This document shows, one piece after another, positions 1 to 64,000 of a stretch of DNA of 64,000 bases. The notes under the pieces were generated by a model. The model ran no database searches and was not told where the DNA came from. It saw only the letters and a list, made by a program, of their open reading frames with translations. Origin of the DNA: Verrucomicrobiales bacterium. Its GTDB lineage: Bacteria; Verrucomicrobiota; Verrucomicrobiia; Verrucomicrobiales; V1-33. Positions within the stretch are counted from its first letter, which is position 1. The number at the start of each line of letters is the position of its first letter. Made by a program: the position numbers and the translations under genes. The stretch lies in assembly GCA_028293125.1 (NCBI GenBank), contig JAQGPJ010000077.1, forward strand, positions 1-64,000, given 5' to 3'.

Positions 1-457
1 GCGGCTTTGAATCTGTAAAAAGCGGCAATGGCAATCGCCGGGGCAGTGGCACCGGGCAGGATGCCCGGCGGGACAGCCGGGACGGCTGTTCTACCCGGGC
101 CGCTGAAATCCGTGCGGCGAACCCACCTGCGAATTAACAAAAATATCTTTGGAAATGGTATAAGTGCGGATCTCCGGATGCCGGGCCAATTCCAGTTTTT
201 CCCCACCCTCCCCAATTGGCTCCGGGAGAAGGGGTTTGCCCCCGTTGCCGCGCCGGCCGGTGCCGCTGCTCCAACCAAGTCCCTGTGGCAGGAGGGAATG
301 CCACAAAGGAGAAGGCTGGCAGCAGCGGAGGGGTTACACCGGCCGGGCGGCGGCGGGGGGATTTGGGGGGCAAAGGGGTTTCATGGGAAAGAGGGAAAAG
401 ATCGTGGGGCCGGATTCAGAACGGGCACCGGACGGTATTTTCCTCCAAACCGGGCTC
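1..457. other. No convincing gene; downstream flank of the TetR gene
   Basis: No reading frame here has recognisable protein features; the open frames on both strands are low-complexity products of high GC. The only structure seen is the compound hairpin at 63-100, listed separately. The stretch lies downstream of the leftward TetR gene and may contain its 3' untranslated region. Confidence 0.5.
63..100. repeat. Compound GC-rich hairpin, possibly REP-like
   Basis: An inner 7-bp perfect stem (ACAGCCG at 73-79 with CGGCTGT at 83-89, loop GGA) is enclosed by an outer 6-bp stem (GCCCGG at 63-68 with CCGGGC at 95-100). There is no T-run on either side, so it is a poor terminator candidate. The form resembles dispersed repetitive extragenic palindromes, but only one copy was noticed in the window, so the repeat label is an inference. 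Confidence 0.35.
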
Positions 458-1147
458 TCAGGTGCTGGTGCCGCGGATGCCGGCGGCGGCATAGGCGATC
501 AACCGCTGCAGCAAAGCCTCGCGGTCCAGGGCGCGGGGCACCGGGGCTCCCGGGATCCGGGCAAAGGGATTGGTGTCAAACCGTGACCAGGCATCAATCG
601 CGTGGTGGGCGGAGCCGAACAAAAAGGAGATGCGCCAGAAAACCTCATCCGGCGGCAGGGTGGGCACGGCTTTAAGGAGCGCGGTGTTGATCCGTTTGAC
701 GATGGTGCCGAATTGCTCGCACACCAGCTGGGCCACTTGGGGATTCGGCTCCTGGAACACGCGGCTCATCAGCCGGGTGAAGGCCTGACCATCCTCCAGA
801 CCGGTGCCCTGCTGCTCAATCATGGGACGGAGAAAGGCATCCAGCACTTTCTCCAGCGGCAGCGGGCGGTCGGCAGCTTTGGCCTCCAAGGCATCCAGCA
901 TGGCCACGCGGCGCTCGTTAATGGGCTTCAGCCGGCGGCTGAAAACGGCAAGGATCAACCCGTCCTTGGTGCCGAAGTGGTAATTCACCGCCCCCAGATT
1001 CGCCCGAGCGGTCTTGGTGATCTCGCGGACCGATGCGCCCTCCAAGCCGTTTTCCGCAAACAGCCGCTCCGCCGCATCCATCAGCGCCGCCCGTGTGTCT
1101 TCAGTCACCGGGGAGCCATGGGAAGTGGGTTGAGGGACAGTTTTCAT
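458..1147 (-). CDS. TetR/AcrR-family repressor, PsrA-like
   Basis: A 229-residue TetR-family regulator. The N-terminal helix-turn-helix domain spans about residues 17-63 and contains the typical VREITKTARANLGAVNYHFG block. The C-terminal half (MSRVFQEP, PPDEVFWRISFLFG) resembles the ligand domain of PsrA, the fatty-acid-responsive repressor of Pseudomonas, so a fatty acid or acyl-CoA effector is possible but not shown. The start is ATG at 1147, directly behind a strong promoter that contains palindromic operator-like sequences, which argues for autorepression. No obvious target gene lies beside it: the rightward neighbour bamA starts about 400 bases away. The family call is secure; the PsrA comparison is moderate. 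Confidence 0.85.
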   Translation of the reverse strand: MKTVPQPTSHGSPVTEDTRAALMDAAERLFAENGLEGASVREITKTARANLGAVNYHFGTKDGLILAVFSRRLKPINERRVAMLDALEAKAADRPLPLEKVLDAFLRPMIEQQGTGLEDGQAFTRLMSRVFQEPNPQVAQLVCEQFGTIVKRINTALLKAVPTLPPDEVFWRISFLFGSAHHAIDAWSRFDTNPFARIPGAPVPRALDREALLQRLIAYAAAGIRGTST

Positions 1148-1187
1148 ACGTTTGTTTGATTAATACAAACGTTTGAAAATTTGTCAA
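1148..1187 (-). promoter_or_regulatory. Promoter and operator of the TetR gene
   Basis: Read leftwards, a perfect -35 TTGACA (1182-1187) is separated by 16 bp from a -10 TATTAA (1160-1165). The predicted start is only a few bases before the ATG. The spacer holds the perfect 10-bp palindrome CAAACGTTTG (1166-1175). An 8-bp inverted repeat, ACGTTTGT (1148-1155) with ACAAACGT (1165-1172), brackets the -10 box. Pseudomonas PsrA recognises related GAAAC/GTTTC-type half-sites with a short spacer. Occupation of these sites would block the promoter, so autorepression is likely. Confidence 0.8.
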
Positions 1188-1543
1188 GCAATGTCTTTAA
1201 TTTTCAGAAAGAACCCGCTTGTCCCGGCAGGCTGCCCACAGTGCCCGAAATAGCAGGACCGTTTTGTGTAAGCCGCAGGATCCCATAGGAAGGCGGTCCA
1301 AGTCATGTTGCGGATGGCGGAGCCGTGGCTTGCGGCATTCTCAATCCCTTGGCCTTGGCCTGCACAGGGGCGCGGATCGTGCTCGGTTACCGCATCCCTT
1401 GGCAGGACAGGGGAAATGACACGTTGCGATTTTTCACGTTGACGATAATCTCCGCCGTCTGTTTCGCTCTTCCTGATTTTCCGCATCAGGGCAGATCATG
1501 ACTGTCCGGATTTCATCCGCTCTTCACCATCCGCCAATTTCCG
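1188..1543. other. Intergenic region between the TetR gene and bamA
   Basis: About 350 bases with no supportable gene. The short open frames on both strands show no domain or codon signature. The bamA promoter should lie near the right end, but no convincing -35/-10 pair could be picked. Confidence 0.4.
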
Positions 1544-4099
1544 ATGAAAGAAAGCTCCGCTTCCGCCAATATCAGACGTCCCGAGGGGGCGCATTCCTTT
1601 CTGCTGACCCTCGCCCCGCTGGCCGCCGCGCTGGCATGGCCTGCAATGGTTTCCGCACAGGCGCTTCCTGATATGAACGCGCCGGGGCCGCCGGAGGATA
1701 CCGCACTTTCCGCGGAAAGCTCCAATCCGGTGGTGCGATCCATCGATATCAAATTCCGGGGGCAGGCCACCGTGGACCGGGAGCGCATCCTCTCCAACAT
1801 GCGGCTGAAAGTCGGCGAGCCCTATACCAAGGAGAAGGAGGAGGACGACCTCCGCGCCCTGTACAACACCGGCGACCTTCTGGATGTGCAGATCACCGCC
1901 GCCCCGGTGTCCGGCGGCGTGAAAATAACCGTGATGGCGGAGGCGCGCGCCGGTCTGGGGGAAATCGAATTCACCGGCAACACGGTATTCAACTCCGAGC
2001 GCCTGCAGCTCGAAATCTCCCTGAAAACCGGTCAGAGCATCGACGACACCAAGCTGGCCAAGGCCAAGCAGGACATCCTGGATCTCTACAAGTCCAAGGG
2101 ATATCCCGATGTGACCGTGGACTACGCGGTCACGCGCGGCTCCACCCCGGGCTTCTCCCGTGCGGTCTTCACCATCAATGAAGGGGGACGCGGCATTATC
2201 CGGGACGTGATTTTCGAGGGAGGGACTTCCTTTTCCCACGGCAAGCTGGCCGGGGAGATCAAGAGCGACAACCGCAACTGGCTGAAGTTCTGGGACCTGA
2301 AGCGCCGCGTGGACCGCACCAAGATCGAGGCGGACATGAAGTCCATTGAGCAGTTTTACCAGAATGCCGGCTATCTTGATGCCCGGGTGCTGGGGGTGGA
2401 GCCCCGCCGGGTGGATGAGGATAAGGTGGATCTGGTTTTCCGCATCCATGAAGGCCCGGTTTACACCGTCTCCGGTGTGGGAGTGGTGGGCAACAGGCTC
2501 TATCAGACCGAGCAGCTGATCCCCGTGTTCCAGCTGGAGGCCGGCCAGCGCTTTTCCCTGGCGGACATGAAGACCGACCTCGAGACCATCGCGGACTATT
2601 ATGGCTCGCGGGGTTACGCGGATGCGAACGTGGTCCCGCGCATCGACAAGCTCAAGGACAATCAGCTGAATATCACCTACGCCATCGAGGAGGGCCGTCA
2701 GTTCAAAGTGGGCAAGATCAACATCTCCGGCAACCAGAAGACCAGGGAGGAGGTGATCCGGCGGGAACTGCTCATCGCCCCCACGGATGAGTACAACACC
2801 ATCAAGATCCGGAAGTCCCAGAACCGGCTGGGAACCGGGAATCTGGACTATTTCGAATCCGTGGACTTCACGCCCGTGGCCTCGGATCTCGGCCCTGAAT
2901 ACAAGGACATCAATATCGATGTGAAGGAGAAGGCCACGGGAACTGTGCAGTTCGGTGCCGGCTTCAGCTCCATCGACAATCTGGTGGGCTTCGCCGAAGT
3001 CTCGCAGCGGAATTTCGACATCACCAACTGGCCCTCCTTCACCGGAGCCGGCCAGCGTTTCCGCATGCGCATTCAGGCCGGCACCAAGCGCAAGGACTTC
3101 ATCATGAGCTTCACCGAGCCCTACTTCATGGGCCAACGCCTGGCGGTGGGCACGGATCTGTTCTACACGGAGAAGACCTACCTCAGCGACTACTACGACG
3201 AGCGCGACATCGGAGCCAACATCAATCTGCGCAAGCCGATCTCCGACAACACCTACGCCACCCTGACCTACACGGCGCAGAATGTGGAGATTTACGATGT
3301 GGACCAAGGCGGCACCGTGCAGGTGCAGCAGGGCGACTTCCGCAGCAGCGACAAAGGCAGCGGGGCCTATGTGGACCCCAAAACCCGCCGCCGCTACCCC
3401 GCCGACGAGGTTTACAAGTCGGAGAACGGCAAATACTACCGCACCAGTGGCGGTGCCTCCCCGGAAATCGCCCAGGAGGAGGGGAAATACTTCCAGAGCA
3501 AGCTGGCCGCGGCGTGGGTCTTCGACAACCGCAACGATCTCCAAGCCCCCACCAAGGGCCACAAAATCACCTTTGAGACCGATCTCAGCGGCACCTTCCT
3601 GGGTGGGGATGTGGACACCTACAGCGTGAACCTGTCCGGCCAGAAATACTGGAAGATGCCGTGGAACACCGTTTTCAGCGTGCAGGGTGAAATCAATACG
3701 GTGGACACTGCCGGCGGCGACAGTGAACGCGTGCCGATTTTCGAGCGCGAGTTCCTGGGCGGCGCCAACAACCTGCGCGGCTTTGACTACCGCGATGTGG
3801 GTCCGAAGGACATAAACGGCGAGCCTATCGGGGGCAACTCCGCCGCCTGGCTGACGTTGGAGTACACCTTCCCCATCTTCGCCAAGGTCCGCGGTGCCAT
3901 CTTCGCGGACGCTGGTTTCGTGAACCGGGACTCCTGGGAGTTTTCGACCAGTGACTACAACGCCGACGTCGGTTTCGGTATCCGGGTGGCCATCCCGCAC
4001 ATCGGGCCCATCAAGCTGGACTACGGTATCCCCGTCACCACCGACGAACACAACGACGGCAGCGGGAAGTTCAACTTCAGCATGGACTACAAGTTCTAA
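1544..4099 (+). CDS. bamA: Outer-membrane protein assembly factor BamA
   Basis: An 851-residue Omp85-family protein, the central component of the BAM complex that folds and inserts beta-barrel proteins into the outer membrane. A hydrophobic signal sequence ends near AMVSAQA (about residue 39). Several POTRA repeats follow from about residue 62 to 460, visible as recurring VRSIDIKF/GEIEFTGN/GVGVVGN/KINISGN strands. The C-terminal barrel follows, with the conserved loop-6 motif as LRGFDYR near residue 744 (VRGF in E. coli) and a terminal aromatic residue in MDYKF. Length is close to the family norm (about 800). No skp, lpxD or bam lipoprotein gene is adjacent. The upstream ATG at 1544 gives the complete signal peptide; no Shine-Dalgarno sequence is present. 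A terminator follows. Confidence 0.96.
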   Translation: MKESSASANIRRPEGAHSFLLTLAPLAAALAWPAMVSAQALPDMNAPGPPEDTALSAESSNPVVRSIDIKFRGQATVDRERILSNMRLKVGEPYTKEKEEDDLRALYNTGDLLDVQITAAPVSGGVKITVMAEARAGLGEIEFTGNTVFNSERLQLEISLKTGQSIDDTKLAKAKQDILDLYKSKGYPDVTVDYAVTRGSTPGFSRAVFTINEGGRGIIRDVIFEGGTSFSHGKLAGEIKSDNRNWLKFWDLKRRVDRTKIEADMKSIEQFYQNAGYLDARVLGVEPRRVDEDKVDLVFRIHEGPVYTVSGVGVVGNRLYQTEQLIPVFQLEAGQRFSLADMKTDLETIADYYGSRGYADANVVPRIDKLKDNQLNITYAIEEGRQFKVGKINISGNQKTREEVIRRELLIAPTDEYNTIKIRKSQNRLGTGNLDYFESVDFTPVASDLGPEYKDINIDVKEKATGTVQFGAGFSSIDNLVGFAEVSQRNFDITNWPSFTGAGQRFRMRIQAGTKRKDFIMSFTEPYFMGQRLAVGTDLFYTEKTYLSDYYDERDIGANINLRKPISDNTYATLTYTAQNVEIYDVDQGGTVQVQQGDFRSSDKGSGAYVDPKTRRRYPADEVYKSENGKYYRTSGGASPEIAQEEGKYFQSKLAAAWVFDNRNDLQAPTKGHKITFETDLSGTFLGGDVDTYSVNLSGQKYWKMPWNTVFSVQGEINTVDTAGGDSERVPIFEREFLGGANNLRGFDYRDVGPKDINGEPIGGNSAAWLTLEYTFPIFAKVRGAIFADAGFVNRDSWEFSTSDYNADVGFGIRVAIPHIGPIKLDYGIPVTTDEHNDGSGKFNFSMDYKF

Positions 4100-4154
4100 G
4101 GCGGTTTCCGCCGGACCGCTCTCCACGGAGCGGCCTGTTCATTTTGGTATTCTT

Positions 4155-4192
4155 CAGGCCGTCCGGGCAGACCGGGCGGCCTGACTGTTTTT
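4155..4192 (+). terminator. Intrinsic terminator after bamA
   Basis: A 12-bp stem with one G-U pair (CAGGCCGTCCGG at 4155-4166 with CCGGGCGGCCTG at 4172-4183), loop GCAGA, followed by ACTGTTTTTC. It lies 55 bases after the bamA stop and separates bamA from the halogenase gene. Confidence 0.8.
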
Positions 4193-4207
4193 CAGCGGAA
4201 TGGCATT

Positions 4208-4245
4208 TTTCCACAAGGGTGGGCTTGCGTATTTTAGGAAAATAC
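4208..4245 (+). promoter_or_regulatory. Candidate promoter and operator palindrome of the halogenase gene
   Basis: A weak promoter can be drawn as TTTCCA (4208-4213), 16 bp, TATTTT (4230-4235). A perfect inverted repeat, GTATTTT-AGG-AAAATAC (4229-4245), covers the -10 box and predicted start. It ends 13 bases before the ATG, so it could be a repressor site or an RNA hairpin near the start codon. Confidence 0.45.
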
Positions 4246-4258
4246 TCATCATTTTTTC

Positions 4259-5764
4259 ATGGTGATGAATATTTCCCGTAAAATCGAAAAGGTAGTGGTG
4301 CTGGGCGGCGGGAGCGCTGGTCTGATTGCGGCGCTGACGGTGAAAAAAATGCTTCCGGAACTCAAGGTGGAGGTGGTGCACAGTGTGGAACTGGGAGTGA
4401 TCGGCGTCGGTGAAGGAACCACGGCGGCGTTTCCCCGGCATTTCTTCGAATACCTGAAAATGGATCCGATGGGCTTCTACCTCGGGGCGGAGCCGGTGTG
4501 GAAAATGGGGATCCATTTCAAGTGGGGGCCGCAGACGCAGGGGTTTTATTACAGCTTTCAGCACGAATACAAAAGCCGGTGGCCGGAGATGAGCCGGAAC
4601 ACGGGTTTTTACTGCACGGAGCAGACCCCGTGGCTCGGCATTGCATCGGCCTGCATGGCGCACAACAAAGTCTTTCCCCGCAAACCGGATGGTTCACCCC
4701 ATTTCCACAAGGGGCATGCGTTCCACATCGAAAACATCAAGCTGATCGGCTGGCTGACCGGGGAGTGCCGGCGGGCGGGTGTGGAATTCACCGAGGGCAA
4801 AGTCAGCCGCGTGGAGCGCGGTGCGGAAGGCGTGGAGTTTTTGGAACTGGAGGATGGCCGGCAGGTGGCGGGCGATCTGTTTGTGGATGCCTCCGGCTTC
4901 CGTTCGGAACTGCTGGGCCGGACCATGGGGGAGGAATACATCAGCTTTGAAAAATCCCTCTTCTGCGACCACGCGGTGATCGCTGGCTGGCCCCGGACCA
5001 CGGAGCCCGTCCAGCCCTACACGGTGGCTGAGACCATGGATGCGGGCTGGTGCTGGCGGATCGACCACGAGCACTGGATCAACCGGGGCTATGTTTATTC
5101 CTCGCGCTTCATCTCCGATGAGGACGCGCTGGCGGAGTTCCGCCGGAAAAACCCGAAGCTCGCCAATGAGCCACGGGTGGTGCGCTTCAAGTCCGGACGC
5201 TACAAACGGCAGTGGGTGGGGAACGTGGTCGGCATCGGCAATGCCGTGGGGTTTGTGGAACCACTGGAGGCCACGGCCCTGCAGGTGATCTGCGTGGAGT
5301 CCAGCACGCTGGCGGACACCCTGAAGGATTCCCTGTGCGAGCCCACGCCCTCCCTCATCGACCTCTACAACCGCTACAATTCGCGGCAGTGGGATGATAT
5401 CCGGGATTTCCTTTCCATTCACTATGCCTTCAACCGCCGGCTGGACACCCCCTTCTGGCGGGCCTGCCAGGAGGAGACGGACATCGCCGGAGCGGCGGAG
5501 ATCGTGCGGTTTTACCAGGAGAATGGCCCCAGCCTGGTGGCGGACGCGGTCCTGTTCGATCCCACGAACTCATTTGGACTGGAGGGGTATCTGGCGATGC
5601 TCGTCGGGCAGGGGGTGCCGCATGGCAAACCCTGGAGCCCGCCGCCCGCGGAGGCCAAAGTATGGCGTGACCGGCTGGCGGCCTACGGCCAGCACGGCGC
5701 GCGCGGCTACTCCGCTGAGGAGTGCCTCAGCCTGATCCGGGCCGGGAAAATCAAGTTTTCCTGA
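4259..5764 (+). CDS. Flavin-dependent tryptophan-halogenase-family protein
   Basis: A 501-residue flavoprotein of the tryptophan halogenase family, which uses reduced FAD, oxygen and halide to halogenate aromatic substrates. The N-terminal dinucleotide-binding motif GGGSAG is at residues 16-21, followed by GVGEGTT (49-55). The lysine corresponding to PrnA Lys79 appears to be Lys82 in VWKMGIHFKW. The EPLEAT block (334-339) supplies the usual catalytic-region glutamate. The family signature WxWxIP reads WCWRID (264-269), so the proline is replaced by aspartate. No flavin reductase, TonB receptor or biosynthetic cluster is adjacent, and the substrate cannot be told. Transcription is probably independent because a terminator lies upstream. 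A second ATG two codons in (4265) is an equally good start. Confidence 0.88.
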   Translation: MVMNISRKIEKVVVLGGGSAGLIAALTVKKMLPELKVEVVHSVELGVIGVGEGTTAAFPRHFFEYLKMDPMGFYLGAEPVWKMGIHFKWGPQTQGFYYSFQHEYKSRWPEMSRNTGFYCTEQTPWLGIASACMAHNKVFPRKPDGSPHFHKGHAFHIENIKLIGWLTGECRRAGVEFTEGKVSRVERGAEGVEFLELEDGRQVAGDLFVDASGFRSELLGRTMGEEYISFEKSLFCDHAVIAGWPRTTEPVQPYTVAETMDAGWCWRIDHEHWINRGYVYSSRFISDEDALAEFRRKNPKLANEPRVVRFKSGRYKRQWVGNVVGIGNAVGFVEPLEATALQVICVESSTLADTLKDSLCEPTPSLIDLYNRYNSRQWDDIRDFLSIHYAFNRRLDTPFWRACQEETDIAGAAEIVRFYQENGPSLVADAVLFDPTNSFGLEGYLAMLVGQGVPHGKPWSPPPAEAKVWRDRLAAYGQHGARGYSAEECLSLIRAGKIKFS

Positions 5765-5779
5765 GCTGCCGGCTGCGGC

Positions 5780-8700
5780 CTACACCCGGCGCAGCTGGCG
5801 GCGCAGCACGAGAAACAGGATGAACAGCGGCATCAGCACCCACAGGGTGATCATGGTGCCATTCAGGCTGAGGGTGTCGGTTTTCAGGTCGATGAACCGG
5901 TGGCCAAAAAAGTTGAGGGTGTAGCGCTTCTCATTTCCGAAAAACACATTGGGCTCCACCCGGCGGCGGAAGTCCCGGCGCTCCATCTCAGCCTTGCTGA
6001 TCAGATCGCGGATCTTCTGATTTTCGAAAACCGACTCCGAGGACACGATGCGGTCGCGCGACCGCACTTCATGGTTCGCGGGATCATAGGTGGCGCGGAC
6101 CACCTCATCCATGATCCGGGCCATGCGGCGCACCAGGGCGTCGGGGTTCCGTTCCTCCAGACCGGAGATCTGCACCAGCGCCTCCTTCACATGATCGAAC
6201 TCCGCCTCCTGCGCCGGGCTCAGGGTTTTGAGGGAGGCCAGCTCGTTAATGCGCTCATTCAGCCGCTGCTGGTTCCGCGCCAAGGGATTGAGGTTGCCCT
6301 GCGTGAGGATCAGGGATTCATAGGTCCACCGCAGCGGCATGAATTCGCAAATCAGCGGAACCTTGAGATTGCTGGGCTTGTCAGCGCTTTCCTCAGCGGG
6401 ATTGATCCAGCGCCGGATGCTGTAAACGAAGTCCAGATTCCGGTTCATCTCCTCATACTTGATCAGCGCTCCGCCAAGAATGATCTGGGGGATTAGAATC
6501 AGGGGGATGATGTTCAGCGCGGTTTTGGCGTCGCGCACAATGCTGCTGATGGTCAGGCCGATGGCCACGCCGCAGAAGGAGGTGGCCAGCATCCACGCCA
6601 GGTGCGGCAGGAACATTTCCCGGATTTCCAGAATGGCGTTGCCGATCAGCAGATAGATCACATTCTGAATCAGGGCGAAGGTGCCCAGGGAGAGCATTTT
6701 GCCGAACAGATATCCGGCGACGTTTTTATTGTAGTTCCTCTCCCGCTGCAGCTGCACCCGGTCGCGGATGATTTCGTCCGCGCTGTTGGTCAGCCCGAGG
6801 AACATGGCCACCACCAGCGACATGAAAAGGTAGGTGGGAACGTGGAACGCCGAGGCGAAGGTGTAGGTGCCGTCCTCGGAGTAGCGCAGCACCATGGAGA
6901 TCAGCAGCGCCAGCAGAGGCGCCTCCAGCAGGGTGGTGACCAGATTGCCCCGGTTGCGGAATTTGCTGAGAAAGGCCCGCTGGATCATCACGCCAATCCG
7001 TGCGCCATCGTTCAGCGCCCCCGCCCGGTCGATGCTGGCCGGCAGGTCATGGCGGGTGAAGATGCCGGTGTCACTGTTTTTGAACATGGCCTCCTGGGCA
7101 TCGCTCAGCACCAGATGCGTTTGGTAGCGGTCGCGCCAGAAGTCAGGAGAAAAACGCCGCACCGGCGCGGAGTGCCCTCGGGAGTCCTCCTCATACAGAA
7201 TATCGCCACCGAGATCGCGCAGCGGGGTTTCCAGCACATCGAAGATGAACTCCGGCTGCTGGAAGTCCGGGCGCGGCTGGGAGTCCTGGCCCTCGGGGCC
7301 GGCCAGCTGTTCCTCCCATGCCTCGCGGAAGTAATTCAGCATGCCCGAGGGTTCGCCGAAATAAACGAGCTTGCCCCCGTTGTCGAGCAGGATGGCCTTG
7401 TGGAAAAGCTGGAACAGCCTCGCGCTGGGTTGATGGATGCTGACAAAAACAATTTTATTGTGCGCCAGGCCGCGGATGATCTCCAGCACATGCTCGGAAT
7501 CCTTCGAGGACAGGCCGGAGGTGGGCTCGTCGAACAGGAACACATCCGCCGGGGTGATCATGTCCATGCCCACGTTGAGCCGTTTGCGCTCGCCGCTGGA
7601 CAGGTTTTTCTGCTCCGGGGTGCCGGCCAGGCGCTCGCGGCGCTCGTGCAGGCCCAGCTCGATCAGCTTGGTGCCGACACGCCGCACGGTGTCCGCCGCC
7701 TGAAGGTGCGGAGAACGGATAGCGGCCGCGCAGAGAAGATTTTCCTCCACCGTCAGCAGCGGGTCGAAGGCGTCCTCATGGGGGATGTAGCTGATGAAGG
7801 GGCACAGCTCCGGCAGATGCTCATACAGCGGCATGCCGTTGAGCAGCACCCGGCCCTGGCCGGGACTCAGATGCCCTGCCAGAATCCGCAGCAGACTGCT
7901 TTTCCCGCTGCCGCTGGGACCCATAACGCAGATCATCTCCCCGCGCCGGACGGAGAACGAGATGCCCTCCACGGCCGGGGTTTTGCGGCTGAAGCGGTGC
8001 GAGACCTCGGCCACGTCCAACTGGCGGATGATGTTCCGCTCCTCCTCAATGATGCGGTCGCCAAAGCGGCAGCGCAGATACTGCCCCTCCCCCAGACTGA
8101 TCAGCGCTCCGTCGTTCAGCTGCAGTTTATCGCCGGTTTTGAGCGTGGATTTGCCCACCCGCACCGCGCGCGTGGTTTTCACGATCTCCAGCTCCCCGGT
8201 GCGCTCATCGTAGTCGCAGCGCAGCCGCAGCAGGATCTCGCTGCGCAGGCTGGGAGACAGGATGATGTCACCCGCCCGCAGCAGGCTGGGGTTGTTGGAG
8301 ACCAGATAATCGGTGCGCGTGGCGCTGAGGTCGAAGCGCCCGCCCATCTCCCGGGCCCGGCGGCGGAGCTCCTCAAAGGAGATTTCCGAGGTGTCCGGAA
8401 ACCGCATGCGGTGGCTCAGGGAAACCGTCAGGCTGTCATGGCGCGGCAGCAGGCGTCCGTCCACCTGGATTTCCGAAGCTTTGAGCGCCGTGACCTTCAC
8501 CTGAAGACCGAACTGGAGCAGCAGCACGGACAGTTTGGAGCGTTCCCGCTCCACAAACGGGCTGCCCGAGGAGTTCAGCCCCAGGTAAAGCTGGGTGGAG
8601 GAGACACCCTTCCGGGCATTCAGGTAAAAGACAAGATCCTGATAGTCGAGGACCACATCCCCCATCACCACCCGCTGGCCCTCATAAAGACGGAGAAACC

Positions 8701-9397
8701 CACCGTGGGGCAGCTGCCGCCCGCGGGCGATGACCGGACGGTCCCCCGTGTTTTTCAGCAGCAGCAGGTTCTGAAACCGGAACACGGTCACTCCGCAGTC
8801 CGCCGTCAGATTCTCCAGCACCAGATCCGCCGGGGCCGCCGGTCCCAGTTCCAGCATCTCCAGCACCTGGCCGGGCCCGGGCCCGCCGGACTCGGTCTCG
8901 CCCGCCTCGTTGAGCTGGCCGATCACGCCGCGGGCCTCCGCCGCGGCCCCCATTTTGGTCATGAAGGTCTGAAAGGCAATCAACTCCTCCGCCGGGGAGT
9001 GGGAGCGGGTGATCAGCACATACAGCTGCACCGCCAGCATCACCTTCTCATCCTGCGAAAGCCGCCCGGCCAGTCCCTCCGCCACCCGGTTGAGGTCCTG
9101 CGGCTCCTTCAGGGCGCTGCGGTAAAGCTCCCGCAGCTCCACATACATCGACTCCGGATAGTCATAGCGCAGGAAGCCCAGACTGCTTTCGATCTCCTCC
9201 TCCGAGGCCTCGCCGTCAAAGGTGCTGAACCCCGCATACACCCGGATGATCAGCGGCAGCAGCTGCCGGCGGGAGGGCCGGCCCCGCAGCCGCCGCATCA
9301 CCCGGCGCAGCTGGTCCCCCGGAGCGGCGGACCCTCCCGGCGGGGGCATGGAGCCCAGACGCGGCGGGCGTGAATCATTCAAAGGGGGACTGCTCAT
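5780..9397 (-). CDS. ABCG-like ABC transporter: regulatory N-terminus, ATPase and permease fused
   Basis: About 1205 residues when started at ATG 9397; an in-frame ATG at 9463 would add 22 low-complexity residues. Order of parts: a helical TerB-like region (about 30-150); a beta-rich region (about 180-450) with FHA-like character, ending in SLGEGQYLRC; an ATP-binding cassette with Walker A GPSGSGKSS near 493-501, signature LSSGERKRLNVG and Walker B VFLFDEPTSG; and a C-terminal ABC2-type membrane domain with about six hydrophobic segments. The ATPase-before-permease order and the long regulatory N-terminus recall ABCG half-transporters and the mycobacterial FHA-ABC protein Rv1747. The substrate is unknown. 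It converges on the halogenase gene with a 15-base gap. Identification of the N-terminal domains is tentative. Confidence 0.85.
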   Translation of the reverse strand: MSSPPLNDSRPPRLGSMPPPGGSAAPGDQLRRVMRRLRGRPSRRQLLPLIIRVYAGFSTFDGEASEEEIESSLGFLRYDYPESMYVELRELYRSALKEPQDLNRVAEGLAGRLSQDEKVMLAVQLYVLITRSHSPAEELIAFQTFMTKMGAAAEARGVIGQLNEAGETESGGPGPGQVLEMLELGPAAPADLVLENLTADCGVTVFRFQNLLLLKNTGDRPVIARGRQLPHGGFLRLYEGQRVVMGDVVLDYQDLVFYLNARKGVSSTQLYLGLNSSGSPFVERERSKLSVLLLQFGLQVKVTALKASEIQVDGRLLPRHDSLTVSLSHRMRFPDTSEISFEELRRRAREMGGRFDLSATRTDYLVSNNPSLLRAGDIILSPSLRSEILLRLRCDYDERTGELEIVKTTRAVRVGKSTLKTGDKLQLNDGALISLGEGQYLRCRFGDRIIEEERNIIRQLDVAEVSHRFSRKTPAVEGISFSVRRGEMICVMGPSGSGKSSLLRILAGHLSPGQGRVLLNGMPLYEHLPELCPFISYIPHEDAFDPLLTVEENLLCAAAIRSPHLQAADTVRRVGTKLIELGLHERRERLAGTPEQKNLSSGERKRLNVGMDMITPADVFLFDEPTSGLSSKDSEHVLEIIRGLAHNKIVFVSIHQPSARLFQLFHKAILLDNGGKLVYFGEPSGMLNYFREAWEEQLAGPEGQDSQPRPDFQQPEFIFDVLETPLRDLGGDILYEEDSRGHSAPVRRFSPDFWRDRYQTHLVLSDAQEAMFKNSDTGIFTRHDLPASIDRAGALNDGARIGVMIQRAFLSKFRNRGNLVTTLLEAPLLALLISMVLRYSEDGTYTFASAFHVPTYLFMSLVVAMFLGLTNSADEIIRDRVQLQRERNYNKNVAGYLFGKMLSLGTFALIQNVIYLLIGNAILEIREMFLPHLAWMLATSFCGVAIGLTISSIVRDAKTALNIIPLILIPQIILGGALIKYEEMNRNLDFVYSIRRWINPAEESADKPSNLKVPLICEFMPLRWTYESLILTQGNLNPLARNQQRLNERINELASLKTLSPAQEAEFDHVKEALVQISGLEERNPDALVRRMARIMDEVVRATYDPANHEVRSRDRIVSSESVFENQKIRDLISKAEMERRDFRRRVEPNVFFGNEKRYTLNFFGHRFIDLKTDTLSLNGTMITLWVLMPLFILFLVLRRQLRRV

Positions 9398-9616
9398 GAA
9401 CGGTCGGTCAGGGCTGCGGAAGGCCCGCTGCTGGGCGGGGATCCTGGGGCCTATCCCACGCATTCCCCACCCGGCATTGCAAGCCGCAAGCCGGATGAAT
9501 CCCGCAGCCTTGCGAATGGTTCCCCGCGTGCCGGGACCTTTTTCCGTCAGGCGGAACCTGACAGAAATCCACGCTGCGGAGACCGGGCAGCAGGCACCGG
9601 AACAGAAGTGGACGAC

Positions 9617-10486
9617 TCAGAGCGCCGTGATGGCGCCGTAGCTTTCCGGACGGCGGTCCCGGTAGAACTGCCAAGTGTCACGGACTTCGCGGATGAGGTC
9701 GAGGTCGATGTCCGTGACGAGGACCTCATCCTTGTCGCGGCTGGCGGTATTGATGATCTGGCCACGGGGATCGACCACGTAGCTCTGGCCGTAAAATTCG
9801 CCGATGGCCCAGGGCTGCTCCACGCCCACGCGGTTGATGGCCGCCAGGAAGTAGCCGTTGGCGGCGGCGTGCGCGGGCTGCTCCAGCTTCCAAAGGTATT
9901 CGCTGAGGCCGGCCACGGTGGCGCTGGGATTGAAGACGATCTCCGCCCCATTCAGCCCCAGGCAGCGCGCCCCCTCGGGGAAGTGGCGATCGTAGCAGAT
10001 GTAGAGGCCGATCCGGCCCACGGCGGTTTCAAAAACCGGATACCCGAGATTGCCAGGACGGAAGTAAAATTTCTCCCAGAATCCGGGCAGACAGTGCGGG
10101 ATGTGGCTCTTGCGGTATTTGCCCAGCCACGTGCCGTCGGCATCGATGACACTGGCGGTGTTGTAATACACCCCGGTGTTCTCCACCTCGTAAATGGGCA
10201 CGATGAGCACGATGCCCAGCCGCTTGGCGGTTTCACACATCAGCTGGGTGGTGGGGCCATCCGGAATGCTCTCCGTCAGGGCATACCAGTGCGGCTTTTG
10301 CTCCGCCGGAAAGTAGGGGCCGTAAAACAACTCCTGAAGACAGACCACCTGGCATCCTTTGGCCGCCGCCTCCTCAATGAATTTCAGGTGTTTCTCAATC
10401 ATCGCCGCCTTGATCACCGTCGGATCGGTGTCGCCGGGATGGGTGGTGGTCGCCTGAATGAGGCCGATGCGGACGTTGCGGGGCAT
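9617..10486 (-). CDS. Nitrilase-superfamily carbon-nitrogen hydrolase, beta-ureidopropionase-like
   Basis: A 289-residue cytosolic amidohydrolase with the full catalytic triad of the family: Glu52 (QELFYGPYFP), Lys126 (KYRKSHIP) and Cys164 (YICYDRHFPEG). The stretch GAEIVFNPSATVAGLSEYLW and the later AAINRVGVE closely resemble beta-ureidopropionase (N-carbamoyl-beta-alanine amidohydrolase), the last step of reductive pyrimidine degradation. N-carbamoylputrescine amidase of polyamine synthesis is the main alternative. No other pyrimidine-catabolic or agmatine genes are adjacent. The start at 10486 (MPRNVRIGLIQ) matches the family N-terminus; an upstream in-frame ATG at 10594 adds residues unlike the family. 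Confidence 0.88.
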   Translation of the reverse strand: MPRNVRIGLIQATTTHPGDTDPTVIKAAMIEKHLKFIEEAAAKGCQVVCLQELFYGPYFPAEQKPHWYALTESIPDGPTTQLMCETAKRLGIVLIVPIYEVENTGVYYNTASVIDADGTWLGKYRKSHIPHCLPGFWEKFYFRPGNLGYPVFETAVGRIGLYICYDRHFPEGARCLGLNGAEIVFNPSATVAGLSEYLWKLEQPAHAAANGYFLAAINRVGVEQPWAIGEFYGQSYVVDPRGQIINTASRDKDEVLVTDIDLDLIREVRDTWQFYRDRRPESYGAITAL

Positions 10487-10624
10487 GGGGGGGAGACTGG
10501 CTGGGTTTCCCGTCAGTTCAGCACGGAGCGGGGGAATGTCATGGCCATTTTTAAGCCGTCTGCCTCCGCTGGAAGGGGAAAGCAGGGATTCCAACTTGGA
10601 AAAGGCATAGTGCCCCGCAGCTTG

Positions 10625-11566
10625 TCAGGCCGGGACCCGGTCCTCAAAAACAGCGCGGGCCTGCTGGCTGTCGCGGGCGATCTGGGCTTTGAGGGCGTCC
10701 AGGGAGTCCATCTTCATTTCATCGCGCAGGCGCTGGACAAAGCGGACTTCCACGGTGGCGCCGTAAATGTCGCCGGTGAAGTCAAAAAGGTGAACTTCGA
10801 AATGCCGGGTCACGGAGCCGTCCTCAACCGTCGGGCGCAGTCCGAGATTGGCGACCCCGAAGTGCTGGCGTCCCTCCACGAGGGCTTTGACGGCATAGAC
10901 GCCGATGGGAGGCAGCTGTTCCGCCTCCAGCGCCAGATTGGCGGTGGGAAATCCAAGCTTGCGGGCCAGTTGGCGGCCCTGAATGACGGTGCCCAGAATG
11001 GAATATTCCCGGCCCAGCAACCGGGCGGCGGCGGCGAAATCCCCACGCTCAACAGCGAGCCGCACGCGGGTGCTGCTGACGGGATCCTCGGCCACAATCA
11101 CCGGCGCGACTCCGAAGACACGGAAACCGTTGGCCTGGCCAAGCGCGGTGAGCGTCGCCAGATTCCCGCTGCGGCCCTTTCCAAAAACCCAGGCGCGTCC
11201 CACCGTGATACTGCCCAAGGAAGGGAGGGCGGCTCGGATTTCACTGATAAACACTTCCGGCGACAGAGCCGCCAACGTCTCATTGAACGGAATGATCAGC
11301 AGATGGGAAACCCCCAGCCGCTCCAGAATGAGCTGCTTGTGGTGCGTGGAGGTCAGCAGGCGGGGGGCGGTCTCCGGCCTCAGCACCTTCATGGGATGGG
11401 GATCAAAAGTGACCACCACCGCCGTGCCCCCATCCTCCGCCGCCGCGGCCTGGGCCCGGCGGATGACCTCCTGATGCCCCAGATGCACCCCGTCAAAAAA
11501 CCCCACCGCCAAATGCGCCGGACCGGGAACAGCCGTCAGTTCGGAGAGGTCGGTGAGGATTTTCAT
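10625..11566 (-). CDS. ribF: Bifunctional riboflavin kinase/FAD synthetase
   Basis: A 313-residue enzyme that makes FMN from riboflavin and ATP and then adenylylates FMN to FAD. The N-terminal nucleotidyltransferase domain carries VGFFDGVHLGHQ (about 22-33). The C-terminal flavokinase domain begins near GRQLARKLGFPTANL. Length matches the family (about 310). It is the last gene of the leftward nusA-infB-rbfA-nrnA-truB-ribF cluster, an order common in bacteria. It is separated from truB by the heptamer inverted repeat at 11567-11703, which could change its expression relative to truB. The flavins it makes could in principle serve the halogenase nearby, but that is only proximity. Confidence 0.95.
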   Translation of the reverse strand: MKILTDLSELTAVPGPAHLAVGFFDGVHLGHQEVIRRAQAAAAEDGGTAVVVTFDPHPMKVLRPETAPRLLTSTHHKQLILERLGVSHLLIIPFNETLAALSPEVFISEIRAALPSLGSITVGRAWVFGKGRSGNLATLTALGQANGFRVFGVAPVIVAEDPVSSTRVRLAVERGDFAAAARLLGREYSILGTVIQGRQLARKLGFPTANLALEAEQLPPIGVYAVKALVEGRQHFGVANLGLRPTVEDGSVTRHFEVHLFDFTGDIYGATVEVRFVQRLRDEMKMDSLDALKAQIARDSQQARAVFEDRVPA

Positions 11567-11703
11567 GAGGGGAGCAGGAGAGTTATTGGCTAATAGTTAT
11601 TGGTTATTGGGTATGCTGGAGAGTGGGTAATGGCCATGAGGGGTGGTTTCAAGAAACTGAAACCTAATAACTAATAACCAATAACTAATAACCCTCTCCC
11701 CTC
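11567..11703. repeat. Long inverted repeat built from TTATTRG heptamers
   Basis: The left arm (11567-11612) and right arm (11662-11703) are imperfect inverted copies of each other, and most differences are G-U compatible in RNA. The arms consist of 7-bp units: the right arm reads CTAATAA twice, then CCAATAA, CTAATAA. Both arms end in GAGGGGAG-like sequence next to the coding regions. The loop is about 49 bases. The element fills the whole gap between truB and ribF. Read as RNA, it would form a stem of roughly 40 bp between two cistrons of one operon. It could be a mobile miniature repeat, an mRNA processing site or a protein-binding array. Confidence 0.8.
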
Positions 11704-12430
11704 AAACCCCCCTCAAACGGCTGACGTCGCGGAGGGAGAGGAGTTTGGAGAAGAGCTCCGCGCGGGGGGCGGTTTTCAGTTCATCAAAGGTGACGGTGCG
11801 GCTGAGGTCGAACTTGCCGCTGCGGGTGCGGCGCAGGTTGGCCATGTGGCCGTGGCAGCCGAGAACGTTGCCGATGTCGTGGCAATAGGTGCGGACATAA
11901 AAGCCTTTGCTGCACACCACCCGAAAGCCGATGTCGGGCAGGGCGATGTCCTTGATCTGGTAATGATAAATGGTCACCAGACGCTTTTCGCGCTCCACCT
12001 CCACGCCTTGGCGCGCCAGTTTGTAAAGAGCCACCCCATCCTTTTTAATAGCGCTGACCATGGGGGGGAGCTGGTAGAAATCCCCTTTGAATTGGGCGAA
12101 GGCGGCTTCGATCTCCTCCGGGCTGAAATCACGGACCGGGCTGCTTTCGATCACCTCGCCTTCGGCGTCCTGGGTGGACGTGGACGAGCCGAGGCGCAGT
12201 GTGCCCTCATACTCCTTCTCCTCGGCCATGAGCAGATCCTGGATCTTGGTGGCGCGGCCCACCACGAGGATGAGCAGGCCGGTGGCCATGGGATCGAGGG
12301 TGCCGCAATGGCCGATCTTCTTGGTGCCAAGCGCGCGGCGGGCAACGGCGACAACATCGTGGGAGGTCATGCCTGGCCCCTTGTCGACCAGCAGAACGCC
12401 GTCGATTTCAGGATCAGGGGAGTGTCTCAT
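11702..12430 (-). CDS. truB: tRNA pseudouridine(55) synthase TruB, short form
   Basis: A 242-residue enzyme that converts U55 of the tRNA T-loop to pseudouridine. The catalytic motif HCGTLDPMATG places the nucleophilic aspartate at residue 46; KGFYVRTYCHDIG and the start IDGVLLVDKGPGMTSHDVV are typical. It is clearly shorter than E. coli TruB (about 314) and ends soon after the catalytic domain, so the C-terminal PUA-type domain is missing or vestigial. The start chosen is ATG 12430 because the family N-terminus begins there; the frame extends to 12607 without similarity. The start overlaps the end of nrnA by 17 bases, indicating translational coupling. Confidence 0.94.
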   Translation of the reverse strand: MRHSPDPEIDGVLLVDKGPGMTSHDVVAVARRALGTKKIGHCGTLDPMATGLLILVVGRATKIQDLLMAEEKEYEGTLRLGSSTSTQDAEGEVIESSPVRDFSPEEIEAAFAQFKGDFYQLPPMVSAIKKDGVALYKLARQGVEVEREKRLVTIYHYQIKDIALPDIGFRVVCSKGFYVRTYCHDIGNVLGCHGHMANLRRTRSGKFDLSRTVTFDELKTAPRAELFSKLLSLRDVSRLRGV

Positions 12431-13406
12431 GGAGGGCTTGGAATACGCGGGATTGAGCATCGGAAAGAGGGCCGGCCAAACGGGTGCCGGCGGCCATGGG
12501 GTGTCCTCCGCCGCCAAACCGGGCACACACGCGCCCGACATCGACAGAGGGATCTTTGGAGCGGAGACTGAGACGGATTTTATCATCCGTGCCGGGCAGT
12601 TCCTCAAAAGCCGCGGCGACGACCACGCCCTGAATGCTGCGCAGGTGGTCGATGAGACCCTCGGGATCCTCGGGCCTCATGCCCACGCTCTCTGTCAGGG
12701 CACGGGTGAGAGCCCATGAGGCCACACGGCCGTCATGGGAGATTTGCATGGAGTTCAGCAGGCCGCGCAGCAGCTCCACGCGGCGGAGCGGATAGCTTTC
12801 GTAGGTCTCCCGCGCAAGATCATAGACTTTGACCCCGGCGCGGATGAGGGCGGCGCCGATCTCATAGGTTTTGGCGGTGGTGCCGGAATACTGAAAGGAG
12901 CCGGTGTCCGTGGAGATTGCCACATAAAGGTTGTCAGCGATTTGGGGCGTGATGGGCAGACCGGCGGCTGTGAGGAGATCGAACATGATCTCCCCGGTCG
13001 CGGGCGCGCCGGAGTCGATGTGGTGCAGATCGCCATAACCCTCGTTGGAGACGTGATGGTCAATGTTGATCCACTGCTTCACCCCGGCCAGGGCGGCCAG
13101 GGCATTGGCCCCCAGGCGCTCGCGGTTGGCGCAGTCCACGGCGATGGCAGTCTCCACCTCAATGGTCTGGTCCGGCCTAGCCTGCTCCAGCAGATCGGAA
13201 CCCGGCAGAAACTTCAGCGTTTCCGGCAGCGGGTCCTCATTCAGGATGCGCACCGTCTTCCCCAGATTTTTCAGCGCCATGCCCAGTGCCAGTGAGCTTC
13301 CGATGGCATCTCCGTCCGGCCGGTAATGACTGAGCACAGCGAAGGATGTGCCCGCGCGGAAAAGTTCAGCCAGGTGGTCGAAGGAGGTGTTGGTGCGGAG
13401 GCTCAT
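12414..13406 (-). CDS. nrnA: DHH/DHHA1 phosphoesterase, NrnA-type oligoribonuclease/pAp phosphatase
   Basis: A 330-residue DHH-family enzyme, expected to degrade nano-RNAs and dephosphorylate 3'-phosphoadenosine 5'-phosphate. The N-terminal DHH domain shows SHYRPDGDAIGSS (26-38), AVDCANRE and the name-giving NIDHHVSN. The C-terminal DHHA1 domain carries FGGGGHPMAAG. It sits between rbfA and truB, where nrnA or recJ-like DHH genes are found in many bacteria; here it overlaps truB by 17 bases. The chosen start (ATG 13406) matches the family; upstream in-frame sequence as far as 13544 has no family character. The exact substrate preference cannot be read from sequence. Confidence 0.92.
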   Translation of the reverse strand: MSLRTNTSFDHLAELFRAGTSFAVLSHYRPDGDAIGSSLALGMALKNLGKTVRILNEDPLPETLKFLPGSDLLEQARPDQTIEVETAIAVDCANRERLGANALAALAGVKQWINIDHHVSNEGYGDLHHIDSGAPATGEIMFDLLTAAGLPITPQIADNLYVAISTDTGSFQYSGTTAKTYEIGAALIRAGVKVYDLARETYESYPLRRVELLRGLLNSMQISHDGRVASWALTRALTESVGMRPEDPEGLIDHLRSIQGVVVAAAFEELPGTDDKIRLSLRSKDPSVDVGRVCARFGGGGHPMAAGTRLAGPLSDAQSRVFQALHETLP

Positions 13407-13543
13407 GGATTTGCTGGAGGTTCGGATTGTTCCCGTGGTGGAATACCGCGCCGGAGTGCCAGAGACCCATGTGAAGGGCGGAGTGGCTTTTACAGCAGGC
13501 TGGGAGATCGGACATTCAACGCCGCTCAGCAGCGGAATGATCA

Positions 13544-14077
13544 TCAGCGCCGTGTGCGGCGGCGGAGCTGCGGTGGGCTTTCACCATCTTCAGGCTCATC
13601 GTCATCATCATCGTCCGTCCCGGGGGCGGCGGCGGTTTTCGGAGCGGCGGGAGTTTCCCCAGAAGCAGCTGCTTCAGTGGGCACGGCACCGGTTTCCTCC
13701 TCCGCAGGCGGCTCAGGATTGAGGATGGCGGACTCCACCAGCTGCTTGTCGATCTCCTCCATGAGGGCGGTCACGCGCACGCCGCGCTCCACACTATGGT
13801 CCAGTTTGAAGTGCAGATGGGGAGTGTTGCGCAGGACCACGCGCTTGCTGAGGCGCGAGGAGAGAACACCGCGCGAGGCATTGAGCTGATCCACGGCGGC
13901 CTGCTGTTTGGCGGGGGGGCCAAGCACGCCGATGAAAATGTGGGCGTTGCGCAGATCCGGCGTCAGATCAACATCATTGATGGTGACCAGCACATCCGGA
14001 AAGGCGTGGTCGCGGGCGATCATGGTGCCCAGCTCCTGCTGAATGAGAGCCCGGACTCTGGCGACTCGGTTCGTCAT
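13544..14077 (-). CDS. rbfA: 30S ribosome-binding factor A with acidic tail
   Basis: A 177-residue protein whose first 115 or so residues are RbfA, a single KH-like domain factor needed for 16S rRNA 5'-end maturation and cold adaptation. The start MTNRVARVRALIQQELG and the region DVLVTINDVDLTPDLRNAHIFIGVLG are typical. The C-terminal 60 residues are a low-complexity Ala/Pro/Glu extension with a run of six aspartates and a basic end (RRRTRR), which RbfA of E. coli (133 residues) lacks. It lies downstream of infB with a small hairpin between them, and 137 bases before nrnA. Confidence 0.93.
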   Translation of the reverse strand: MTNRVARVRALIQQELGTMIARDHAFPDVLVTINDVDLTPDLRNAHIFIGVLGPPAKQQAAVDQLNASRGVLSSRLSKRVVLRNTPHLHFKLDHSVERGVRVTALMEEIDKQLVESAILNPEPPAEEETGAVPTEAAASGETPAAPKTAAAPGTDDDDDDEPEDGESPPQLRRRTRR

Positions 14078-14110
14078 GGGAAGGGAGGGATTGGGGGGAA
14101 AGACAGTTGA

Positions 14111-14135
14111 TCCGGCGGATGAGGCATCCGCCGGA
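14111..14135. other. Intercistronic hairpin between infB and rbfA
   Basis: A perfect 11-bp stem with a 3-base loop: TCCGGCGGATG (14111-14121), AGG, CATCCGCCGGA (14125-14135). No U-tract follows in the leftward direction of transcription, so a stability or processing element is more likely than a terminator. Confidence 0.7.
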
Positions 14136-14163
14136 GGTTATGAGGGAACAGCCTGGCGGACGC

Positions 14164-16428
14164 TCAGAGTGTTTGGGCGATCTTCTCGAGCTCGTAACAC
14201 TCAATCACATCGTTGACTTCGTAATCGTTGAAGTCGCCGAGGCGCACGCCGCACTCCATGCCGCTGCGGACCTCCGAGGCATCTTCGGTGAAGCGGCGCA
14301 AAGTCTGGAAACCGCCATCGTAAACCGGCTGTTTGCCGCGCAGCACGCGGGCGCGGGCATTGCGGACCATCTTGCCGTCCGTGACCACACAGCCACCCAC
14401 CCGTCCGCGCTGGATCTTGAAGACCTGCTTGATCGTGGCGTGACCCAGGATCTTCTCGCGGGTGAGCGGATCGAGCAGGCCGAGCATGGCCTCCTCCATC
14501 TGGTCGAGAAGCTCGTAGATGATGGAGTAAAGCTTCACCTGCACGCCTTCGGCCTTGGCCGCTTTCACGGCCTTGGGCTCCACCTTGGTGTTGAAACCCA
14601 CCACCACCGCGTTGGAGGCGGAGGAGAGAAGGATATCGCTTTCCGTGATGGGACCCACCGCGCTGAGGACGAAGTCGATGCTGACCTTGTCGGACTTGAT
14701 CTCCCTCAACTGGGCGATGATGGCTTCCAGCGAGCCCTGAACATCCGTTTTCAGAAGGAGGCGCAGGGATTTGCGCTCGGAGCCTTTGGCGTCCGCAAAG
14801 AGACTTTCCAGCGAGGCGCGTTTCGGCGCCGCCAGCTTGCCGGCGCGGAGTCCGGCGGTGCGCTCATCGCTGAGTTTCTTGGCGTCGCGCTCATTGTCCA
14901 TCTCGACGAGCTCATCCCCGACATTGGGAATGGCCGAGAATCCGGTGACCTCCACGGGAGTGGCGGGACCGGCCTCCTTCACGGAGCGGCCACGGTCGTC
15001 CACCATGCTCTTCACCTTGCCGTAGTGCGGACCGCAGATGAAGGAGGTGCCGACGCGCAGAGTGCCGGTCTGGGGAATGACGCTGGCGGTGGGGCCGCGG
15101 CCGGGCTCGATCCGTGATTCAATGACCATGGCGCGGCAGGCCGCCTTGGGATTGGCGCGCAGCTCGAGGATTTCAGCCTCCAGCAGCGCGCGCTCCAGCA
15201 GTTCCTCGATCCCGATCTTCTTGGTGGCGGAAACCGGCACGCAGCCAATTTCCCCGCCCCAGTCCTCCGGGCTCAGGTCATTCTCCTGCAGCTGGCGCTT
15301 CACTTTGTCAAAATCCGCACTGGGCAGATCGCACTTGTTCATGGCGACCACGATCTTGACGTTGGCGGCCTTGGCGTGGGCGATGGCCTCCTTGGTCTGC
15401 GGCATGATGCCGTCATTGGCGGCGATCACGAGCACCACAATGTCCGTGACCATCGCGCCGCGGGCCCGCATGGCCGTGAAGGCGGCATGGCCCGGAGTGT
15501 CGAGAATGGTGATCTTCTGACCTTTGTAATCGATGCTGTAGGCGGCCACCCCCTGGGTGATGCCCCCGGCTTCCCCGGACGCCACCCGCGACTCCCGGAT
15601 GGCGTCGATCAGGCTGGTCTTGCCATGGTCCACGTGGCCCATGAAGGTAATGATCGGAGCCCGCGGCTTGAGGGTCTCCTCCGGCTCCTCGACAGGGGCC
15701 ACAGGAGCCTGCACGACCTCCTCCACCTTGTGCACGCCCCCGCCTTTTTCGCGTTTTTCACGCTCAAAGATAAAGCCGTGCTTCTCGCAGATTTTGGCCG
15801 CGATGTCAGGTTCGATGGAGACACCGGGATTGGCAAAAATGTCCAGCGCCATCAGATCCTTGATCAGGACAAAAACCTTCTGATTCATTCGGGCCGCGAG
15901 CTCACGGACAATGATGGGAGGCTTGATGGAAATGACGCGGGGATCGTCCGAAGCGTCGTCATCCTCCACCTCGGTGGCGGTGGGAACCGGGGGAGTGACC
16001 GGGGCCGGGGGCGCCGGTTCGACCACGGGGGCCGGTTCCGGTTCCGGCTCGGGCTCCGGCAGGGGGGCCAGCAGAGGAGCCGGCTTACCGCTGAGAGGCA
16101 CGATGGGGCTGATGCTGCTGGGGCGGCGCCGCACCTTCGGCTTGTCGTCGTCGATCAGGGAAAGCACCGCCTTCTTCACCACCGGCGCGGGCGGCGGGGT
16201 GGTGGGGACGGGCACCGGTCCCGGGGCGGAGGCTTCGGTTCCGGGACGCTGGCGGTTGCGGCGGGGCTTTTCGCCAATGAGATCCAGCGTGTCGGCTTTT
16301 TTCACTTCCAAAGAGGGACCGGATTCAGCTCCGGAGGGCGTATGGGCTGGCCGCGATACTGCTTTCCGGGCCGTGGCCGCGGAGTTATCGGGACCGGATG
16401 GACTCTTATTTTTGGATTTCGCGGGCAT
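14164..16428 (-). CDS. infB: Translation initiation factor IF-2
   Basis: A 754-residue GTPase that places initiator tRNA on the 30S subunit and promotes subunit joining. The N-terminal third (about 1-165) is a low-complexity Pro/Ala/Glu/Lys region with [10 protein letters not shown] short IF2_N-like helical domain follows (about 172-225, [19 protein letters not shown]). The G domain has G1 GHVDHGKT (264-271), G3 DTPGHAAFT and G4 NKCD. Domains II, III and the fMet-tRNA-binding C2 domain complete the protein, ending in [11 protein letters not shown]. It lies 52 bases downstream of nusA, the usual order. No ylxR or ylxQ gene is present between them. Confidence 0.97.
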
Positions 16429-16480
16429 GCGCTGAGTGGGGTGCCTTCATGGCGTCAGCCGGGCAGGTTTGCAACCCCGG

Positions 16481-17746
16481 TTATTGTGCGGCGATTGCCG
16501 CGGGTTTGGCCTGGGCTTTGGCCACAATGGCCGTTGCTTCCTCCGGAGAAACGCTCAGCACATCCACGATATCCGAGGCGTCCGCCATGGCGATGACCTC
16601 CAGACTGTTCATGCCGCTGGTGACAAGGGCTTCCGCCAGCTCCACCTCGATGCCGAGCTGGGCCGCGAGTTCGCTGGCGGCGTTATGCACACGGCCCACG
16701 AATTTCTCGTGAGCGCTCTCATCGCGCTCCACCTGCACATCCCAGCCCATGAGGCGGTTGGTCAGGCGGACGTTCTGGCCGTGGCGGCCGATGGCTTTGG
16801 AAAGTTCATCCTCGCGCACTTTGGCGAAGATGCGTTTGTTCACCGGGTCGATGGTGATTTTATCGTCGGCGATGGTGGCGGGCTTGAGCGCGTCCTTCAG
16901 GAACTCCTTGGGATTGTCGCTCCACTTGATGATGTCCACCTTCTCGTTGTTGAGCTCGCGGACGATGTTCTTCACACGGGCTCCGCGCATGCCCACACAG
17001 GCACCCACGGGGTCGACTTTCGGATCGGCACTGTGGACAGCGATCTTCGTGCGGTAACCGGCCTCGCGGGCGATGGCGCGGATCTCCACCGTGCGGTCCG
17101 CAATCTCGCTGACCTCACTTTCAAAGAGGCGCTTCACGAAATTCGGATGGCTGCGGCTGAGGATGATCTCCGGGCCCCGGATACCGTTCTCCACGGCCAC
17201 CACGTAAACCCGCAGGCGGTCTCCGATATTGTAGTCCTCCGTGGCCACCCGCTCCTTCTTGGTCATCAGGCCCTCGAACTTGCCGAGATCCATGACCACG
17301 TCTGATTTCTCAAAGCGGCGCACCGTGCCGTTGACGATGTCGCCGGCGCGGTCCTTGAACTCCTCGTAAATCAGCAGCTTCTCCTCCTGGCGGATGCGCT
17401 GCATCATCGCCTGGCGGGCGGTCTGGGCCGCAATGCGGCCCATGTCCTTGGGGGTCACGTCCACTTCGATCTCATCGCCCAGTTCGGCGCCCTTTTTGAT
17501 TTTCCGGGCCGTGGCAAGGGCCAGCTCGTCGAAAGGAGCGGTGACACTCTCCACCACCAGCAGTCTGGCCTTGGCTTTGATGCCGCCCTTGACGGGATCA
17601 ATGTCAATGCGGAGTTCCCGGGCGGGGCCGATCAGTTTTTTCGTGGCCGTAAGAATAGCGGAGGAAAGAGCCTCGATCATCTTATCGCGGCTGATTCCTT
17701 TTTCTTTTTCGTAATACTCAAAGACGGCGAGAAGTTCGCTGGTCAT
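16481..17746 (-). CDS. nusA: Transcription termination/antitermination factor NusA
   Basis: A 421-residue RNA-polymerase-associated factor controlling pausing, termination and antitermination. The N-terminal domain begins MTSELLAVFEYYEKEKGISRD. An S1 domain covers about 135-205 (VNGTVRRFEKSDVVMDLG). Two KH domains follow, with VGACVGMRGARVKNIVREL and AIGRHGQNVRLTNRLMGW. The C-terminal acidic repeats of E. coli NusA are absent, replaced by a single helical hairpin segment ending in Ala-rich sequence. This is the first gene of the translation cluster; rimP, which usually precedes it, is not here. A terminator-like hairpin sits directly upstream in the leader. Confidence 0.96.
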   Translation of the reverse strand: MTSELLAVFEYYEKEKGISRDKMIEALSSAILTATKKLIGPARELRIDIDPVKGGIKAKARLLVVESVTAPFDELALATARKIKKGAELGDEIEVDVTPKDMGRIAAQTARQAMMQRIRQEEKLLIYEEFKDRAGDIVNGTVRRFEKSDVVMDLGKFEGLMTKKERVATEDYNIGDRLRVYVVAVENGIRGPEIILSRSHPNFVKRLFESEVSEIADRTVEIRAIAREAGYRTKIAVHSADPKVDPVGACVGMRGARVKNIVRELNNEKVDIIKWSDNPKEFLKDALKPATIADDKITIDPVNKRIFAKVREDELSKAIGRHGQNVRLTNRLMGWDVQVERDESAHEKFVGRVHNAASELAAQLGIEVELAEALVTSGMNSLEVIAMADASDIVDVLSVSPEEATAIVAKAQAKPAAIAAQ

Positions 17747-17764
17747 ATCTGCGGGTCGCTGGAA

Positions 17765-17792
17765 AACAAAAAAACGGGAAAAACTTCCCGTT
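17765..17792 (-). terminator. Terminator-like hairpin in the nusA leader
   Basis: Read leftwards, an 8-bp perfect stem (AACGGGAA with TTCCCGTT; forward positions 17773-17780 and 17785-17792, loop of 4) is followed by a run of seven or eight T residues. It lies about 20 bases before the nusA ATG and about 155 bases after tRNA-Ala. It could end the tRNA transcript or act as an attenuator for nusA. Confidence 0.8.
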
Positions 17793-17946
17793 CCTCAAAG
17801 TGCTTATCCCAACTTAATCCACAAAATTTTAGAGTCAAGGAAGCGGATGACAAAAATTTCCCGCCACACGAAGTCCCCGTGTGAATGATCTATGGCACCG
17901 CAGAGTGTCGCGGCAACTGCATGAACCGGAAAGAACGGTCCGGATT

Positions 17947-18022
17947 TGGTGGAGCCTAGCGGATTCGAACCGCTGACCCCCACAATGCCATTGTGGTGCT
18001 CTACCAACTGAGCTAAGACCCC
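17947..18022 (-). tRNA. tRNA-Ala (anticodon GGC)
   Basis: A 76-nt cloverleaf with encoded CCA. The acceptor stem is GGGGTCT with AGGCTCC and contains the G3-U70 pair that identifies alanine tRNAs. The D arm reads TTAGCTCAGTTGGTAGAGCA. The anticodon stem CCACA/TGTGG holds the loop ATGGCAT, giving anticodon GGC (codon GCC). The T arm is CAGCGGTTCGAATCCGCTA. Discriminator base A73 fits alanine. It is the only RNA gene of a standard class in the window. It occupies the place upstream of nusA where rimP is often found. Confidence 0.97.
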
Positions 18023-18246
18023 AAATCCCGGAGTTTTGACGACCGGAGGGTTGATCCATAACGCGTTCTGGCCGGCTGCCAAGTGATTTTTTTGATTTTG
18101 TGTAAATTTCAGGTCCGGCCCCAAATCTCTTCCCGGAAAGCAGCCCGCATGGTCTCCCGGGAAACAGAAACGGGCCCTGAAAACCGGGCCCGAAGTCTGC
18201 CATGGACGGGTTTTTGCGGAAGCGGGGCCGGCTTTCCAAGCCCCGG

Positions 18247-20643
18247 TCAGTACCAGGCGGCCAGTCCGCTTTTCCAGATCTCCTTGAGCCCGGCGATGTC
18301 GGCATCGATGACCGGGCGCTGGGTACCGGCGATCTTCAGACGCCGGTGGGCACTGGTGGTGTGACCCAGAACGGTGAAGGCATGATCCGCGAAGATTTCC
18401 TGCAGGGTTTCCACATCGGCAGGCCGGACTTCAAGGACAAAGCGGGCGGGAGCCTCGCTGAAGAGCTGCACCATGGCCGGCGGACCGTCCGGCAGGGTGG
18501 CTTCAATGCCGGCCTTGAGGGAAAAGGCCATCTCCGCCAAAGTGACGGCCAGGCCGCCTTCGGAAATGTCGTGGGCGCTGAGGACGAGGCCCCCCTTGAT
18601 GGCCTCGTGGGTGCTGCGGTAGAGCGCGGCGGCGGCCACGGGATCGCCGACCGGCACGCGCTGGGCAGTCAGGCCCTTGCGGCGGGCATAGACACTGCCG
18701 CCGAGGTCGCCGGTGGCGGTGCCCAGCAGGCAGAGCACGCTGTCGTCCGACCGCAGGCTGGCACCGGTGACGTGTTTGGCGTCCTCCACAATGCCGATGC
18801 CGCTGATGAGGGCGGTGACGGGGATGGAGACCGGGCCGTCCTCCGTCTGGAAATAGTTGTAAAACGAGTCCTTGCCCGACACAAAGGGCGTGCCGTAGGC
18901 CACCGCGGCCTCCGCCAGGGCACGGGCGCTTTCCACGAGGCCGCCGAGCTCCGCCGGATCGTGGGGGTTGCCCATGCAGTAGTTGTCCAGCACCGCGATT
19001 TTATCGGGATTGGCTCCGCAGAGCACCAGCTGGCGCACACACTCATCCATGCAGGCGAGTCCCATGGCGTAGGGATCGGTTTTCCCCCATTCCGGCAGCA
19101 GGCTCAGACCCAGGGCCAGCAGGCGGCTGCTTCCGTCCACGCGGATGACGGCACCGTCCTGGGGAGCGTCGCCGGTGGCTCCGGCGAGGGGTTTGAGGAC
19201 GGTGTTGCCCTGCACCTCGTGGTCATACTCGCGGATGACCGGCTCGCGGGAAACGATGGCGAAGTCACCCAGAATCTCCCGCAGATCGGCTTCGGCGGTG
19301 GCTTCATTCAATGTGGGAAGCGGCTGCCAGTCCGGCGTGGTCCAAGTGGCCTTCAGATCCAGGCGGGGAGCCTCGTGCAGGCGGCGGCAGTCCAGTTCGC
19401 AGACCATGTGGCCATGGTGTTTGACTTTCAGAATGCCGGTGCCGTCGCTTTTGCCCAGCACCGCCAGTTCGGTTTCATAAACATCGGCCAGCTTGCGCAG
19501 GGCGGGCAGCTTCTCCGGGGCGCTGGAAAGAACCATGCGCTCCTGGCTTTCACTGATAAAGATTTCCCAGCTGAGCAGGCCGGGCTCCTTCAGCGGAGCC
19601 TGATCCAGAATGATTTCGCCGCCGGTTTCGCTGAGCATCTCGCCCGCCGCGCTGCTGAAACCGCCTGCGCCGCAGTCGGTGATGGCGGCGATGAGGCCTT
19701 GCTCCCGCGCGGAGAGCACGAAGTCGCTGACCTTCTTCTCCTCGATCGGATTGCCGATCTGCACCGCTGTCTGGTCCTCCTCATGGCTGTCGGTGCCGAG
19801 GGCGCCGGAGGAGAAGGTGGCGCCCTTCAGACCGTCGCGGCCCGTGCGCCCGCCCACGGCGATGATGAGATGGCCGGGGATGACCTCCTTGGCGATCTCG
19901 GAAGAGGGGATAATGCCGGCGGTGCCGCAGAAAACGAGGGGATTGTAACAGAAGGTGTCGTCGAACTGGATGGCCCCGCCCACGGTGGGGATGCCCATGC
20001 GGTTGCCGTAGTCGCGCACGCCGCGCACCACCCCGCGCATGACGCCCAGGGGATGGATGACGTCCTTGGCGCGGATCTGCTCAGGTTTGGTGTCCGGGCG
20101 GCCGAAGCAGAACACATCCAGGGAGGCCACCGGCTTCGCGCCCTTGCCGGCCCCCAGAATGTCGCGGATCACCCCGCCCAGTCCGGTGTTGGCCCCCGCG
20201 TAGGGCTCGATGGCGGAAGGATGGTTATGGGTCTCCACCTTCAGGCAGGCCGCCAGGCCGGGGTCGATCTCAATGAAACCGGCGTTGTCCGTGAAGGCCG
20301 ACAGCACAAAGCCGGGCTTGGAATCCATGATCCCGAGGCTCACCTTCCGGATGAAGGTTTTGAAAATGCCATCAATCTCCTCCGTTTTGCCGTCGCGGGT
20401 GTGCTGGATGCGGGCGGAGAAAATGCGGTGCTTGCAGTGCTCGCTCCACGTCTGGGCGATGACCTCCAGCTCCACGTCCGTGGGCTCGCGTCCCTGCTCC
20501 TGATAATAGGCGCGCACGGCCTCCATGTCCGCTCCGGAAAGCGAGAGTTTCATGGATTTGCTCAGCGCCTCCAGTTCGGAGGTGCTCAGGGCGAGAATCG
20601 GGATCGTGCGGTAAGTGGGGCGTTCGGGAGCAGCAGCGGCCAT
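18247..20643 (-). CDS. purL: Phosphoribosylformylglycinamidine synthase subunit PurL
   Basis: A 798-residue ATP-dependent enzyme of purine synthesis that converts FGAR to FGAM, using ammonia from a PurQ glutaminase. Typical motifs: TWSEHCKHR near residue 80, KVETHNHPSAIEPYAGANTG, and repeated glycine-rich AIRS-type segments such as GGFSSAAGEML and SAHDISEGGL. The size is that of the small PurL that works with separate PurS and PurQ, rather than the 1300-residue fused form. Neither purS nor purQ is in the window. The start chosen is ATG 20643; an in-frame ATG at 20676 would add 11 residues. Confidence 0.95.
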   Translation of the reverse strand: MAAAAPERPTYRTIPILALSTSELEALSKSMKLSLSGADMEAVRAYYQEQGREPTDVELEVIAQTWSEHCKHRIFSARIQHTRDGKTEEIDGIFKTFIRKVSLGIMDSKPGFVLSAFTDNAGFIEIDPGLAACLKVETHNHPSAIEPYAGANTGLGGVIRDILGAGKGAKPVASLDVFCFGRPDTKPEQIRAKDVIHPLGVMRGVVRGVRDYGNRMGIPTVGGAIQFDDTFCYNPLVFCGTAGIIPSSEIAKEVIPGHLIIAVGGRTGRDGLKGATFSSGALGTDSHEEDQTAVQIGNPIEEKKVSDFVLSAREQGLIAAITDCGAGGFSSAAGEMLSETGGEIILDQAPLKEPGLLSWEIFISESQERMVLSSAPEKLPALRKLADVYETELAVLGKSDGTGILKVKHHGHMVCELDCRRLHEAPRLDLKATWTTPDWQPLPTLNEATAEADLREILGDFAIVSREPVIREYDHEVQGNTVLKPLAGATGDAPQDGAVIRVDGSSRLLALGLSLLPEWGKTDPYAMGLACMDECVRQLVLCGANPDKIAVLDNYCMGNPHDPAELGGLVESARALAEAAVAYGTPFVSGKDSFYNYFQTEDGPVSIPVTALISGIGIVEDAKHVTGASLRSDDSVLCLLGTATGDLGGSVYARRKGLTAQRVPVGDPVAAAALYRSTHEAIKGGLVLSAHDISEGGLAVTLAEMAFSLKAGIEATLPDGPPAMVQLFSEAPARFVLEVRPADVETLQEIFADHAFTVLGHTTSAHRRLKIAGTQRPVIDADIAGLKEIWKSGLAAWY

Positions 20644-20741
20644 CACCGAAGGTGGCGGGAAGGTCCGCCGCGTCAAGGGAGCGCGGCGGGGGACGGAGCG
20701 ATGCCTGTGCGGCCCTGGGCATGAGCACAGCGGAAAGGATA

Positions 20742-21284
20742 TTACATCCGCTGCGGTGTGGTGCGCCGGACCTCGCGGGCGGGGAGGTAGCGGGGGTCGT
20801 AGCGGTCACGGGGGCTGAAGAGGAAGCCGGGGCGGGCGCTCATGAGCTCAAAGCTGCTGGGCTGGAAGACGGGCAGCTCCATGTCGGCGTTGGGATCATA
20901 GACCTGGCCGCTGAGGAAGCGGCCCTTGATCCGGTATTCGTAGTTATGGTCAAAGCCGTGGGACTGGGGGGCGGTGGGCTCCTCGGACAGACGGTCCGGG
21001 TTGTGCACGCGGCTTTCATCCATGACCACCAGTTGGGCGTCGTCCCAAAGCTGGCCGGGGCGGCGGATATATCCCCAGAAACGGGTTTTGGCGACGAAGT
21101 AGCGGCGGCCAATGTAGTAATCCCCCCGCGGCTCCGCCAGGATCCCCTGATTCCGCAGCTGCACGACGGGGCTGTTGTCCCGCGGCACCGCCGCCAAAGG
21201 GGACGGGCCGGTGGTGGTGCCGCAGGAGGGCAGCATCGGGCAGACGGCGAGGGTGAGAAAAAGCAGGAGCAGGCGGCGGGTCAT
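20742..21284 (-). CDS. Putative lipoprotein of unknown function
   Basis: A 180-residue protein beginning MTRRLLLLFLTLAVCPMLPSC, a clear lipoprotein signal with the acylated cysteine at 21. The mature part has no domain I recognise. It contains aromatic-rich segments such as DYYIGRRYFVAKTRFWGYIRRPGQ and a statement-like DPNADMELPVFQPSSFELM. It lies 98 bases upstream of purL on the same strand. The start is taken at ATG 21284 because the lipobox is then at the right distance; a longer frame to 21374 is possible. Location is probably the envelope. Confidence 0.7.
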   Translation of the reverse strand: MTRRLLLLFLTLAVCPMLPSCGTTTGPSPLAAVPRDNSPVVQLRNQGILAEPRGDYYIGRRYFVAKTRFWGYIRRPGQLWDDAQLVVMDESRVHNPDRLSEEPTAPQSHGFDHNYEYRIKGRFLSGQVYDPNADMELPVFQPSSFELMSARPGFLFSPRDRYDPRYLPAREVRRTTPQRM

Positions 21285-21404
21285 GGGAGCGGGTGGCTGG
21301 GAGAGGGCGGGCCGGACAGCGGGGGAAATCAGGACGCGGGGACACGCCTGGACCCGGATTGGCCCCGGCATCATGTGCGGGACCGGGATGGCTTGCCAGC
21401 CCTT

Positions 21405-22334
21405 TTAGAAGGAGGATTTTCGTTTGGCGGACGGAGGGAGGCCGGCGCTTCTTTCAGCGGATTCCTCAGGTAGGTTCAGAGCCCCCGAGAGGCGGGCGTG
21501 GTGGAAGAGGAACTGCTGGGCATAACCGGCGGAGGGGCCGAAGTGGGCGGCGGCGAAGCGGCGCAGGGTTTTGGCCGGGATGGCGGGATCATTACCAAAG
21601 TAAAGACATCGCAGCACCCGCTCAACCCAGACATCGATGGGAAAAGCGGCGGCGCGCTCCCAGCCGAAAAGCAGGGCGCAGTTGGCGATTTTCTCCCCCA
21701 CTCCATGCAGCATGCAAAGAGCGGCACGGGCTTCGTCATCGGGCAGGGCGGCGACGGCACTGAGGTCAAACCGGCCCTCGGCGATATCGCGGGCGGTGCG
21801 GTGCAGAAAGGCGGCGCGGTAGCCCAGCCCGCAGGCACGCAGCGCGTTTTCCCCGGCGCTGGCAAGGACGGCGGGGGAGGGATAGGCCCACTGGTCCGGA
21901 AGACCGGGATGGGAGACAGGTGCCCCAAACCGCTGCCGCAGGGTCAGGGAGATTTGGCGGATGTGCGGCACCTGCTTCAGAGAGGAGGTAATAAAGGTGG
22001 CCAGGCACTCCCACGGGGGTTGCCGCAGAATCCGCAGGCCCGGACACCAGGCGACCGCCCGGCGCAGTCCCTCATCATCGGCGGGAAACGTGGCCGCGAG
22101 GGCAGGCAGATCGTGATCCAACGCCAGATAATGGCGGACCAGGGAGGCCGTGCCCCGCGTGCAGAGCAGCAGGTCCGGCGATGGTTGGGAAAGGCCCACC
22201 GGGGTGGAGCCGATGAGGCCGGCAAAACCGCCGTCCTCCAGCCGGTGCCAGTGGAAAACCTGGCCGGAATTCAAAGTGGCGGCGAGATCGAAGGGCCAGC
22301 CAGTCAGGGCGATGCGGTCGTGGGTGCGGCTCAT
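21405..22334 (-). CDS. OGG1-like 8-oxoguanine DNA glycosylase/AP lyase
   Basis: About 309 residues, resembling eukaryote-type OGG1, which removes 8-oxoguanine opposite cytosine. The N-terminal domain has LNSGQVFHWHR, the OGG_N hallmark. The helix-hairpin-helix motif LHGVGEKIANC supplies the lysine nucleophile (Lys215 from ATG 22334), and FPIDVWVERVL supplies the catalytic aspartate (Asp234). The segment ITSSLKQVPHIRQI corresponds to the CSSNNNIARI region of human OGG1. MutY is encoded elsewhere in the window, so both halves of 8-oxoguanine repair are present. The start at 22334 avoids overlap with the preceding gene; an ATG at 22364 is the alternative. Confidence 0.88.
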   Translation of the reverse strand: MSRTHDRIALTGWPFDLAATLNSGQVFHWHRLEDGGFAGLIGSTPVGLSQPSPDLLLCTRGTASLVRHYLALDHDLPALAATFPADDEGLRRAVAWCPGLRILRQPPWECLATFITSSLKQVPHIRQISLTLRQRFGAPVSHPGLPDQWAYPSPAVLASAGENALRACGLGYRAAFLHRTARDIAEGRFDLSAVAALPDDEARAALCMLHGVGEKIANCALLFGWERAAAFPIDVWVERVLRCLYFGNDPAIPAKTLRRFAAAHFGPSAGYAQQFLFHHARLSGALNLPEESAERSAGLPPSAKRKSSF

Positions 22335-22344
22335 GAGGGAGGAT

Positions 22345-24678
22345 TCATCCGGGACCGGGCTCACCGCGGAAAGGGGCGCTGCGGACCACCGCCAGAATCA
22401 AATCGCGGAAGCGCGCTTCCCGTCCTCCGGCCTGATCCGCCAGCCGGCGGGCCGTCTCCTTTTCCGGCGCGGACAGCCCACGGCCCAGAGCATAAGTCAG
22501 CAGCCGCTCCGCCGCGTGCCGGACGATGCGGGTGCCCTGCCGCTCCACCAGCCACCGGGTGAGATCGGCGGGTTGGGTCAGGGTTTCGCCCGTGAAGACC
22601 GTGGAGGGACCGGTGGCGGAGGCCGCCCCCGGGTCCGGCAGGCCAATGGCGTTCCACGCCTCCAAGGGAAAGCCCAGCGGATCAATGGCCCGGTGGCAGG
22701 GGGCGCATCCCGGATCCGCGCGGTGCCGCTCCAGAACCGCACGGACGCTGTCCGCTCCGGGGCCGTGGCCGTGGCCCGCTGAGGGATTCAGGGAGGGAAC
22801 ATTGGGCGGGGGCGGGGGCGGCTCCAGCCCCAGCAGGGTTTCGAGAATGTATTTGCCCCGGAGCACCGGCGAGGTGCGGTTGGGATAGGAGGTCAGCATG
22901 AGCACCGAGGCCTGGCCCAGCAGCCCGTGGCGTTCCGGAGGAACATCCATCTGTGTGAACTCCGGTGATGCCGCCCCCGGCGCGGGCAGTCCGTAAAAGG
23001 CCGCCAGACGGTCGTTGGCGGACGTGCGGTCCGCCGTGAGCAGACTGAGCACGGGGGCGTTCTCCCGGACCAGTGAGAGAAAGAACCGGGTGCTCTCCTC
23101 CAGCATGGCGGCGCGCATCTCCCGGGTGGCCTGCGGGAAAAGCGTTTTGTCAGGCGAGGCCAGGGCGGTGTTGCGCAGCTGCAGCCACTGGCCGGCGAAA
23201 TCCAAGGCGAAGGCGCGGGCCTCCCCGCTGTCCAGGAGGCGGTTGCCGGCTTCGGCCAGTTGATCCGGAGTCCAGTCGGCACCGCTGTCCGGACAGGCTG
23301 CCAGGAGGCCGTCGTCCGGTGGCCGGCTGGTCAGGAAATAACTCAGCCGGGCGGCCACGGCCTGATTTTTCCGGTCCGGCGGGGCCTGCGCGGGATCGGT
23401 CAGGAAAAGAAAAGCCGGGGAGGCCAAAATGGCCTGTACGGTGCCCGACAGGGCCTCGTCATACCGCAGGCCGTTGGCCATGGCGCTGCCGGTGAGGGAC
23501 AGCAGGCGCAGGGATTCATCCAAGGTGGCGGGGTGCCGCCAGGCAAGGCGCGTGAATTTTGTCAGGGCCGCGTGCGCCGCCCGCACCCGCTCCTCCATGG
23601 AGGCCTGCGGCCCGGGCACGGGACCGAACTTTTCCACAAAGCGCGGGGAGGGCGTGGTGTCGCCCTCCAACGGGCCGTCCAGACTGCTCTCCCGCACCAG
23701 CAGCCGTCTCATGCGCCGGTGGGGATCGGGATTCGCGGGATCGGTCAGGGGATTGGCCAGACGCCAAGTGAGAACATTTTTCCCGGCGGGAAGGTCAAGG
23801 GTGACGGTCCGGAGCTGCGGGTTGTCACGGTCGCGCCGCCACACCGCCTGCGGCGGCGAATCCCCCAACTGCAGCATCGGTGGTCCATATCCAGCGGTAT
23901 GGCCGTAGAGAACCACGCTCCAGCGGTAGCGGCCGGCAACGGGCGTGTGGAACCTAACCCGGACGTCCTTTCCGGAGGTGGTGACGTAAAACTGCGGCGC
24001 ATCCGGAAAAAGCCCGCCGCCGCCCGTGAAGTCCGCAGCCATCACACGCTGGGAGCGCGAAGGCACCGGCGGCGGCAGCATCGCCGCGTCCGCAGTTTGG
24101 GAAATGACGGACAGATACCGCTCCATCCGGGCGGCGGGCAGGGGCTGGAGGTCGCCGTTGTTGTCGAATCCGTGAGCGGTCTCATCCTCCGGCAGTTCCG
24201 TCAGCACGGTTTCCGTCGGAACACCCAGCAGCATCTCCAACGAGCGGGCGAACTCCATGCGGCTTAAGCGGCGCACGGGTGCCGGCCGCCGGTTGGCATC
24301 CGGCAGCCCGGCCCGCCAGGCGGACAGTGCAGTTTCGAAGTCCTCCCGCTGCGCATGACCGGGAGCCGGTTCGTCAGGGGGCGGCATGGTGTGCAGCAGC
24401 ACATGGCGGCGGATATTCTCCCAGGCGCGCTCCGTCAGGGCGGCGGGATCGTCCAGGGAAAGGCCGCCCTTTTTGGCTCCGTCCCCGTGGCAGTCCAAGC
24501 ACCAGGTTTTCAGAAAGGCGTCCGGCATCTGGGCCGCCTCCGCCGCGGCGGGCGGAGTTGAATCCTCCAAGCGGCGCGGTGCCCTGTCCAGCAGCGTGCG
24601 GACGGTCAGCGCCCCAGCCATCGAAGCCGCAGTGGTGAGCATGGCCGCGAGGCTGGTTTTCAACAGAGGGAAGGACAC
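22345..24678 (-). CDS. Exported planctomycete-type cytochrome protein (DUF1592/DUF1588/DUF1585-like)
   Basis: Up to 777 residues. A signal-like N-terminus is followed by a c-type heme motif CLDCH (60-64) in an N-terminal PSCyt-like domain. Then come the helical blocks typical of the DUF1587-DUF1592-DUF1588-DUF1585 architecture, including RRLSRMEFARSLEMLLG, LAARLSYFLTSRPPDD-like sequence (AVAARLSYFLTSRPPDDGL), RTSPVLRGKYILETLLG, and a second CAPCH (658-662) in CAPCHRAIDPLG. Such proteins are abundant in Planctomycetes and Verrucomicrobia; function is unproven. They often have a DUF1552 partner, but none is adjacent here. The first possible start at 24678 is GTG; ATG 24642 is an alternative that shortens the signal. 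Confidence 0.87.
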   Translation of the reverse strand: MSFPLLKTSLAAMLTTAASMAGALTVRTLLDRAPRRLEDSTPPAAAEAAQMPDAFLKTWCLDCHGDGAKKGGLSLDDPAALTERAWENIRRHVLLHTMPPPDEPAPGHAQREDFETALSAWRAGLPDANRRPAPVRRLSRMEFARSLEMLLGVPTETVLTELPEDETAHGFDNNGDLQPLPAARMERYLSVISQTADAAMLPPPVPSRSQRVMAADFTGGGGLFPDAPQFYVTTSGKDVRVRFHTPVAGRYRWSVVLYGHTAGYGPPMLQLGDSPPQAVWRRDRDNPQLRTVTLDLPAGKNVLTWRLANPLTDPANPDPHRRMRRLLVRESSLDGPLEGDTTPSPRFVEKFGPVPGPQASMEERVRAAHAALTKFTRLAWRHPATLDESLRLLSLTGSAMANGLRYDEALSGTVQAILASPAFLFLTDPAQAPPDRKNQAVAARLSYFLTSRPPDDGLLAACPDSGADWTPDQLAEAGNRLLDSGEARAFALDFAGQWLQLRNTALASPDKTLFPQATREMRAAMLEESTRFFLSLVRENAPVLSLLTADRTSANDRLAAFYGLPAPGAASPEFTQMDVPPERHGLLGQASVLMLTSYPNRTSPVLRGKYILETLLGLEPPPPPPNVPSLNPSAGHGHGPGADSVRAVLERHRADPGCAPCHRAIDPLGFPLEAWNAIGLPDPGAASATGPSTVFTGETLTQPADLTRWLVERQGTRIVRHAAERLLTYALGRGLSAPEKETARRLADQAGGREARFRDLILAVVRSAPFRGEPGPG

Positions 24679-24702
24679 AGCAGAGAGAGAGGAATCGCCG
24701 GC

Positions 24703-25872
24703 CTAAAGCCAGCGGCGGCGGCGGAAATACCCATACATCCCCAGCCCGACCGTCAGAAATACGCCCCACAGCGCCGGATAGGCCCAAGGGACTTTCAGCT
24801 CCGGCATGTGCTCGAAATTCATCCCGTAAACCCCCGCCAGAAACGACAGCGGCAGGAAGATGGTGCTGATGGCGGCCAGCACCTTCATGATTTCATTCAT
24901 CCGCTGGCTGAGCACGGCCTGATGGTATTCCCGGATGCCGCTGACCGCCTCCCGCAGATGCTCCGCACTTTCAATGGCGTGCCAGGCATGGTCGTAGAGG
25001 TCGCGCAGAAAAGGAGTGAGCTTTTCCGAAAGCAGTTCGCTTTCCGTATGCTGCAGGGCGACCGCAACCTCCCGGATGGGGCGGATGGTCCGGTAGATGA
25101 AGGTGGTGCGGACGCGCAGATGGTGGATCTGATGCAGGTCCACCGGGGCATTGGTGAGGGTCAGGGCCTCGTCCAGCCGGCTCACGTCCTCCTCCAGGCC
25201 GTCCAGCACCACCAGATAGTGGTCCAGCAGGGCATCCAGCAGAGCCCACGCCAGGTAATCCGGTCCCTGCCGGCGCAGCAGCCCCTTGCCTTGGCGCAGG
25301 CGGTTCACGACGGGGTCGAACACCGCTGACGGCGCCTCCTGAAAGCTGATCAGCACGCGGGGGGTGAGGATGATGGCGATGTGCTGCAGGTCGATCCGGT
25401 TCTCCGGATCGTCCCCCCGCAGCGCCAACAGTTTGACGGTGATAAACAGGTAGTCCCCAAAGTCCTCCACTTTGGGGCTCTGGTTAGTGTTGAGGACGTC
25501 GTCCTGCACCAGCGGGTGGATATGGTAAGTCTCCAGCAGGCTGTGGATGCGGGGCGTGTCGTGCAGGCCGGTCACCCGGATCCACGCCGGGCTGTCGCTG
25601 CCCTCGAAAGCCAGGCACTGGGCCCCGTCCGCCACGTCACGCTCCCGCAAATCGTCCTGGGTGTAGTCAAAGACCCGGATTTCGACTTCCGGCATCCGCC
25701 GCTCGCCCACATGCCCGCCCTGGCCGGGAACCTGCGCGGGTGGGCGGTTGTCGCGGTGATGCCGGCGCATACGGGAGCGCTGGCCGGGGGTTTTGTCGGG
25801 GGCGGGCGGGGCCATGGGCTGTACCTTGGACAGGAATTCTCCAAGTGCCACGGCTTTGGGAAGCTGGCGCAT
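24703..25872 (-). CDS. corA: CorA-family magnesium/cobalt channel
   Basis: A 389-residue inner-membrane divalent cation channel. A large cytoplasmic N-terminal domain (about 60-320) includes DDVLNTNQSPKVEDFGDYLFITVKLL in family position. Two C-terminal membrane helices are linked by the selectivity motif GMN (350-352, within VYGMNFEHMPEL). The C-terminus FRRRRWL is the usual basic end. The ATG at 25872 is preceded by GGAGG five bases upstream, one of the few clear ribosome-binding sites in this window, which supports the long N-terminus (about 30 residues of basic, Pro-rich sequence). It is 59 bases downstream of the transglutaminase gene. Confidence 0.94.
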   Translation of the reverse strand: MRQLPKAVALGEFLSKVQPMAPPAPDKTPGQRSRMRRHHRDNRPPAQVPGQGGHVGERRMPEVEIRVFDYTQDDLRERDVADGAQCLAFEGSDSPAWIRVTGLHDTPRIHSLLETYHIHPLVQDDVLNTNQSPKVEDFGDYLFITVKLLALRGDDPENRIDLQHIAIILTPRVLISFQEAPSAVFDPVVNRLRQGKGLLRRQGPDYLAWALLDALLDHYLVVLDGLEEDVSRLDEALTLTNAPVDLHQIHHLRVRTTFIYRTIRPIREVAVALQHTESELLSEKLTPFLRDLYDHAWHAIESAEHLREAVSGIREYHQAVLSQRMNEIMKVLAAISTIFLPLSFLAGVYGMNFEHMPELKVPWAYPALWGVFLTVGLGMYGYFRRRRWL

Positions 25873-25931
25873 GGCGCCTCCGGGGCAGGGGACGGGCCCT
25901 GGGGGCGGAGATGTGGTGATGAACTCCGGAC

Positions 25932-28142
25932 TCAGTTCTCCGCCTTGGGTGTGGTGGCCTCCGCAAAGACTTTGATATCCTCGAAAAAGGATTTTTCACG
26001 CTCATCGTCCGGCGGGGCATTCTCATACCGCTGGGCGTAGTGATAGTGCATCATGGGGCTCAGCGGCGGCACGGGCAGGCCGGCACCGGCAAGGGCTGTG
26101 AAGTGCTCCATGGGAGTGGCTCCGTCCAGCTTGGGATGACCCGCCGCCGCCGTGACGCGCAGGAACTCCATGAAGTAGGCCGGCTGCTTCTCACGGGCGG
26201 CAAGCTCCTTCGCGGCGGCCGCGGCCGCCGCATCCTCCTTCGAGCGCCGGAAAAAGCGGATGACCAGAAGCAGTCCCACGGCGGAGAACACGGCGATGGC
26301 GCCATACTTTCTCAAAACCTCCACCCAAGGCTGCTTCAGGATGGAATCCAGCAGCCGGGCAAAAAAGTCGGAATCGACCTCTGATTTGGCTGTGGAGGGC
26401 GGGGGCGGCGGCGGCGGGGGCTCATGCTTGGCGGCATCGTCGAATTTAGCGGGATCAAACTGCGGCGGGGGCGGAGGTTCAGGCGGGGAGCCGGGGACTT
26501 TGCCAATATTCTCGGACGGGGTGAAATCGCAGACCGTCCAGCCGATCTTGTCGATGTAAACCTCCGTCCAAGTGTGGGCGTTGCGGTTGCGGAAGGTGAA
26601 GAGCCCCTCGGCGCTGTCGTATTCATCCGTGGCGAAGCCGTAGGCCATGCGGGTGGAGACACCGGCGTCCCGCAGCAGCAGCGCGCCGGCGGTGGCGAAG
26701 AAGTCGCAGTAGCCACGCCGCTCATCGAACAGGAAGTTCTGAAGCGGGTCGAGATCGTTGGGATTGGTCATCACCCCGCTGTATTGATATTTCTCCGTGA
26801 AGAGCCGGCGCAGGGTGGCGATCCGGCCGGGCAGGTCCGGCACCTTGCTGAAAAGGGTGGCGGACATCTCGTGCAGCCGCACGGTGATATCGCCCTTGGG
26901 CATCATGGTGTGGACGGAACTCTGCGGCGTGCCGGCGGTCAGGGGCACAGAGTTCGGCAGGCGGTCGAAAATCAGCGGCGCGGACACCGCCTTGTAGCGG
27001 AAATCCCCGGCTGCCGAGGTCTGAAGCACATCGCCCGGGATGGCGAACACCCGCGGCAGGGCGATGGCCGTCATGTCCTGAATGCCGGGCAGGGTGTAGC
27101 CATTGGCGTTGAGCAGGAAGACCTCGTGGGCCACAGGGTGCTCCGGGGTGCGGAAGGTGACCATGCCATCCTCCTTGCTGTCGTCCTTATCCTCCACCCA
27201 CATTCCGCCGATGACATCCGCCTGCCACCGGCCCTCCTGGAAGAGGTTCAGGGTGTGGCTGCGGATATAGAGCGGACCCTTCTCCATTAGGGAGGAAGCC
27301 TGGGCCGGGTCGTCCAGTTTGATGAACCCGATGACATCGGAGGTGCCTTGAAGGTTTGCGCGTTTGGGCAGCTGATGCCGGCCGGTCTGGGCGGATTCCT
27401 CCGGTGCCGGGGCACGGACCTCGTCAGGCGGCGGCGGCGCGCTCTCGCCATCCTGGGGGGGCGGCGGCTTGGGCGGCTTGTTTTTGAAATCGATGGGATC
27501 CAGCCGCCAGTGCGGCGAGATGCGGCTGAGCTGGCCGGCGGCCCAGGGCAGGGGGCCGGAGAACAGCGCGGCCACGATGGCCAGCAGAACCGCCGCCGTC
27601 AGCAGATTGCGCAGTCGGTGGGGCGCAGGGCCGGGCTGGCCGGGCTTCAGGCGCAGGATGCGGGACAGATCCCACGCCGCCAGCGCCAGCATCAGCACCA
27701 CCAGCGCCAGCAGGGAGGTGGTCACACGGGAGATATCCGGCTCCATACCCCGCGCCAGCAGGAACACCAGCCCCATGGAGGTGTAGAAAGCCACGGTGAA
27801 CACAATGGCGCGCGTCTTCGGATTCTCCTTGGCGGTGCCGGTGCCGCCCCAGTTTTTCTCCCACAGCGCCTGGGTGGCCGCCAGATAGTGGGGCATGGCG
27901 ATGAAGCAGAGCAGCATCGGCACCATTTTGTTCTGATAGTAGAACGGGGCCGCCAGCACCAGCACGCCCGCCGAAATGAGCCGGGTGGCCTCCGCCACCG
28001 CGCGGGATCCCCCGCCCAGGGCATAATAAAGCGCCAGGGCGGCGGCCAGGGCGACGGCCAGAAAGCCCTCCCCGCTGGCGGTCCAGGCGAGGGTGCCCTC
28101 GATGAGGAGCAGCGTGGTGTAGATGATGAAGGCGGCGTTCAC
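25932..28142 (-). CDS. TgpA-like membrane protein with extracytoplasmic transglutaminase domain
   Basis: A 736-residue protein. The N-terminal 210 residues hold about six hydrophobic helices (DUF3488-like), followed by a Pro-rich linker (about 220-255). The transglutaminase-like domain carries the full catalytic triad: Cys479 (RGYCDFFATAG), His523 (RNAHTWTEVYI) and Asp539 (GWTVCDFTPS). A second Pro-rich linker, a further membrane helix near 605-625 and a cytoplasmic helical tail follow. It resembles TgpA of Pseudomonas aeruginosa in layout. It starts with GTG at 28142, overlapping the DUF58 gene by 4 bases (GTGA). DUF58-transglutaminase pairs usually also have a MoxR ATPase; none is here. Confidence 0.92.
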   Translation of the reverse strand: MNAAFIIYTTLLLIEGTLAWTASGEGFLAVALAAALALYYALGGGSRAVAEATRLISAGVLVLAAPFYYQNKMVPMLLCFIAMPHYLAATQALWEKNWGGTGTAKENPKTRAIVFTVAFYTSMGLVFLLARGMEPDISRVTTSLLALVVLMLALAAWDLSRILRLKPGQPGPAPHRLRNLLTAAVLLAIVAALFSGPLPWAAGQLSRISPHWRLDPIDFKNKPPKPPPPQDGESAPPPPDEVRAPAPEESAQTGRHQLPKRANLQGTSDVIGFIKLDDPAQASSLMEKGPLYIRSHTLNLFQEGRWQADVIGGMWVEDKDDSKEDGMVTFRTPEHPVAHEVFLLNANGYTLPGIQDMTAIALPRVFAIPGDVLQTSAAGDFRYKAVSAPLIFDRLPNSVPLTAGTPQSSVHTMMPKGDITVRLHEMSATLFSKVPDLPGRIATLRRLFTEKYQYSGVMTNPNDLDPLQNFLFDERRGYCDFFATAGALLLRDAGVSTRMAYGFATDEYDSAEGLFTFRNRNAHTWTEVYIDKIGWTVCDFTPSENIGKVPGSPPEPPPPPQFDPAKFDDAAKHEPPPPPPPPSTAKSEVDSDFFARLLDSILKQPWVEVLRKYGAIAVFSAVGLLLVIRFFRRSKEDAAAAAAAKELAAREKQPAYFMEFLRVTAAAGHPKLDGATPMEHFTALAGAGLPVPPLSPMMHYHYAQRYENAPPDDEREKSFFEDIKVFAEATTPKAEN

Positions 28143-29314
28143 GGCTGGACGGGAATGGAAACCTGGGCTGCGGCCACGGCGGCCACGGCGGCATTGGCAA
28201 GATAAAGGCCGGTGCGTTTGACCCGCAGTTCGGAGAGGCTGAGACAGGTGATGTCAAAGGGAAGCTCCGGCAACAGGTCCTCCCACTCGCGGACGGGGAC
28301 CTCGCTGACCAGAAACACCCGCGCGCCGGCCTCCGTGGCGGAGATGGCATGCAGCAGCGCCGAGGCGTTGCTCTCGGGGACGGGACGGGCGGCGGCCAGC
28401 TGCCGCAGCGCCGGATCCAGATCGTCCGGATTGGGGATATGCACGGTGCGCCAGCCCATGAAGGAGGCGGTGAAATCCGCAGGAATGGCGCGCTCCTGGC
28501 AGTGCAGCAGCAGTCCGCACAGCAGCTCCATGGCGCTTTCAAAGGCATCGGGACCGGTGGGCTTCCTGCCGTCCGGGCGGATGCTGTGGAACACGATGCT
28601 GAACTTCTCCGGCAGGCGGCGGTCAAACTGCCGCACCATCACCCGGCCGGACCGCGCCGTGGCTGCCCAGTGGATGAGCTTCAACCGGTCGCCGGGCTGG
28701 AAGCCCCGGATGCCGTGGAAATCGCCCGTCCAGTCGCGCCGGGCGCTTTCCGCCTCGTCCACATCCAGCAGCGCGGCGTCCTGGGCCTCTTCCAGCTCGC
28801 GCGGCGGCACCGGACGGGGGAAAACGGTCATTTCCACGCGGTCCCGCAGCTCCAGTTCCGAACGCCACAGGCCCAGAGGATACACGGACATTAGCATGGT
28901 CCGTGCCCGATGGGAGGTGCCGCGCCGCAGCAGCCGTGTGCTGAAGGTGCGCTCCACCTGGCTTTCCCCGGGAATCACCGCCGCGTCCATGCCCCGCTCC
29001 GCCGGTCCGGCCAGGCTGTCCTCGATCTCGACGCCCCGGCTGTCGGTCCGGCGGTCGTTGTGCACATGCACCTCATAGGGGAAAAGCTGGCCGGCGAACG
29101 CCTGATCCGCATATTTGCGGGAAATGCGCAGCCCCCGGAGATTGCGTCTGGCCAGGGGATACGCCAGCAGGGGCAGGCACAGCCCCAGCAGGCCCAGCTG
29201 GATGGCCGCCGGCTCCGGCAGCAGCACGCCGGGCACCAGGGAGACCAAGGACAGAATCAGAAGGCACGCCCCGCGCCCGGTGAGTCGCGTGCGGCTGGCA
29301 GAAGGGGAGGACAT
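28139..29314 (-). CDS. DUF58 domain membrane protein
   Basis: A 391-residue protein with two N-terminal membrane helices (about 13-55), a beta-rich middle section, and the DUF58 signature region containing DFHGIRGFQPGDRLKLIHW followed by AATARSGRVMVRQFD. DUF58 proteins have a von Willebrand A-like fold and are usually encoded next to MoxR ATPases and transglutaminase-like proteins; the biochemical role is not established. Here it is translationally coupled to the transglutaminase gene (GTGA overlap), but no MoxR gene precedes it. The start is ATG 29314. Confidence 0.92.
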   Translation of the reverse strand: MSSPSASRTRLTGRGACLLILSLVSLVPGVLLPEPAAIQLGLLGLCLPLLAYPLARRNLRGLRISRKYADQAFAGQLFPYEVHVHNDRRTDSRGVEIEDSLAGPAERGMDAAVIPGESQVERTFSTRLLRRGTSHRARTMLMSVYPLGLWRSELELRDRVEMTVFPRPVPPRELEEAQDAALLDVDEAESARRDWTGDFHGIRGFQPGDRLKLIHWAATARSGRVMVRQFDRRLPEKFSIVFHSIRPDGRKPTGPDAFESAMELLCGLLLHCQERAIPADFTASFMGWRTVHIPNPDDLDPALRQLAAARPVPESNASALLHAISATEAGARVFLVSEVPVREWEDLLPELPFDITCLSLSELRVKRTGLYLANAAVAAVAAAQVSIPVQP

Positions 29315-29637
29315 GATGCGGATTTACAGCCAGCCGGAGACCCATCACAAACGGATTTGTTCAACAGGCAGGCCCGTTTTCCGGACGGGACAGTGGAGGT
29401 GGCGGCAGGGTCGGTTGCCTTTGTAAAACATCAGGAAGTCAGGCCTCCCGACTCCTCCCGGGCCGGTTCGCGCCCCAGCCCCTTGGAAGGCGGAAAGGGC
29501 ATTCCGGTTAGATTCCGTTGGAGCCATCGTTTGCCTGAACTGAAATTCCCGGACGGAAACAGTGTTACCATGGACCACGGTTTCCGGAATGAAGGAATGC
29601 GGGGCCGCCACTTCCCGGTTCCGCCCTCTCCCGTGCC
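29315..29637. other. Divergent intergenic region between DUF58 and kinase genes
   Basis: 323 bases between divergently read genes, so promoters for both should be here. I could not pick a convincing -35/-10 pair. No small gene, tRNA or strong hairpin was seen. Confidence 0.4.
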
Positions 29638-32184
29638 ATGAATGACTCTGATGCCGCACCAACCGCCACCCCGCCTCCGCTGGGCGGGCTGGATCCTGAA
29701 AAACTGCTAGCCGCCGCGCTCCGCAGCAGTCCGGTGACCCTGCCTGCCTATGATTGGGAGCCGCCGCCGGTGCCTGCGGTGAATGAATGGTTTCCGGAAT
29801 ATGAGGTGGACCGGCTCATCGGGCGCGGGGCCATGGGGGCGGTGTATCACGCCATGCATTCCCGGCTGGGCCGGGAGGTGGCCATCAAGCTGCTGCCGGC
29901 GGTGCTGGCACAGCGGGAGGAGATGGCGGCGCGGTTTGACCGCGAGGCCCGCACTCTGGCCCGGCTGAACCATCCGAACATCGTGGCTCTGCACGACTTT
30001 GGGCGCACGGCGGCGGGCCATCCGTTCATCGTGATGGAGTATGTGTCCGGCACCGATCTGAGCCGGCTGATCCGCGGCGGTGAACTGCCGGTGACGCTGG
30101 CTCTGGAAATCATCGGGCAGGTCTGCGATGCCCTTCAGTATGCGCACAGTCAGGGGTTTGTGCACCGCGACATCAAGCCCGGCAATATCCTGGTGGACAC
30201 CGGCGGGCGGGTGCGCATCGCCGATTTCGGCCTGACCAAGCTGCTGGGCGGGGAGGCGGGACCGGCTGCGGGCCGCACGCTCACGGGGGCGGTGCTCGGC
30301 ACCCCCGAGTACACCGCGCCGGAGCAGCTGCGCGGCGGCGCTGTGGACCACCGCGCGGATATTTACAGCCTGGGGGTCATGCTTTATGAAATGCTGACCG
30401 GTGACCTGCCCCGGGGAGCTTGGGCACCGCCCAGCCAGCGCGCCGCCGCCGATGTCCGGCTGGATGAAGTGGTCACGCGCGCCATGCAGAATGAACCTGA
30501 CAAGCGCTACCAGCAGGCCAGCGAGGTCAAGACCGCCATCAACGCGCCGGCAACGTCCGGCGACGGAAAAGCGGCACCGCGTTTCCACGGCAGCGCCTGG
30601 CTGGCGGTGATCCTTTTCGCCTGCGCGGCCTGGCTGGCGGCGTTGGTGCCTCTGCGGCATTTTTACTTCACGGCCCAAATCTGCGGGCCGCTGGTACTCG
30701 TGGGGCTGTGGCTGCTCAGCCGCAACCGCCGGCCCGCCGCCTGGCATGGGCTGATGGCGGGACTGGCGGTGGCGGCGGTGATGGTGGCGACGCCTTATCT
30801 GCGGGAGTTGGTGAGGAGGCAAATGACTGATCCAGCAGTGAGTGGAAACACCGCGAAACCAGTGGCGGAAAGAGTGATGGAGGAGAAGCTGGCCCAGTCC
30901 AAGGACCGCACGGCCCGCATTCTGGCCAGCATCGACGAGGCGCTGGGTGCACAGCAAAACAAAGTGAGGGAACTGGAGTCCAAGCTGAAATCCATGCGTG
31001 GCGATTACAGTATTGTGGACCCTCCGATCCAAAACCGGAATGGAGCCGCGGATTCCACCAGCCGGGAGAAAATGGAACGGGAGATGCAGGATCAGTTGGC
31101 CATGTATGAAGCAAAGGACCAGCGCCTTTCGGGGCTTTCCGGGGCTGCGGCCTGGGAGCTTGTTCCCGATGATGAAACCATCGCTTTATTTCACAAACAA
31201 CGGAAGCAGGATCTGGCTACACAAACTGCGCTGAGGCAAAGTGGTTATGGAGCGAAGCATCCTCGAATGCTCGGCCTTGCCTATTCGATTGTGAAGCAGG
31301 AGGAAATTCTAGTCAAAGCGCTGAAGGAATACAAGGCGGCGTTGAAAACCAATATGGCAAATCTGCGCCAGTCTCTGTTCAGGATTCAGGAGCCAAAAAT
31401 CAACATACCGCAGGCTCCTGCTTTGAGTCCGGAGAAAATGGAGAAATATAATGACCTTAAGATGCGCCACGATCTGGCGGTGGAAACCCTGCAGGAACTG
31501 AAACGGTCAGCCACGCAGCTGACCATGGGGGCGCTCAGTCTCTTTCAGCAAGAGGCGGACAGCCTCAGCCGCTACGCGGGTCCTCGGGTGGAGAACGCTG
31601 TGGACACCACTGTCCTGCCCCTTGGTGTTTCCACTTCAGCCACAGGAGCTGTGGACAAGCCGCTCAGCAAGGCTGCGGAGCCACCGATGCAGGCTGATGA
31701 ATCTGTGTTGACGCCCAGAGCCCGAATAGAGGAGGAAAGTCAGGAAGCCGCATCACCGCCAAAGACCGGAGAGCCTGTCCTGCCACCCAAAGCGGCGCCT
31801 GTGGAGGCTGATGGGGAGCCTGCACAGCCCGCATCACCGGCACCGGTTCCCGCTCCCGCTCCCGCAGCCAACCCGCCCGCCGTTCAGCCTCATCAGGCTC
31901 CGGAAAAACAAGCGCCGGCCAACCAGCCGCAGAGCGCGCCGGCTCCGGCTGAACCCACACTGGCACCACCGCCGCTGCTATCAACAAAATCACCCGCTGG
32001 TGACCACGGACATTCCGAACCGGCGGCGGAGAAAGCCACACCACCTTCAAAGCCGGACACGGAATCCCCGGCTCCCGCTCCCGCATGGACTCCAGCGCCT
32101 GCCCAGCCTTCAGCCCCGCCTGCCGGTGTTCCGCCCGCCGTTCCTGGATCCCCCGCCGCACCGGCATCCACTGCCAATCCATGA
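29638..32184 (+). CDS. Membrane-anchored Ser/Thr protein kinase with coiled-coil and Pro-rich tail
   Basis: An 848-residue Hanks-type kinase. The kinase domain (about 54-300) has the glycine loop GRGAMGAVYH, the ATP-binding Lys84 (VAIKLLP), the catalytic loop HRDIKPGN (176-183), DFG (196-198) and the APE equivalent TAPEQLRG. Two or three hydrophobic helices (about 320-385) follow. Next is a charged, coiled-coil-like segment (about 400-650) and a long tail rich in Pro, Ala, Glu and Lys (about 680-848). The external part has no domain I recognise. The stop codon overlaps the start of the sigma-factor gene (ATGA), so the pair is coupled and probably forms a signalling unit. Kinase-sigma pairs of this type are common in PVC bacteria. 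Confidence 0.92.
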   Translation: MNDSDAAPTATPPPLGGLDPEKLLAAALRSSPVTLPAYDWEPPPVPAVNEWFPEYEVDRLIGRGAMGAVYHAMHSRLGREVAIKLLPAVLAQREEMAARFDREARTLARLNHPNIVALHDFGRTAAGHPFIVMEYVSGTDLSRLIRGGELPVTLALEIIGQVCDALQYAHSQGFVHRDIKPGNILVDTGGRVRIADFGLTKLLGGEAGPAAGRTLTGAVLGTPEYTAPEQLRGGAVDHRADIYSLGVMLYEMLTGDLPRGAWAPPSQRAAADVRLDEVVTRAMQNEPDKRYQQASEVKTAINAPATSGDGKAAPRFHGSAWLAVILFACAAWLAALVPLRHFYFTAQICGPLVLVGLWLLSRNRRPAAWHGLMAGLAVAAVMVATPYLRELVRRQMTDPAVSGNTAKPVAERVMEEKLAQSKDRTARILASIDEALGAQQNKVRELESKLKSMRGDYSIVDPPIQNRNGAADSTSREKMEREMQDQLAMYEAKDQRLSGLSGAAAWELVPDDETIALFHKQRKQDLATQTALRQSGYGAKHPRMLGLAYSIVKQEEILVKALKEYKAALKTNMANLRQSLFRIQEPKINIPQAPALSPEKMEKYNDLKMRHDLAVETLQELKRSATQLTMGALSLFQQEADSLSRYAGPRVENAVDTTVLPLGVSTSATGAVDKPLSKAAEPPMQADESVLTPRARIEEESQEAASPPKTGEPVLPPKAAPVEADGEPAQPASPAPVPAPAPAANPPAVQPHQAPEKQAPANQPQSAPAPAEPTLAPPPLLSTKSPAGDHGHSEPAAEKATPPSKPDTESPAPAPAWTPAPAQPSAPPAGVPPAVPGSPAAPASTANP

Positions 32185-32939
32185 CTGCCAAAACCGAAGT
32201 CCTGCCCCATGCCCCCTCCGCGGCGTTCCGCCCCACGCGGTGGTCGCTCATCGCCCACGCCAAGGGGAGTGACGAGGCGCAGGCGCGGGAGGCCATGGAG
32301 AAGCTGTGCACCGACTACTGGTTCCCACTGTATGCCTGCGTGCGGCAGCGCGGCCATCGTCCGGAGGATGCTCAGGATCTGGTGCAGTCCTTTTTTCTGC
32401 GGCTGCTGGAGCGGGACACCTTCGCCGCCGCCTGTGAGGAAAAGGGAAGGCTGCGGTCGTTCCTGATGTATCAGCTTCAAAACCACCTTGCGGACGCCGC
32501 CCGGCACCACGCCGCCCGTAAACGGGGGCGGCAATTCGTTCATTTCTCCCTGAATGATGCGGAGGCCAGGCTGGCGCGGGAACCGGTGGAGGCGGACACG
32601 CCGGAAACCCTCTATCACCGCCGCTGGGCGCGCGAGGTGCTGGCGCGCGCCCTGACAGCGCTGGAATCCCAAGCGGCAACCCATGGAGACGCCACCGCCT
32701 ACCACCTGCTGAAACCGGCGCTGACGGATCCCACCGCCTCCGCGCTGGACACGGCGTCCGTGGCAGACGCGCTGGGGATTCCACCGGCCCACGTCAAGGT
32801 TCGCGTTCACCGCCTGCGTGCCCAGTTCCGCGAAGCCGTGTTGTCCGTCATCGCCGAAACCATGCAAACCCGGAATCGGCAGGCGCTGGAGACGGAGATG
32901 CGCGGCCTGCTGCAGGCCCTTGCCCCGCAGGGGGCCTGA
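32181..32939 (+). CDS. ECF-like RNA polymerase sigma factor coupled to the kinase
   Basis: A 252-residue sigma-70-family protein. Region 2 is visible as AMEKLCTDYWFPLYACVRQRGHRPEDAQDLVQSFFLRLLE, interrupted here only for brevity: the key elements are YWFPLYA and DAQDLVQSFF. Region 4 is weaker, with ASVADALGIPPAHVKVRVHRLRAQFR-like helices near 190-220 (ALGIPPAHVKVRVHRLR). The long linker between regions (about 90-170) is basic. Start is ATG 32181, overlapping the kinase stop by 4 bases. The kinase may phosphorylate the sigma factor, as proposed for kinase-linked ECF groups; this is inference. No anti-sigma factor is present. Confidence 0.9.
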   Translation: MTAKTEVLPHAPSAAFRPTRWSLIAHAKGSDEAQAREAMEKLCTDYWFPLYACVRQRGHRPEDAQDLVQSFFLRLLERDTFAAACEEKGRLRSFLMYQLQNHLADAARHHAARKRGRQFVHFSLNDAEARLAREPVEADTPETLYHRRWAREVLARALTALESQAATHGDATAYHLLKPALTDPTASALDTASVADALGIPPAHVKVRVHRLRAQFREAVLSVIAETMQTRNRQALETEMRGLLQALAPQGA

Positions 32940-32994
32940 GCATGGGGACAGCCGTTGGTAAAGCTGGAATCAGCCTGCTTACCGTGGCATCAGA

Positions 32995-34479
32995 TCATGC
33001 CAAGATCTGCGGGATGATTTTGGTGGGCTCGACGCCGGTGAGCTTCTCATCCAAGCCCTGATGCTTGACGCTGAATCGCTCGTTTTCGATGCCTAAACAG
33101 TGCAGCATGGTGGCGTTGATCTGATTAATGTGAATGGGATCAGCCACGGGGTTGTAGGAGAAGTCGTCTGTCTCCCCGATCATGGTGCCGCCCTTGATGC
33201 CGCCGCCGGCCATCCACATGCAGAAGTTCCGCGGATGGTGGTCGCGGCCGTAATTGGTCTCCGAGAGGGAGCCCTGTGAATAGACGGTGCGTCCGAACTC
33301 GCCGCCCCAGATGACCAGCACATCGTCAAGCATTCCCCGCTGTTTCAGATCCTGCACCAGGGCCGCGCAGCCCTGGTCGGTGTCGCGGCACTGGTTGCCC
33401 AGCTGCACCGGCAGGTCGCTGTGGGAGTCCCAGCCGCGGTGCATGATCTGCACCACGCGCACGCCGCGCTCCACCAGCCGGCGGGCCAGCAGGGTGCTGG
33501 CCGCGAAGGAGCCGGGGCGCTTCACATCCGGACCATAGAGGTCCAGGGTGGCCTGGCTCTCCTTGGAGATGTCCGTCAACTCCGGCACGCTGGCTTGGAG
33601 GCGGTAGGCCATTTCATACTGGGCGATCCGGGTCTGAATGTCCGGATCGTGCAGCTCATCGAACCGTTTTTGATTCAGCCGGCCCAGGGTGTCGAGCATG
33701 GAGCGGCGGTCGCCGCGGTCCACGCCGGGTGGATTGTCCAGATAGAGCACGGGATCGCCGCTGGAGCGCAGCACCACACCGGTGTGCTTGCCGGGCAGGA
33801 ACCCGCTGCCCCACATGCGGCTGAAAAGGGCCTGGCCATTTGAGCCTTCGGGAAACTGGGGCATGAGGGCCACGAAGGACGGCAGATTGCTGGTCTCCGC
33901 GCCGAGGCCGTAGCTGATCCACGATCCGAGGCTGGCCTTGCCGGGAACTTCGCTGCCCGTCATCACGAAGGTGCAGGCGGGGTCGTGGTTGATGGCGTTG
34001 GTGTGCACCGTCTTCACGAGCGCGATGTCGTCCACGATCTTCGCCGTGTGCGGCAGCAGCTCGCTGACCCAGCGCCCGGACTGACCATGCTGACTGAAGG
34101 TGAACTTCGAGGGCGCGACCGGAAATTTCCCCTGGCCGCTGGTCATGGTGGTGATGCGGCCCCCCAGGAAGGATTTGGGCAGGTCCTTGCCGAACTCCTT
34201 GCGCAGCCCCGGTTTGTAATCCCACATGTCCAGCTGCGAAGGCGCGCCATTCATGTGCAGGTAAATAACGGCCTTGGCCTTGGGCCTGAAATGCGGAAGC
34301 CCCGGCAGCGCGGGGTGCACACGCCCCGCCGCGGCGGCGGCCGGCGAGGAGAGGGAGGCCAGGCTGCGGCCTGTGCTGCCCATCAGCTGGGCCAGCGCCA
34401 GCCCGCCGAGCCGGAGCCCGGTCCGGCCAAAGAAGTTCCGGCGGGTCTGCAGGAGGTGGTGTTCGAAAAAAGGCTCCAT
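32995..34479 (-). CDS. DUF1501 protein, Tat-exported sulfatase-fold family (first copy)
   Basis: A 494-residue protein with a twin-arginine signal, [16 protein letters not shown] (about 11-26). The body is DUF1501, an alkaline-phosphatase/sulfatase-fold family seen mostly in Planctomycetes and Verrucomicrobia. Typical elements are [51 protein letters not shown] and [10 protein letters not shown]. Function is unknown. It lies 110 bases downstream of a PSD1 gene on the same strand, the standard pairing. A 13-bp inverted repeat sits in the gap. The start is ATG 34479; no Shine-Dalgarno sequence is present. Confidence 0.93.
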
Positions 34480-34509
34480 GGGGAAGTTTTGAATTTTGAA
34501 GGGGGGGGC

Positions 34510-34582
34510 CGGTTTTCAGCGGGATCATTCCGCGCTTTGGCATGGCGCTCACAGGCTCCATGCGGCGGGCCGCTGAAAACCG
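34510..34582. repeat. 13-bp perfect inverted repeat between PSD1 and DUF1501 genes
   Basis: CGGTTTTCAGCGG (34510-34522) and CCGCTGAAAACCG (34570-34582) are perfect inverted copies separated by 47 bases. The right arm ends 7 bases from the PSD1 stop and the left arm 31 bases from the DUF1501 start. An intercistronic hairpin in the shared mRNA is the simplest reading. Confidence 0.75.
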
Positions 34583-34588
34583 CTCCGG

Positions 34589-37500
34589 TCAGTTGCGGTT
34601 GATCGTTTCGTCCAGGTTCAGGATGAGGTTGGCGGTCAGCGTCCAGGCGGCCAGTTCAGGCACCGCCCAGCGGGCGTCGGGCTTGGATTCGCCAAAGGTG
34701 ATGAGCTTGCCGGCCTCCTCAGGCGCGGCGGCGTATTTGGCCAGGCGGCTCTGGAGGAAATCCAGCGAGGTGGTGGCTTCGTCAGCCGTGGGCAGGCGGG
34801 AGAGCACGGTGCGCCACGCGAAGTTCAGCCGCTCCGACGCCGCCTGGGGATGATCCGGCGGGCAGGAGGCGAGGATGCGCTGGGCGAACATGCGGGCGGC
34901 CTCGACATGCTGCACGTCATTCATCAGCTGCAGCGCCTGCAGCGGCGTGTCGCTGCGCTCCCGCTGCGGACAGCTCTGCTCGCGGCTGGGGGCGTCGAAA
35001 TTGACCATGAACGGTGCGGGGGCCGTGCGCTTGAGGAAGGTGTAGAGGCTGCGGCGGTAGAGATTGCCGCCGTTGTCCTGCTTGTAGACCCGGGTGTTCG
35101 ATCCCGTATAGGCCACCGGCTCCCAGATATTTGGCGGCTGGTAGGGCTGGGCTCCGCGCCCGCCGGCGGTGAAGTCCATCAGGCCGCTGACATACAGTGC
35201 TTGGTCGCGCAGCTGTTCGGCATCCAGACGGAAGCGGGGGCCGCGGGCCAGGAAACGGTTCTCGGGATCAATCGACCACTCCGCTTCGGTGCCGGCGGCG
35301 GACCGGCGGAAGGCTTGGCTGGTGAGCATCAGGCGCATCAGCTTTTTCACATCCCAGCCGCTCTCCCCGAAGCGCACCGCCAGCCAGTCCAGCAGGGCGG
35401 GATTGCTCGGCAGTGCTCCCTGGGTGCCGAAGTCATGGCTGGTTTTCACCAAGCCGGTGCCGAACACCTGCTGCCAGAAGCGGTTCACGGTCACGCGGGA
35501 GGTCAGCGGATTTTCCGAAGACGTGAGCCAGCGGGCCAGGTCCATGCGGGTGGCTCGTCCCTGGGCCGAGCTTTTGTGCATCGGAGGCAGAATGGCCGGC
35601 ACGGCGGGCTCCACTTTGGCCCCCGGCTTGTCGTAGGCTCCGCGCTCCATCACAAAGCTGTCGCGCGGCATGGCCAGATCGTTCCAGATAAAGGTGGAGG
35701 GCAGATTGTCCTGATAGGTGCGGCGCTCCTGCCGCACGGTGTCCAACTGCGCGGTCTCCGCCGCGAAGGCGGGCTGGGTGAGAGTGCAGACACGCTGGAG
35801 ATAGAAGTCCCGCAGCCGGCGCAGATCGTCCGGGGGCAGGGGCTTGTCCGGTCCGGCGGCCAGCAGCCCGGCCAGAGAGCTGGGAACTCCCGACGGTTTG
35901 GTTTTGGCGGCGGCTTTGCGCCAGGCGAGGAAGGACTGGGCGGGATCCGACGCCGGGTCCACCCGGCCCTCCACCCCCATGTAGTCAAACCATGCGGTGC
36001 CATCCAGCACCGTGAAGGCATAACCGCTCACCTGCTTCCCGGCGGGCAGGCCGATTTTATCCGCCGCCACCTCCAGTTTCACCCATTTGCCAACCTCGGG
36101 CAGAGGACCGGCCACAAAACGCTCCGGAGTGCCGCGCTGGCCGAACTCAATGTCATCCGCGCCCCACAGCGCCCGGTGGCTCCAGCCGTTGGTGTGGAAC
36201 TGGATCATGACCTCCTTAGGCGGATGGGCGGGATCGAGATAAACGTAAAGATAGAATTTCCCCTCCACGGGCACCGTCAGCGGAGCAGCCCCGCCGAGGA
36301 AGACATCCTGCACGGTGCCGGCCCCGCCTCGCTTCAGCGAGCGCTTGCCGCTGAAGACCGGCTCCGGCGACATCGCAAACTGGGCAGGCGCGGCTCCCTC
36401 GTTGACTTTTGCCCCCTCGGGGAAGTTGTCCTCGAACCACACGCTGTCCGTGAGTTTCACCACCGGTTTGGGATCGGCCTCCGCCGGATCGGCATAGGTG
36501 ACGGCCGCCATTTTGGCGTCCATGGCCTGCTGGGCGCCGTCCACCCGGGCATCAAAAGCCCGCATTTTCTCCGGATAGTCCTCCGGCTTCAGCTTCAACA
36601 CCGGATTGGTCAGGAGGGCGTTGCCGTCCATAGCTGGGTCGGCATTGGAGTAAAAGAAGGAGTAGAGCTGGTAAAACTCCTTCTGGGTCAGCGGATCGTA
36701 CTTGTGGTCGTGGCACACGGCGCAGCCGGCGGTCAGGCCCAGCCACGTCTGGGCGGTGGTGGACGCGCGGTCCACGGCGTAGCGGAAAAGATACTCGGCG
36801 TCGATGGAGCCTCCCTCCCCGCTGGTGACGTTGCAGCGGTTGAATCCGGTGGCGGTCAGCTGGTCCTGGGTGGCGTCGGGGATGAGGTCACCGGCCAGCT
36901 GCTCGATGGTGAAGCGGTCAAAAGGCTGGTTGCCGTTGAAGGAGCGGACCACCCAGTCCCGGTAGGCCCACATCTGCCGCTCATTGTCCAGGTGCATGCC
37001 GTGGGTGTCCGCATACCGCGCGATGTCCAGCCAGTGGCGGGCCATCTCCTCGCCGTAGTGCGGCGAGGCCAGGTAGCGGTCCACCATGCGCTCATAGGCA
37101 TCCGGGGCGTCGTCGTTCAGCCACGCGCTGACCTCCTGAATGGAGGGCGGCAGCCCCGTCAGCGTGAAGCTCACGCGGCGGATCAGGGTCTCGCGGCTGG
37201 CTTCGGATTCCGCCTTCAGCTCCGGATGGCCGGCCAGGCTGGCGGCCAGAAATCCATCGATCCCGCCCTCCGGCGTGGGCGGTTTGACCGGGGTCTCAAA
37301 AGCCCAGTGCTTTTGGTAGGGCGCGCCCTGAACGATCCAGCGGCGGATGATCTCCTTCTCTTCCGGCTTCAGCTCCTTGTGGGAGTCCGGCGGCGGCATC
37401 ATGTCATCCGGGTCAGTGGTGACAATGCGCTGCCAGACCGGACTGGCCTCCGGATTGCCGGGCACGATGGCGGCCTCACGGTCCTTGTTTTTGGTGAATG

Positions 37501-37720
37501 CCCCCTCGGGAGTATCCAGCCGCAGCCCGGCCTCGCGCTTTTTGGCGTCGAAGCCGTGGCAGGCGAAACACTTGTCCGAGAGAATCGGACGCAGGTCCCG
37601 GTTGAAACTCAGCGGTGCCTCCTCGGCCGCCGCCAGCGCGCGGACGGCGGGAAACAGCGGCAGGCACAGCAGGGCCGCCGTCAGGAAAGGGGAACGGGAA
37701 CTGGGACGTGGGCTCGACAT
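34589..37720 (-). CDS. PSD1-type exported cytochrome protein (PSCyt1-DUF1549-DUF1553) with inserted domain
   Basis: A 1043-residue exported protein. The signal peptide (about 1-31) is followed by a heme-binding PSCyt1 domain with CFACH (51-55). DUF1549 follows (about 150-360; LIRRVSFTLTGLPPS, ARHWLDIARYADTHG, with a further CAVCH in TAGCAVCHDHKYDP). An inserted beta-rich domain of about 170 residues (near 450-620) looks like a carbohydrate-binding or lectin fold. DUF1553 completes the protein (LARWLTSSENPLTSRVTVNR, FGTGLVKTSHDFG). It is paired with the downstream DUF1501 gene. The role is unproven; substrate oxidation or polysaccharide use is the common guess. ATG 37720 gives a clean signal peptide. 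Confidence 0.92.
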   Translation of the reverse strand: MSSPRPSSRSPFLTAALLCLPLFPAVRALAAAEEAPLSFNRDLRPILSDKCFACHGFDAKKREAGLRLDTPEGAFTKNKDREAAIVPGNPEASPVWQRIVTTDPDDMMPPPDSHKELKPEEKEIIRRWIVQGAPYQKHWAFETPVKPPTPEGGIDGFLAASLAGHPELKAESEASRETLIRRVSFTLTGLPPSIQEVSAWLNDDAPDAYERMVDRYLASPHYGEEMARHWLDIARYADTHGMHLDNERQMWAYRDWVVRSFNGNQPFDRFTIEQLAGDLIPDATQDQLTATGFNRCNVTSGEGGSIDAEYLFRYAVDRASTTAQTWLGLTAGCAVCHDHKYDPLTQKEFYQLYSFFYSNADPAMDGNALLTNPVLKLKPEDYPEKMRAFDARVDGAQQAMDAKMAAVTYADPAEADPKPVVKLTDSVWFEDNFPEGAKVNEGAAPAQFAMSPEPVFSGKRSLKRGGAGTVQDVFLGGAAPLTVPVEGKFYLYVYLDPAHPPKEVMIQFHTNGWSHRALWGADDIEFGQRGTPERFVAGPLPEVGKWVKLEVAADKIGLPAGKQVSGYAFTVLDGTAWFDYMGVEGRVDPASDPAQSFLAWRKAAAKTKPSGVPSSLAGLLAAGPDKPLPPDDLRRLRDFYLQRVCTLTQPAFAAETAQLDTVRQERRTYQDNLPSTFIWNDLAMPRDSFVMERGAYDKPGAKVEPAVPAILPPMHKSSAQGRATRMDLARWLTSSENPLTSRVTVNRFWQQVFGTGLVKTSHDFGTQGALPSNPALLDWLAVRFGESGWDVKKLMRLMLTSQAFRRSAAGTEAEWSIDPENRFLARGPRFRLDAEQLRDQALYVSGLMDFTAGGRGAQPYQPPNIWEPVAYTGSNTRVYKQDNGGNLYRRSLYTFLKRTAPAPFMVNFDAPSREQSCPQRERSDTPLQALQLMNDVQHVEAARMFAQRILASCPPDHPQAASERLNFAWRTVLSRLPTADEATTSLDFLQSRLAKYAAAPEEAGKLITFGESKPDARWAVPELAAWTLTANLILNLDETINRN

Positions 37721-37963
37721 GGCTTTGGCGGAGGGGCTTGGAAAAGACCTTAATTTACCAAGCCCGATTACTGGTGTCGAACTCCGAATCTTGCGCTCCG
37801 GGGATTTCATGCCGGGAAAGCATTGGTGAGTGGTGGGTTTGGTGGGGTTTTGAGGATGCCTGCCACTCCGCTACTTCGCTTTTCCTGTTATAACGGCTGA
37901 TGCCCAGACCACGCCCCCGTCAGTCCTGAGTCTGCTGATGGTCGTACTGTGAATGAATGGCCG

Positions 37964-38662
37964 TCATTGCATCCCTTGGCTCACATCGGCATGGATACTT
38001 GTAAATGGAGAAAGTGTCTGGTTCGAGTTTTCGGTCAGTTCCCGCACCTCCATACTTCCCATGGCTGAGGCGGCGAGACGTTCCCCAAGAGCATCCATGG
38101 TGAGATTGGTGAAGAGCTGTCGGAATCCCTCCTGATCGTCGGAAACTTTGGCGGGCACATAAATGACAAAATCAAAGGAGCCCTCCTTGTTTTTGGATTT
38201 GGTGTAACGCCATTCACCGGCCTTCAGCCTCGCACTGCCGGACTGAATCTCTGTGTCCGGGCTGAATTTCACTGGCTGTTTAAGCGCGGTGAACGTCCAG
38301 CCCTCTATTTTGGGGGCCGAAGTGATAAACTGGTCAACGGCGTCGAAATAGGTAGCCTGCCCGTGAACGGTGACGATCATTTCGTTGCCTTTCTCCGAGG
38401 CTCCAAAGAAAGGGGCAAACTCCGGATGGATTTCGCGGAGTTTGGCTCCCACCTCCGTCACTGTATCCTCCAATCTCTGCTGGAGTTTCGAGTCCGACCG
38501 AGCTGCGGTTGCGGAGTCATAGCTGAATAATTCGGCAAATTCGGATTTTCGGGAATCAAACCACGGCCAAAAGGCGTTTTTGCTGGTTTTGGAGGAATCC
38601 GAACATGCGGAAAACAGTGTGACGGCAAGGAGTGGGAGGATCAGGAGGCGCAGGAACATCAT
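37964..38662 (-). CDS. Putative lipoprotein of unknown function
   Basis: A 232-residue protein with a lipoprotein signal MMFLRLLILPLLAVTLFSAC; the acylated cysteine is residue 20. The mature region is mixed alpha/beta with no domain I recognise: FWPWFDSRKSEFAELFSYD near the N-terminus and SFDFVIYVPAKVSDDQEGF in the middle. Base composition is noticeably more AT-rich than its neighbours. It stands alone between two transcription units on the same strand. Two ATG codons are adjacent (38662 and 38659). Confidence 0.72.
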   Translation of the reverse strand: MMFLRLLILPLLAVTLFSACSDSSKTSKNAFWPWFDSRKSEFAELFSYDSATAARSDSKLQQRLEDTVTEVGAKLREIHPEFAPFFGASEKGNEMIVTVHGQATYFDAVDQFITSAPKIEGWTFTALKQPVKFSPDTEIQSGSARLKAGEWRYTKSKNKEGSFDFVIYVPAKVSDDQEGFRQLFTNLTMDALGERLAASAMGSMEVRELTENSNQTLSPFTSIHADVSQGMQ

Positions 38663-38752
38663 TTTGAGATAGCTTCCCGAACTATGTCATAAACCGGGAA
38701 ATTGTCTTATCCATAAGCACATGCCTCCTGCCGGCTGGCATTGGGAAAATTG

Positions 38753-40210
38753 CTACCCCTTGTTCGCCAGCTCCGTGGCGAGGTGGCCGAGCACCGCGAC
38801 AGAACGCTCGATGAGCGGGCTCCAGGGATGACCACAGTTAAGGCGGATAAAGTTGCGGCAGCCGCCGTCAGGTGCGAAGAGGGGGCCGGGGGCCACGCTG
38901 ATGCCGGCGGCGCGTGCGCGTTGGAAGAGCTCGATGGAGTCCACGCGGGCAGGAAGCTCGCACCACAGCACCAGATTGCCCTGCGGGCGGGAGAGCCCGA
39001 TGCCGGGGGGAAAGCTGGCGGCCACGGCCTCGCGCATATGCTCCATCTGGGAACGGTAGGCCTGACGCAGGGAGCGCAGGTGCCGGTCATAACCGCCATG
39101 CTTTAGGAATTCCGCAACCGCCAGAGTGGGCAGCGTGGCGTTGGCCAGGGAACTGATCTGCTTGAGCCGCATCAGCTGCGCGTGCCAGCGCCCGCCGGAG
39201 ATATAACCAATGCGGTAGCCGGGCGCGAGAGTCTTGGAGAAGGAGCCGCAGAGGATGACGGAGCCGTTGCGGTCAAAGGCCTTCAGACAGCGGGGGCGGG
39301 TGCCCTGATGCTGGAGATCGCCGTAGGTGTCGTCCTCGATGATGGGGATGCCGCGCGGACCCACCAGATCCATCAGCGCTTTTTTCCTATCCTCGGGCAT
39401 GAGAAAGCCGGTGGGGTTGTGGAAGTTGGGGATGAGCAGGCAGGCAGCCACGCGGGTTTTGCGCAGGGCCGTGGCCAGCATTTCGAGGTCAATGCCGGTC
39501 TCGCTGTCCACGGGAATGGGCAGAGCCTTCAGGCGGGATTCCCGCAATACGCTGGACAGGCCGAAGTAGGTGGGCGACTCCACAACCACGGTGTCGCCGG
39601 GCTGGCAGGTGGCGCGCAGGGCCAGCGCCAGGGCTTCGGTGCAGCCATTGGTGACCATGAACTCATCGGGCTGAAGGGCACAGCCCCAGTCGAGCGAGCG
39701 GCGGGCAAGCTCACGCCGCAGGATTTCACTGCCGGGCATGACATCGTAGGACACTCCGGCTCCCGGAATGCGGCGGGCAATGGCCCCCATGATGCGCGCC
39801 AGCTTCTCCCCCGGCAGGAGTTCCGGGCTGGGCAGGGCGGCCCCGAGGGGCACAAAGGCCGGATCACCGTGGTCCGACATGAGGGTGTCCAGCGGATCGA
39901 GGCTGGAGAAATCGGTGATGCGCGGTGCGGGCCGGCCCCAGCCGGGCATGCGCACAGCATCCGCCTGCCGCCGGCGGACAAAGTAGCCGGACTTGGGACG
40001 GGCCTCGATCAGGCCCCGCGTTTCCAGAGCCGCGTAGGCGTTGAGGGCGGTGGGCACGCTGACTTTTTGCTGGCGTCCGAACTGGCGGACGGAGGGCACA
40101 CGGTCGCCGGGCCGGAGGGACTGGTTCCGGATCATGCCTTCCAGCACCCCGGCCAGCCGCAGATAGACCGGGCCGGATTCGGGCGGAGGGATCAGATTGG
40201 TTTTAGGCAT
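38753..40210 (-). CDS. MocR-type regulator (GntR winged helix fused to PLP aminotransferase fold)
   Basis: A 485-residue transcription regulator. The N-terminal GntR winged helix (about 10-80) has LRPGDRVPSVRQFGRQQKVSVPT. The C-terminal fold-type I aminotransferase-like domain contains NFHNPTG, DDTYGDLQ and the PLP-binding lysine in CGSFSKTLAPGYRIGY (Lys326). MocR regulators sense PLP-linked amino compounds and usually control a divergent gene. Here the divergent genes are DUF2917 and an EamA exporter, and the shared intergenic region holds repeated CAGATG-type sequences. The ligand is unknown; an amino acid or a vitamin B6 compound is plausible. Confidence 0.93.
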   Translation of the reverse strand: MPKTNLIPPPESGPVYLRLAGVLEGMIRNQSLRPGDRVPSVRQFGRQQKVSVPTALNAYAALETRGLIEARPKSGYFVRRRQADAVRMPGWGRPAPRITDFSSLDPLDTLMSDHGDPAFVPLGAALPSPELLPGEKLARIMGAIARRIPGAGVSYDVMPGSEILRRELARRSLDWGCALQPDEFMVTNGCTEALALALRATCQPGDTVVVESPTYFGLSSVLRESRLKALPIPVDSETGIDLEMLATALRKTRVAACLLIPNFHNPTGFLMPEDRKKALMDLVGPRGIPIIEDDTYGDLQHQGTRPRCLKAFDRNGSVILCGSFSKTLAPGYRIGYISGGRWHAQLMRLKQISSLANATLPTLAVAEFLKHGGYDRHLRSLRQAYRSQMEHMREAVAASFPPGIGLSRPQGNLVLWCELPARVDSIELFQRARAAGISVAPGPLFAPDGGCRNFIRLNCGHPWSPLIERSVAVLGHLATELANKG

Positions 40211-40246
40211 GGCTTTAGATTAGCCTGGAGCCGGCGCGGCGGCAGA

Positions 40247-40302
40247 CACAGATGGATGAAAATCGAAATTGCACAGATGACCGGGACTGCCATCTGTATA
40301 AG
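40247..40302. promoter_or_regulatory. Candidate MocR operator in the divergent promoter region
   Basis: The element CACAGATG occurs twice as a direct repeat (40247-40254 and 40272-40279) and once inverted (CATCTGT, 40291-40297). The second and third copies form a perfect 7-bp inverted repeat ACAGATG/CATCTGT with an 11-bp spacer. The inverted copy runs into a -10-like TATAAG (40297-40302) for the rightward genes. No good -35 lies at normal spacing, as expected of an activator-dependent promoter. Confidence 0.55.
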
Positions 40303-40359
40303 CACGATTTTTGACTGGCTGAATCTGTTTAATCTCCAAAGCCGTGCCAGAGTGAGGCC

Positions 40360-40737
40360 ATGAAAACGCTCGCCCTGACGCGCTGGCCGGCCCCGCAACC
40401 TGGCCAAAAAACCATTCCCGCCACTCCCCGGCCCAAAGGCTGTGCCGTCGGAGGGCCGGTGATTCCGGTCGCTTGGATCGGTGCCGCGATTCCTGCGCCG
40501 GGCGCACGGGAGCTGGCCAAAGATTCCATTCTGCGCCTTGACCGCCCACAGGGTGCGGAGGCGGTGAGCCTGGAGGTGCGGAGCGGCACCGTGTGGCTGA
40601 CCTCCACACCGGCCGATAGGGATATTCTGCTTCAGGCCGGGGAATCGCTTTGCCTGCGCGGGCCTTGGCCGATGATCCTGCAGGCGCTGGAGGACTCTGC
40701 GGTCCGGATAAATCCGATGCCGAACGGTCAAATGTGA
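40360..40737 (+). CDS. DUF2917 domain protein
   Basis: A 125-residue protein whose second half matches DUF2917: VSLEVRSGTVWLTSTPADRDILLQ-type beta strands (key part VRSGTVWLTSTP), then LQAGESLCLRGPW and LQALEDSAVRI. The fold is probably cupin-like. The first 50 residues are low-complexity and Pro-rich. DUF2917 genes are often found beside MocR/GntR-aminotransferase regulators and small-molecule exporters, as here. Its stop overlaps the EamA start by one base (TGATG), indicating co-translation. Function is unknown. Confidence 0.82.
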   Translation: MKTLALTRWPAPQPGQKTIPATPRPKGCAVGGPVIPVAWIGAAIPAPGARELAKDSILRLDRPQGAEAVSLEVRSGTVWLTSTPADRDILLQAGESLCLRGPWPMILQALEDSAVRINPMPNGQM

Positions 40738-41801
40738 TGAGTGACACCCTGACGGATTCCCTGCCCGGAGGAAAACCCATGGCCTTCTCCTCCGATGCCG
40801 CCGGCGGCATCGGGGCAGGTCAGGAGCACGGACTTCAACCGGCCGCACAGGAGCATTCCGCGCCGCGGACCTTGAAACCGGCCCCGCTGGCTTTGATCAT
40901 TGCGGCCTTCGCAGCGGTTTATCTGATCTGGGGCTCCACTTATCTGGGCATCACCCTCGCAGTGCAGTCCATTCCGCCGTTTCTCATGGCCGGTGGTCGG
41001 TTTGTCCTGGCAGGCGGATTTCTACTGATGGTGATGCGCGGCCGGGGAGTGCCCTGGCCATCGCGGCGGGAGTGGATCAGCGCCGCGGTGATCGGCGCGC
41101 TGCTGATTCTGGCGGGGAATGGCGGAGTCTCGTGGGCGCAGGGAAAGGTGGCGTCCGGTATTTCCGCGCTGATCGTCGCCTCCGTGCCGCTGTGGATCAT
41201 GCTGGTGGACTGGCTGCGGCCCCGCGGCGTGCGGCCCTCCGGACTGGTGCTGCTGGGACTGCTGGCGGGGGCGGCGGGCGTGGTGATGATCATCCTGACC
41301 CGCGACTCCCATGGACACCGGGCCACGGATCCCGCGGGGGCCGCCGTGCTGCTGGTCTCATCCCTGTGCTGGGCGCTGGGATCGGTTTACTCCCGGCACT
41401 CTCCCAAGCCGGCCTCAGCCCTGACCGGCGTAGGCATGCAGATGCTGGCGGGCGGACTGCTGCAGCTTCTAACCGGTTTACTGCTTGGGGAGGCGCACCG
41501 CTTCCATCCCTTGCAAGTGACCGCCGCCTCCGCCTGGGCTTTTGTGTATCTCACAGCGGTCGGCTCCCTCGTTGGCTATACCGCCTATGTCTGGCTGCTG
41601 CAGGTCAGCACCCCGGCGCGGGTGTCCACCTATGCCTATGTGAACCCTTTTGTGGCCGTGCTGCTGGGGCATCTGGTGCTGAAGGAGAACCTGCCCGGTC
41701 CGGTGCTGCTGGCGGGGGTGCTGATTCTGGTGTCGGTGGTGATGATCACGCGCACGCCCAGGCTGCAACCGAAGGCATTGCCGGAGCCGGAAGGATTGTA
41801 G
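40737..41801 (+). CDS. EamA/DMT-family exporter
   Basis: A 354-residue drug/metabolite transporter with ten predicted membrane helices in two EamA repeats. The first repeat starts at about residue 52 with AAFAAVYLIWGSTYLGITLAV-type sequence (YLIWGSTYLGI is the hallmark). The second repeat ends at VNPFVAVLLGHLVLKENL. The first 48 residues are a hydrophilic extension. The likely role is export of an amino acid or metabolite across the inner membrane under control of the divergent MocR regulator. It is co-translated with DUF2917 and followed by a terminator. Confidence 0.92.
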   Translation: MSDTLTDSLPGGKPMAFSSDAAGGIGAGQEHGLQPAAQEHSAPRTLKPAPLALIIAAFAAVYLIWGSTYLGITLAVQSIPPFLMAGGRFVLAGGFLLMVMRGRGVPWPSRREWISAAVIGALLILAGNGGVSWAQGKVASGISALIVASVPLWIMLVDWLRPRGVRPSGLVLLGLLAGAAGVVMIILTRDSHGHRATDPAGAAVLLVSSLCWALGSVYSRHSPKPASALTGVGMQMLAGGLLQLLTGLLLGEAHRFHPLQVTAASAWAFVYLTAVGSLVGYTAYVWLLQVSTPARVSTYAYVNPFVAVLLGHLVLKENLPGPVLLAGVLILVSVVMITRTPRLQPKALPEPEGL

Positions 41802-41852
41802 GGCACAGAGCACCACTGGGGCGGATTCCCGGGACAACCGGATCAGTCAATA

Positions 41853-41888
41853 TCCCTGACCGCTGTCTGGCGGTCAGGGAAAGTTTTG
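41853..41888 (+). terminator. Intrinsic terminator after the EamA gene
   Basis: An 11-bp perfect stem (TCCCTGACCGC at 41853-41863, GCGGTCAGGGA at 41870-41880), loop TGTCTG, followed by AAGTTTTGC. The U-tract is short but the stem is strong and lies 52 bases after the EamA stop. Confidence 0.75.
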
Positions 41889-41906
41889 CTCTCCAAGGGT
41901 AAAATA

Positions 41907-41934
41907 TTGCGCACCGCCGTGAACTTGTTATAAT
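41907..41934 (+). promoter_or_regulatory. Extended -10 promoter of the PEP-CTERM gene
   Basis: A perfect extended -10, TGTTATAAT (41926-41934), with a weak -35 TTGCGC (41907-41912) 16 bp upstream. Transcription should start about seven bases after the -10, at 41940-41942, on or beside the tandem ATG codons (41937 and 41940). A leaderless mRNA is predicted. Confidence 0.7.
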
Positions 41935-41936
41935 TG

Positions 41937-42851
41937 ATGATGGGATTTTGGAGTTTCAGCATCAAAACAGCTTTTTATCTGACGGTTCTGTCACGGGCCT
42001 GCGCCGCCAACCTGTATCTGGCGGATGACCAGCGTTTCTCGCTTTTCGATACCGGCACCGGCATCAAGACCCGGGTCGCCACCGGGACGCCGGGCACCGT
42101 GGTCAACAATTCCTTCGAGGTTCACGACGGCACCGCCTTTCAGGGAGGGCAAGCCGGGGCGCGGAGCGCAGTTTCCGTGACCGACTTGGCCACCGGGGCC
42201 TCGCGGAACTTCACCCTCTCCAAAACCGTCCTGCCGCAGTTTGGCGGATTCTGGAACGGGAATCTCATCCTGGCGGACGACAGTGATTATTACTCCTTCG
42301 ATCCGCTCACGGGAAAGGAGACCTTTCTCGCCAAGGGGCTGCTCAGCACGGTCGTCAACTCCTCCTTCGAGGTTCATGAGGGCGTCGCTTACCACGGAGG
42401 GCTTATCGGAGGGCAGAACGCCATCTCCGCCGTCAATCTGCTCACCGGTGTTTCGCGGAGTTTCCAGATTCCCGGTCTGAAATATATCCAGTTCGGAGGC
42501 TTTTGGAATGACAGCCTCATCCTGGCTGATGACACGAAGTATTACGCCTTCGACCCCTCCACGGGCAAAACCACGCGCCTTGCCACGGGTGCCCTCGGCA
42601 CGGTGATGAATTTCTCTTTTGAGGTGCAGGACGGAATCGCCTATCAGCTGGGTCTCGGCGGTGGCCGGCCGGCGGTGGCAGTGACCAATCTCTCCACTGG
42701 CGCTTCGAAGTATGTCGTTCTGCCGGGAGGCGGTTTTCCCCAGTTCGGAGGGTTCGCCGCTGTGCCTGAGCCGGCAGCCGGGGCTCTGATGCTGCTGGGA
42801 TTGGGATGGTGTGGTTTTTCCCGGAGAGCCGCCGAAAACCGCCGGGGATAA
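41937..42851 (+). CDS. PEP-CTERM protein with three propeller-like repeats
   Basis: About 304 residues. A signal peptide precedes three copies of an about 75-residue repeat, each with LADD..(Y/F)..FD..TG, then (V)..SFEV.(D/E)G.A(Y/F) and ending QFGGF. The repeats begin near residues 26, 98 and 180 and look like blades of a beta-propeller, though three blades would need a partner. The C-terminus is a PEP-CTERM sorting signal: VPEP, a hydrophobic stretch (GALMLLGLGWCGF) and a basic end (SRRAAENRR). Exosortase, which would cut and sort it, is not in the window. Surface or matrix location is expected. Starts 41937 and 41940 are equivalent. Confidence 0.85.
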   Translation: MMGFWSFSIKTAFYLTVLSRACAANLYLADDQRFSLFDTGTGIKTRVATGTPGTVVNNSFEVHDGTAFQGGQAGARSAVSVTDLATGASRNFTLSKTVLPQFGGFWNGNLILADDSDYYSFDPLTGKETFLAKGLLSTVVNSSFEVHEGVAYHGGLIGGQNAISAVNLLTGVSRSFQIPGLKYIQFGGFWNDSLILADDTKYYAFDPSTGKTTRLATGALGTVMNFSFEVQDGIAYQLGLGGGRPAVAVTNLSTGASKYVVLPGGGFPQFGGFAAVPEPAAGALMLLGLGWCGFSRRAAENRRG

Positions 42852-43002
42852 AAGGTAAACTTATCCTATGCTTTATTCCGGACGGGTCTTTGCAGGAGCC
42901 GGGGAACAGCTCCGAAGTGCGGTGAAACCAACACCGGAACTGAAAAATAGCGCCATCCCCGCAGTCCGCTTTCCGCGTTATCCGGAAACAACTTGGACTG
43001 TT

Positions 43003-44259
43003 ATGAACCTCTCCACCAACCATCAATCCCAAGGACTGAACCGCCGGGAGTTCATGAAGCAGGCCTCGGCCACCGGTGCCGGCACGGCACTGGCCATGGC
43101 CTCCGAAACCCAGGTTTCCCTGCTGGCGGCCCCGGACAGAACCGATGTCCCCGGCGATGAAATTCAGACTCCGGTCAAGACGGTGCCACTGGCTCCGCCG
43201 GACAAGCAGTCGCCCTCCTTGGTTTTGCCGGAGTTGGTGGAGCGGAAGGTGGGCTGGGCCATCGTAGGGCTAGGGCAACTGAGCCTGGAGGAAATCCTGC
43301 CCGCCTTCTCCCAGTGCCGCCTGACACAGCCGGTGGCGCTGGTGAGCGGCCACCCCGACAAGGCGCGCCTGTTGGCCAAAGCCTATGGGGTGAAGGAAAA
43401 TGCCATTCTGGACTACGATTCCTTTGACTCCATGGTGGAGAACAAGGAAATCGAGGTGGTCTATATCGTGCTGCCCAACTCCATGCACGCGGAGTTCACC
43501 ATCCGGGCCCTGCAGGCGGGCAAGCACGTCATCTGCGAGAAGCCCATGGCCGCCAGTGTCGAGGAGTGCCACCAAATGATCGCCGCGGCGGAAAAGGCCA
43601 ACCGGAAGCTCATGATCGCCTACCGGCTGCATTACGAGCCCCTCAACCGAAAGGTCATGGAGATGTGCTCCGCCCAGGCCTTGGGCAAAATCAAGTTGTT
43701 CTCCTCCAGCAACTGCCAGAATGTCCAGGCACCCAACATCCGGCTGAGCACGAAAACCGCGGGCGGGCCGGTGGGGGATGTGGGCGTTTACTCCATCAAT
43801 GCGGCGCGGTATGTGATCGGGGAGGAGCCGGTGGATGTCTATGCCGTGGAGCACCGGCCCGCGGAGGACCCGAGGTTCGCGGAGGTGCCGGAAAGCGTCG
43901 CGTTTGTGCTGCGTTACCCGTCCGGTGTGCTGGCGCACTGCGAATGCTCGTTCGGCACGGCGGGCAGCCAGCGCTACCGGGCGGTGTGTGAGGACGGTTT
44001 TATCGAGATGGATCCCGCCTTTCCCTACCGGGGGCTCAAATTGAGCGTCAGCCGCACCAAAGGCAGCGCCGGCACACCGGAGAAAGCGGATATTCCGATT
44101 CCTCAAATCAACCAGTTCGCCGCGGAGATGGATCACTTTTCTGAGTGCATTCTGAAAAATAAAGACCCGCGCACCCCCGGCAGCATGGGCTTGGCGGATA
44201 TGAAGATCGTCACTGCCATCCGGGAGTCCGCCCGCACCGGCGGACCGGTTAAGATCTGA
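43003..44259 (+). CDS. Tat-exported Gfo/Idh/MocA-family oxidoreductase
   Basis: A 418-residue NAD(P)-dependent sugar-type oxidoreductase. A twin-arginine signal LNRREFMKQASATGAG lies at about 11-26. The Rossmann domain starts at VGWAIVGLGQLS (about 84-95). The signature EKPMA occurs in HVICEKPMAASVEEC, with YRLHYEP and GGPVGDVGVYSINAARY in the C-terminal domain, as in glucose-fructose oxidoreductase of Zymomonas, which is also Tat-exported with its cofactor bound. Substrate is unknown. It lies 151 bases downstream of the PEP-CTERM gene and 132 bases before the ABC ATPase. ATG 43003 is chosen because it places the Tat motif correctly. Confidence 0.93.
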   Translation: MNLSTNHQSQGLNRREFMKQASATGAGTALAMASETQVSLLAAPDRTDVPGDEIQTPVKTVPLAPPDKQSPSLVLPELVERKVGWAIVGLGQLSLEEILPAFSQCRLTQPVALVSGHPDKARLLAKAYGVKENAILDYDSFDSMVENKEIEVVYIVLPNSMHAEFTIRALQAGKHVICEKPMAASVEECHQMIAAAEKANRKLMIAYRLHYEPLNRKVMEMCSAQALGKIKLFSSSNCQNVQAPNIRLSTKTAGGPVGDVGVYSINAARYVIGEEPVDVYAVEHRPAEDPRFAEVPESVAFVLRYPSGVLAHCECSFGTAGSQRYRAVCEDGFIEMDPAFPYRGLKLSVSRTKGSAGTPEKADIPIPQINQFAAEMDHFSECILKNKDPRTPGSMGLADMKIVTAIRESARTGGPVKI

Positions 44260-44391
44260 CCGTGCGCCCGGACAAACGGGCATCGGCCCGCAGGACAGGA
44301 ACGGGGTTGAATCAGGGCCCGCACCGGGCAGAGAATGGGATTTCCCGCCGGTCCGCCGGCTTCCCCTCCGCTTCAGCCCGATTCCCCGCGC

Positions 44392-45411
44392 ATGTCCGTC
44401 CTGTCCCTGAAAGGCGTCACCAAGCATTACCCCCGGACCACGCACGCGGCTCTGGAGGACCTGTCCCTGGAGATTCAGGAGGGGGAAATCCTCAGCGTGA
44501 CGGGTGAGAGCGGCAGCGGCAAGACCACCATGCTGCGGCTCATCGCCGGTCTGGAGGTGCCGGACACCGGCACCATCACTGTGGGGCAACGCACGGTCTG
44601 CGCACCCGGCATGGCTCCCCTGCCGCCTGAAAAACGCGGAGTGGGCATGGTGTTCCAAAACTACGCGCTGTTCCCACACCTGACGGTGCGGGACAATGTG
44701 CTTTACGGTCTTTCCCGCCGCCAAGCCAAGGCGGAGCGCACGGAGATTCTGGCCCGCGTGCTGGCTTTGACCGGGCTGCCGGGCATGGAAAAACGCTATC
44801 CGCACGAGCTTTCAGGCGGGCAGCAGCAGCGGGTGGCCCTGGCCCGCGCCCTGGCTCCGCATCCGCCGGTGATCCTGCTGGATGAGCCCTTCTCCAATCT
44901 CGATGCCAGCCTGCGCCAGCAGCTCCGGGAGGACGTGGGCCGCATTCTCCGAGCCGCCGGCACCACCGCCCTGCTGGTCACGCACGACACCCGTGATGCT
45001 TTGGCGGTATCGGACCGCATCGCGGTGCTGCGCCATGGACGGCTGCAGCAGATTGGCACGCCGATGGAGATTTACCATGAGCCGGCCAACGAGGCCACGG
45101 CGACCCTTTTCGGCAGCATGAACTTCCTGCCGGCGGGCACACTGGGCCGGGCGCGGGAGGCGGGACCGGTGTGGGTCCGCCCCGAGCATTTGGAGGTCAT
45201 CACCCTCCCGGAGCGGGAATCCGCCGCCGGCAGCCTGACGGGAACCGTTTCCCGCAGTCACTTTTACGGCGACCGCCAAGAGGTCTCAGTGGTCTGCGGC
45301 GGGGATGCCGGCGAGGTCTTTGAGCTTTCCGTCATGATGGCTCCAGTGCCGACGCTGCCGGTGGGCGCGCGGGTCACAGTGCGGGAAAAATCCGTCGCTG
45401 CCCATTCCTGA
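44392..45411 (+). CDS. ABC transporter ATP-binding protein, PotA/FbpC-like
   Basis: A 339-residue ATPase: Walker A GESGSGKTT (38-46), Q-loop VFQNYALFPHLTV, signature LSGGQ (140-144), Walker B VILLDEPFSNLD (160-171) and the switch histidine in LLVTHD. The C-terminal third is a TOBE-like regulatory domain (VWVRPEHLEV). This architecture belongs to importers of iron, polyamines, sulfate or molybdate. The adjacent gene, however, encodes an FtsX/MacB-like permease rather than a binding-protein-dependent one, and no substrate-binding protein is near. Either the two genes form an unusual pair or this ATPase serves another permease. Only 20 bases separate them. Confidence 0.92.
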   Translation: MSVLSLKGVTKHYPRTTHAALEDLSLEIQEGEILSVTGESGSGKTTMLRLIAGLEVPDTGTITVGQRTVCAPGMAPLPPEKRGVGMVFQNYALFPHLTVRDNVLYGLSRRQAKAERTEILARVLALTGLPGMEKRYPHELSGGQQQRVALARALAPHPPVILLDEPFSNLDASLRQQLREDVGRILRAAGTTALLVTHDTRDALAVSDRIAVLRHGRLQQIGTPMEIYHEPANEATATLFGSMNFLPAGTLGRAREAGPVWVRPEHLEVITLPERESAAGSLTGTVSRSHFYGDRQEVSVVCGGDAGEVFELSVMMAPVPTLPVGARVTVREKSVAAHS

Positions 45412-45431
45412 AGCTGGTCACCCTTCATTTT

Positions 45432-48011
45432 ATGACTGCCGCGCTTTCCACTTTGACGGTCCTGCTGCGGGCGGCGTGGCGGGGCTGGCAGGCGAAGCCC
45501 TTCGCGGCGGCGCTGAATGTGTTCGGCCTGGCTATCGGAGTTTCCGTTTACCTGGCGGTGCAGATTGTGAACCACAGCGCCACGCGGGCATTTCAGGCGG
45601 GCATTGATCTGGTGGCGGGCCGGAGTGATCTGGAAATCACCGCCGTGGGCGGCGTGGACGAGACCGTCTGGCCGAAGCTGGCGGGATTCCCCGGTCTCAA
45701 AGCCGCCACCCCCATTGTGGAGAGCCATGCGCCCCTGCCGGACCATCCCGGCGAGTATCTGCGGATGGTTGGGGTGGATCCTTTCACGGCGGGACCGTTT
45801 CTTGAACCCTTCGCAGGTTCTGAAACCACGGCGTGGGAGGGTGGCGACGGACTCGGGGCCTGGCTGTCCAGCGGCCACTCTATCGCGGTGGACGCCGCGT
45901 GGGCGGGAAAGCTGGGCCTGAAATCCGGTTCCCCGCTCAGGATTGCGGCGCGCGGGGAAGTGGTGACGGTCACGGTCGCCGGCACCTTCCGGCAGGATCC
46001 GGGCCGTGGCGCGTCCATGCGCAACGCCTTTCTGGACGTGGGCTGGGCGCAGGAACTGCTGGACATGCCGGGCCGGCTCAGCAGCATCCAGCTCATCGCC
46101 GCTGATCCCGCCAAAGCGATGGAGCTGGCGGAGGCCCTGAAAACCATCCTGCCGCCCGGCACCCAGGTTAATCCTCCGGCGCAGCGGAACCGTCAGGTGG
46201 GGCTGATGCTTCAGGGATTCCAGTTGAACCTCACCGCTCTCAGCATGGTTTCGCTGCTGGCCGGCGTTTTTCTGATTGGAAACACCATTGCAGCCTCCGT
46301 GGTGCGGCAGCGGCGGGAAATCGGGGTGCTGCGCTCCATCGGCGCTTCCCGCACCCAGGTGCGGATGGTCTTTCTGACGGAAGCCGCGGTTTCGGCAGTG
46401 CTGGGGGCCATGCTGGGGGTCCCCTTGGCACGGCTGCTGGCGGGTGGGCTGCTGGAGGGGGTGTCACAGACGATTTCCGCCCACTACGTCCTCCTGAGCA
46501 TTGACCAAGTGTGGGTTTCCCCGCTGCATGTGGCCCAAGCGGCGGGCTGCGGGCTGCTGGCGGCTCTGGCGGGTGCATGGCTGCCGGCGCGGGAGGCCTC
46601 GGAGGTGGATCCCGTGGCCGTGCTGCGGCTGGGGCGGAATCTGGAGGCCCGCCCGCCGCAGTTGAGAGTTTCCCTGACCGCCGCCGCCGGGCTGCTGCTG
46701 GCCAGCGGCCTGCTGGGGGTGCTGGCGCTGCGCACGGGGCCGCCTTGGCTGAGTTTCGGGTCCTGCCTGGCGCTGGTGCTGGGGTTTGTGATGCTGGGCC
46801 GGCCGGCCGCGAGGCTGTCGGCCTGGGCGGTGGAGCGTGGCACGCGGGCACTGGCCGGCCTGCTGCTGCTGCGTATGGGGGCGGCGCATCTGCGGCGTGC
46901 ACTGCACCGCGCGGTGCCGGTCATCGCGGCGCTGCTCACCTCCGTGGCCATGGTGCTGGGGGTGACGATCATGATCCACTCCTTCCGGGGAACGCTGAAG
47001 CTGTGGGTGGATGAGACCCTGAAGGCGGACCTCTACGCCGCGCCCGCCGCCAATGAGACGGTGCGCCGGGGCAGTGAACTGCCGGCGGAAATGATCCGCT
47101 TCCTGCAATCGCATCCCGATGTCCGGGAGGTGGAAACCCTGCGTGAGGAGCGGGTGATTCTGAGCGACGGTGGCGAATACTCCCTGAAAACCGTGGACCG
47201 CCCGCCGGAGCGCCCACTGTCCTGGGTGGGAGGCCGGGAGGGGGCGCAGGATGCCGCGTGGAGGCTGCCGGACCATGTGGGGATCAGTGAAATCCTCGCC
47301 AACCGCCTGGGACTGAAGACCGGACAGCGGCTGGTCCTGCGGACGCCGCACGGTCCGGTGGAATTCACCGTCTCGGGGATTTTTTATGACTATGCCGAGG
47401 ATCAGGGCTGCCTGTATCTGACCCCGGGGAACCACGCCCGTCACTGGCCCGGCACCGGAGCCCATGCCGTGGCCGTGTTTTTGAAGGACCCCATGCGCGC
47501 CGCCGCGCTGGAGGAGGAGCTGCGCGCCAATTTCAGTCAGGACACCGCCTTGGCGCTGTATGCCAACCGGGCGCTGAGGGACCGGGTTTTCGGTATTTTC
47601 GACCAGACCTTCGCCGTCACGGAGCTGCTGCGCGTCATCGCCATGGCGGTGGCGTTGCTGGGGATCGTGCTGGCGCTGAGCACGCTGGTGGCGGAGCGGG
47701 CCTATGAAATCGCGGTGCTGCGGAGCATCGGAGCCGGGCGCGGGCAGGTGGCGGCGGTCCATCTGGCGGAGGCCGGGCTCATTGGACTGGTCTCCGCCGT
47801 GCTGGGGGCGGTCTGCGGCCTGCTGCTGGCCATGATCCTGACCTGGGTCGTGAACAAGGCGTTTTTCGGGTGGACGGTACGCTTCTCCGTGCCCTGGGCG
47901 GAACTCGCCTGGACGCCGGTCTGGGTCACCGCCTGCGCCCTCGCCGCCGGTTTGATCCCCGCTTGGAAAGCCGCCCGCGCCCCTCTGGCGGCGGCGCTGA
48001 GGTCCGAGTAG
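45432..48011 (+). CDS. FtsX/MacB-like ABC transporter permease, duplicated form
   Basis: An 859-residue membrane protein with two MacB-type halves. A first helix (about 24-44) is followed by a periplasmic MacB-like domain (about 48-255) and an FtsX block of three or four helices (about 260-400) with VRQRREIGVLRSIGASRTQV. A second set follows: helices near 415-465, an extracytoplasmic domain (about 520-700), and the C-terminal FtsX block with LVAERAYEIAVLRSIGAGRGQV. Such permeases export lipoproteins, peptides or lipids, or drive periplasmic proteins mechanically. The neighbouring ATPase is of importer type, which is unusual. Confidence 0.9.
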   Translation: MTAALSTLTVLLRAAWRGWQAKPFAAALNVFGLAIGVSVYLAVQIVNHSATRAFQAGIDLVAGRSDLEITAVGGVDETVWPKLAGFPGLKAATPIVESHAPLPDHPGEYLRMVGVDPFTAGPFLEPFAGSETTAWEGGDGLGAWLSSGHSIAVDAAWAGKLGLKSGSPLRIAARGEVVTVTVAGTFRQDPGRGASMRNAFLDVGWAQELLDMPGRLSSIQLIAADPAKAMELAEALKTILPPGTQVNPPAQRNRQVGLMLQGFQLNLTALSMVSLLAGVFLIGNTIAASVVRQRREIGVLRSIGASRTQVRMVFLTEAAVSAVLGAMLGVPLARLLAGGLLEGVSQTISAHYVLLSIDQVWVSPLHVAQAAGCGLLAALAGAWLPAREASEVDPVAVLRLGRNLEARPPQLRVSLTAAAGLLLASGLLGVLALRTGPPWLSFGSCLALVLGFVMLGRPAARLSAWAVERGTRALAGLLLLRMGAAHLRRALHRAVPVIAALLTSVAMVLGVTIMIHSFRGTLKLWVDETLKADLYAAPAANETVRRGSELPAEMIRFLQSHPDVREVETLREERVILSDGGEYSLKTVDRPPERPLSWVGGREGAQDAAWRLPDHVGISEILANRLGLKTGQRLVLRTPHGPVEFTVSGIFYDYAEDQGCLYLTPGNHARHWPGTGAHAVAVFLKDPMRAAALEEELRANFSQDTALALYANRALRDRVFGIFDQTFAVTELLRVIAMAVALLGIVLALSTLVAERAYEIAVLRSIGAGRGQVAAVHLAEAGLIGLVSAVLGAVCGLLLAMILTWVVNKAFFGWTVRFSVPWAELAWTPVWVTACALAAGLIPAWKAARAPLAAALRSE

Positions 48012-48124
48012 GACCCTTCAATCCGGCATCCGCCATGGGGTCATGCTCCGGGCGCATTCCACAGGCGTGCCGATGGAAAAAAATTGCGGACAGATTCCGC
48101 AAATTCCCATATGGCTTCCCAATC

Positions 48125-48772
48125 ATGCCCGTCCGCTGTCCGTTGCTGTTTTTCCTTCTGCTCCTGGCCCCGGCGGCGGTGCTCCGGGCGGCGGACTTCA
48201 AGCGGGACATCGCACCCATTTTCAAAGCCAAATGCCACGAATGCCACAGTGAGAAGGCGGGGAAGGAAAAGAACGGGTATGTCTTTGACAACTTGGAGCG
48301 GCTGAAATCCGACATTGGCCCCTCCTGCCAAATTGTGCCTGGCAAGCCGGAGGAAAGCCCGCTGATGGAATTGCTGACCGCAGCCGCCGGAGACAAGCGC
48401 CGGATGCCGCCCAAGGGGGAGGGACTGACGCCCAAAGAGTTGAAGCTGATGCGTGAATGGATCAGGGAGGGGGCACTGCTGGAGAAAGGCCCCTCCTCCA
48501 AACCCGGCGGTCTCCCGCCGCCCAAGCCGGCGGAAAACAAGCCCGGCCCCTCCAAACCCAATGCCCCCGCCACCCCGCCGGAGAAATGGACCAGCACCAC
48601 CGGCGAGGTGATCGAGGCCGGCTTTGTCGCGATGGAGGGGGAAACCGTGGTTTTGAAAATGACCAACCGCAGCCAGCCCTACCGCGTGCCACTGTCCCGG
48701 CTGAATGAGGAGAGCCGGAAAAGAGCCTTGGAGCGCGCCAAGTCCCCGCCGGTCTCAAGGGGCGGGAATTGA
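48125..48772 (+). CDS. Small exported PSCyt1-SHD1 protein
   Basis: A 215-residue protein. The signal peptide (about 1-23) precedes a heme-binding PSCyt1 domain with CHECH (37-41) and the usual MPPKGEGLTPKELKLMREWI block. A Pro/Lys-rich linker (about 125-158) leads to an SHD1-like domain (SLA1 homology domain 1) with WTSTTGEVIEAGFVAMEGE and VPLSRLNEESRKRAL. PSCyt1 plus SHD1 proteins are found in Planctomycetes and Verrucomicrobia; function is unknown. Here there is no DUF1553 or DUF1501 partner. ATG 48125 is chosen because it gives a clean signal peptide; the frame is open further upstream inside the permease gene's 3' end. Confidence 0.87.
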   Translation: MPVRCPLLFFLLLLAPAAVLRAADFKRDIAPIFKAKCHECHSEKAGKEKNGYVFDNLERLKSDIGPSCQIVPGKPEESPLMELLTAAAGDKRRMPPKGEGLTPKELKLMREWIREGALLEKGPSSKPGGLPPPKPAENKPGPSKPNAPATPPEKWTSTTGEVIEAGFVAMEGETVVLKMTNRSQPYRVPLSRLNEESRKRALERAKSPPVSRGGN

Positions 48773-48817
48773 ATTGAAATCCACCCCAAGGAAGCGTTCA
48801 CTGGGATTGCCCCCGCC

Positions 48818-49342
48818 ATGATGCTCAGACTTCTTTTTCTTCTGCCGATTCTGTTCCTTTCCGCCTGTTCGAAGCCCGAAAAGGCCGACACTGACCACAC
48901 CGGACTGGAGACGCCTGCCGGCGAGGCCGTGCTGCGCCACGTGCTCAGCGTCTGTCCCCACCGCAGCGAGGCCAAACAGCTGACGATTGTCCTCGGCGAT
49001 AAAATGGAGCCCGCCAGCAAAGCCTTTGAAGGAAAATTCAGCGACACCGGCCTGCTGGTGACCCCTTCAAAAAAACTGGAGGCCGGCATGGCCAACGGCC
49101 AGGTGCGGATCTATGACAGCGTCACCCAGGAGCCGCCCATCATCATCCAGCTCAGCAGTCTCATTGAGGAGCCCGCGTCCGTTCCCACCTTTAAAGCCAA
49201 GGCCGCATGGTCCTGGAAGGACAAGGCCAAACGATTCATCTATACGGTGAAGGCCAAACCGGATGGCGCCTTCGACATCAAACAGGAGGAGGAAGTGCCC
49301 ATCGCCCCGCGCAATCAGGACGGGATGCGTGAGGTGAAATAA
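48818..49342 (+). CDS. Putative lipoprotein of unknown function
   Basis: A 174-residue protein beginning MMLRLLFLLPILFLSAC, a textbook lipoprotein signal with the cysteine at 17. The mature part contains LTIVLGDKMEPASKAFEGKF and VRIYDSVTQEPPIIIQLSSL; no domain is recognised. Composition is less GC-biased than flanking genes. It lies 45 bases downstream of the PSCyt1-SHD1 gene and 49 bases before the next gene, so co-transcription is possible. Confidence 0.75.
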   Translation: MMLRLLFLLPILFLSACSKPEKADTDHTGLETPAGEAVLRHVLSVCPHRSEAKQLTIVLGDKMEPASKAFEGKFSDTGLLVTPSKKLEAGMANGQVRIYDSVTQEPPIIIQLSSLIEEPASVPTFKAKAAWSWKDKAKRFIYTVKAKPDGAFDIKQEEEVPIAPRNQDGMREVK

Positions 49343-49391
49343 CCCCAGGCCCGGAAGCGGACCCCGCCGGATACGGAACCGGATCAACCAG

Positions 49392-49787
49392 ATGTCCACT
49401 TCGCATAAAGAGGAGATACTGAGGGAGACCATTCACTGTATGGTGATGTGGGGGGACGGGAAGGCGGAGGTGCTGGCCAAGCTGGCGGCCAACGGAATCA
49501 CCGGGGAGGCGGCGGAGGCCATGCACCGGCAGGCTTTTTCGGAGCGGGTGGCGGCCATCCGGCATGATGCCTGGAACACGATGGAATACGGTCTGTTCTG
49601 GCTGGTGGTGGGCGTGGGTGCGCATTATGAACTCCGGTGCTGGACAGGGCTGCATGGAATCCCGGGAAGCTTTTTCCGTTTTGTCTGGCCCGCGGTGCTT
49701 TACGGCGCGTGGCAGTTCTGCATAGGTCTGACCGAAATGATGTTCGCCCACCACCGGCAAGGCTCCCTGGCTGATAATGAGGACTGA
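49392..49787 (+). CDS. Small membrane protein of unknown function
   Basis: A 131-residue protein. The first 65 residues are a soluble helical region (EILRETIHCMVMWGDGKAEVLAKL). Two hydrophobic segments follow (about 67-80, YGLFWLVVGVGAHY, and about 95-115, VWPAVLYGAWQFCIGLTEMMF). No family is recognised. The end overlaps the mutY start by 11 bases, so the two are probably co-translated, though a functional link is not evident. Confidence 0.7.
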   Translation: MSTSHKEEILRETIHCMVMWGDGKAEVLAKLAANGITGEAAEAMHRQAFSERVAAIRHDAWNTMEYGLFWLVVGVGAHYELRCWTGLHGIPGSFFRFVWPAVLYGAWQFCIGLTEMMFAHHRQGSLADNED

Positions 49788-50838
49788 TCCGTGGCGGGAA
49801 GCGGCGGGCATGGGAATTTCCGGTGCCTTCAAGGGGGTGGACCGGACTGCTGTTTTCCAGTCCCGGCTCCTGGCCTGGTTCAGGTCTGAGGGCCGGGACT
49901 ATCCATGGCGGCGGACCCGTGATCCCTACGCCATCCTGGTTTCGGAGATGATGCTGCAACAGACGCAGATCGCCACCGTGCTGGGGCGTGGTTATTATCA
50001 GCGCTGGATGGAAGCCTTTCCGGATGTGGTCTCCCTGGCCGCCGCTCCGGAGCCGGAGGTTCTGCGGGTATGGGAGGGACTGGGATACTACAGCCGGGCG
50101 CGGAATCTTCACAAAACAGCCCAGGCGGTCCTGACGGAGCACGGCGGCGTTTTCCCCCGCAGTGTGGAGGGCCTGCTGACCCTGCCGGGCATCGGGCGTT
50201 ATACCGCCGGGGCGGTGGCCTCCTTCGCATGGAACCTGCCCGCCGCACTGGTGGACGGCAATGTGGCCCGCGTGCTGACCCGCCTGCTGGCCTGCGATGA
50301 GGAGATCGACCGCCCTGCCGTCCAGCAGAAGCTGAATGATTGGGCGGCGGCGCTGCTGAACCGTGATGAGCCCCGCCTGCACAACAGTGCCATCATGGAA
50401 CTGGGACAGCGGATCTGCACCCCGCGCGCGCCGGCCTGCCTGATCTGTCCGGTGCGCAGCGTCTGCGCCTCCGCCGGACCGGATGCCGTCAAACGCCCCC
50501 GGAAGCGCGCCGCGCGGGAGACGGTGCTGGTGACGGAGCACGCTCTCTTCGCCCTCCGGAAGGGAAAACTCCTTCTGCATCAGGAATCCGGCCGCCGCCG
50601 CCAAGGACTCTGGAAACTGCCGGAGCGCTCAACCGATGAGGTTCACGGCCTGCCGGAAATCCTGACTGCGCCCTACACCATTACTCATCACCGGGTCACG
50701 CTGCACGTTTACGAATCCCGGGAAGCCATCGCCGGCCCCGGCGAAACCTGGCATCCGCTGGCGGAGGTGGAGGCCCTGCCCATGCCGGGTCCTTACCGCA
50801 AGGCACTGAACCGCATTATGGAAAACAGGCTTTTGTGA
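49777..50838 (+). CDS. mutY: A/G-specific adenine glycosylase MutY
   Basis: A 353-residue base-excision repair enzyme that removes adenine mispaired with 8-oxoguanine. The catalytic Glu57 lies in SEMMLQQTQ, the helix-hairpin-helix is LPGIGRYTAGAV (136-147) with catalytic Asp160 (LVDGNVARVL), and the [4Fe-4S] cluster ligands are Cys214, 221, 224 and 230 in C-x6-C-x2-C-x5-C spacing. The C-terminal NUDIX-like 8-oxoG recognition domain follows (LWKLPERSTDE, TITHHRVTLHV). Start is ATG 49777; ATG 49810 is an alternative. An OGG1-like glycosylase is encoded about 27 kb away in the same window. Confidence 0.96.
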   Translation: MRTDPWREAAGMGISGAFKGVDRTAVFQSRLLAWFRSEGRDYPWRRTRDPYAILVSEMMLQQTQIATVLGRGYYQRWMEAFPDVVSLAAAPEPEVLRVWEGLGYYSRARNLHKTAQAVLTEHGGVFPRSVEGLLTLPGIGRYTAGAVASFAWNLPAALVDGNVARVLTRLLACDEEIDRPAVQQKLNDWAAALLNRDEPRLHNSAIMELGQRICTPRAPACLICPVRSVCASAGPDAVKRPRKRAARETVLVTEHALFALRKGKLLLHQESGRRRQGLWKLPERSTDEVHGLPEILTAPYTITHHRVTLHVYESREAIAGPGETWHPLAEVEALPMPGPYRKALNRIMENRLL

Positions 50839-50881
50839 GAATATCCTCCGAAACGGGAGAACAGGACGGGAACAGGCTCGG

Positions 50882-51304
50882 CTATTTCATCGCGGCGGCA
50901 AAATCACGATGCACCACCACTCTCAAGAATCCTGACCGGGGATCCCATCCACGGAGAAAGGCGGACTGCGGCTTGTCCTCACAGGCGCGGCAGGCCGGCA
51001 TATCCACCCGGATCACTTTGGCTCCCGACGTTCCGCGGAAGACCGAGGGAAGCAGCCGGGCCAAAATGAACCGCAGGGCGAAATCGGCTTCTTCCCTTTC
51101 CGCCACCAGCTTCGCCATAGCGTGGCCGGTTGCCTCCGCCGCGCAGTGGAAGCAGACGCGGGGCAGTTTCATCCCTTCCCGGATCTGAACGATTTTGTGG
51201 ACGATTTCGGGACCGTTCACATCCACCGGCTGCTGGCAGGAGGGGCAGGTTTCATCGTTTCTCAGCAGGACTCTATTGAAGCAGTGGGGGCATTGGACAA
51301 GCAT
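50882..51304 (-). CDS. Zinc-ribbon protein of unknown function
   Basis: A 140-residue protein with three CxxC pairs: Cys5/Cys8 (CPHC), Cys20/Cys23 (CPSC), Cys51/Cys54 (CFHC), plus Cys105/Cys108 (CRAC), four pairs in all. This suggests two zinc-binding sites, one an N-terminal rubredoxin-like ribbon. The segment between holds helices (AKLVAEREEADFALRFILARLL). No named family is recognised. It is the last gene of a leftward operon, 4 bases after the GT9 gene. DNA binding or a metal-storage or redox role are all possible. Confidence 0.78.
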   Translation of the reverse strand: MLVQCPHCFNRVLLRNDETCPSCQQPVDVNGPEIVHKIVQIREGMKLPRVCFHCAAEATGHAMAKLVAEREEADFALRFILARLLPSVFRGTSGAKVIRVDMPACRACEDKPQSAFLRGWDPRSGFLRVVVHRDFAAAMK

Positions 51305-51308
51305 GGCG

Positions 51309-52355
51309 TCAGTTTTGAGGAAGAGATTGCGCCCACGCAGCCACGGTGGGAATGGCGCTGTCAGGGAAAGGGATATCCTGCCTGCAGACTCCGGGATCCA
51401 GTTCCCCGCTCCGCATCAGGCGGCCGGCCTTCCAGACGGTGGTGCCGGGATGCCAGGGACCGACCTTCCGGGGATCGGACCAGGTGTGCAGGCTGAGAAC
51501 ATTTGGCGTCAGGGCGGCGGCGATGTGCATGGGGCCACTGTCCACGCTGATGACGCTCCGCGCCCGGCGGATCAGCCAGATGAGCTCAGGCAGGGTGGTG
51601 GCGTTCAGCAGTGAAACCGCATTCGGCGGCAGGTTGGGCAGGGCGGCCGTGCCGCCATCCGCCCGCCCTGCGATCAGGACCGGCAGCGGTGCCAGTTTCT
51701 GACAAAGCCGGACCACTTGGCCGGCGGACAGGGATTTGCCTTTTCCCCGGCTGAAAGGATGCAGCACCACCGCGCCCGGCGGCACGGTGCCGTCCGGCAA
51801 AGCGGTGGGAGCGCTGCCGTGTGGAAGCGGAAACTCCAGCGGTCCATCGGCTCCGAGCGCGCGGGGCAGCGCCAGGGAGCGCTCGATGGCGTGGGCGTTG
51901 GAATCGACCGCAATGACCGTGCGGTGAAACCACCGCGCGCCCTCCCGACTGTCGCTGAAGCCGATGCGCACGGGAGCCTGGCTGGCACGGGCGATGAGGC
52001 CGCTGCGCAGGAGGCCCTGAAAATCGAGCGCAGCGTCGGGTCGGACAGCGGATGACAGGTTTTTCAGCCAGCGGTGGAACCGCAGGAGGCCGGCGGCGCC
52101 GCGGAAGTTCTCCCGTGGGAATGCCAGAGTTCCGGCGAGGTCGGGATTGCCATCCAGCAGGGAGGCGAAGGCGGGATTCACGAGCCAGGTGAACGCCAGG
52201 TCCGGAAACCGCCGCTTCAGCAGATGCACGGACGGCAGGGTGTGGACGATATCCCCCAGGGAGCTGGGTTTGATGATCAGGGCGCTCCGGCAGGCGCTGA
52301 GATCGGGCAGGGCGGAGGGCATGTGGAGCGCAACAGGTATCAATCGCTCTGGCAT
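51309..52355 (-). CDS. Glycosyltransferase family 9 (heptosyltransferase-like)
   Basis: A 348-residue GT-B glycosyltransferase. N-terminal motif IIKPSSLGDIVHTLPSVHLLK and C-terminal nucleotide-sugar motif SVDSGPMHIAAALTPNVLSLH are diagnostic of the ADP-heptose:LPS heptosyltransferase family (WaaC/WaaF/WaaQ). The expected substrate is the inner core of lipopolysaccharide, in the cytoplasm at the inner membrane. No other LPS core gene is adjacent. Its start overlaps the preceding small gene by 16 bases and its end is 4 bases from the zinc-ribbon gene, so the three form one transcription unit. Confidence 0.93.
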   Translation of the reverse strand: MPERLIPVALHMPSALPDLSACRSALIIKPSSLGDIVHTLPSVHLLKRRFPDLAFTWLVNPAFASLLDGNPDLAGTLAFPRENFRGAAGLLRFHRWLKNLSSAVRPDAALDFQGLLRSGLIARASQAPVRIGFSDSREGARWFHRTVIAVDSNAHAIERSLALPRALGADGPLEFPLPHGSAPTALPDGTVPPGAVVLHPFSRGKGKSLSAGQVVRLCQKLAPLPVLIAGRADGGTAALPNLPPNAVSLLNATTLPELIWLIRRARSVISVDSGPMHIAAALTPNVLSLHTWSDPRKVGPWHPGTTVWKAGRLMRSGELDPGVCRQDIPFPDSAIPTVAAWAQSLPQN

Positions 52356-52648
52356 TCAATCATGGAGCCGGTTTCCCAGGCTTCGCTGAAGAAATTTTTA
52401 AGGCGCTGATAAGTTTGCTCCCATGCGCCGGACCCAGCAAATTTCAACCTCTTGGAAAAAATCGTGATGTTCAGCAGTTCCAACTCTGCGACGATTGAGC
52501 GCGACTGGTTCGGATAAATGATTGGATCGCTGTAAAAGGCCTCATAAATTCTTTTCAGCTCCGGGCATCTCAGCTTTTCGGTGTGGGGGATTTCCAGGAA
52601 ATCCTCATCGTGGATGGACTCTTTCCGACCTGAGCCGGTGATGGTCAT
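52340..52648 (-). CDS. Small AT-richer protein of unknown function
   Basis: A 102-residue protein from ATG 52648; a TTG four codons upstream is possible. It is hydrophilic, acidic and mixed alpha/beta, with KRIYEAFYSDPIIYPNQSRS and ELELLNITIFSKRLKF, and has no recognised family. Its base composition is clearly lower in GC than the surrounding genes, and the frame is not a shadow of another gene, so it is probably real. It overlaps the start of the GT9 gene by 16 bases, which suggests coupling. It may be recently acquired. Confidence 0.65.
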   Translation of the reverse strand: MTITGSGRKESIHDEDFLEIPHTEKLRCPELKRIYEAFYSDPIIYPNQSRSIVAELELLNITIFSKRLKFAGSGAWEQTYQRLKNFFSEAWETGSMIECQSD

Positions 52649-52713
52649 GTCGAATGCCAAGGCAGTTCTTTCCTGTGGTGTTTTATGATCTGCGCCTTTC
52701 CGCCAGAATTTCC

Positions 52714-53436
52714 TTACTTCCCGAGCGCCAACCGCTGCGCCAAGGCATCCGGCAGGCCCGCAGCGCGGATTTTGCGCTGGGTGGTCTCGATGTCGTAGGG
52801 CAGGCGGCGGATGACGATCTCCTGATTGTCGTGATCGTAGAGGGCGTAGGCGCTGCGCCAGTCGCCGTCCCGCGGCTGGCCGACGCTGCCGACATTGATG
52901 AAATACTTCCGGCCCGGCTCCACGCGGGTGATGTCCGCGTTCTCCATGGAGACTGTGGCCCCCTTGACGTAAACGCGCGGGGTGTGGGTGTGGCCGAAGA
53001 AGCAGACCTGCGTGAACTGGTAGGAGAAGCTGGCCATGGCGTCGAACTTGTTCATGACGTAGGCCCAGCTGGTGGGGGTGTCCAAAGTGCTGTGGACAAT
53101 GGTGAAATCCCGCACCTGCCGCACCATGCGCAGAGCGCGCAGCCAGGCTTTGTCATCCTCGCTGAGGGCGCGGCGTGTCCACTCCAGCGCGGCCTGGGCG
53201 AGGGGGTTGAGGCCCACGATCTCCGTGTCGGCGCTGGCCTCCTCGTCATGATTGCCCTTCACTGTGGGGCAGCCCAGCTCCTGCAGACGGTGAACGCACT
53301 CCGCCGGATTGGCATTGTAGCCCACCACATCGCCGATGCAGACGTAATGGGTCGCACCCTGGCCGGCGGCGTCGGCCATGACAGCGTCGAACGCCTCAAG
53401 GTTGGCGTGAATGTCTCCAAAAATAGCAAACTTCAT
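52714..53436 (-). CDS. Calcineurin-like metallophosphoesterase, YfcE/MJ0936 type
   Basis: A 240-residue enzyme with the complete two-metal site: GDIHAN (Asp8, His10), GDVVGYNAN, GNHDEE, a histidine in FTIVHSTL, and GHTHTPR. This is the small single-domain phosphodiesterase subtype. Possible substrates include nucleotides, phospholipid head groups or dinucleoside polyphosphates; none can be chosen from sequence. It is 65 bases upstream of the small gene and GT9 operon on the same strand and 120 bases downstream of the TfoX C-terminal-domain gene. Start ATG 53436 fits the family exactly. Confidence 0.92.
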   Translation of the reverse strand: MKFAIFGDIHANLEAFDAVMADAAGQGATHYVCIGDVVGYNANPAECVHRLQELGCPTVKGNHDEEASADTEIVGLNPLAQAALEWTRRALSEDDKAWLRALRMVRQVRDFTIVHSTLDTPTSWAYVMNKFDAMASFSYQFTQVCFFGHTHTPRVYVKGATVSMENADITRVEPGRKYFINVGSVGQPRDGDWRSAYALYDHDNQEIVIRRLPYDIETTQRKIRAAGLPDALAQRLALGK

Positions 53437-53556
53437 CTCAGGGGGCGGAGGGAGCCTGGCGGCGGAATGGAAGCGGGCGGACAGGCAGGCAGAGCCCTGC
53501 CGGGCGGCCTTGGCGGCTCTCCGGACCTGGAAGTGAGGCGACGGGGGACGGTCTCA

Positions 53557-54090
53557 CTAGCTCTTTGATTTGGTCTTGGTGGCTGTCGCAGTGGCCGTTT
53601 TGGTTCCCGTGGATTTGGAGGCGGAGGCGGCGGGTTTGGCGGCAGGTTTCGCCGCGGAGGTGGCGGTGGCCGCCGCGGTGGCGGACTTGGCTCCGTTGCT
53701 GCCATTGCTCACGGGGTCCGCAGCCGGTGGGGCGGCGGCGGCGGCGGCGGCTGCTTTGGCGGCGGCGGCGGCACGGGTGGCGGCCTTGACCACAGGCGGG
53801 CCGGCGGCGATGCCGCGCTTCATCACGGCGAAGAGGCGCTGCACCTCCAGTTTTTTCTGGGGCGGGATCTGGTTCCAGTGGGTGTCGGTGAGGGCACCCT
53901 CAATGGCGTAGGCGGCCACGAGGGAAACCGGGTGACCTGCGAGGAGCATGCGGCGGCAGACCTCGATGGCTCCAAGCTTGGCCATCTCGCTGCGGCTGCG
54001 CACACCGGCATCCACAAGCCAGAGGGCGGTTTTTTCTCCGAGGTTTTTAAGGGCGGCGAGTTCCTGAACGATGGGATCTGTTGCGGACAT
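53557..54090 (-). CDS. TfoX C-terminal-domain protein with histone-H1-like tail
   Basis: A 177-residue protein. Residues 8-88 match the TfoX C-terminal domain: LKNLGEKTALWLVDAGVRS, GAIEVCRRMLLAGHPVS and AIEGALTDTHWNQIPP. The N-terminal TfoX domain is absent. Residues 100-177 are almost only Ala, Lys, Thr, Ser and Pro (runs such as KAAAAAAAA and TKTATATATKTKSKS), like histone H1-type bacterial proteins that bind DNA non-specifically. The combination suggests a DNA- or RNA-binding role. TfoX in other bacteria regulates competence, but no such inference is safe here. Confidence 0.82.
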   Translation of the reverse strand: MSATDPIVQELAALKNLGEKTALWLVDAGVRSRSEMAKLGAIEVCRRMLLAGHPVSLVAAYAIEGALTDTHWNQIPPQKKLEVQRLFAVMKRGIAAGPPVVKAATRAAAAAKAAAAAAAAPPAADPVSNGSNGAKSATAAATATSAAKPAAKPAASASKSTGTKTATATATKTKSKS

Positions 54091-54295
54091 AAGAGTGGGG
54101 CTGGCCGGACTGCGGCCATTTGTCAGCTGTAGAAAAGCAGAATTTCGGTGGAATTTCAGCCACTATTTTTTGATATTCACGCTCTGGTGAAAAATTCGTT
54201 GCCTTATTGCGCCCGATGGATGCGAGGCCGCCACTCTGCAGCCACCGGGAAAATGGAAAGAGATGGCTGAAAATGCGCCATTTCTAAATTCAGGG

Positions 54296-54312
54296 CTGGC
54301 ACGCTTGGTGCT
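54296..54312 (+). promoter_or_regulatory. Sigma-54-like -24/-12 promoter
   Basis: CTGGCACG (54296-54303), four bases, then GTGCT (54308-54312). This matches the consensus YTGGCACG-N4-TTGCW with one mismatch (G for T), and the invariant GG and GC are separated by exactly 10 bases. Transcription is predicted to begin near 54323. No protein gene starts shortly downstream; the hairpin series at 54323-54452 does. Confidence 0.6.
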
Positions 54313-54322
54313 TAAATCAATG

Positions 54323-54452
54323 GCAGGCCGGGGTGCGAATCCTGGCCGCAGATTTGGCGGATCACGGAAGAGATTCCATCCGCAACAAGATCGGGGGTTG
54401 CTGCAAGAACGCTGTGCCCGGGCTGGTTTTCCAGTCCGGGCACAGCACTTTT
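54323..54452 (+). ncRNA. Candidate small RNA with three hairpins
   Basis: Starting at the predicted sigma-54 start, three stems follow. Hairpin A: GGCCGGGG (54326-54333) with TCCTGGCC (54340-54347), 8 bp, 2 G-U pairs, loop TGCGAA. Hairpin B: GCGGAT (54357-54362), bulge CAC, GGAA, a GNRA tetraloop GAGA (54370-54373), TTCC, ATCCGC (54378-54383). Hairpin C: a 16-bp stem at 54411-54446 with loop TTTT, followed by ACTTTTC. No known RNA family was recognised; a cobalamin riboswitch was looked for and not found. The nearest gene starts 160 bases later. This is inference from structure and promoter only. Confidence 0.5.
54411..54452 (+). terminator. Strong terminator-like hairpin ending the candidate small RNA
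   Basis: GCTGTGCCCGGGCTGG (54411-54426) pairs with CCAGTCCGGGCACAGC (54431-54446) over 16 bp with one G-U pair and a TTTT loop. CTTTTC follows. Neither neighbouring rightward gene lies upstream, so on this strand it needs an RNA starting within the intergenic region. The leftward side has no T-run. Confidence 0.7.
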
Positions 54453-54611
54453 CAGCACAGAGCGGCAAAAGGAAAGGGCTGGCGGAAAGGGCGGGGAGGG
54501 CAGCGGAGCCGGGATGAAGGGAGCCGCAGGGAAGCGGCAAGCGCAGTGCAGGGTTTCCTGAGGAATCCGGATGCACACCCGTCGGTTCCGGACGACGGAA
54601 GGGATTTTATT

Positions 54612-55160
54612 ATGCCCCCCTCCATCACCACCAAGCGCGGCGACGCCGGCCAGACCGATCTGTTGTTCGGCGGCCGGGTTGGAAAGTTCCATCCCCGCCT
54701 GCAGGCCGTGGGGGATCTGGATGAGCTGAACGCCGCCCTGGGCTTGGTGCGGGTGCATGTTCTGACACCGGAACTGCGCAAAACCGCCGCCCGGGCGCAG
54801 GAGGATCTGGTGGCGCTGATGGGATTGCTGGCGGCGGGACCGGAGCACGGGGCCCGCTACCTCAGCCAAGGATTTCCCACCATCGGTCCGGAGACCGTGG
54901 GGCGTCTCACAACGGAGGCCGCCGCCCTTGAGGCGCAGTTCCCTGACGGATTCGGAGGCTGGTCCACGCCCGGTGCCAAAGGCGGTGCGGGCGCGGCCTG
55001 GCTGGAGATGGCCCGCTGTGTCTGCCGCCGCGCCGAGCGCTCCACCGCCGTCTTGGCCCCGGAGGATTTGCCGGGCAATCCGCACATCCTGCCATGGCTG
55101 AACCGTCTGAGCGACCTGCTCTGGCTGGCGGCGCGGGTGGAGGAGCAGGTGATCATTTGA
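54612..55160 (+). CDS. PduO-type cob(I)alamin adenosyltransferase
   Basis: A 182-residue enzyme that transfers the adenosyl group of ATP to cob(I)alamin to form adenosylcobalamin. The N-terminal ATP-binding segment is TKRGDAGQTDLL, followed by VGDLDELNAALGLVRVH. The conserved CVCRRAERS and NRLSDLLWLAARVEEQ motifs match the family. No other cobalamin gene or B12-dependent enzyme is in the window, so it may serve salvage. The start is ATG 54612; the frame is open further upstream across the small-RNA region but without family character. A weak GGAAGG lies about 12 bases before the ATG. Confidence 0.93.
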   Translation: MPPSITTKRGDAGQTDLLFGGRVGKFHPRLQAVGDLDELNAALGLVRVHVLTPELRKTAARAQEDLVALMGLLAAGPEHGARYLSQGFPTIGPETVGRLTTEAAALEAQFPDGFGGWSTPGAKGGAGAAWLEMARCVCRRAERSTAVLAPEDLPGNPHILPWLNRLSDLLWLAARVEEQVII

Positions 55161-55193
55161 TGCCAGGGGCGCAGTTCCGGCAGGTGCCGGGTG

Positions 55194-56645
55194 TCAGGCA
55201 AAGATCTCCCGCACCGGCACCCCCACTCCGTCCGCGGTGGCGTAAAAGGGGCGCTTCTCCACATCGTAGGCCGTTTTGGGGCTGATGCCCATGGCGGTGA
55301 GGATGGTGGCGTGCAGGTCAATGACACTGACGGGCTTCTCAATGGTCACGCTGGGGCGGTCGGGGGAGGTGGCTCCGTGGACGAGCCCCTTTTTCATGCC
55401 GCCGCCGAACATCAGGACAGAGGAGCCGGCGGTGAAGTGGCGGTGCAGGCCGTAATGCTTCAACTCGGTCATCACATCCACGGCCTCGGTGGTCTGGTCG
55501 GCGGCGTTGGAGCCAGGCTTGCCCTCCATCATCATGTCGCGGCTGAACTCGCTGGCGAGAATGACCAGCGTGCGGTCCAGAAGGCCGCGCGCCTCCAGAT
55601 CGAGAATCAGCCGGTCGATGGGGGCATCGATCTGCTTCTTCATATCCGCCGCCGTGGTGTGGCCGTTGGCGTGGGTGTCCCAATTCAGGAAGGGCACGTA
55701 TTCCGTGGTCACCTCCACAAAGCGGGCTCCGGCCTCCACCAGGCGGCGGGCCAGCAGGCAGCCACGGCCAAAACGCCCGGTGTCGTAAACGGCGAGGTTC
55801 TCCTTCGGCTCCAGATTGATGTCGAAGGCGCTGCGCTCCTTGGCGTTCAGCAGGCGGTGGGCGTTCTCCATGGACCGCAGCATGGACTCCTGCTGGTAGT
55901 CGCTGACAAAAGAGGTCTGGGTGCCGGCCTTCACGAGGCGCTTGAACTGCTCGTAGCGGCTGGAGAAGCGCCCGGGGTCCATGCCCTCCGGGGGACGCAC
56001 GGACTGCGCGGCGGCCTCCGGGAAGGGCAGGTTCATGGGCCCGAACTCACTGCCGAAGAAACCGGCGGTGGTGAAGGCCTTCAGCTCCTCCTGCTCGCCC
56101 ACGCCCTCCAGCCGCTGGCCGATGTTGATGAAGGGAGGAATCACCGGATTGCGCGGGCCGAGCACCTTGGCCATCCACGCGCCGAGGTGGGGACAGGCCA
56201 CCGTCTGCGGTGGCACATAGCCGGTGTGCCAGTGGTACTGGTGCCGGGAATGCAGGATGCTGCCCAAATCCGGCTGGATGTGGGAGCGGATGAGCGTGCC
56301 CCGGTCCATGACTTTGGCGATGTTCTCCAGTCCCTGGCTGATGCGGAGGCCGGACACCACGGTTTCGATGTCCGGAAAGGTGCTCATCGTGTCCTTGATG
56401 GCCAGGCCGGGCTTGAAGGGACGGTAGAGCTTGGGATCGAAAGTATCCGGAGCCGCCATGCCCCCGCCCATCCACAGGAGGATGCAGGCGTCGGCGGTGG
56501 GGGCGGGTTGGATGACGCCGGTGGCGGCGGAAAGCAGCCGGGGTTCGCCGGCGGCCAGCGCGGCGGCGGTGCCGAGGGCGAGTTTCTTCAGAAAATCGCG
56601 GCGCACGATGGAATGCGGGGCGGTGGGATCGATTTCAAAGTTCAT
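55194..56645 (-). CDS. DUF1501 protein, Tat-exported (second copy)
   Basis: A 483-residue DUF1501 protein with a twin-arginine signal IVRRDFLKKLALGTAAAL (about 13-30). Typical elements include ACILLWMGGGMAAPDTFDPK, RTLVILASEFSRDMM, NWDTHANGHTTAADMKKQ and the C-terminal VIDLHATILTAMGI. Function is unknown. It lies 79 bases downstream of a PSD1 gene, the same arrangement as the pair at 33-38 kb, but the two DUF1501 proteins are clearly diverged, so this is not a recent duplication. The start is ATG 56645 because it sets the Tat motif near the N-terminus; an ATG at 56699 is open. Confidence 0.93.
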   Translation of the reverse strand: MNFEIDPTAPHSIVRRDFLKKLALGTAAALAAGEPRLLSAATGVIQPAPTADACILLWMGGGMAAPDTFDPKLYRPFKPGLAIKDTMSTFPDIETVVSGLRISQGLENIAKVMDRGTLIRSHIQPDLGSILHSRHQYHWHTGYVPPQTVACPHLGAWMAKVLGPRNPVIPPFINIGQRLEGVGEQEELKAFTTAGFFGSEFGPMNLPFPEAAAQSVRPPEGMDPGRFSSRYEQFKRLVKAGTQTSFVSDYQQESMLRSMENAHRLLNAKERSAFDINLEPKENLAVYDTGRFGRGCLLARRLVEAGARFVEVTTEYVPFLNWDTHANGHTTAADMKKQIDAPIDRLILDLEARGLLDRTLVILASEFSRDMMMEGKPGSNAADQTTEAVDVMTELKHYGLHRHFTAGSSVLMFGGGMKKGLVHGATSPDRPSVTIEKPVSVIDLHATILTAMGISPKTAYDVEKRPFYATADGVGVPVREIFA

Positions 56646-56724
56646 GGCCGGAGAGAGGAAAGATGGGTGGAAAACGGGATGGGGGAGGAACGGCATCAAG
56701 CGCCTGCGGAAGGGAGTTTGAGGA

Positions 56725-59136
56725 TCACCGCACGTATTGGAATTCCGGGGTCATCAGCAGCATCCAGAGCAGATCGCTGATGCCCTGCACGGTCAGATGG
56801 CCACCCATGGACTCCTTGGCGATGCTGAGCTCCGCAGCGTCCGGTCGGCGGCAGAGCGTGGATTCATAGAGCCACTGGATGCAGGCCTCCGGCGTGGGGA
56901 AGTTCCGGGCCAGGATATTCTCCGCGCCCTTGTCCATGAGGCCGGCGAGCACCGGACCGTTGGCGAGGTCGATGGCCTCCAGCGTGGTCAGGTCGTTGGG
57001 CCGGACGGTCACGATCTGGTCGCGGTTCGGGCGGCCCAGCGTGGTCATGAGGAAGTCCGCCTTCATCAGCGCGGCCCGGACCATGGGCTGCGGGCCGGAT
57101 TCCACGGCGGCCAGCAGGGATTTGATTTCCCCTCCTTTGTTGGCGGTCCACGGACCGTTGATCTCCGAAGCCTGGGCCCAGACGGTGCCCGGCGGGAACT
57201 TCCCGGCGGCATCGGGCAGGGTGGCGGTCCACTGCCAGTCCGTGTCCGACACCAGGCGGCTGCGGCCACCGTCCTCCAGCGTGGCGGCGGCATCGAAATA
57301 AACCGCCGCCAGGTTCGGACCGCTGCCGGCGTTTTTGCCGACGATGACGATTTCATTGTCCCCCGGCTTCAGAGTGCCGGCGAGGGGCACACTGTCGATG
57401 GTCTGCCAGTCCTTATCGCCGGCGATGCGCGCGCCGTTGACATAAAGATCGTATTCATTGTCCACCGTGACCACGGCTCCGGCCCTCACCGGCTTGCCGC
57501 CGAGGGTCCAAGTCCGGCGGAAGGCCAGAGTTTCACCCGGCGGGGGCTGCTGCGCTCCCAAGGGCTGCCAGATCCACTGGCCCTGAAGCTCCGCCGCACC
57601 GGCGGGAGCCGGTTTTCCACGCTGGATGGGAGCGTCCGGCTTGGCGGGGGCGGTGCCGGTGATGGCCCACACCGCATCCACGAACTGCTCGGCGGTCAGA
57701 CGTTTGGCGCGCGGGCCGGTGAAGACAAAACCCTTGTCGTCGGCGTCGCGGGCCAGGGTGGCGGCGCGCATTTGGTAAGCTTGGGATCCGGCGATCAGCA
57801 CCAGTGTGCGCTTCACGTCGTAACCGTGGTCTTGAAAATCCGCGCCCAGGAAGTCCAGCAGGTCCGCATCCCAGGGCTGCATGCCCATGGAGTCCGGCGG
57901 ATACACCAGCCCGCGCCCCATCAGCCGGTGCCACAACCGGTTCACCAGGGTGCGGGAGAAGCGGCCATTCTCCTTGTGGGTCAGGAGGGCCGCCAGCTGA
58001 TTAAGCCGCTCCGGACGGGAGGCGGCGGCGTCCACATTGCCCAGTTCCGGAAAGACCCACGAGGCCACGGCGGATTTGCCCGTGGGCTTGTCGCAGCGGT
58101 AAAGCTCCATAGGCTTGTCCGAAAAAATCGCGGCCAGGCCGTAGGCGTCGGTCAGTTTCCAGCGGTCGATGAAGCTGTCGTGGCAGGACGCGCACTTCAT
58201 ATTGATGCCCAGGAATGTCTGCGAAATGCTCTGCGAGAACTGGATCTCCACCGTCTGCCCGGCGCTGACCTCGCCGCGCCATTTGATGCCGGCCCCGAAG
58301 CCCGCGCTGTCATCCTTGGGCGGAGCGACCAGCTCCCGCGCGAACTCATCGTAGGGCATGTTGGTCACCAGCGCCCGGTAGAGCCATTGGCTGATCTGGC
58401 TGCGGCCTCCGGTGATGAAGCCCGTGCCGGCGTAGTCATTGCGCAGATGGTCATTCCAGAAAGTGAGCCAGTGCTCGGCGTAGTCCGTGTCCCGCGCCAG
58501 CAGACTGCCCGCCAGCCGCGCGCGTTTGCCGGGATCGGAATCCTTCACAAAAGCCTCCAGTTCCGCCGGGGCCGGCGGCAGGCCGATCAGGTCCATGGAG
58601 GCCCGGCGCAGAAAAGCCCCGTCATCCACCTCCGCGGGACGCGGGAGTTTGCGGTCGGAGAAATATTTATCGATGAACCGGTCCACAGGGTTCTCCCGTC
58701 CGTCCACCACCGGGGGCAGTTCCGGGCGGCGTGGGCGCAGAGGGGGCTCATAGGAGGGTTTGGAGAAGGTGAAGCCCTCCTCCCATGGCAGCCCGTCCGC
58801 GATCCATGCTTTCAGCAATTCCGTCTCGTCACCGGTCAGCCGGGCTCCCTTGGGCGGCATCTGCTCGTCCGGATCCGTGGAAAGCACCAACTCCAGCAGC
58901 CGGCTGCCGCCCGCCTTGCCGGGAACCGCCACCGGGCCGTTTTCGCTGCCCTTTAGCAGGGCCACACGGTCATTGAGGGAAAATCCGCCTTTCTTCTTCT
59001 CCCCCATATGGCAGTCCGCGCAGTGTTTCCGCAGGATGGGCACGATCTGATGGGAGAAATCCACACCCGCCCAAGCCGGACAGACGGAGAGGGCCAGCGC
59101 GGCGGCGGTGAAAAGCAGTCGGTGCGGTCGGATCAT
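56725..59136 (-). CDS. PSD1-type exported cytochrome protein with inserted lectin-like domain
   Basis: An 803-residue exported protein. The signal peptide (about 1-23) is followed by PSCyt1 with CADCH (39-43). DUF1549 includes a second heme-type motif CASCH (315-319, in INMKCASCHDSFIDRW). DUF1553 is split by an inserted beta domain of about 150 residues (near 505-640; GQWIWQP, YDLYVNGARIAGD), which resembles the jelly-roll module seen at the N-terminus of alpha-L-rhamnosidases. The remaining part ends LLMTPEFQYVR, the usual DUF1553 finish. A DUF1501 gene lies directly downstream. Role unproven; carbohydrate binding is suggested by the insert. Confidence 0.92.
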   Translation of the reverse strand: MIRPHRLLFTAAALALSVCPAWAGVDFSHQIVPILRKHCADCHMGEKKKGGFSLNDRVALLKGSENGPVAVPGKAGGSRLLELVLSTDPDEQMPPKGARLTGDETELLKAWIADGLPWEEGFTFSKPSYEPPLRPRRPELPPVVDGRENPVDRFIDKYFSDRKLPRPAEVDDGAFLRRASMDLIGLPPAPAELEAFVKDSDPGKRARLAGSLLARDTDYAEHWLTFWNDHLRNDYAGTGFITGGRSQISQWLYRALVTNMPYDEFARELVAPPKDDSAGFGAGIKWRGEVSAGQTVEIQFSQSISQTFLGINMKCASCHDSFIDRWKLTDAYGLAAIFSDKPMELYRCDKPTGKSAVASWVFPELGNVDAAASRPERLNQLAALLTHKENGRFSRTLVNRLWHRLMGRGLVYPPDSMGMQPWDADLLDFLGADFQDHGYDVKRTLVLIAGSQAYQMRAATLARDADDKGFVFTGPRAKRLTAEQFVDAVWAITGTAPAKPDAPIQRGKPAPAGAAELQGQWIWQPLGAQQPPPGETLAFRRTWTLGGKPVRAGAVVTVDNEYDLYVNGARIAGDKDWQTIDSVPLAGTLKPGDNEIVIVGKNAGSGPNLAAVYFDAAATLEDGGRSRLVSDTDWQWTATLPDAAGKFPPGTVWAQASEINGPWTANKGGEIKSLLAAVESGPQPMVRAALMKADFLMTTLGRPNRDQIVTVRPNDLTTLEAIDLANGPVLAGLMDKGAENILARNFPTPEACIQWLYESTLCRRPDAAELSIAKESMGGHLTVQGISDLLWMLLMTPEFQYVR

Positions 59137-59366
59137 GGGCGGTGCGTGGAGCGGGAAAATGGAGTCCCTTTTTCAATAAAGCGGCGGCGGGGGCCGGCGG
59201 GGTGTGACATTCCACATACGTCCGCCGGGCGGTAGCCTGTCCCCGTGCGGAAATCCTTAATAAAAGCCCTTCCCAGGGCCATTGTAAAAATCAGGCAAAT
59301 TTTGTAACTGAAAATCTTCCGGGATGACGTTCTTTTCATAAAGCCGGAGTGCTTTGATTCAATCCT

Positions 59367-60053
59367 ATGCTTGGTCCCCTAATTCTTTTTGCCATCACCA
59401 TGGCCATTTCCCTGATCGCCGCCGGCCTGGTGAAATCCAAAGTGCGTAAATGGAGTGAGGTCGGCGCCGCATCCGGCCTGACCGGTGCGGAGGCGGCTTC
59501 GCAAATTCTGCGGCAGGCGGGTATTCACGATGTGGAGGTGGTCCCCTACGAGGGGATGCTCTCGGACCACTACGACCCCGTGAATAAACGCCTTGCCCTG
59601 TCCGAGGGCGTGTATGGCAGTCGCTCCGTGGCCGCTCTGGGCATTGCCGCCCACGAGGCCGGCCACGCTCTCCAGCACGCTCAGCTCTACGCCCCCCTTC
59701 AGTGGCGCATGAGCGCCGTGAAGATCACCAGCTTCGCCTCGGGCGCGATGATGTTTCTGCCCATCGTGTTCGCCCTCATGGGCATGCTGAAGCTGGGCCT
59801 GATCATCATGGTGACGTGTATTGGCATCACCATGCTTTTCAACCTGATCACGCTGCCCGTGGAGTTCGACGCCAGCCGCCGCGCCAAGGCTCTGCTGCTC
59901 CGCAGCGGCATGGTCAGCCCCGGCCATGAGCAGCGCGGAGTGGATGAAGTTCTGAATGCCGCCGGTCTCACTTATGTCGCAGCCTTTGTGACGTCACTGG
60001 CGTATCTTCTATACTACCTCCTTCCGCTCCTCACCGGGCGCTCAGATGATTAA
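59367..60053 (+). CDS. YugP-like membrane zinc metallopeptidase
   Basis: A 228-residue member of the Zn_peptidase_2 family. An N-terminal helix (about 4-22) is followed by a soluble part with the zinc motif HEAGH (96-100, in AAHEAGHALQHAQ), then two or three membrane helices (about 125-160 and 205-222). The segment PVEFDASRRAKALL is conserved in the family. Physiological substrates are not known. It stands alone between a divergent PSD1 gene and a convergent lipoprotein gene, with terminators on both strands after it. Confidence 0.93.
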   Translation: MLGPLILFAITMAISLIAAGLVKSKVRKWSEVGAASGLTGAEAASQILRQAGIHDVEVVPYEGMLSDHYDPVNKRLALSEGVYGSRSVAALGIAAHEAGHALQHAQLYAPLQWRMSAVKITSFASGAMMFLPIVFALMGMLKLGLIIMVTCIGITMLFNLITLPVEFDASRRAKALLLRSGMVSPGHEQRGVDEVLNAAGLTYVAAFVTSLAYLLYYLLPLLTGRSDD

Positions 60054-60067
60054 GAAAGTTTTCATGT

Positions 60068-60093
60068 AAAGAAAAAACTTGGGTTCCCCAGGT
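60068..60093 (-). terminator. Leftward intrinsic terminator
   Basis: Read leftwards, ACCTGGG-GAA-CCCAAGT (forward 60077-60093; 7-bp stem with one G-U pair) is followed by TTTTTTC. It would end transcripts from the lipoprotein gene at 60264-60878. Confidence 0.65.
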
Positions 60094-60118
60094 ATATGGA
60101 TGGTGCCTGCGCAACCCC

Positions 60119-60162
60119 CGCCCGGCTTCAGCAATTGACTGGAGTCGGGCGCTTTCTTTTTT
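60119..60162 (+). terminator. Intrinsic terminator after the metallopeptidase gene
   Basis: A 13-bp stem (60119-60131 with 60139-60151) with two G-U pairs and loop CAATTGA, followed by CTTTCTTTTTT. It lies 66 bases after the metallopeptidase stop and beyond the opposing leftward terminator. Confidence 0.85.
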
Positions 60163-60263
60163 GGAACCGGGGGGGAGGTTTTTATCCGCTGCCGTCCCGG
60201 CACGCAAGCAGGCAGCCAGCGGGTTTCCTCAAGCCCGCCGACCGTTTCCCCGGACGGATTTCC

Positions 60264-60878
60264 TCATGGGAATTCACAGCGGTAAAAATCCCGCTCGAAA
60301 ACCCCGGCCACCACGCCTCCTGAACCTGAAACTCTCACCGCCAGCGCCAGCCGCTCATTGAACATCAGTCCATCCCGCACCCGCCAACTCCGCCGGTGCG
60401 GCAGCCTGTCCAGGGAATCCCCGGGTTTGAAAGCGTTTATCCGCCACTCCTCCACCGCATCGGAAACCAGCAGCGGGGAGAGAATGACGAACGCTGGCAG
60501 AATGTTCAGCGGCTCCCGGTTGTGGTTGTCGTGGCGGAGAACACCTTTGAAGGCGGCGGTGTTCAGGGAAGGCAGCTTCAGGGTTCTGGAGACACGGCTC
60601 AGCGTTTTCTCCCGGATGCGCACGTCCGCCCGGTAAGCGGGCAACTGCGGGACCACGCGGGCGGGAACCCCATTTTTGAAAATGACATAAACCGGCCGCT
60701 TCTCCGCTCCCAGCTGGGCGCTCCAGCATTCAATTTCCGCTCCTTGCTTCAATGCGAACTGCCGGGCTTCCAAGGAAAGATTTCCCGGCAGAGCTTCGAC
60801 CTGAACCGTCTGCTTCGGGACAGTCCGGCAGGAAATCAGTGTCACCAAAAGAGCGGACAGCAAAAGGCGGGCTTTCAT
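60264..60878 (-). CDS. Putative lipoprotein of unknown function
   Basis: A 204-residue protein with a lipoprotein signal MKARLLLSALLVTLISC; the acylated cysteine is residue 17. The mature part has VYVIFKNGVPARVVPQLP and LNILPAFVILSPLLVSDAVEEW, the latter mildly hydrophobic, and no recognised domain. It converges on the metallopeptidase gene, and the 3' ends of the two transcripts are predicted to overlap. The ATG at 60878 is used; the frame also has TTG one codon earlier. Confidence 0.72.
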   Translation of the reverse strand: MKARLLLSALLVTLISCRTVPKQTVQVEALPGNLSLEARQFALKQGAEIECWSAQLGAEKRPVYVIFKNGVPARVVPQLPAYRADVRIREKTLSRVSRTLKLPSLNTAAFKGVLRHDNHNREPLNILPAFVILSPLLVSDAVEEWRINAFKPGDSLDRLPHRRSWRVRDGLMFNERLALAVRVSGSGGVVAGVFERDFYRCEFP

Positions 60879-61002
60879 CAAAGCGGTTTTTGAATTTCAC
60901 CGCCTTCCCAAATTTTTGGACGGCCAGGGATTGGGCTGCGGGAACCGGGGAAATAATGGCCCTCTTCTCAAAGCCATATGATGAACAGTGCACTGGCCGA
61001 TG

Positions 61003-62241
61003 TTACTGCCCCGGTGCCGCGACGGTCACTTTGGCATTCCCGGCGGCGGCGGCTGCGGAATCAACTTTGACTCCCGGGAAGTATTTAATAGGCGCTCCGC
61101 CGGGGATGCCCACGGTCGCGGTGAAGGCTGCCGCATCATCCGGATGAATGGCGGCCTGCCAATGCCCGGCCTCATCCGTGCGCACTTGGGCCAGCGTCGC
61201 GTTCCCGCCACTGCCGGACTCCTGACGCAGCAGCAGCCTGGTGTTGGCGAGGGGGGCACCCGACTCATCAACCAGCGTGCCTCCCACGGTCTGCGTGCGG
61301 CTCTCCGCCGTGATCGTGGTTTCCGCAGGGGTTTCCCCGGCGGCAAACTGCGCCACCGGCGCGGTGTATCCCGGAGCCTCCAGTCTGAGAGCCAGCGCGG
61401 TGCGGTCATTGTCCACTCCAATAGGAATCCGGGCATAACCCTCCGCATCCGTGGTGAAGGGCCGGTCCGGCAGGTCGAAGGAGTAATTGCGGCCATCCGC
61501 CCACACTTTGGCCCCGCTGACGGGCATTCCGTCCGCGTTCCGTACCTGGACTTTGACCATGTTGCCGGATTCCAGCCCCGGGCCCCACCCCAGTTTGTCC
61601 ACCACGTCGAGGGTCGCCGCATCCCATTCCCAGTTCAGCTGGGTTTCATAAATTTCCCCGCCCCAGGACATGTTCATGACCTTGTCATAGCCAAAAACCC
61701 GCAGCAGGGGAATGGCATCGCCCCATTCCGTGCGCTGCACCTCCTTGATTTCCGCAAAGGTGCGTCCGTCACGGAATTCCAGATTGCTGAACTCGTAGCC
61801 GTAGGCCGGCTTTTCCATTCCGGGGTCGGGATGGTCGGAGCCCAGGATACTCTCGGAGAAGTCGTTTTTGCCCCGTGGGGAGCGCAGGACATCGGCAGGG
61901 ACAAATTCCGGCGCAAGCTGGGAAAGGTATTCGGGGTAGTTGCCATACTTGGCTTTGTAAGCAAAAATGCCGTCCCGCAGCTTCCGCAGGTGCTCCCGGT
62001 CGATCTCCTTGTTTTTTTCAATTTCGGCAAGCTCCGGACTGGAGGCCTTCACTTCGGAAGGCTTCTCCTTTTCCTTTTTCGGGAGTGGCGATTCAGGCCG
62101 GATGGTAGACAGCGTTGAAGGCGGATGTGAGGCCGGAGCCGGAGCCGCTCCATCCGGTGCTTCTCCGTGCGTTAGCAGCCATATCCCCGTCAGCAGAGCA
62201 AGAATGGCGAGGATGGCGATGACAGGGCGTCGGCGGGACAT
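61003..62241 (-). CDS. Membrane-anchored protein with carboxypeptidase-regulatory-like domains
   Basis: A 412-residue protein. A single N-terminal helix (about 6-24) anchors or exports it; a Pro/Lys/Glu-rich linker follows to about 80. Residues 80-125 (LRKLRDGIFAYKAKYGNYPEYL) recall the start of the globular part of type II pseudopilins. The C-terminal half holds two beta-sandwich repeats of the carboxypeptidase-regulatory type: MPVSGAKVWADGRNYSFDLP with TTDAEGYARIPIG, and VGGTLVDESGAPLANTRLLL with RTDEAGHWQA. An extracytoplasmic structural or binding role is likely. No partner gene is evident; the next gene is divergent. Confidence 0.75.
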   Translation of the reverse strand: MSRRRPVIAILAILALLTGIWLLTHGEAPDGAAPAPASHPPSTLSTIRPESPLPKKEKEKPSEVKASSPELAEIEKNKEIDREHLRKLRDGIFAYKAKYGNYPEYLSQLAPEFVPADVLRSPRGKNDFSESILGSDHPDPGMEKPAYGYEFSNLEFRDGRTFAEIKEVQRTEWGDAIPLLRVFGYDKVMNMSWGGEIYETQLNWEWDAATLDVVDKLGWGPGLESGNMVKVQVRNADGMPVSGAKVWADGRNYSFDLPDRPFTTDAEGYARIPIGVDNDRTALALRLEAPGYTAPVAQFAAGETPAETTITAESRTQTVGGTLVDESGAPLANTRLLLRQESGSGGNATLAQVRTDEAGHWQAAIHPDDAAAFTATVGIPGGAPIKYFPGVKVDSAAAAAGNAKVTVAAPGQ

Positions 62242-62421
62242 GGCTCCAAAAAAGTTTTCAGATCAATACAGGAGGGAACTGCCGGTTCTTAATCCCGGAA
62301 TTTCAGCCTGTGGATACGGGGGAATTGGAAAAAAACAGTAATAAAAAACCTGTCTGGATGCATGGCGGTTCATAACAGCCTGTTTGACAGGGCTGGTATG
62401 TATGATTTGCCTTTTGAGGAA

Positions 62422-62427
62422 TATAAT
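62422..62427 (+). promoter_or_regulatory. Candidate -10 box of the repeat-protein gene
   Basis: A perfect TATAAT (62422-62427) in an AT-rich gap, 87 bases before the ATG at 62515. No good -35 lies 16-18 bp upstream; the TTGACA at 62384-62389 is too far away. Confidence 0.35.
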
Positions 62428-62514
62428 ACGGAGTGCGCTTTTTTTTTTCATCCGGTTAGTGATTTTGTGAAGCTGAATTTCAACCTGGGTTATTTCCGGG
62501 TGTCCCAACACCCG

Positions 62515-63954
62515 ATGAAAATTTCCCATTCCCTCCTTCTGGCCGCCTCCACCGCCGCCGCCGGCGCTGCCGGTGCCTGGTTTCTGAAGCCCACCGGGCC
62601 TGCCGGCGGAACCGGCCATGGACCGGCGGGTGTTTTCATGCCGCCAGCCGCGGCGGCGCAGGGCTCACAGCTGGCGGTCACAGTGGAGACCAAAGCCGCA
62701 GCGGCGGCGGTGCTGGCCTCCCCAATGGATTTTCTGAAATCCCAGAAGGGACAGCCCTCCCTCGTGGCCCGCAGCCGGATTCTGGCGGCGGTGGGGGCCA
62801 TGTCATTGGAGGAGATACGGGCGGCCACCGTCAAGCTGAGAGCCATGGGGGAAGGCGGCGGCACTCCGGCGCAGTGGGAGCTGACGTCCTGCGTGTATGA
62901 GCGCTGGGCGGAGCTGGATCCGGAAAGCCTGCTGACCGAGGCTGTCCATCGGGGCATGCAGGATCAGACCGGCTATCTGGGGGTGACCTCCGCCTTCCGG
63001 GAACTGGTGAAAAAAGATGCCGACGGGGCATGGAAACGCGCCCAGGACCTGGGGCCGCTGTCCTACTACGCCAAACGGGAGATCCTCAGCGGCATCGGGT
63101 CCGGCAATCCTCAGCAGGCCCTCAAACTGGCGATGGCGGACGGACCGACGCGCCGGGATTCCTACCTGTGCGGCGGGTTCATGCAGTCCTGGCTAGCCCG
63201 GGACCGCGGCGGCGCGGTCGCCGCTCTGGAGGCTCTGCCGCAGGGGGAATTCCGCGCCGGCCTGGTGGGCCAGATCGCGGGGGCTTTCGCGGCCCAGGAC
63301 GCGGACGGGGCTCTGGCGTGGGCGGCGGGACTGAAAAACTCCGCCGAAAGCACCGGTGTCATCCGGTCCGTGCTCTCGCAGCTCGCGGGTGAGGACCCCC
63401 AGCGGGTGCTGGCCATGGCGGATGATCCCAAATATGCTCAGCACCGCCTGGAGGCCCTTTCCTCGGCGGTCTCGTCCTGGGGACGCCGGGATTTTGACGC
63501 GGCGGTCAGTTTCACCCTTTCCGCCAAAAGTCCCGCTGAGCAGGCCGCCATGTTCCGGCCTCTCAACGAGAATGCCAGTCCCTCGCAGCGGGCCAAGCTT
63601 CTGGCGATGGCCGATAAAATGTCACCCGCGATGGCCAAAACCATCTACAGCTCCGCGCTCAACGACTATTATTTCGGCAGCCAGTCCGACCCCAAATCCA
63701 TTCTGGAGAAAGTCACCTCTCCCGCCATGCGGGAGGAGCTCACCAAAAACGCCATCGGCAACTATGGCACTTCAGTGGAGGAGGGAGTGGAGCTTTTCAG
63801 AAAACTGCAGCCGGTTTCCCAGCCCGGGGAGCAGGCCTCCGAGCTGGCCAAGCGGCTGGCCTGGAGCGATCCCGCCGCGGCCCTGAAGTGGGCGGAGAGC
63901 CTTTCCTCCGCCGATCTGCGCAAAAGCGCGCTCACCTCCGCCCCTCAGACCTAG
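62515..63954 (+). CDS. Exported alpha-helical repeat protein, possibly cut short by an amber codon
   Basis: 479 residues to the TAG at 63952. A signal-like start MKISHSLLLAASTAAAGAAG is followed by an Ala/Pro-rich linker and then helical repeats of about 35 residues with recurring DP..AL.WA..L units (QDADGALAWAAGL, WSDPAAALKWAESL, GRRDFDAAVSFTLS). This resembles repeat proteins abundant in Verrucomicrobia. The frame continues past the TAG to the end of the window, and the next 15 codons (starting CYSDPAAASAK) match the repeat pattern, so the TAG interrupts a repeat. Aligning repeats places the TAG where another repeat has Trp (SSWGRRD). A TGG-to-TAG change or sequencing error is likely. The ATG 62515 start is chosen for the signal peptide. 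Confidence 0.75.
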   Translation: MKISHSLLLAASTAAAGAAGAWFLKPTGPAGGTGHGPAGVFMPPAAAAQGSQLAVTVETKAAAAAVLASPMDFLKSQKGQPSLVARSRILAAVGAMSLEEIRAATVKLRAMGEGGGTPAQWELTSCVYERWAELDPESLLTEAVHRGMQDQTGYLGVTSAFRELVKKDADGAWKRAQDLGPLSYYAKREILSGIGSGNPQQALKLAMADGPTRRDSYLCGGFMQSWLARDRGGAVAALEALPQGEFRAGLVGQIAGAFAAQDADGALAWAAGLKNSAESTGVIRSVLSQLAGEDPQRVLAMADDPKYAQHRLEALSSAVSSWGRRDFDAAVSFTLSAKSPAEQAAMFRPLNENASPSQRAKLLAMADKMSPAMAKTIYSSALNDYYFGSQSDPKSILEKVTSPAMREELTKNAIGNYGTSVEEGVELFRKLQPVSQPGEQASELAKRLAWSDPAAALKWAESLSSADLRKSALTSAPQT

Positions 63955-64000
63955 TGCTATTCCGACCCCGCCGCCGCCAGCGCCAAAGCCGCCTCCCTGA
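63955..64000 (+). pseudogene. In-frame continuation of the repeat protein after the TAG
   Basis: Fifteen codons read in the same frame after the TAG encode CYSDPAAASAKAASL, which fits the DP..A..A..L repeat unit of the preceding gene. The gene is cut by the window edge, so its full extent is unknown. Confidence 0.5.

Follow-up and report, generated by a model that had tools for sequence, protein, structure and literature searches.

A predicted sigma-54-dependent small RNA gene in Verrucomicrobiota, related to the 3' end of a glnK-amt operon

The locus between tfoX and pduO

The DNA analysed here (the window, a stretch of 64,000 nucleotides) comes from a freshwater-type Verrucomicrobiota bacterium and carries a predicted small RNA gene that is flanked by two genes, a divergent tfoX-like gene and a gene encoding a pduO-type cobalamin adenosyltransferase (Table 1). 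As stated in an earlier note, made from the letters of the sequence, the gap between the start of the tfoX-like gene (54090) and that of pduO (54612) amounts to 521 bases. The RNA is present in a single copy in the genome and is thus not a repeat.

Table 1. Features of the locus (positions in the window)
Feature	Position	Strand	Remarks
tfoX C-terminal-domain gene (tfoX-like), divergent left neighbour and syntenic anchor	53557..54090	-	Pfam TfoX_C 8.6e-15
AATTTCAGCCA block, upstream of the sigma-54 promoter	54152..54162	+	common to G000, G002, G003 and G004
Sigma-54 (-24/-12) promoter TGGCACGCTTGGTGCT	54297..54312	+	11/12 consensus, best in window, conserved in G002, G003 and G004
Predicted small RNA, ~130 nt	54323..54452	+	start placed from the -12 element, end from the hairpin and CTTTTC
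Stem A	54323..54349	+	present in window, not conserved (fold versus alignment A3)
Stem B, GCGGA...TCCGC with GAGA (GNRA) loop	54357..54383	+	both-sided changes in 2/6 pairs (four sequences only)
Linker GATCGGGGGTTGCTGCAAGAA, candidate base-pairing seed	54389..54409	+	almost unchanged across four congeners
Stem C, 16-bp hairpin CTGTGCCCGGG/CCCGGGCACAG, terminator-like	54411..54446	+	covariation
pduO-type cobalamin adenosyltransferase gene, downstream neighbour	54612..55160	+	Pfam Cob_adeno_trans 3.1e-36

The promoter has the layout T-GG-CACGCTTGGT-GC-T, in which 11 of the 12 informative positions are matched, in line with the GG-N10-GC element with one mismatch that had been described before, and no other sigma-54-like site within the 64 kb matches as well. 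The reversed sequence of the window, used as a control, also contained one 11/12 site, so that the match taken alone is at chance level, and one might view the locus as a chance cluster of a sigma-54-like match and G+C-rich hairpins in a G+C-rich gap. The comparative data refute this explanation, to which we give hardly any credence: promoter, seed and hairpin are conserved in several genomes (see below), with covariation in the stems. At the equivalent place we found TGGCATGGATGGTGCT in the congeners G002 and G004 and TGGCACGGATGTTGCT in G003 (against TGGCACGCTTGGTGCT in the genome of the window, G000), and by virtue of this conservation in three congeners the predicted promoter is taken to be real. 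The earlier note had proposed that the unit is switched on by an enhancer-binding protein and had suggested a check for rpoN. The genome indeed encodes RpoN (E = 2.4e-61) and nine strong Sigma54_activat (enhancer-binding) proteins, and the locus thus combines a conserved -24/-12 element with the sigma factor and the activators of a sigma-54-dependent unit.

Upstream of the promoter, the four congeners share the AATTTCAGCCA block, followed by an A/T-rich stretch. The block was absent from the glnK upstream regions that were compared, and may serve as a site for an activator or belong to the tfoX promoter. A search for NtrC-type sites upstream of the promoter yielded no convincing dyad and nothing significant.

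The predicted fold of positions 54323-54455 has an energy of -71.5 kcal/mol (z = -6.4 against 200 dinucleotide shuffles) and comprises the three consecutive stems that had been proposed, including the one capped by a GNRA tetraloop (stem B) and the 16-bp terminator-like stem C, which is followed by ACTTTTC and hence by the CTTTTC tail noted before. The conserved linker between stems B and C had been missed. Its predicted accessibility is moderate (mean unpaired 0.30-0.66).

The RNA was not recognised as a member of a known family in the earlier note, and this view held: Rfam gave no match at the gathering score, nothing plausible at E values up to 10 and nothing usable for the RNA of the window at a permissive threshold. 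Judged by these searches and its conservation, it is a conserved, predicted small RNA gene absent from Rfam. The position upstream of pduO and the presence of GGTGCGAATCC in stem A had raised the idea of a cobalamin riboswitch (RF00174), for which no match was obtained at the thresholds tried. The sole RF00174 copy found in the genome (53 bits; L002, G000:C73:10348-10485) lies upstream of a gene for an apparent secreted PEP-CTERM-type protein rather than of an obvious cobalamin gene.

Conservation of the RNA among relatives

A DNA search of 142 relatives recovered the core of the RNA in the congeners G002 and G004 and in G008, G011 and G012 of a sister genus, and G003 was added by reading the region upstream of pduO. 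In the window's genus (G000, G002, G003 and G004) the order is the same throughout: tfoX on the opposite strand, the sigma-54 promoter, the RNA and then pduO; in a fifth congener, G001, a hairpin fragment was found at the contig end, beside pduO. The stretch from the promoter to stem B, which includes stem A, is unalignable and varies in length among the congeners. The alignment starts at stem B and comprises GCGG...CCGC, GATCGGGGGTTGCTGCAAGAA and CTGTGCCCGGG...CCCGGGCACAG, with GATCAGGGGTTGTTGCGAAAA as the linker in G003. A conserved promoter and a conserved downstream RNA with unalignable sequence in between support the free-standing, sigma-54-driven small RNA that was first proposed.

The strongest evidence for a conserved structure was found in stem C, for which 92% of the cells in an alignment of seven sequences from three genera are paired and six pairs are altered on both sides, a result equalled in none of 500 shuffles; several of these two-sided alterations are contributed by G006, the most distant sequence of the alignment. 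Stem B covaries as well. A genome lacking rpoN, or stems lacking compensatory changes, would have spoken against the first proposal; neither was encountered, with the exception of stem A, which lacks conservation. The conserved core, as judged from the alignment, is therefore not a set of three stems; it consists of the linker seed and stem C, preceded by stem B. One-base differences in length between the seed and the hairpin argue against a coding function, and a conserved seed followed by a 3' hairpin with compensatory changes is the arrangement expected of a trans-acting small RNA. The description of stem C as terminator-like stood in part: stem and U-tract are both there in the window (the tract also in G002 and G004) but the tract is absent from G003 and from G008, G011 and G012, so that termination is not a general property of the element.

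With a covariance model (R1), nine genomes of the 387 of the order scored above 60 bits, all from one family, and a contig-end fragment was detected in a tenth (G001); in this set the RNA was not found outside its family. Matches below 33 bits look like chance, apart from the G001 fragment and the reverse-strand echoes of the palindrome, and the weak matches elsewhere in the order are generic hairpins, some of them within genes and none near glnK or amt. An exact-pattern scan of genome contigs returned six Verrucomicrobiota records, one of Deltaproteobacteria and one of Streptomyces, the latter two being judged chance since no matching hairpin follows, and when 388 genomes of the phylum were scanned for the pattern, the window alone matched. 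The exact-seed copies stem from few independent lineages. One of the contigs, CAMDJM010000009.1 (L068, the same contig as G004:C9), is titled Akkermansia muciniphila and groups with the window's genus, which looks like a misassignment.

The association with glnK-amt

In four species of the sister genus, one of them with a diverged seed, the seed and the hairpin directly follow the amt stop codon. The core reads TTCGGGGGTTGCTGCAAAACGCTGTGCCCGGG in G008, G011 and G012 and begins, with the hairpin, approximately 25 bases past that codon. The order in these three genomes is tfoX on the opposite strand, a sigma-54 site (TGGCACGGTGGATGCT or TGGCACGGTGCATGCT), glnK, amt and the RNA. G005 has tfoX, glnK, amt and a hairpin with a diverged seed, and in G006, which belongs to a third genus and likewise has a weaker seed, glnK and amt are preceded by a sigma-54 site and followed by CGGGGTTGCT and a hairpin whose changes are compensated, tfoX not being a neighbour. 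On the left, the tfoX gene thus adjoins the RNA in G002, G003 and G004 and glnK-amt-RNA in G005, G008 and G012, and pduO follows the RNA in G002, G003 and G004 and, at a contig end, in G001.

In the window's genus glnK-amt is located elsewhere and lacks the RNA. In G000, G001, G003 and G004 it is preceded by its own sigma-54 site (a consensus site in the window's genome) and ends, where the contig extends far enough, in an unrelated hairpin. The transporters of G002 and G004 group with those of the sister genus in the amt tree, the G004 gene being at a different locus, which fits a relocation of glnK-amt that left the RNA behind; the events may also have run in the opposite order. The best reading of these data is that the RNA of the window and the 3'UTR of the sigma-54-controlled glnK-amt operon of the sister genus are related by descent, and a putative link of the RNA to nitrogen is well motivated by its location. 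The first reading could not see this kinship and was incomplete as to the conserved core, but its proposal of a stand-alone small RNA is supported.

Two alternatives have to be weighed here. The RNA could be the structured 5' leader of pduO, with the sigma-54 promoter driving that gene and stem C as a conditional terminator, perhaps responsive to cobalamin. We consider this improbable. In its favour, pduO follows on the same strand in four species and adjoins the hairpin fragment in a fifth, and stem C is terminator-like. In the sister genus, however, seed and hairpin are found 3' of amt and away from pduO; the interval from the hairpin to the start of pduO is variable in both length and sequence, and no cobalamin riboswitch was matched here in a genome that has one elsewhere. 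Slightly better placed, and still unlikely, is the explanation that the element acts in cis only, as a terminator or stability element of glnK-amt, of which the window holds a decaying remnant without a function in trans. This would agree with its position 3' of amt in the sister genus and with stem C being the best conserved structure. Promoter, seed and stem, however, have been kept in four species with no glnK-amt ahead of them, in a spacer that otherwise defies alignment, a terminator would not need the conserved linker, U-tracts are absent from several copies, and other glnK-amt operons end in unrelated hairpins.

We therefore favour, with reasonable though not high confidence, the reading that positions 54297-54452 are a stand-alone sigma-54-dependent small RNA gene, akin to the glnK-amt 3'UTR, linked to nitrogen and acting by base pairing in trans. 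It is, on comparative grounds, probably a regulatory RNA responsive to nitrogen that was turned into a gene of its own. More tentatively, glnK-amt may have left the locus and so no longer separate the RNA from the sigma-54 promoter on the tfoX side; the promoter would thereby have been fused to the 3'UTR RNA, and the two retained as a nitrogen-responsive small RNA gene in its own right, whose product possibly acts back on the relocated glnK-amt mRNA. This scenario is possible rather than likely.

Proposed function and comparison with known RNAs

In the proposed mechanism, the RpoN holoenzyme, activated by an enhancer-binding protein, would initiate at approximately 54323 (a position derived from that of the -12 element) and the transcript would stop after stem C. 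The activator is plausibly the same as that of glnK-amt and would fire under nitrogen shortage. As a homologue of the glnK-amt 3'UTR of the sister genus, the RNA would most likely accumulate in nitrogen limitation and act in trans through GGGGGUUGCUGCAA, the segment that would pair with at least one mRNA. Stem C may guard the 3' end, and terminate transcription where a U-tract is present, and stem B the 5' side. Hfq gave no Pfam match in G000, G003, G004 and G008, three of which are less than 95% complete, which leaves its absence unproven; given this result, an Hfq-independent action is expected.

The closest parallel in layout is GlnZ, a small RNA released from the 3'UTR of the glnA mRNA in Enterobacteriaceae, for the processing of which Hfq and RNase E matter (PMC9731577). 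GlnZ is an RpoN-dependent RNA that derives from the tail of a nitrogen-assimilation mRNA and has a conserved seed and a terminator hairpin; the amt copies of the sister genus are laid out alike, a resemblance for which no homology is claimed. The parent gene of GlnZ is glnA, whereas that of the sister-genus RNA is amt and the RNA of the window's genus has a promoter of its own; a place within the 3'UTR of a nitrogen gene under sigma-54 control is seen in G008, G011 and G012 but not in the window, whose copy stands alone. GlnZ is also Hfq-dependent in its processing, and as the search of the four genomes yielded no Hfq, the RNA is not classed as GlnZ. NrsZ of Pseudomonas aeruginosa, a nitrogen-regulated small RNA of at least 226 nt located beside ntrC (PMC9308961), resembles the RNA of the window as a stand-alone intergenic RNA behind an RpoN-dependent promoter, but its ACAGGCAG motif is missing from the latter and no homology is evident. 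The cobalamin riboswitch RF00174 has only the position upstream of a cobalamin gene in common with it; it gave no match, and the same RNA is found beside amt in relatives.

A search of a literature collection retrieved no paper on an amt 3'UTR-derived small RNA or on Verrucomicrobia small RNAs like this one, and the catalogued small RNA families number 8 in the PVC group versus 345 in Proteobacteria (table in PMC9029176). A conserved, putatively sigma-54-driven RNA tied to ammonium uptake thus offers a concrete entry to RNA regulation in the PVC group. The location in the 3'UTR of glnK-amt in one genus and behind its own promoter in the next may have caught a route from an mRNA tail to a small RNA gene.

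Perfect 10-nt complements of the seed lay mostly inside genes where the surroundings were read, and none of them was located in a leader common to several genomes. The glnK leader of the window's genome contains CUGCGGCAACCC, which could pair with GGGUUGCUGCA over eleven consecutive positions, one of them G-U. In a ranking of the predicted glnK-leader duplexes against 45 background leaders, those of G000 and G003 came at or near the first place, that of G004 9th and that of G008 24th. These ranks are only suggestive, and the glnK leader as a target is a lead rather than a finding.

Two further observations were made. The glnK leaders of the window's genus (L073:678-773, in G000:C19, and L095, L096 and L079) have in common a G+C-rich segment similar to CTGCGGCaCCCtGGGACGGGGgaGGCCGC, situated after the sigma-54 promoter and ahead of the start of glnK, which looks like a conserved structured mRNA leader; the leader in L073 had no Rfam match. 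The sequence GCAGCAACCC was five to six times more common than its reversed form, a control that is not dinucleotide-matched, in G008 (95 versus 15) and G012 (61 versus 12). In the loci examined, most of this excess falls within coding sequence, and it thus probably reflects codon usage.
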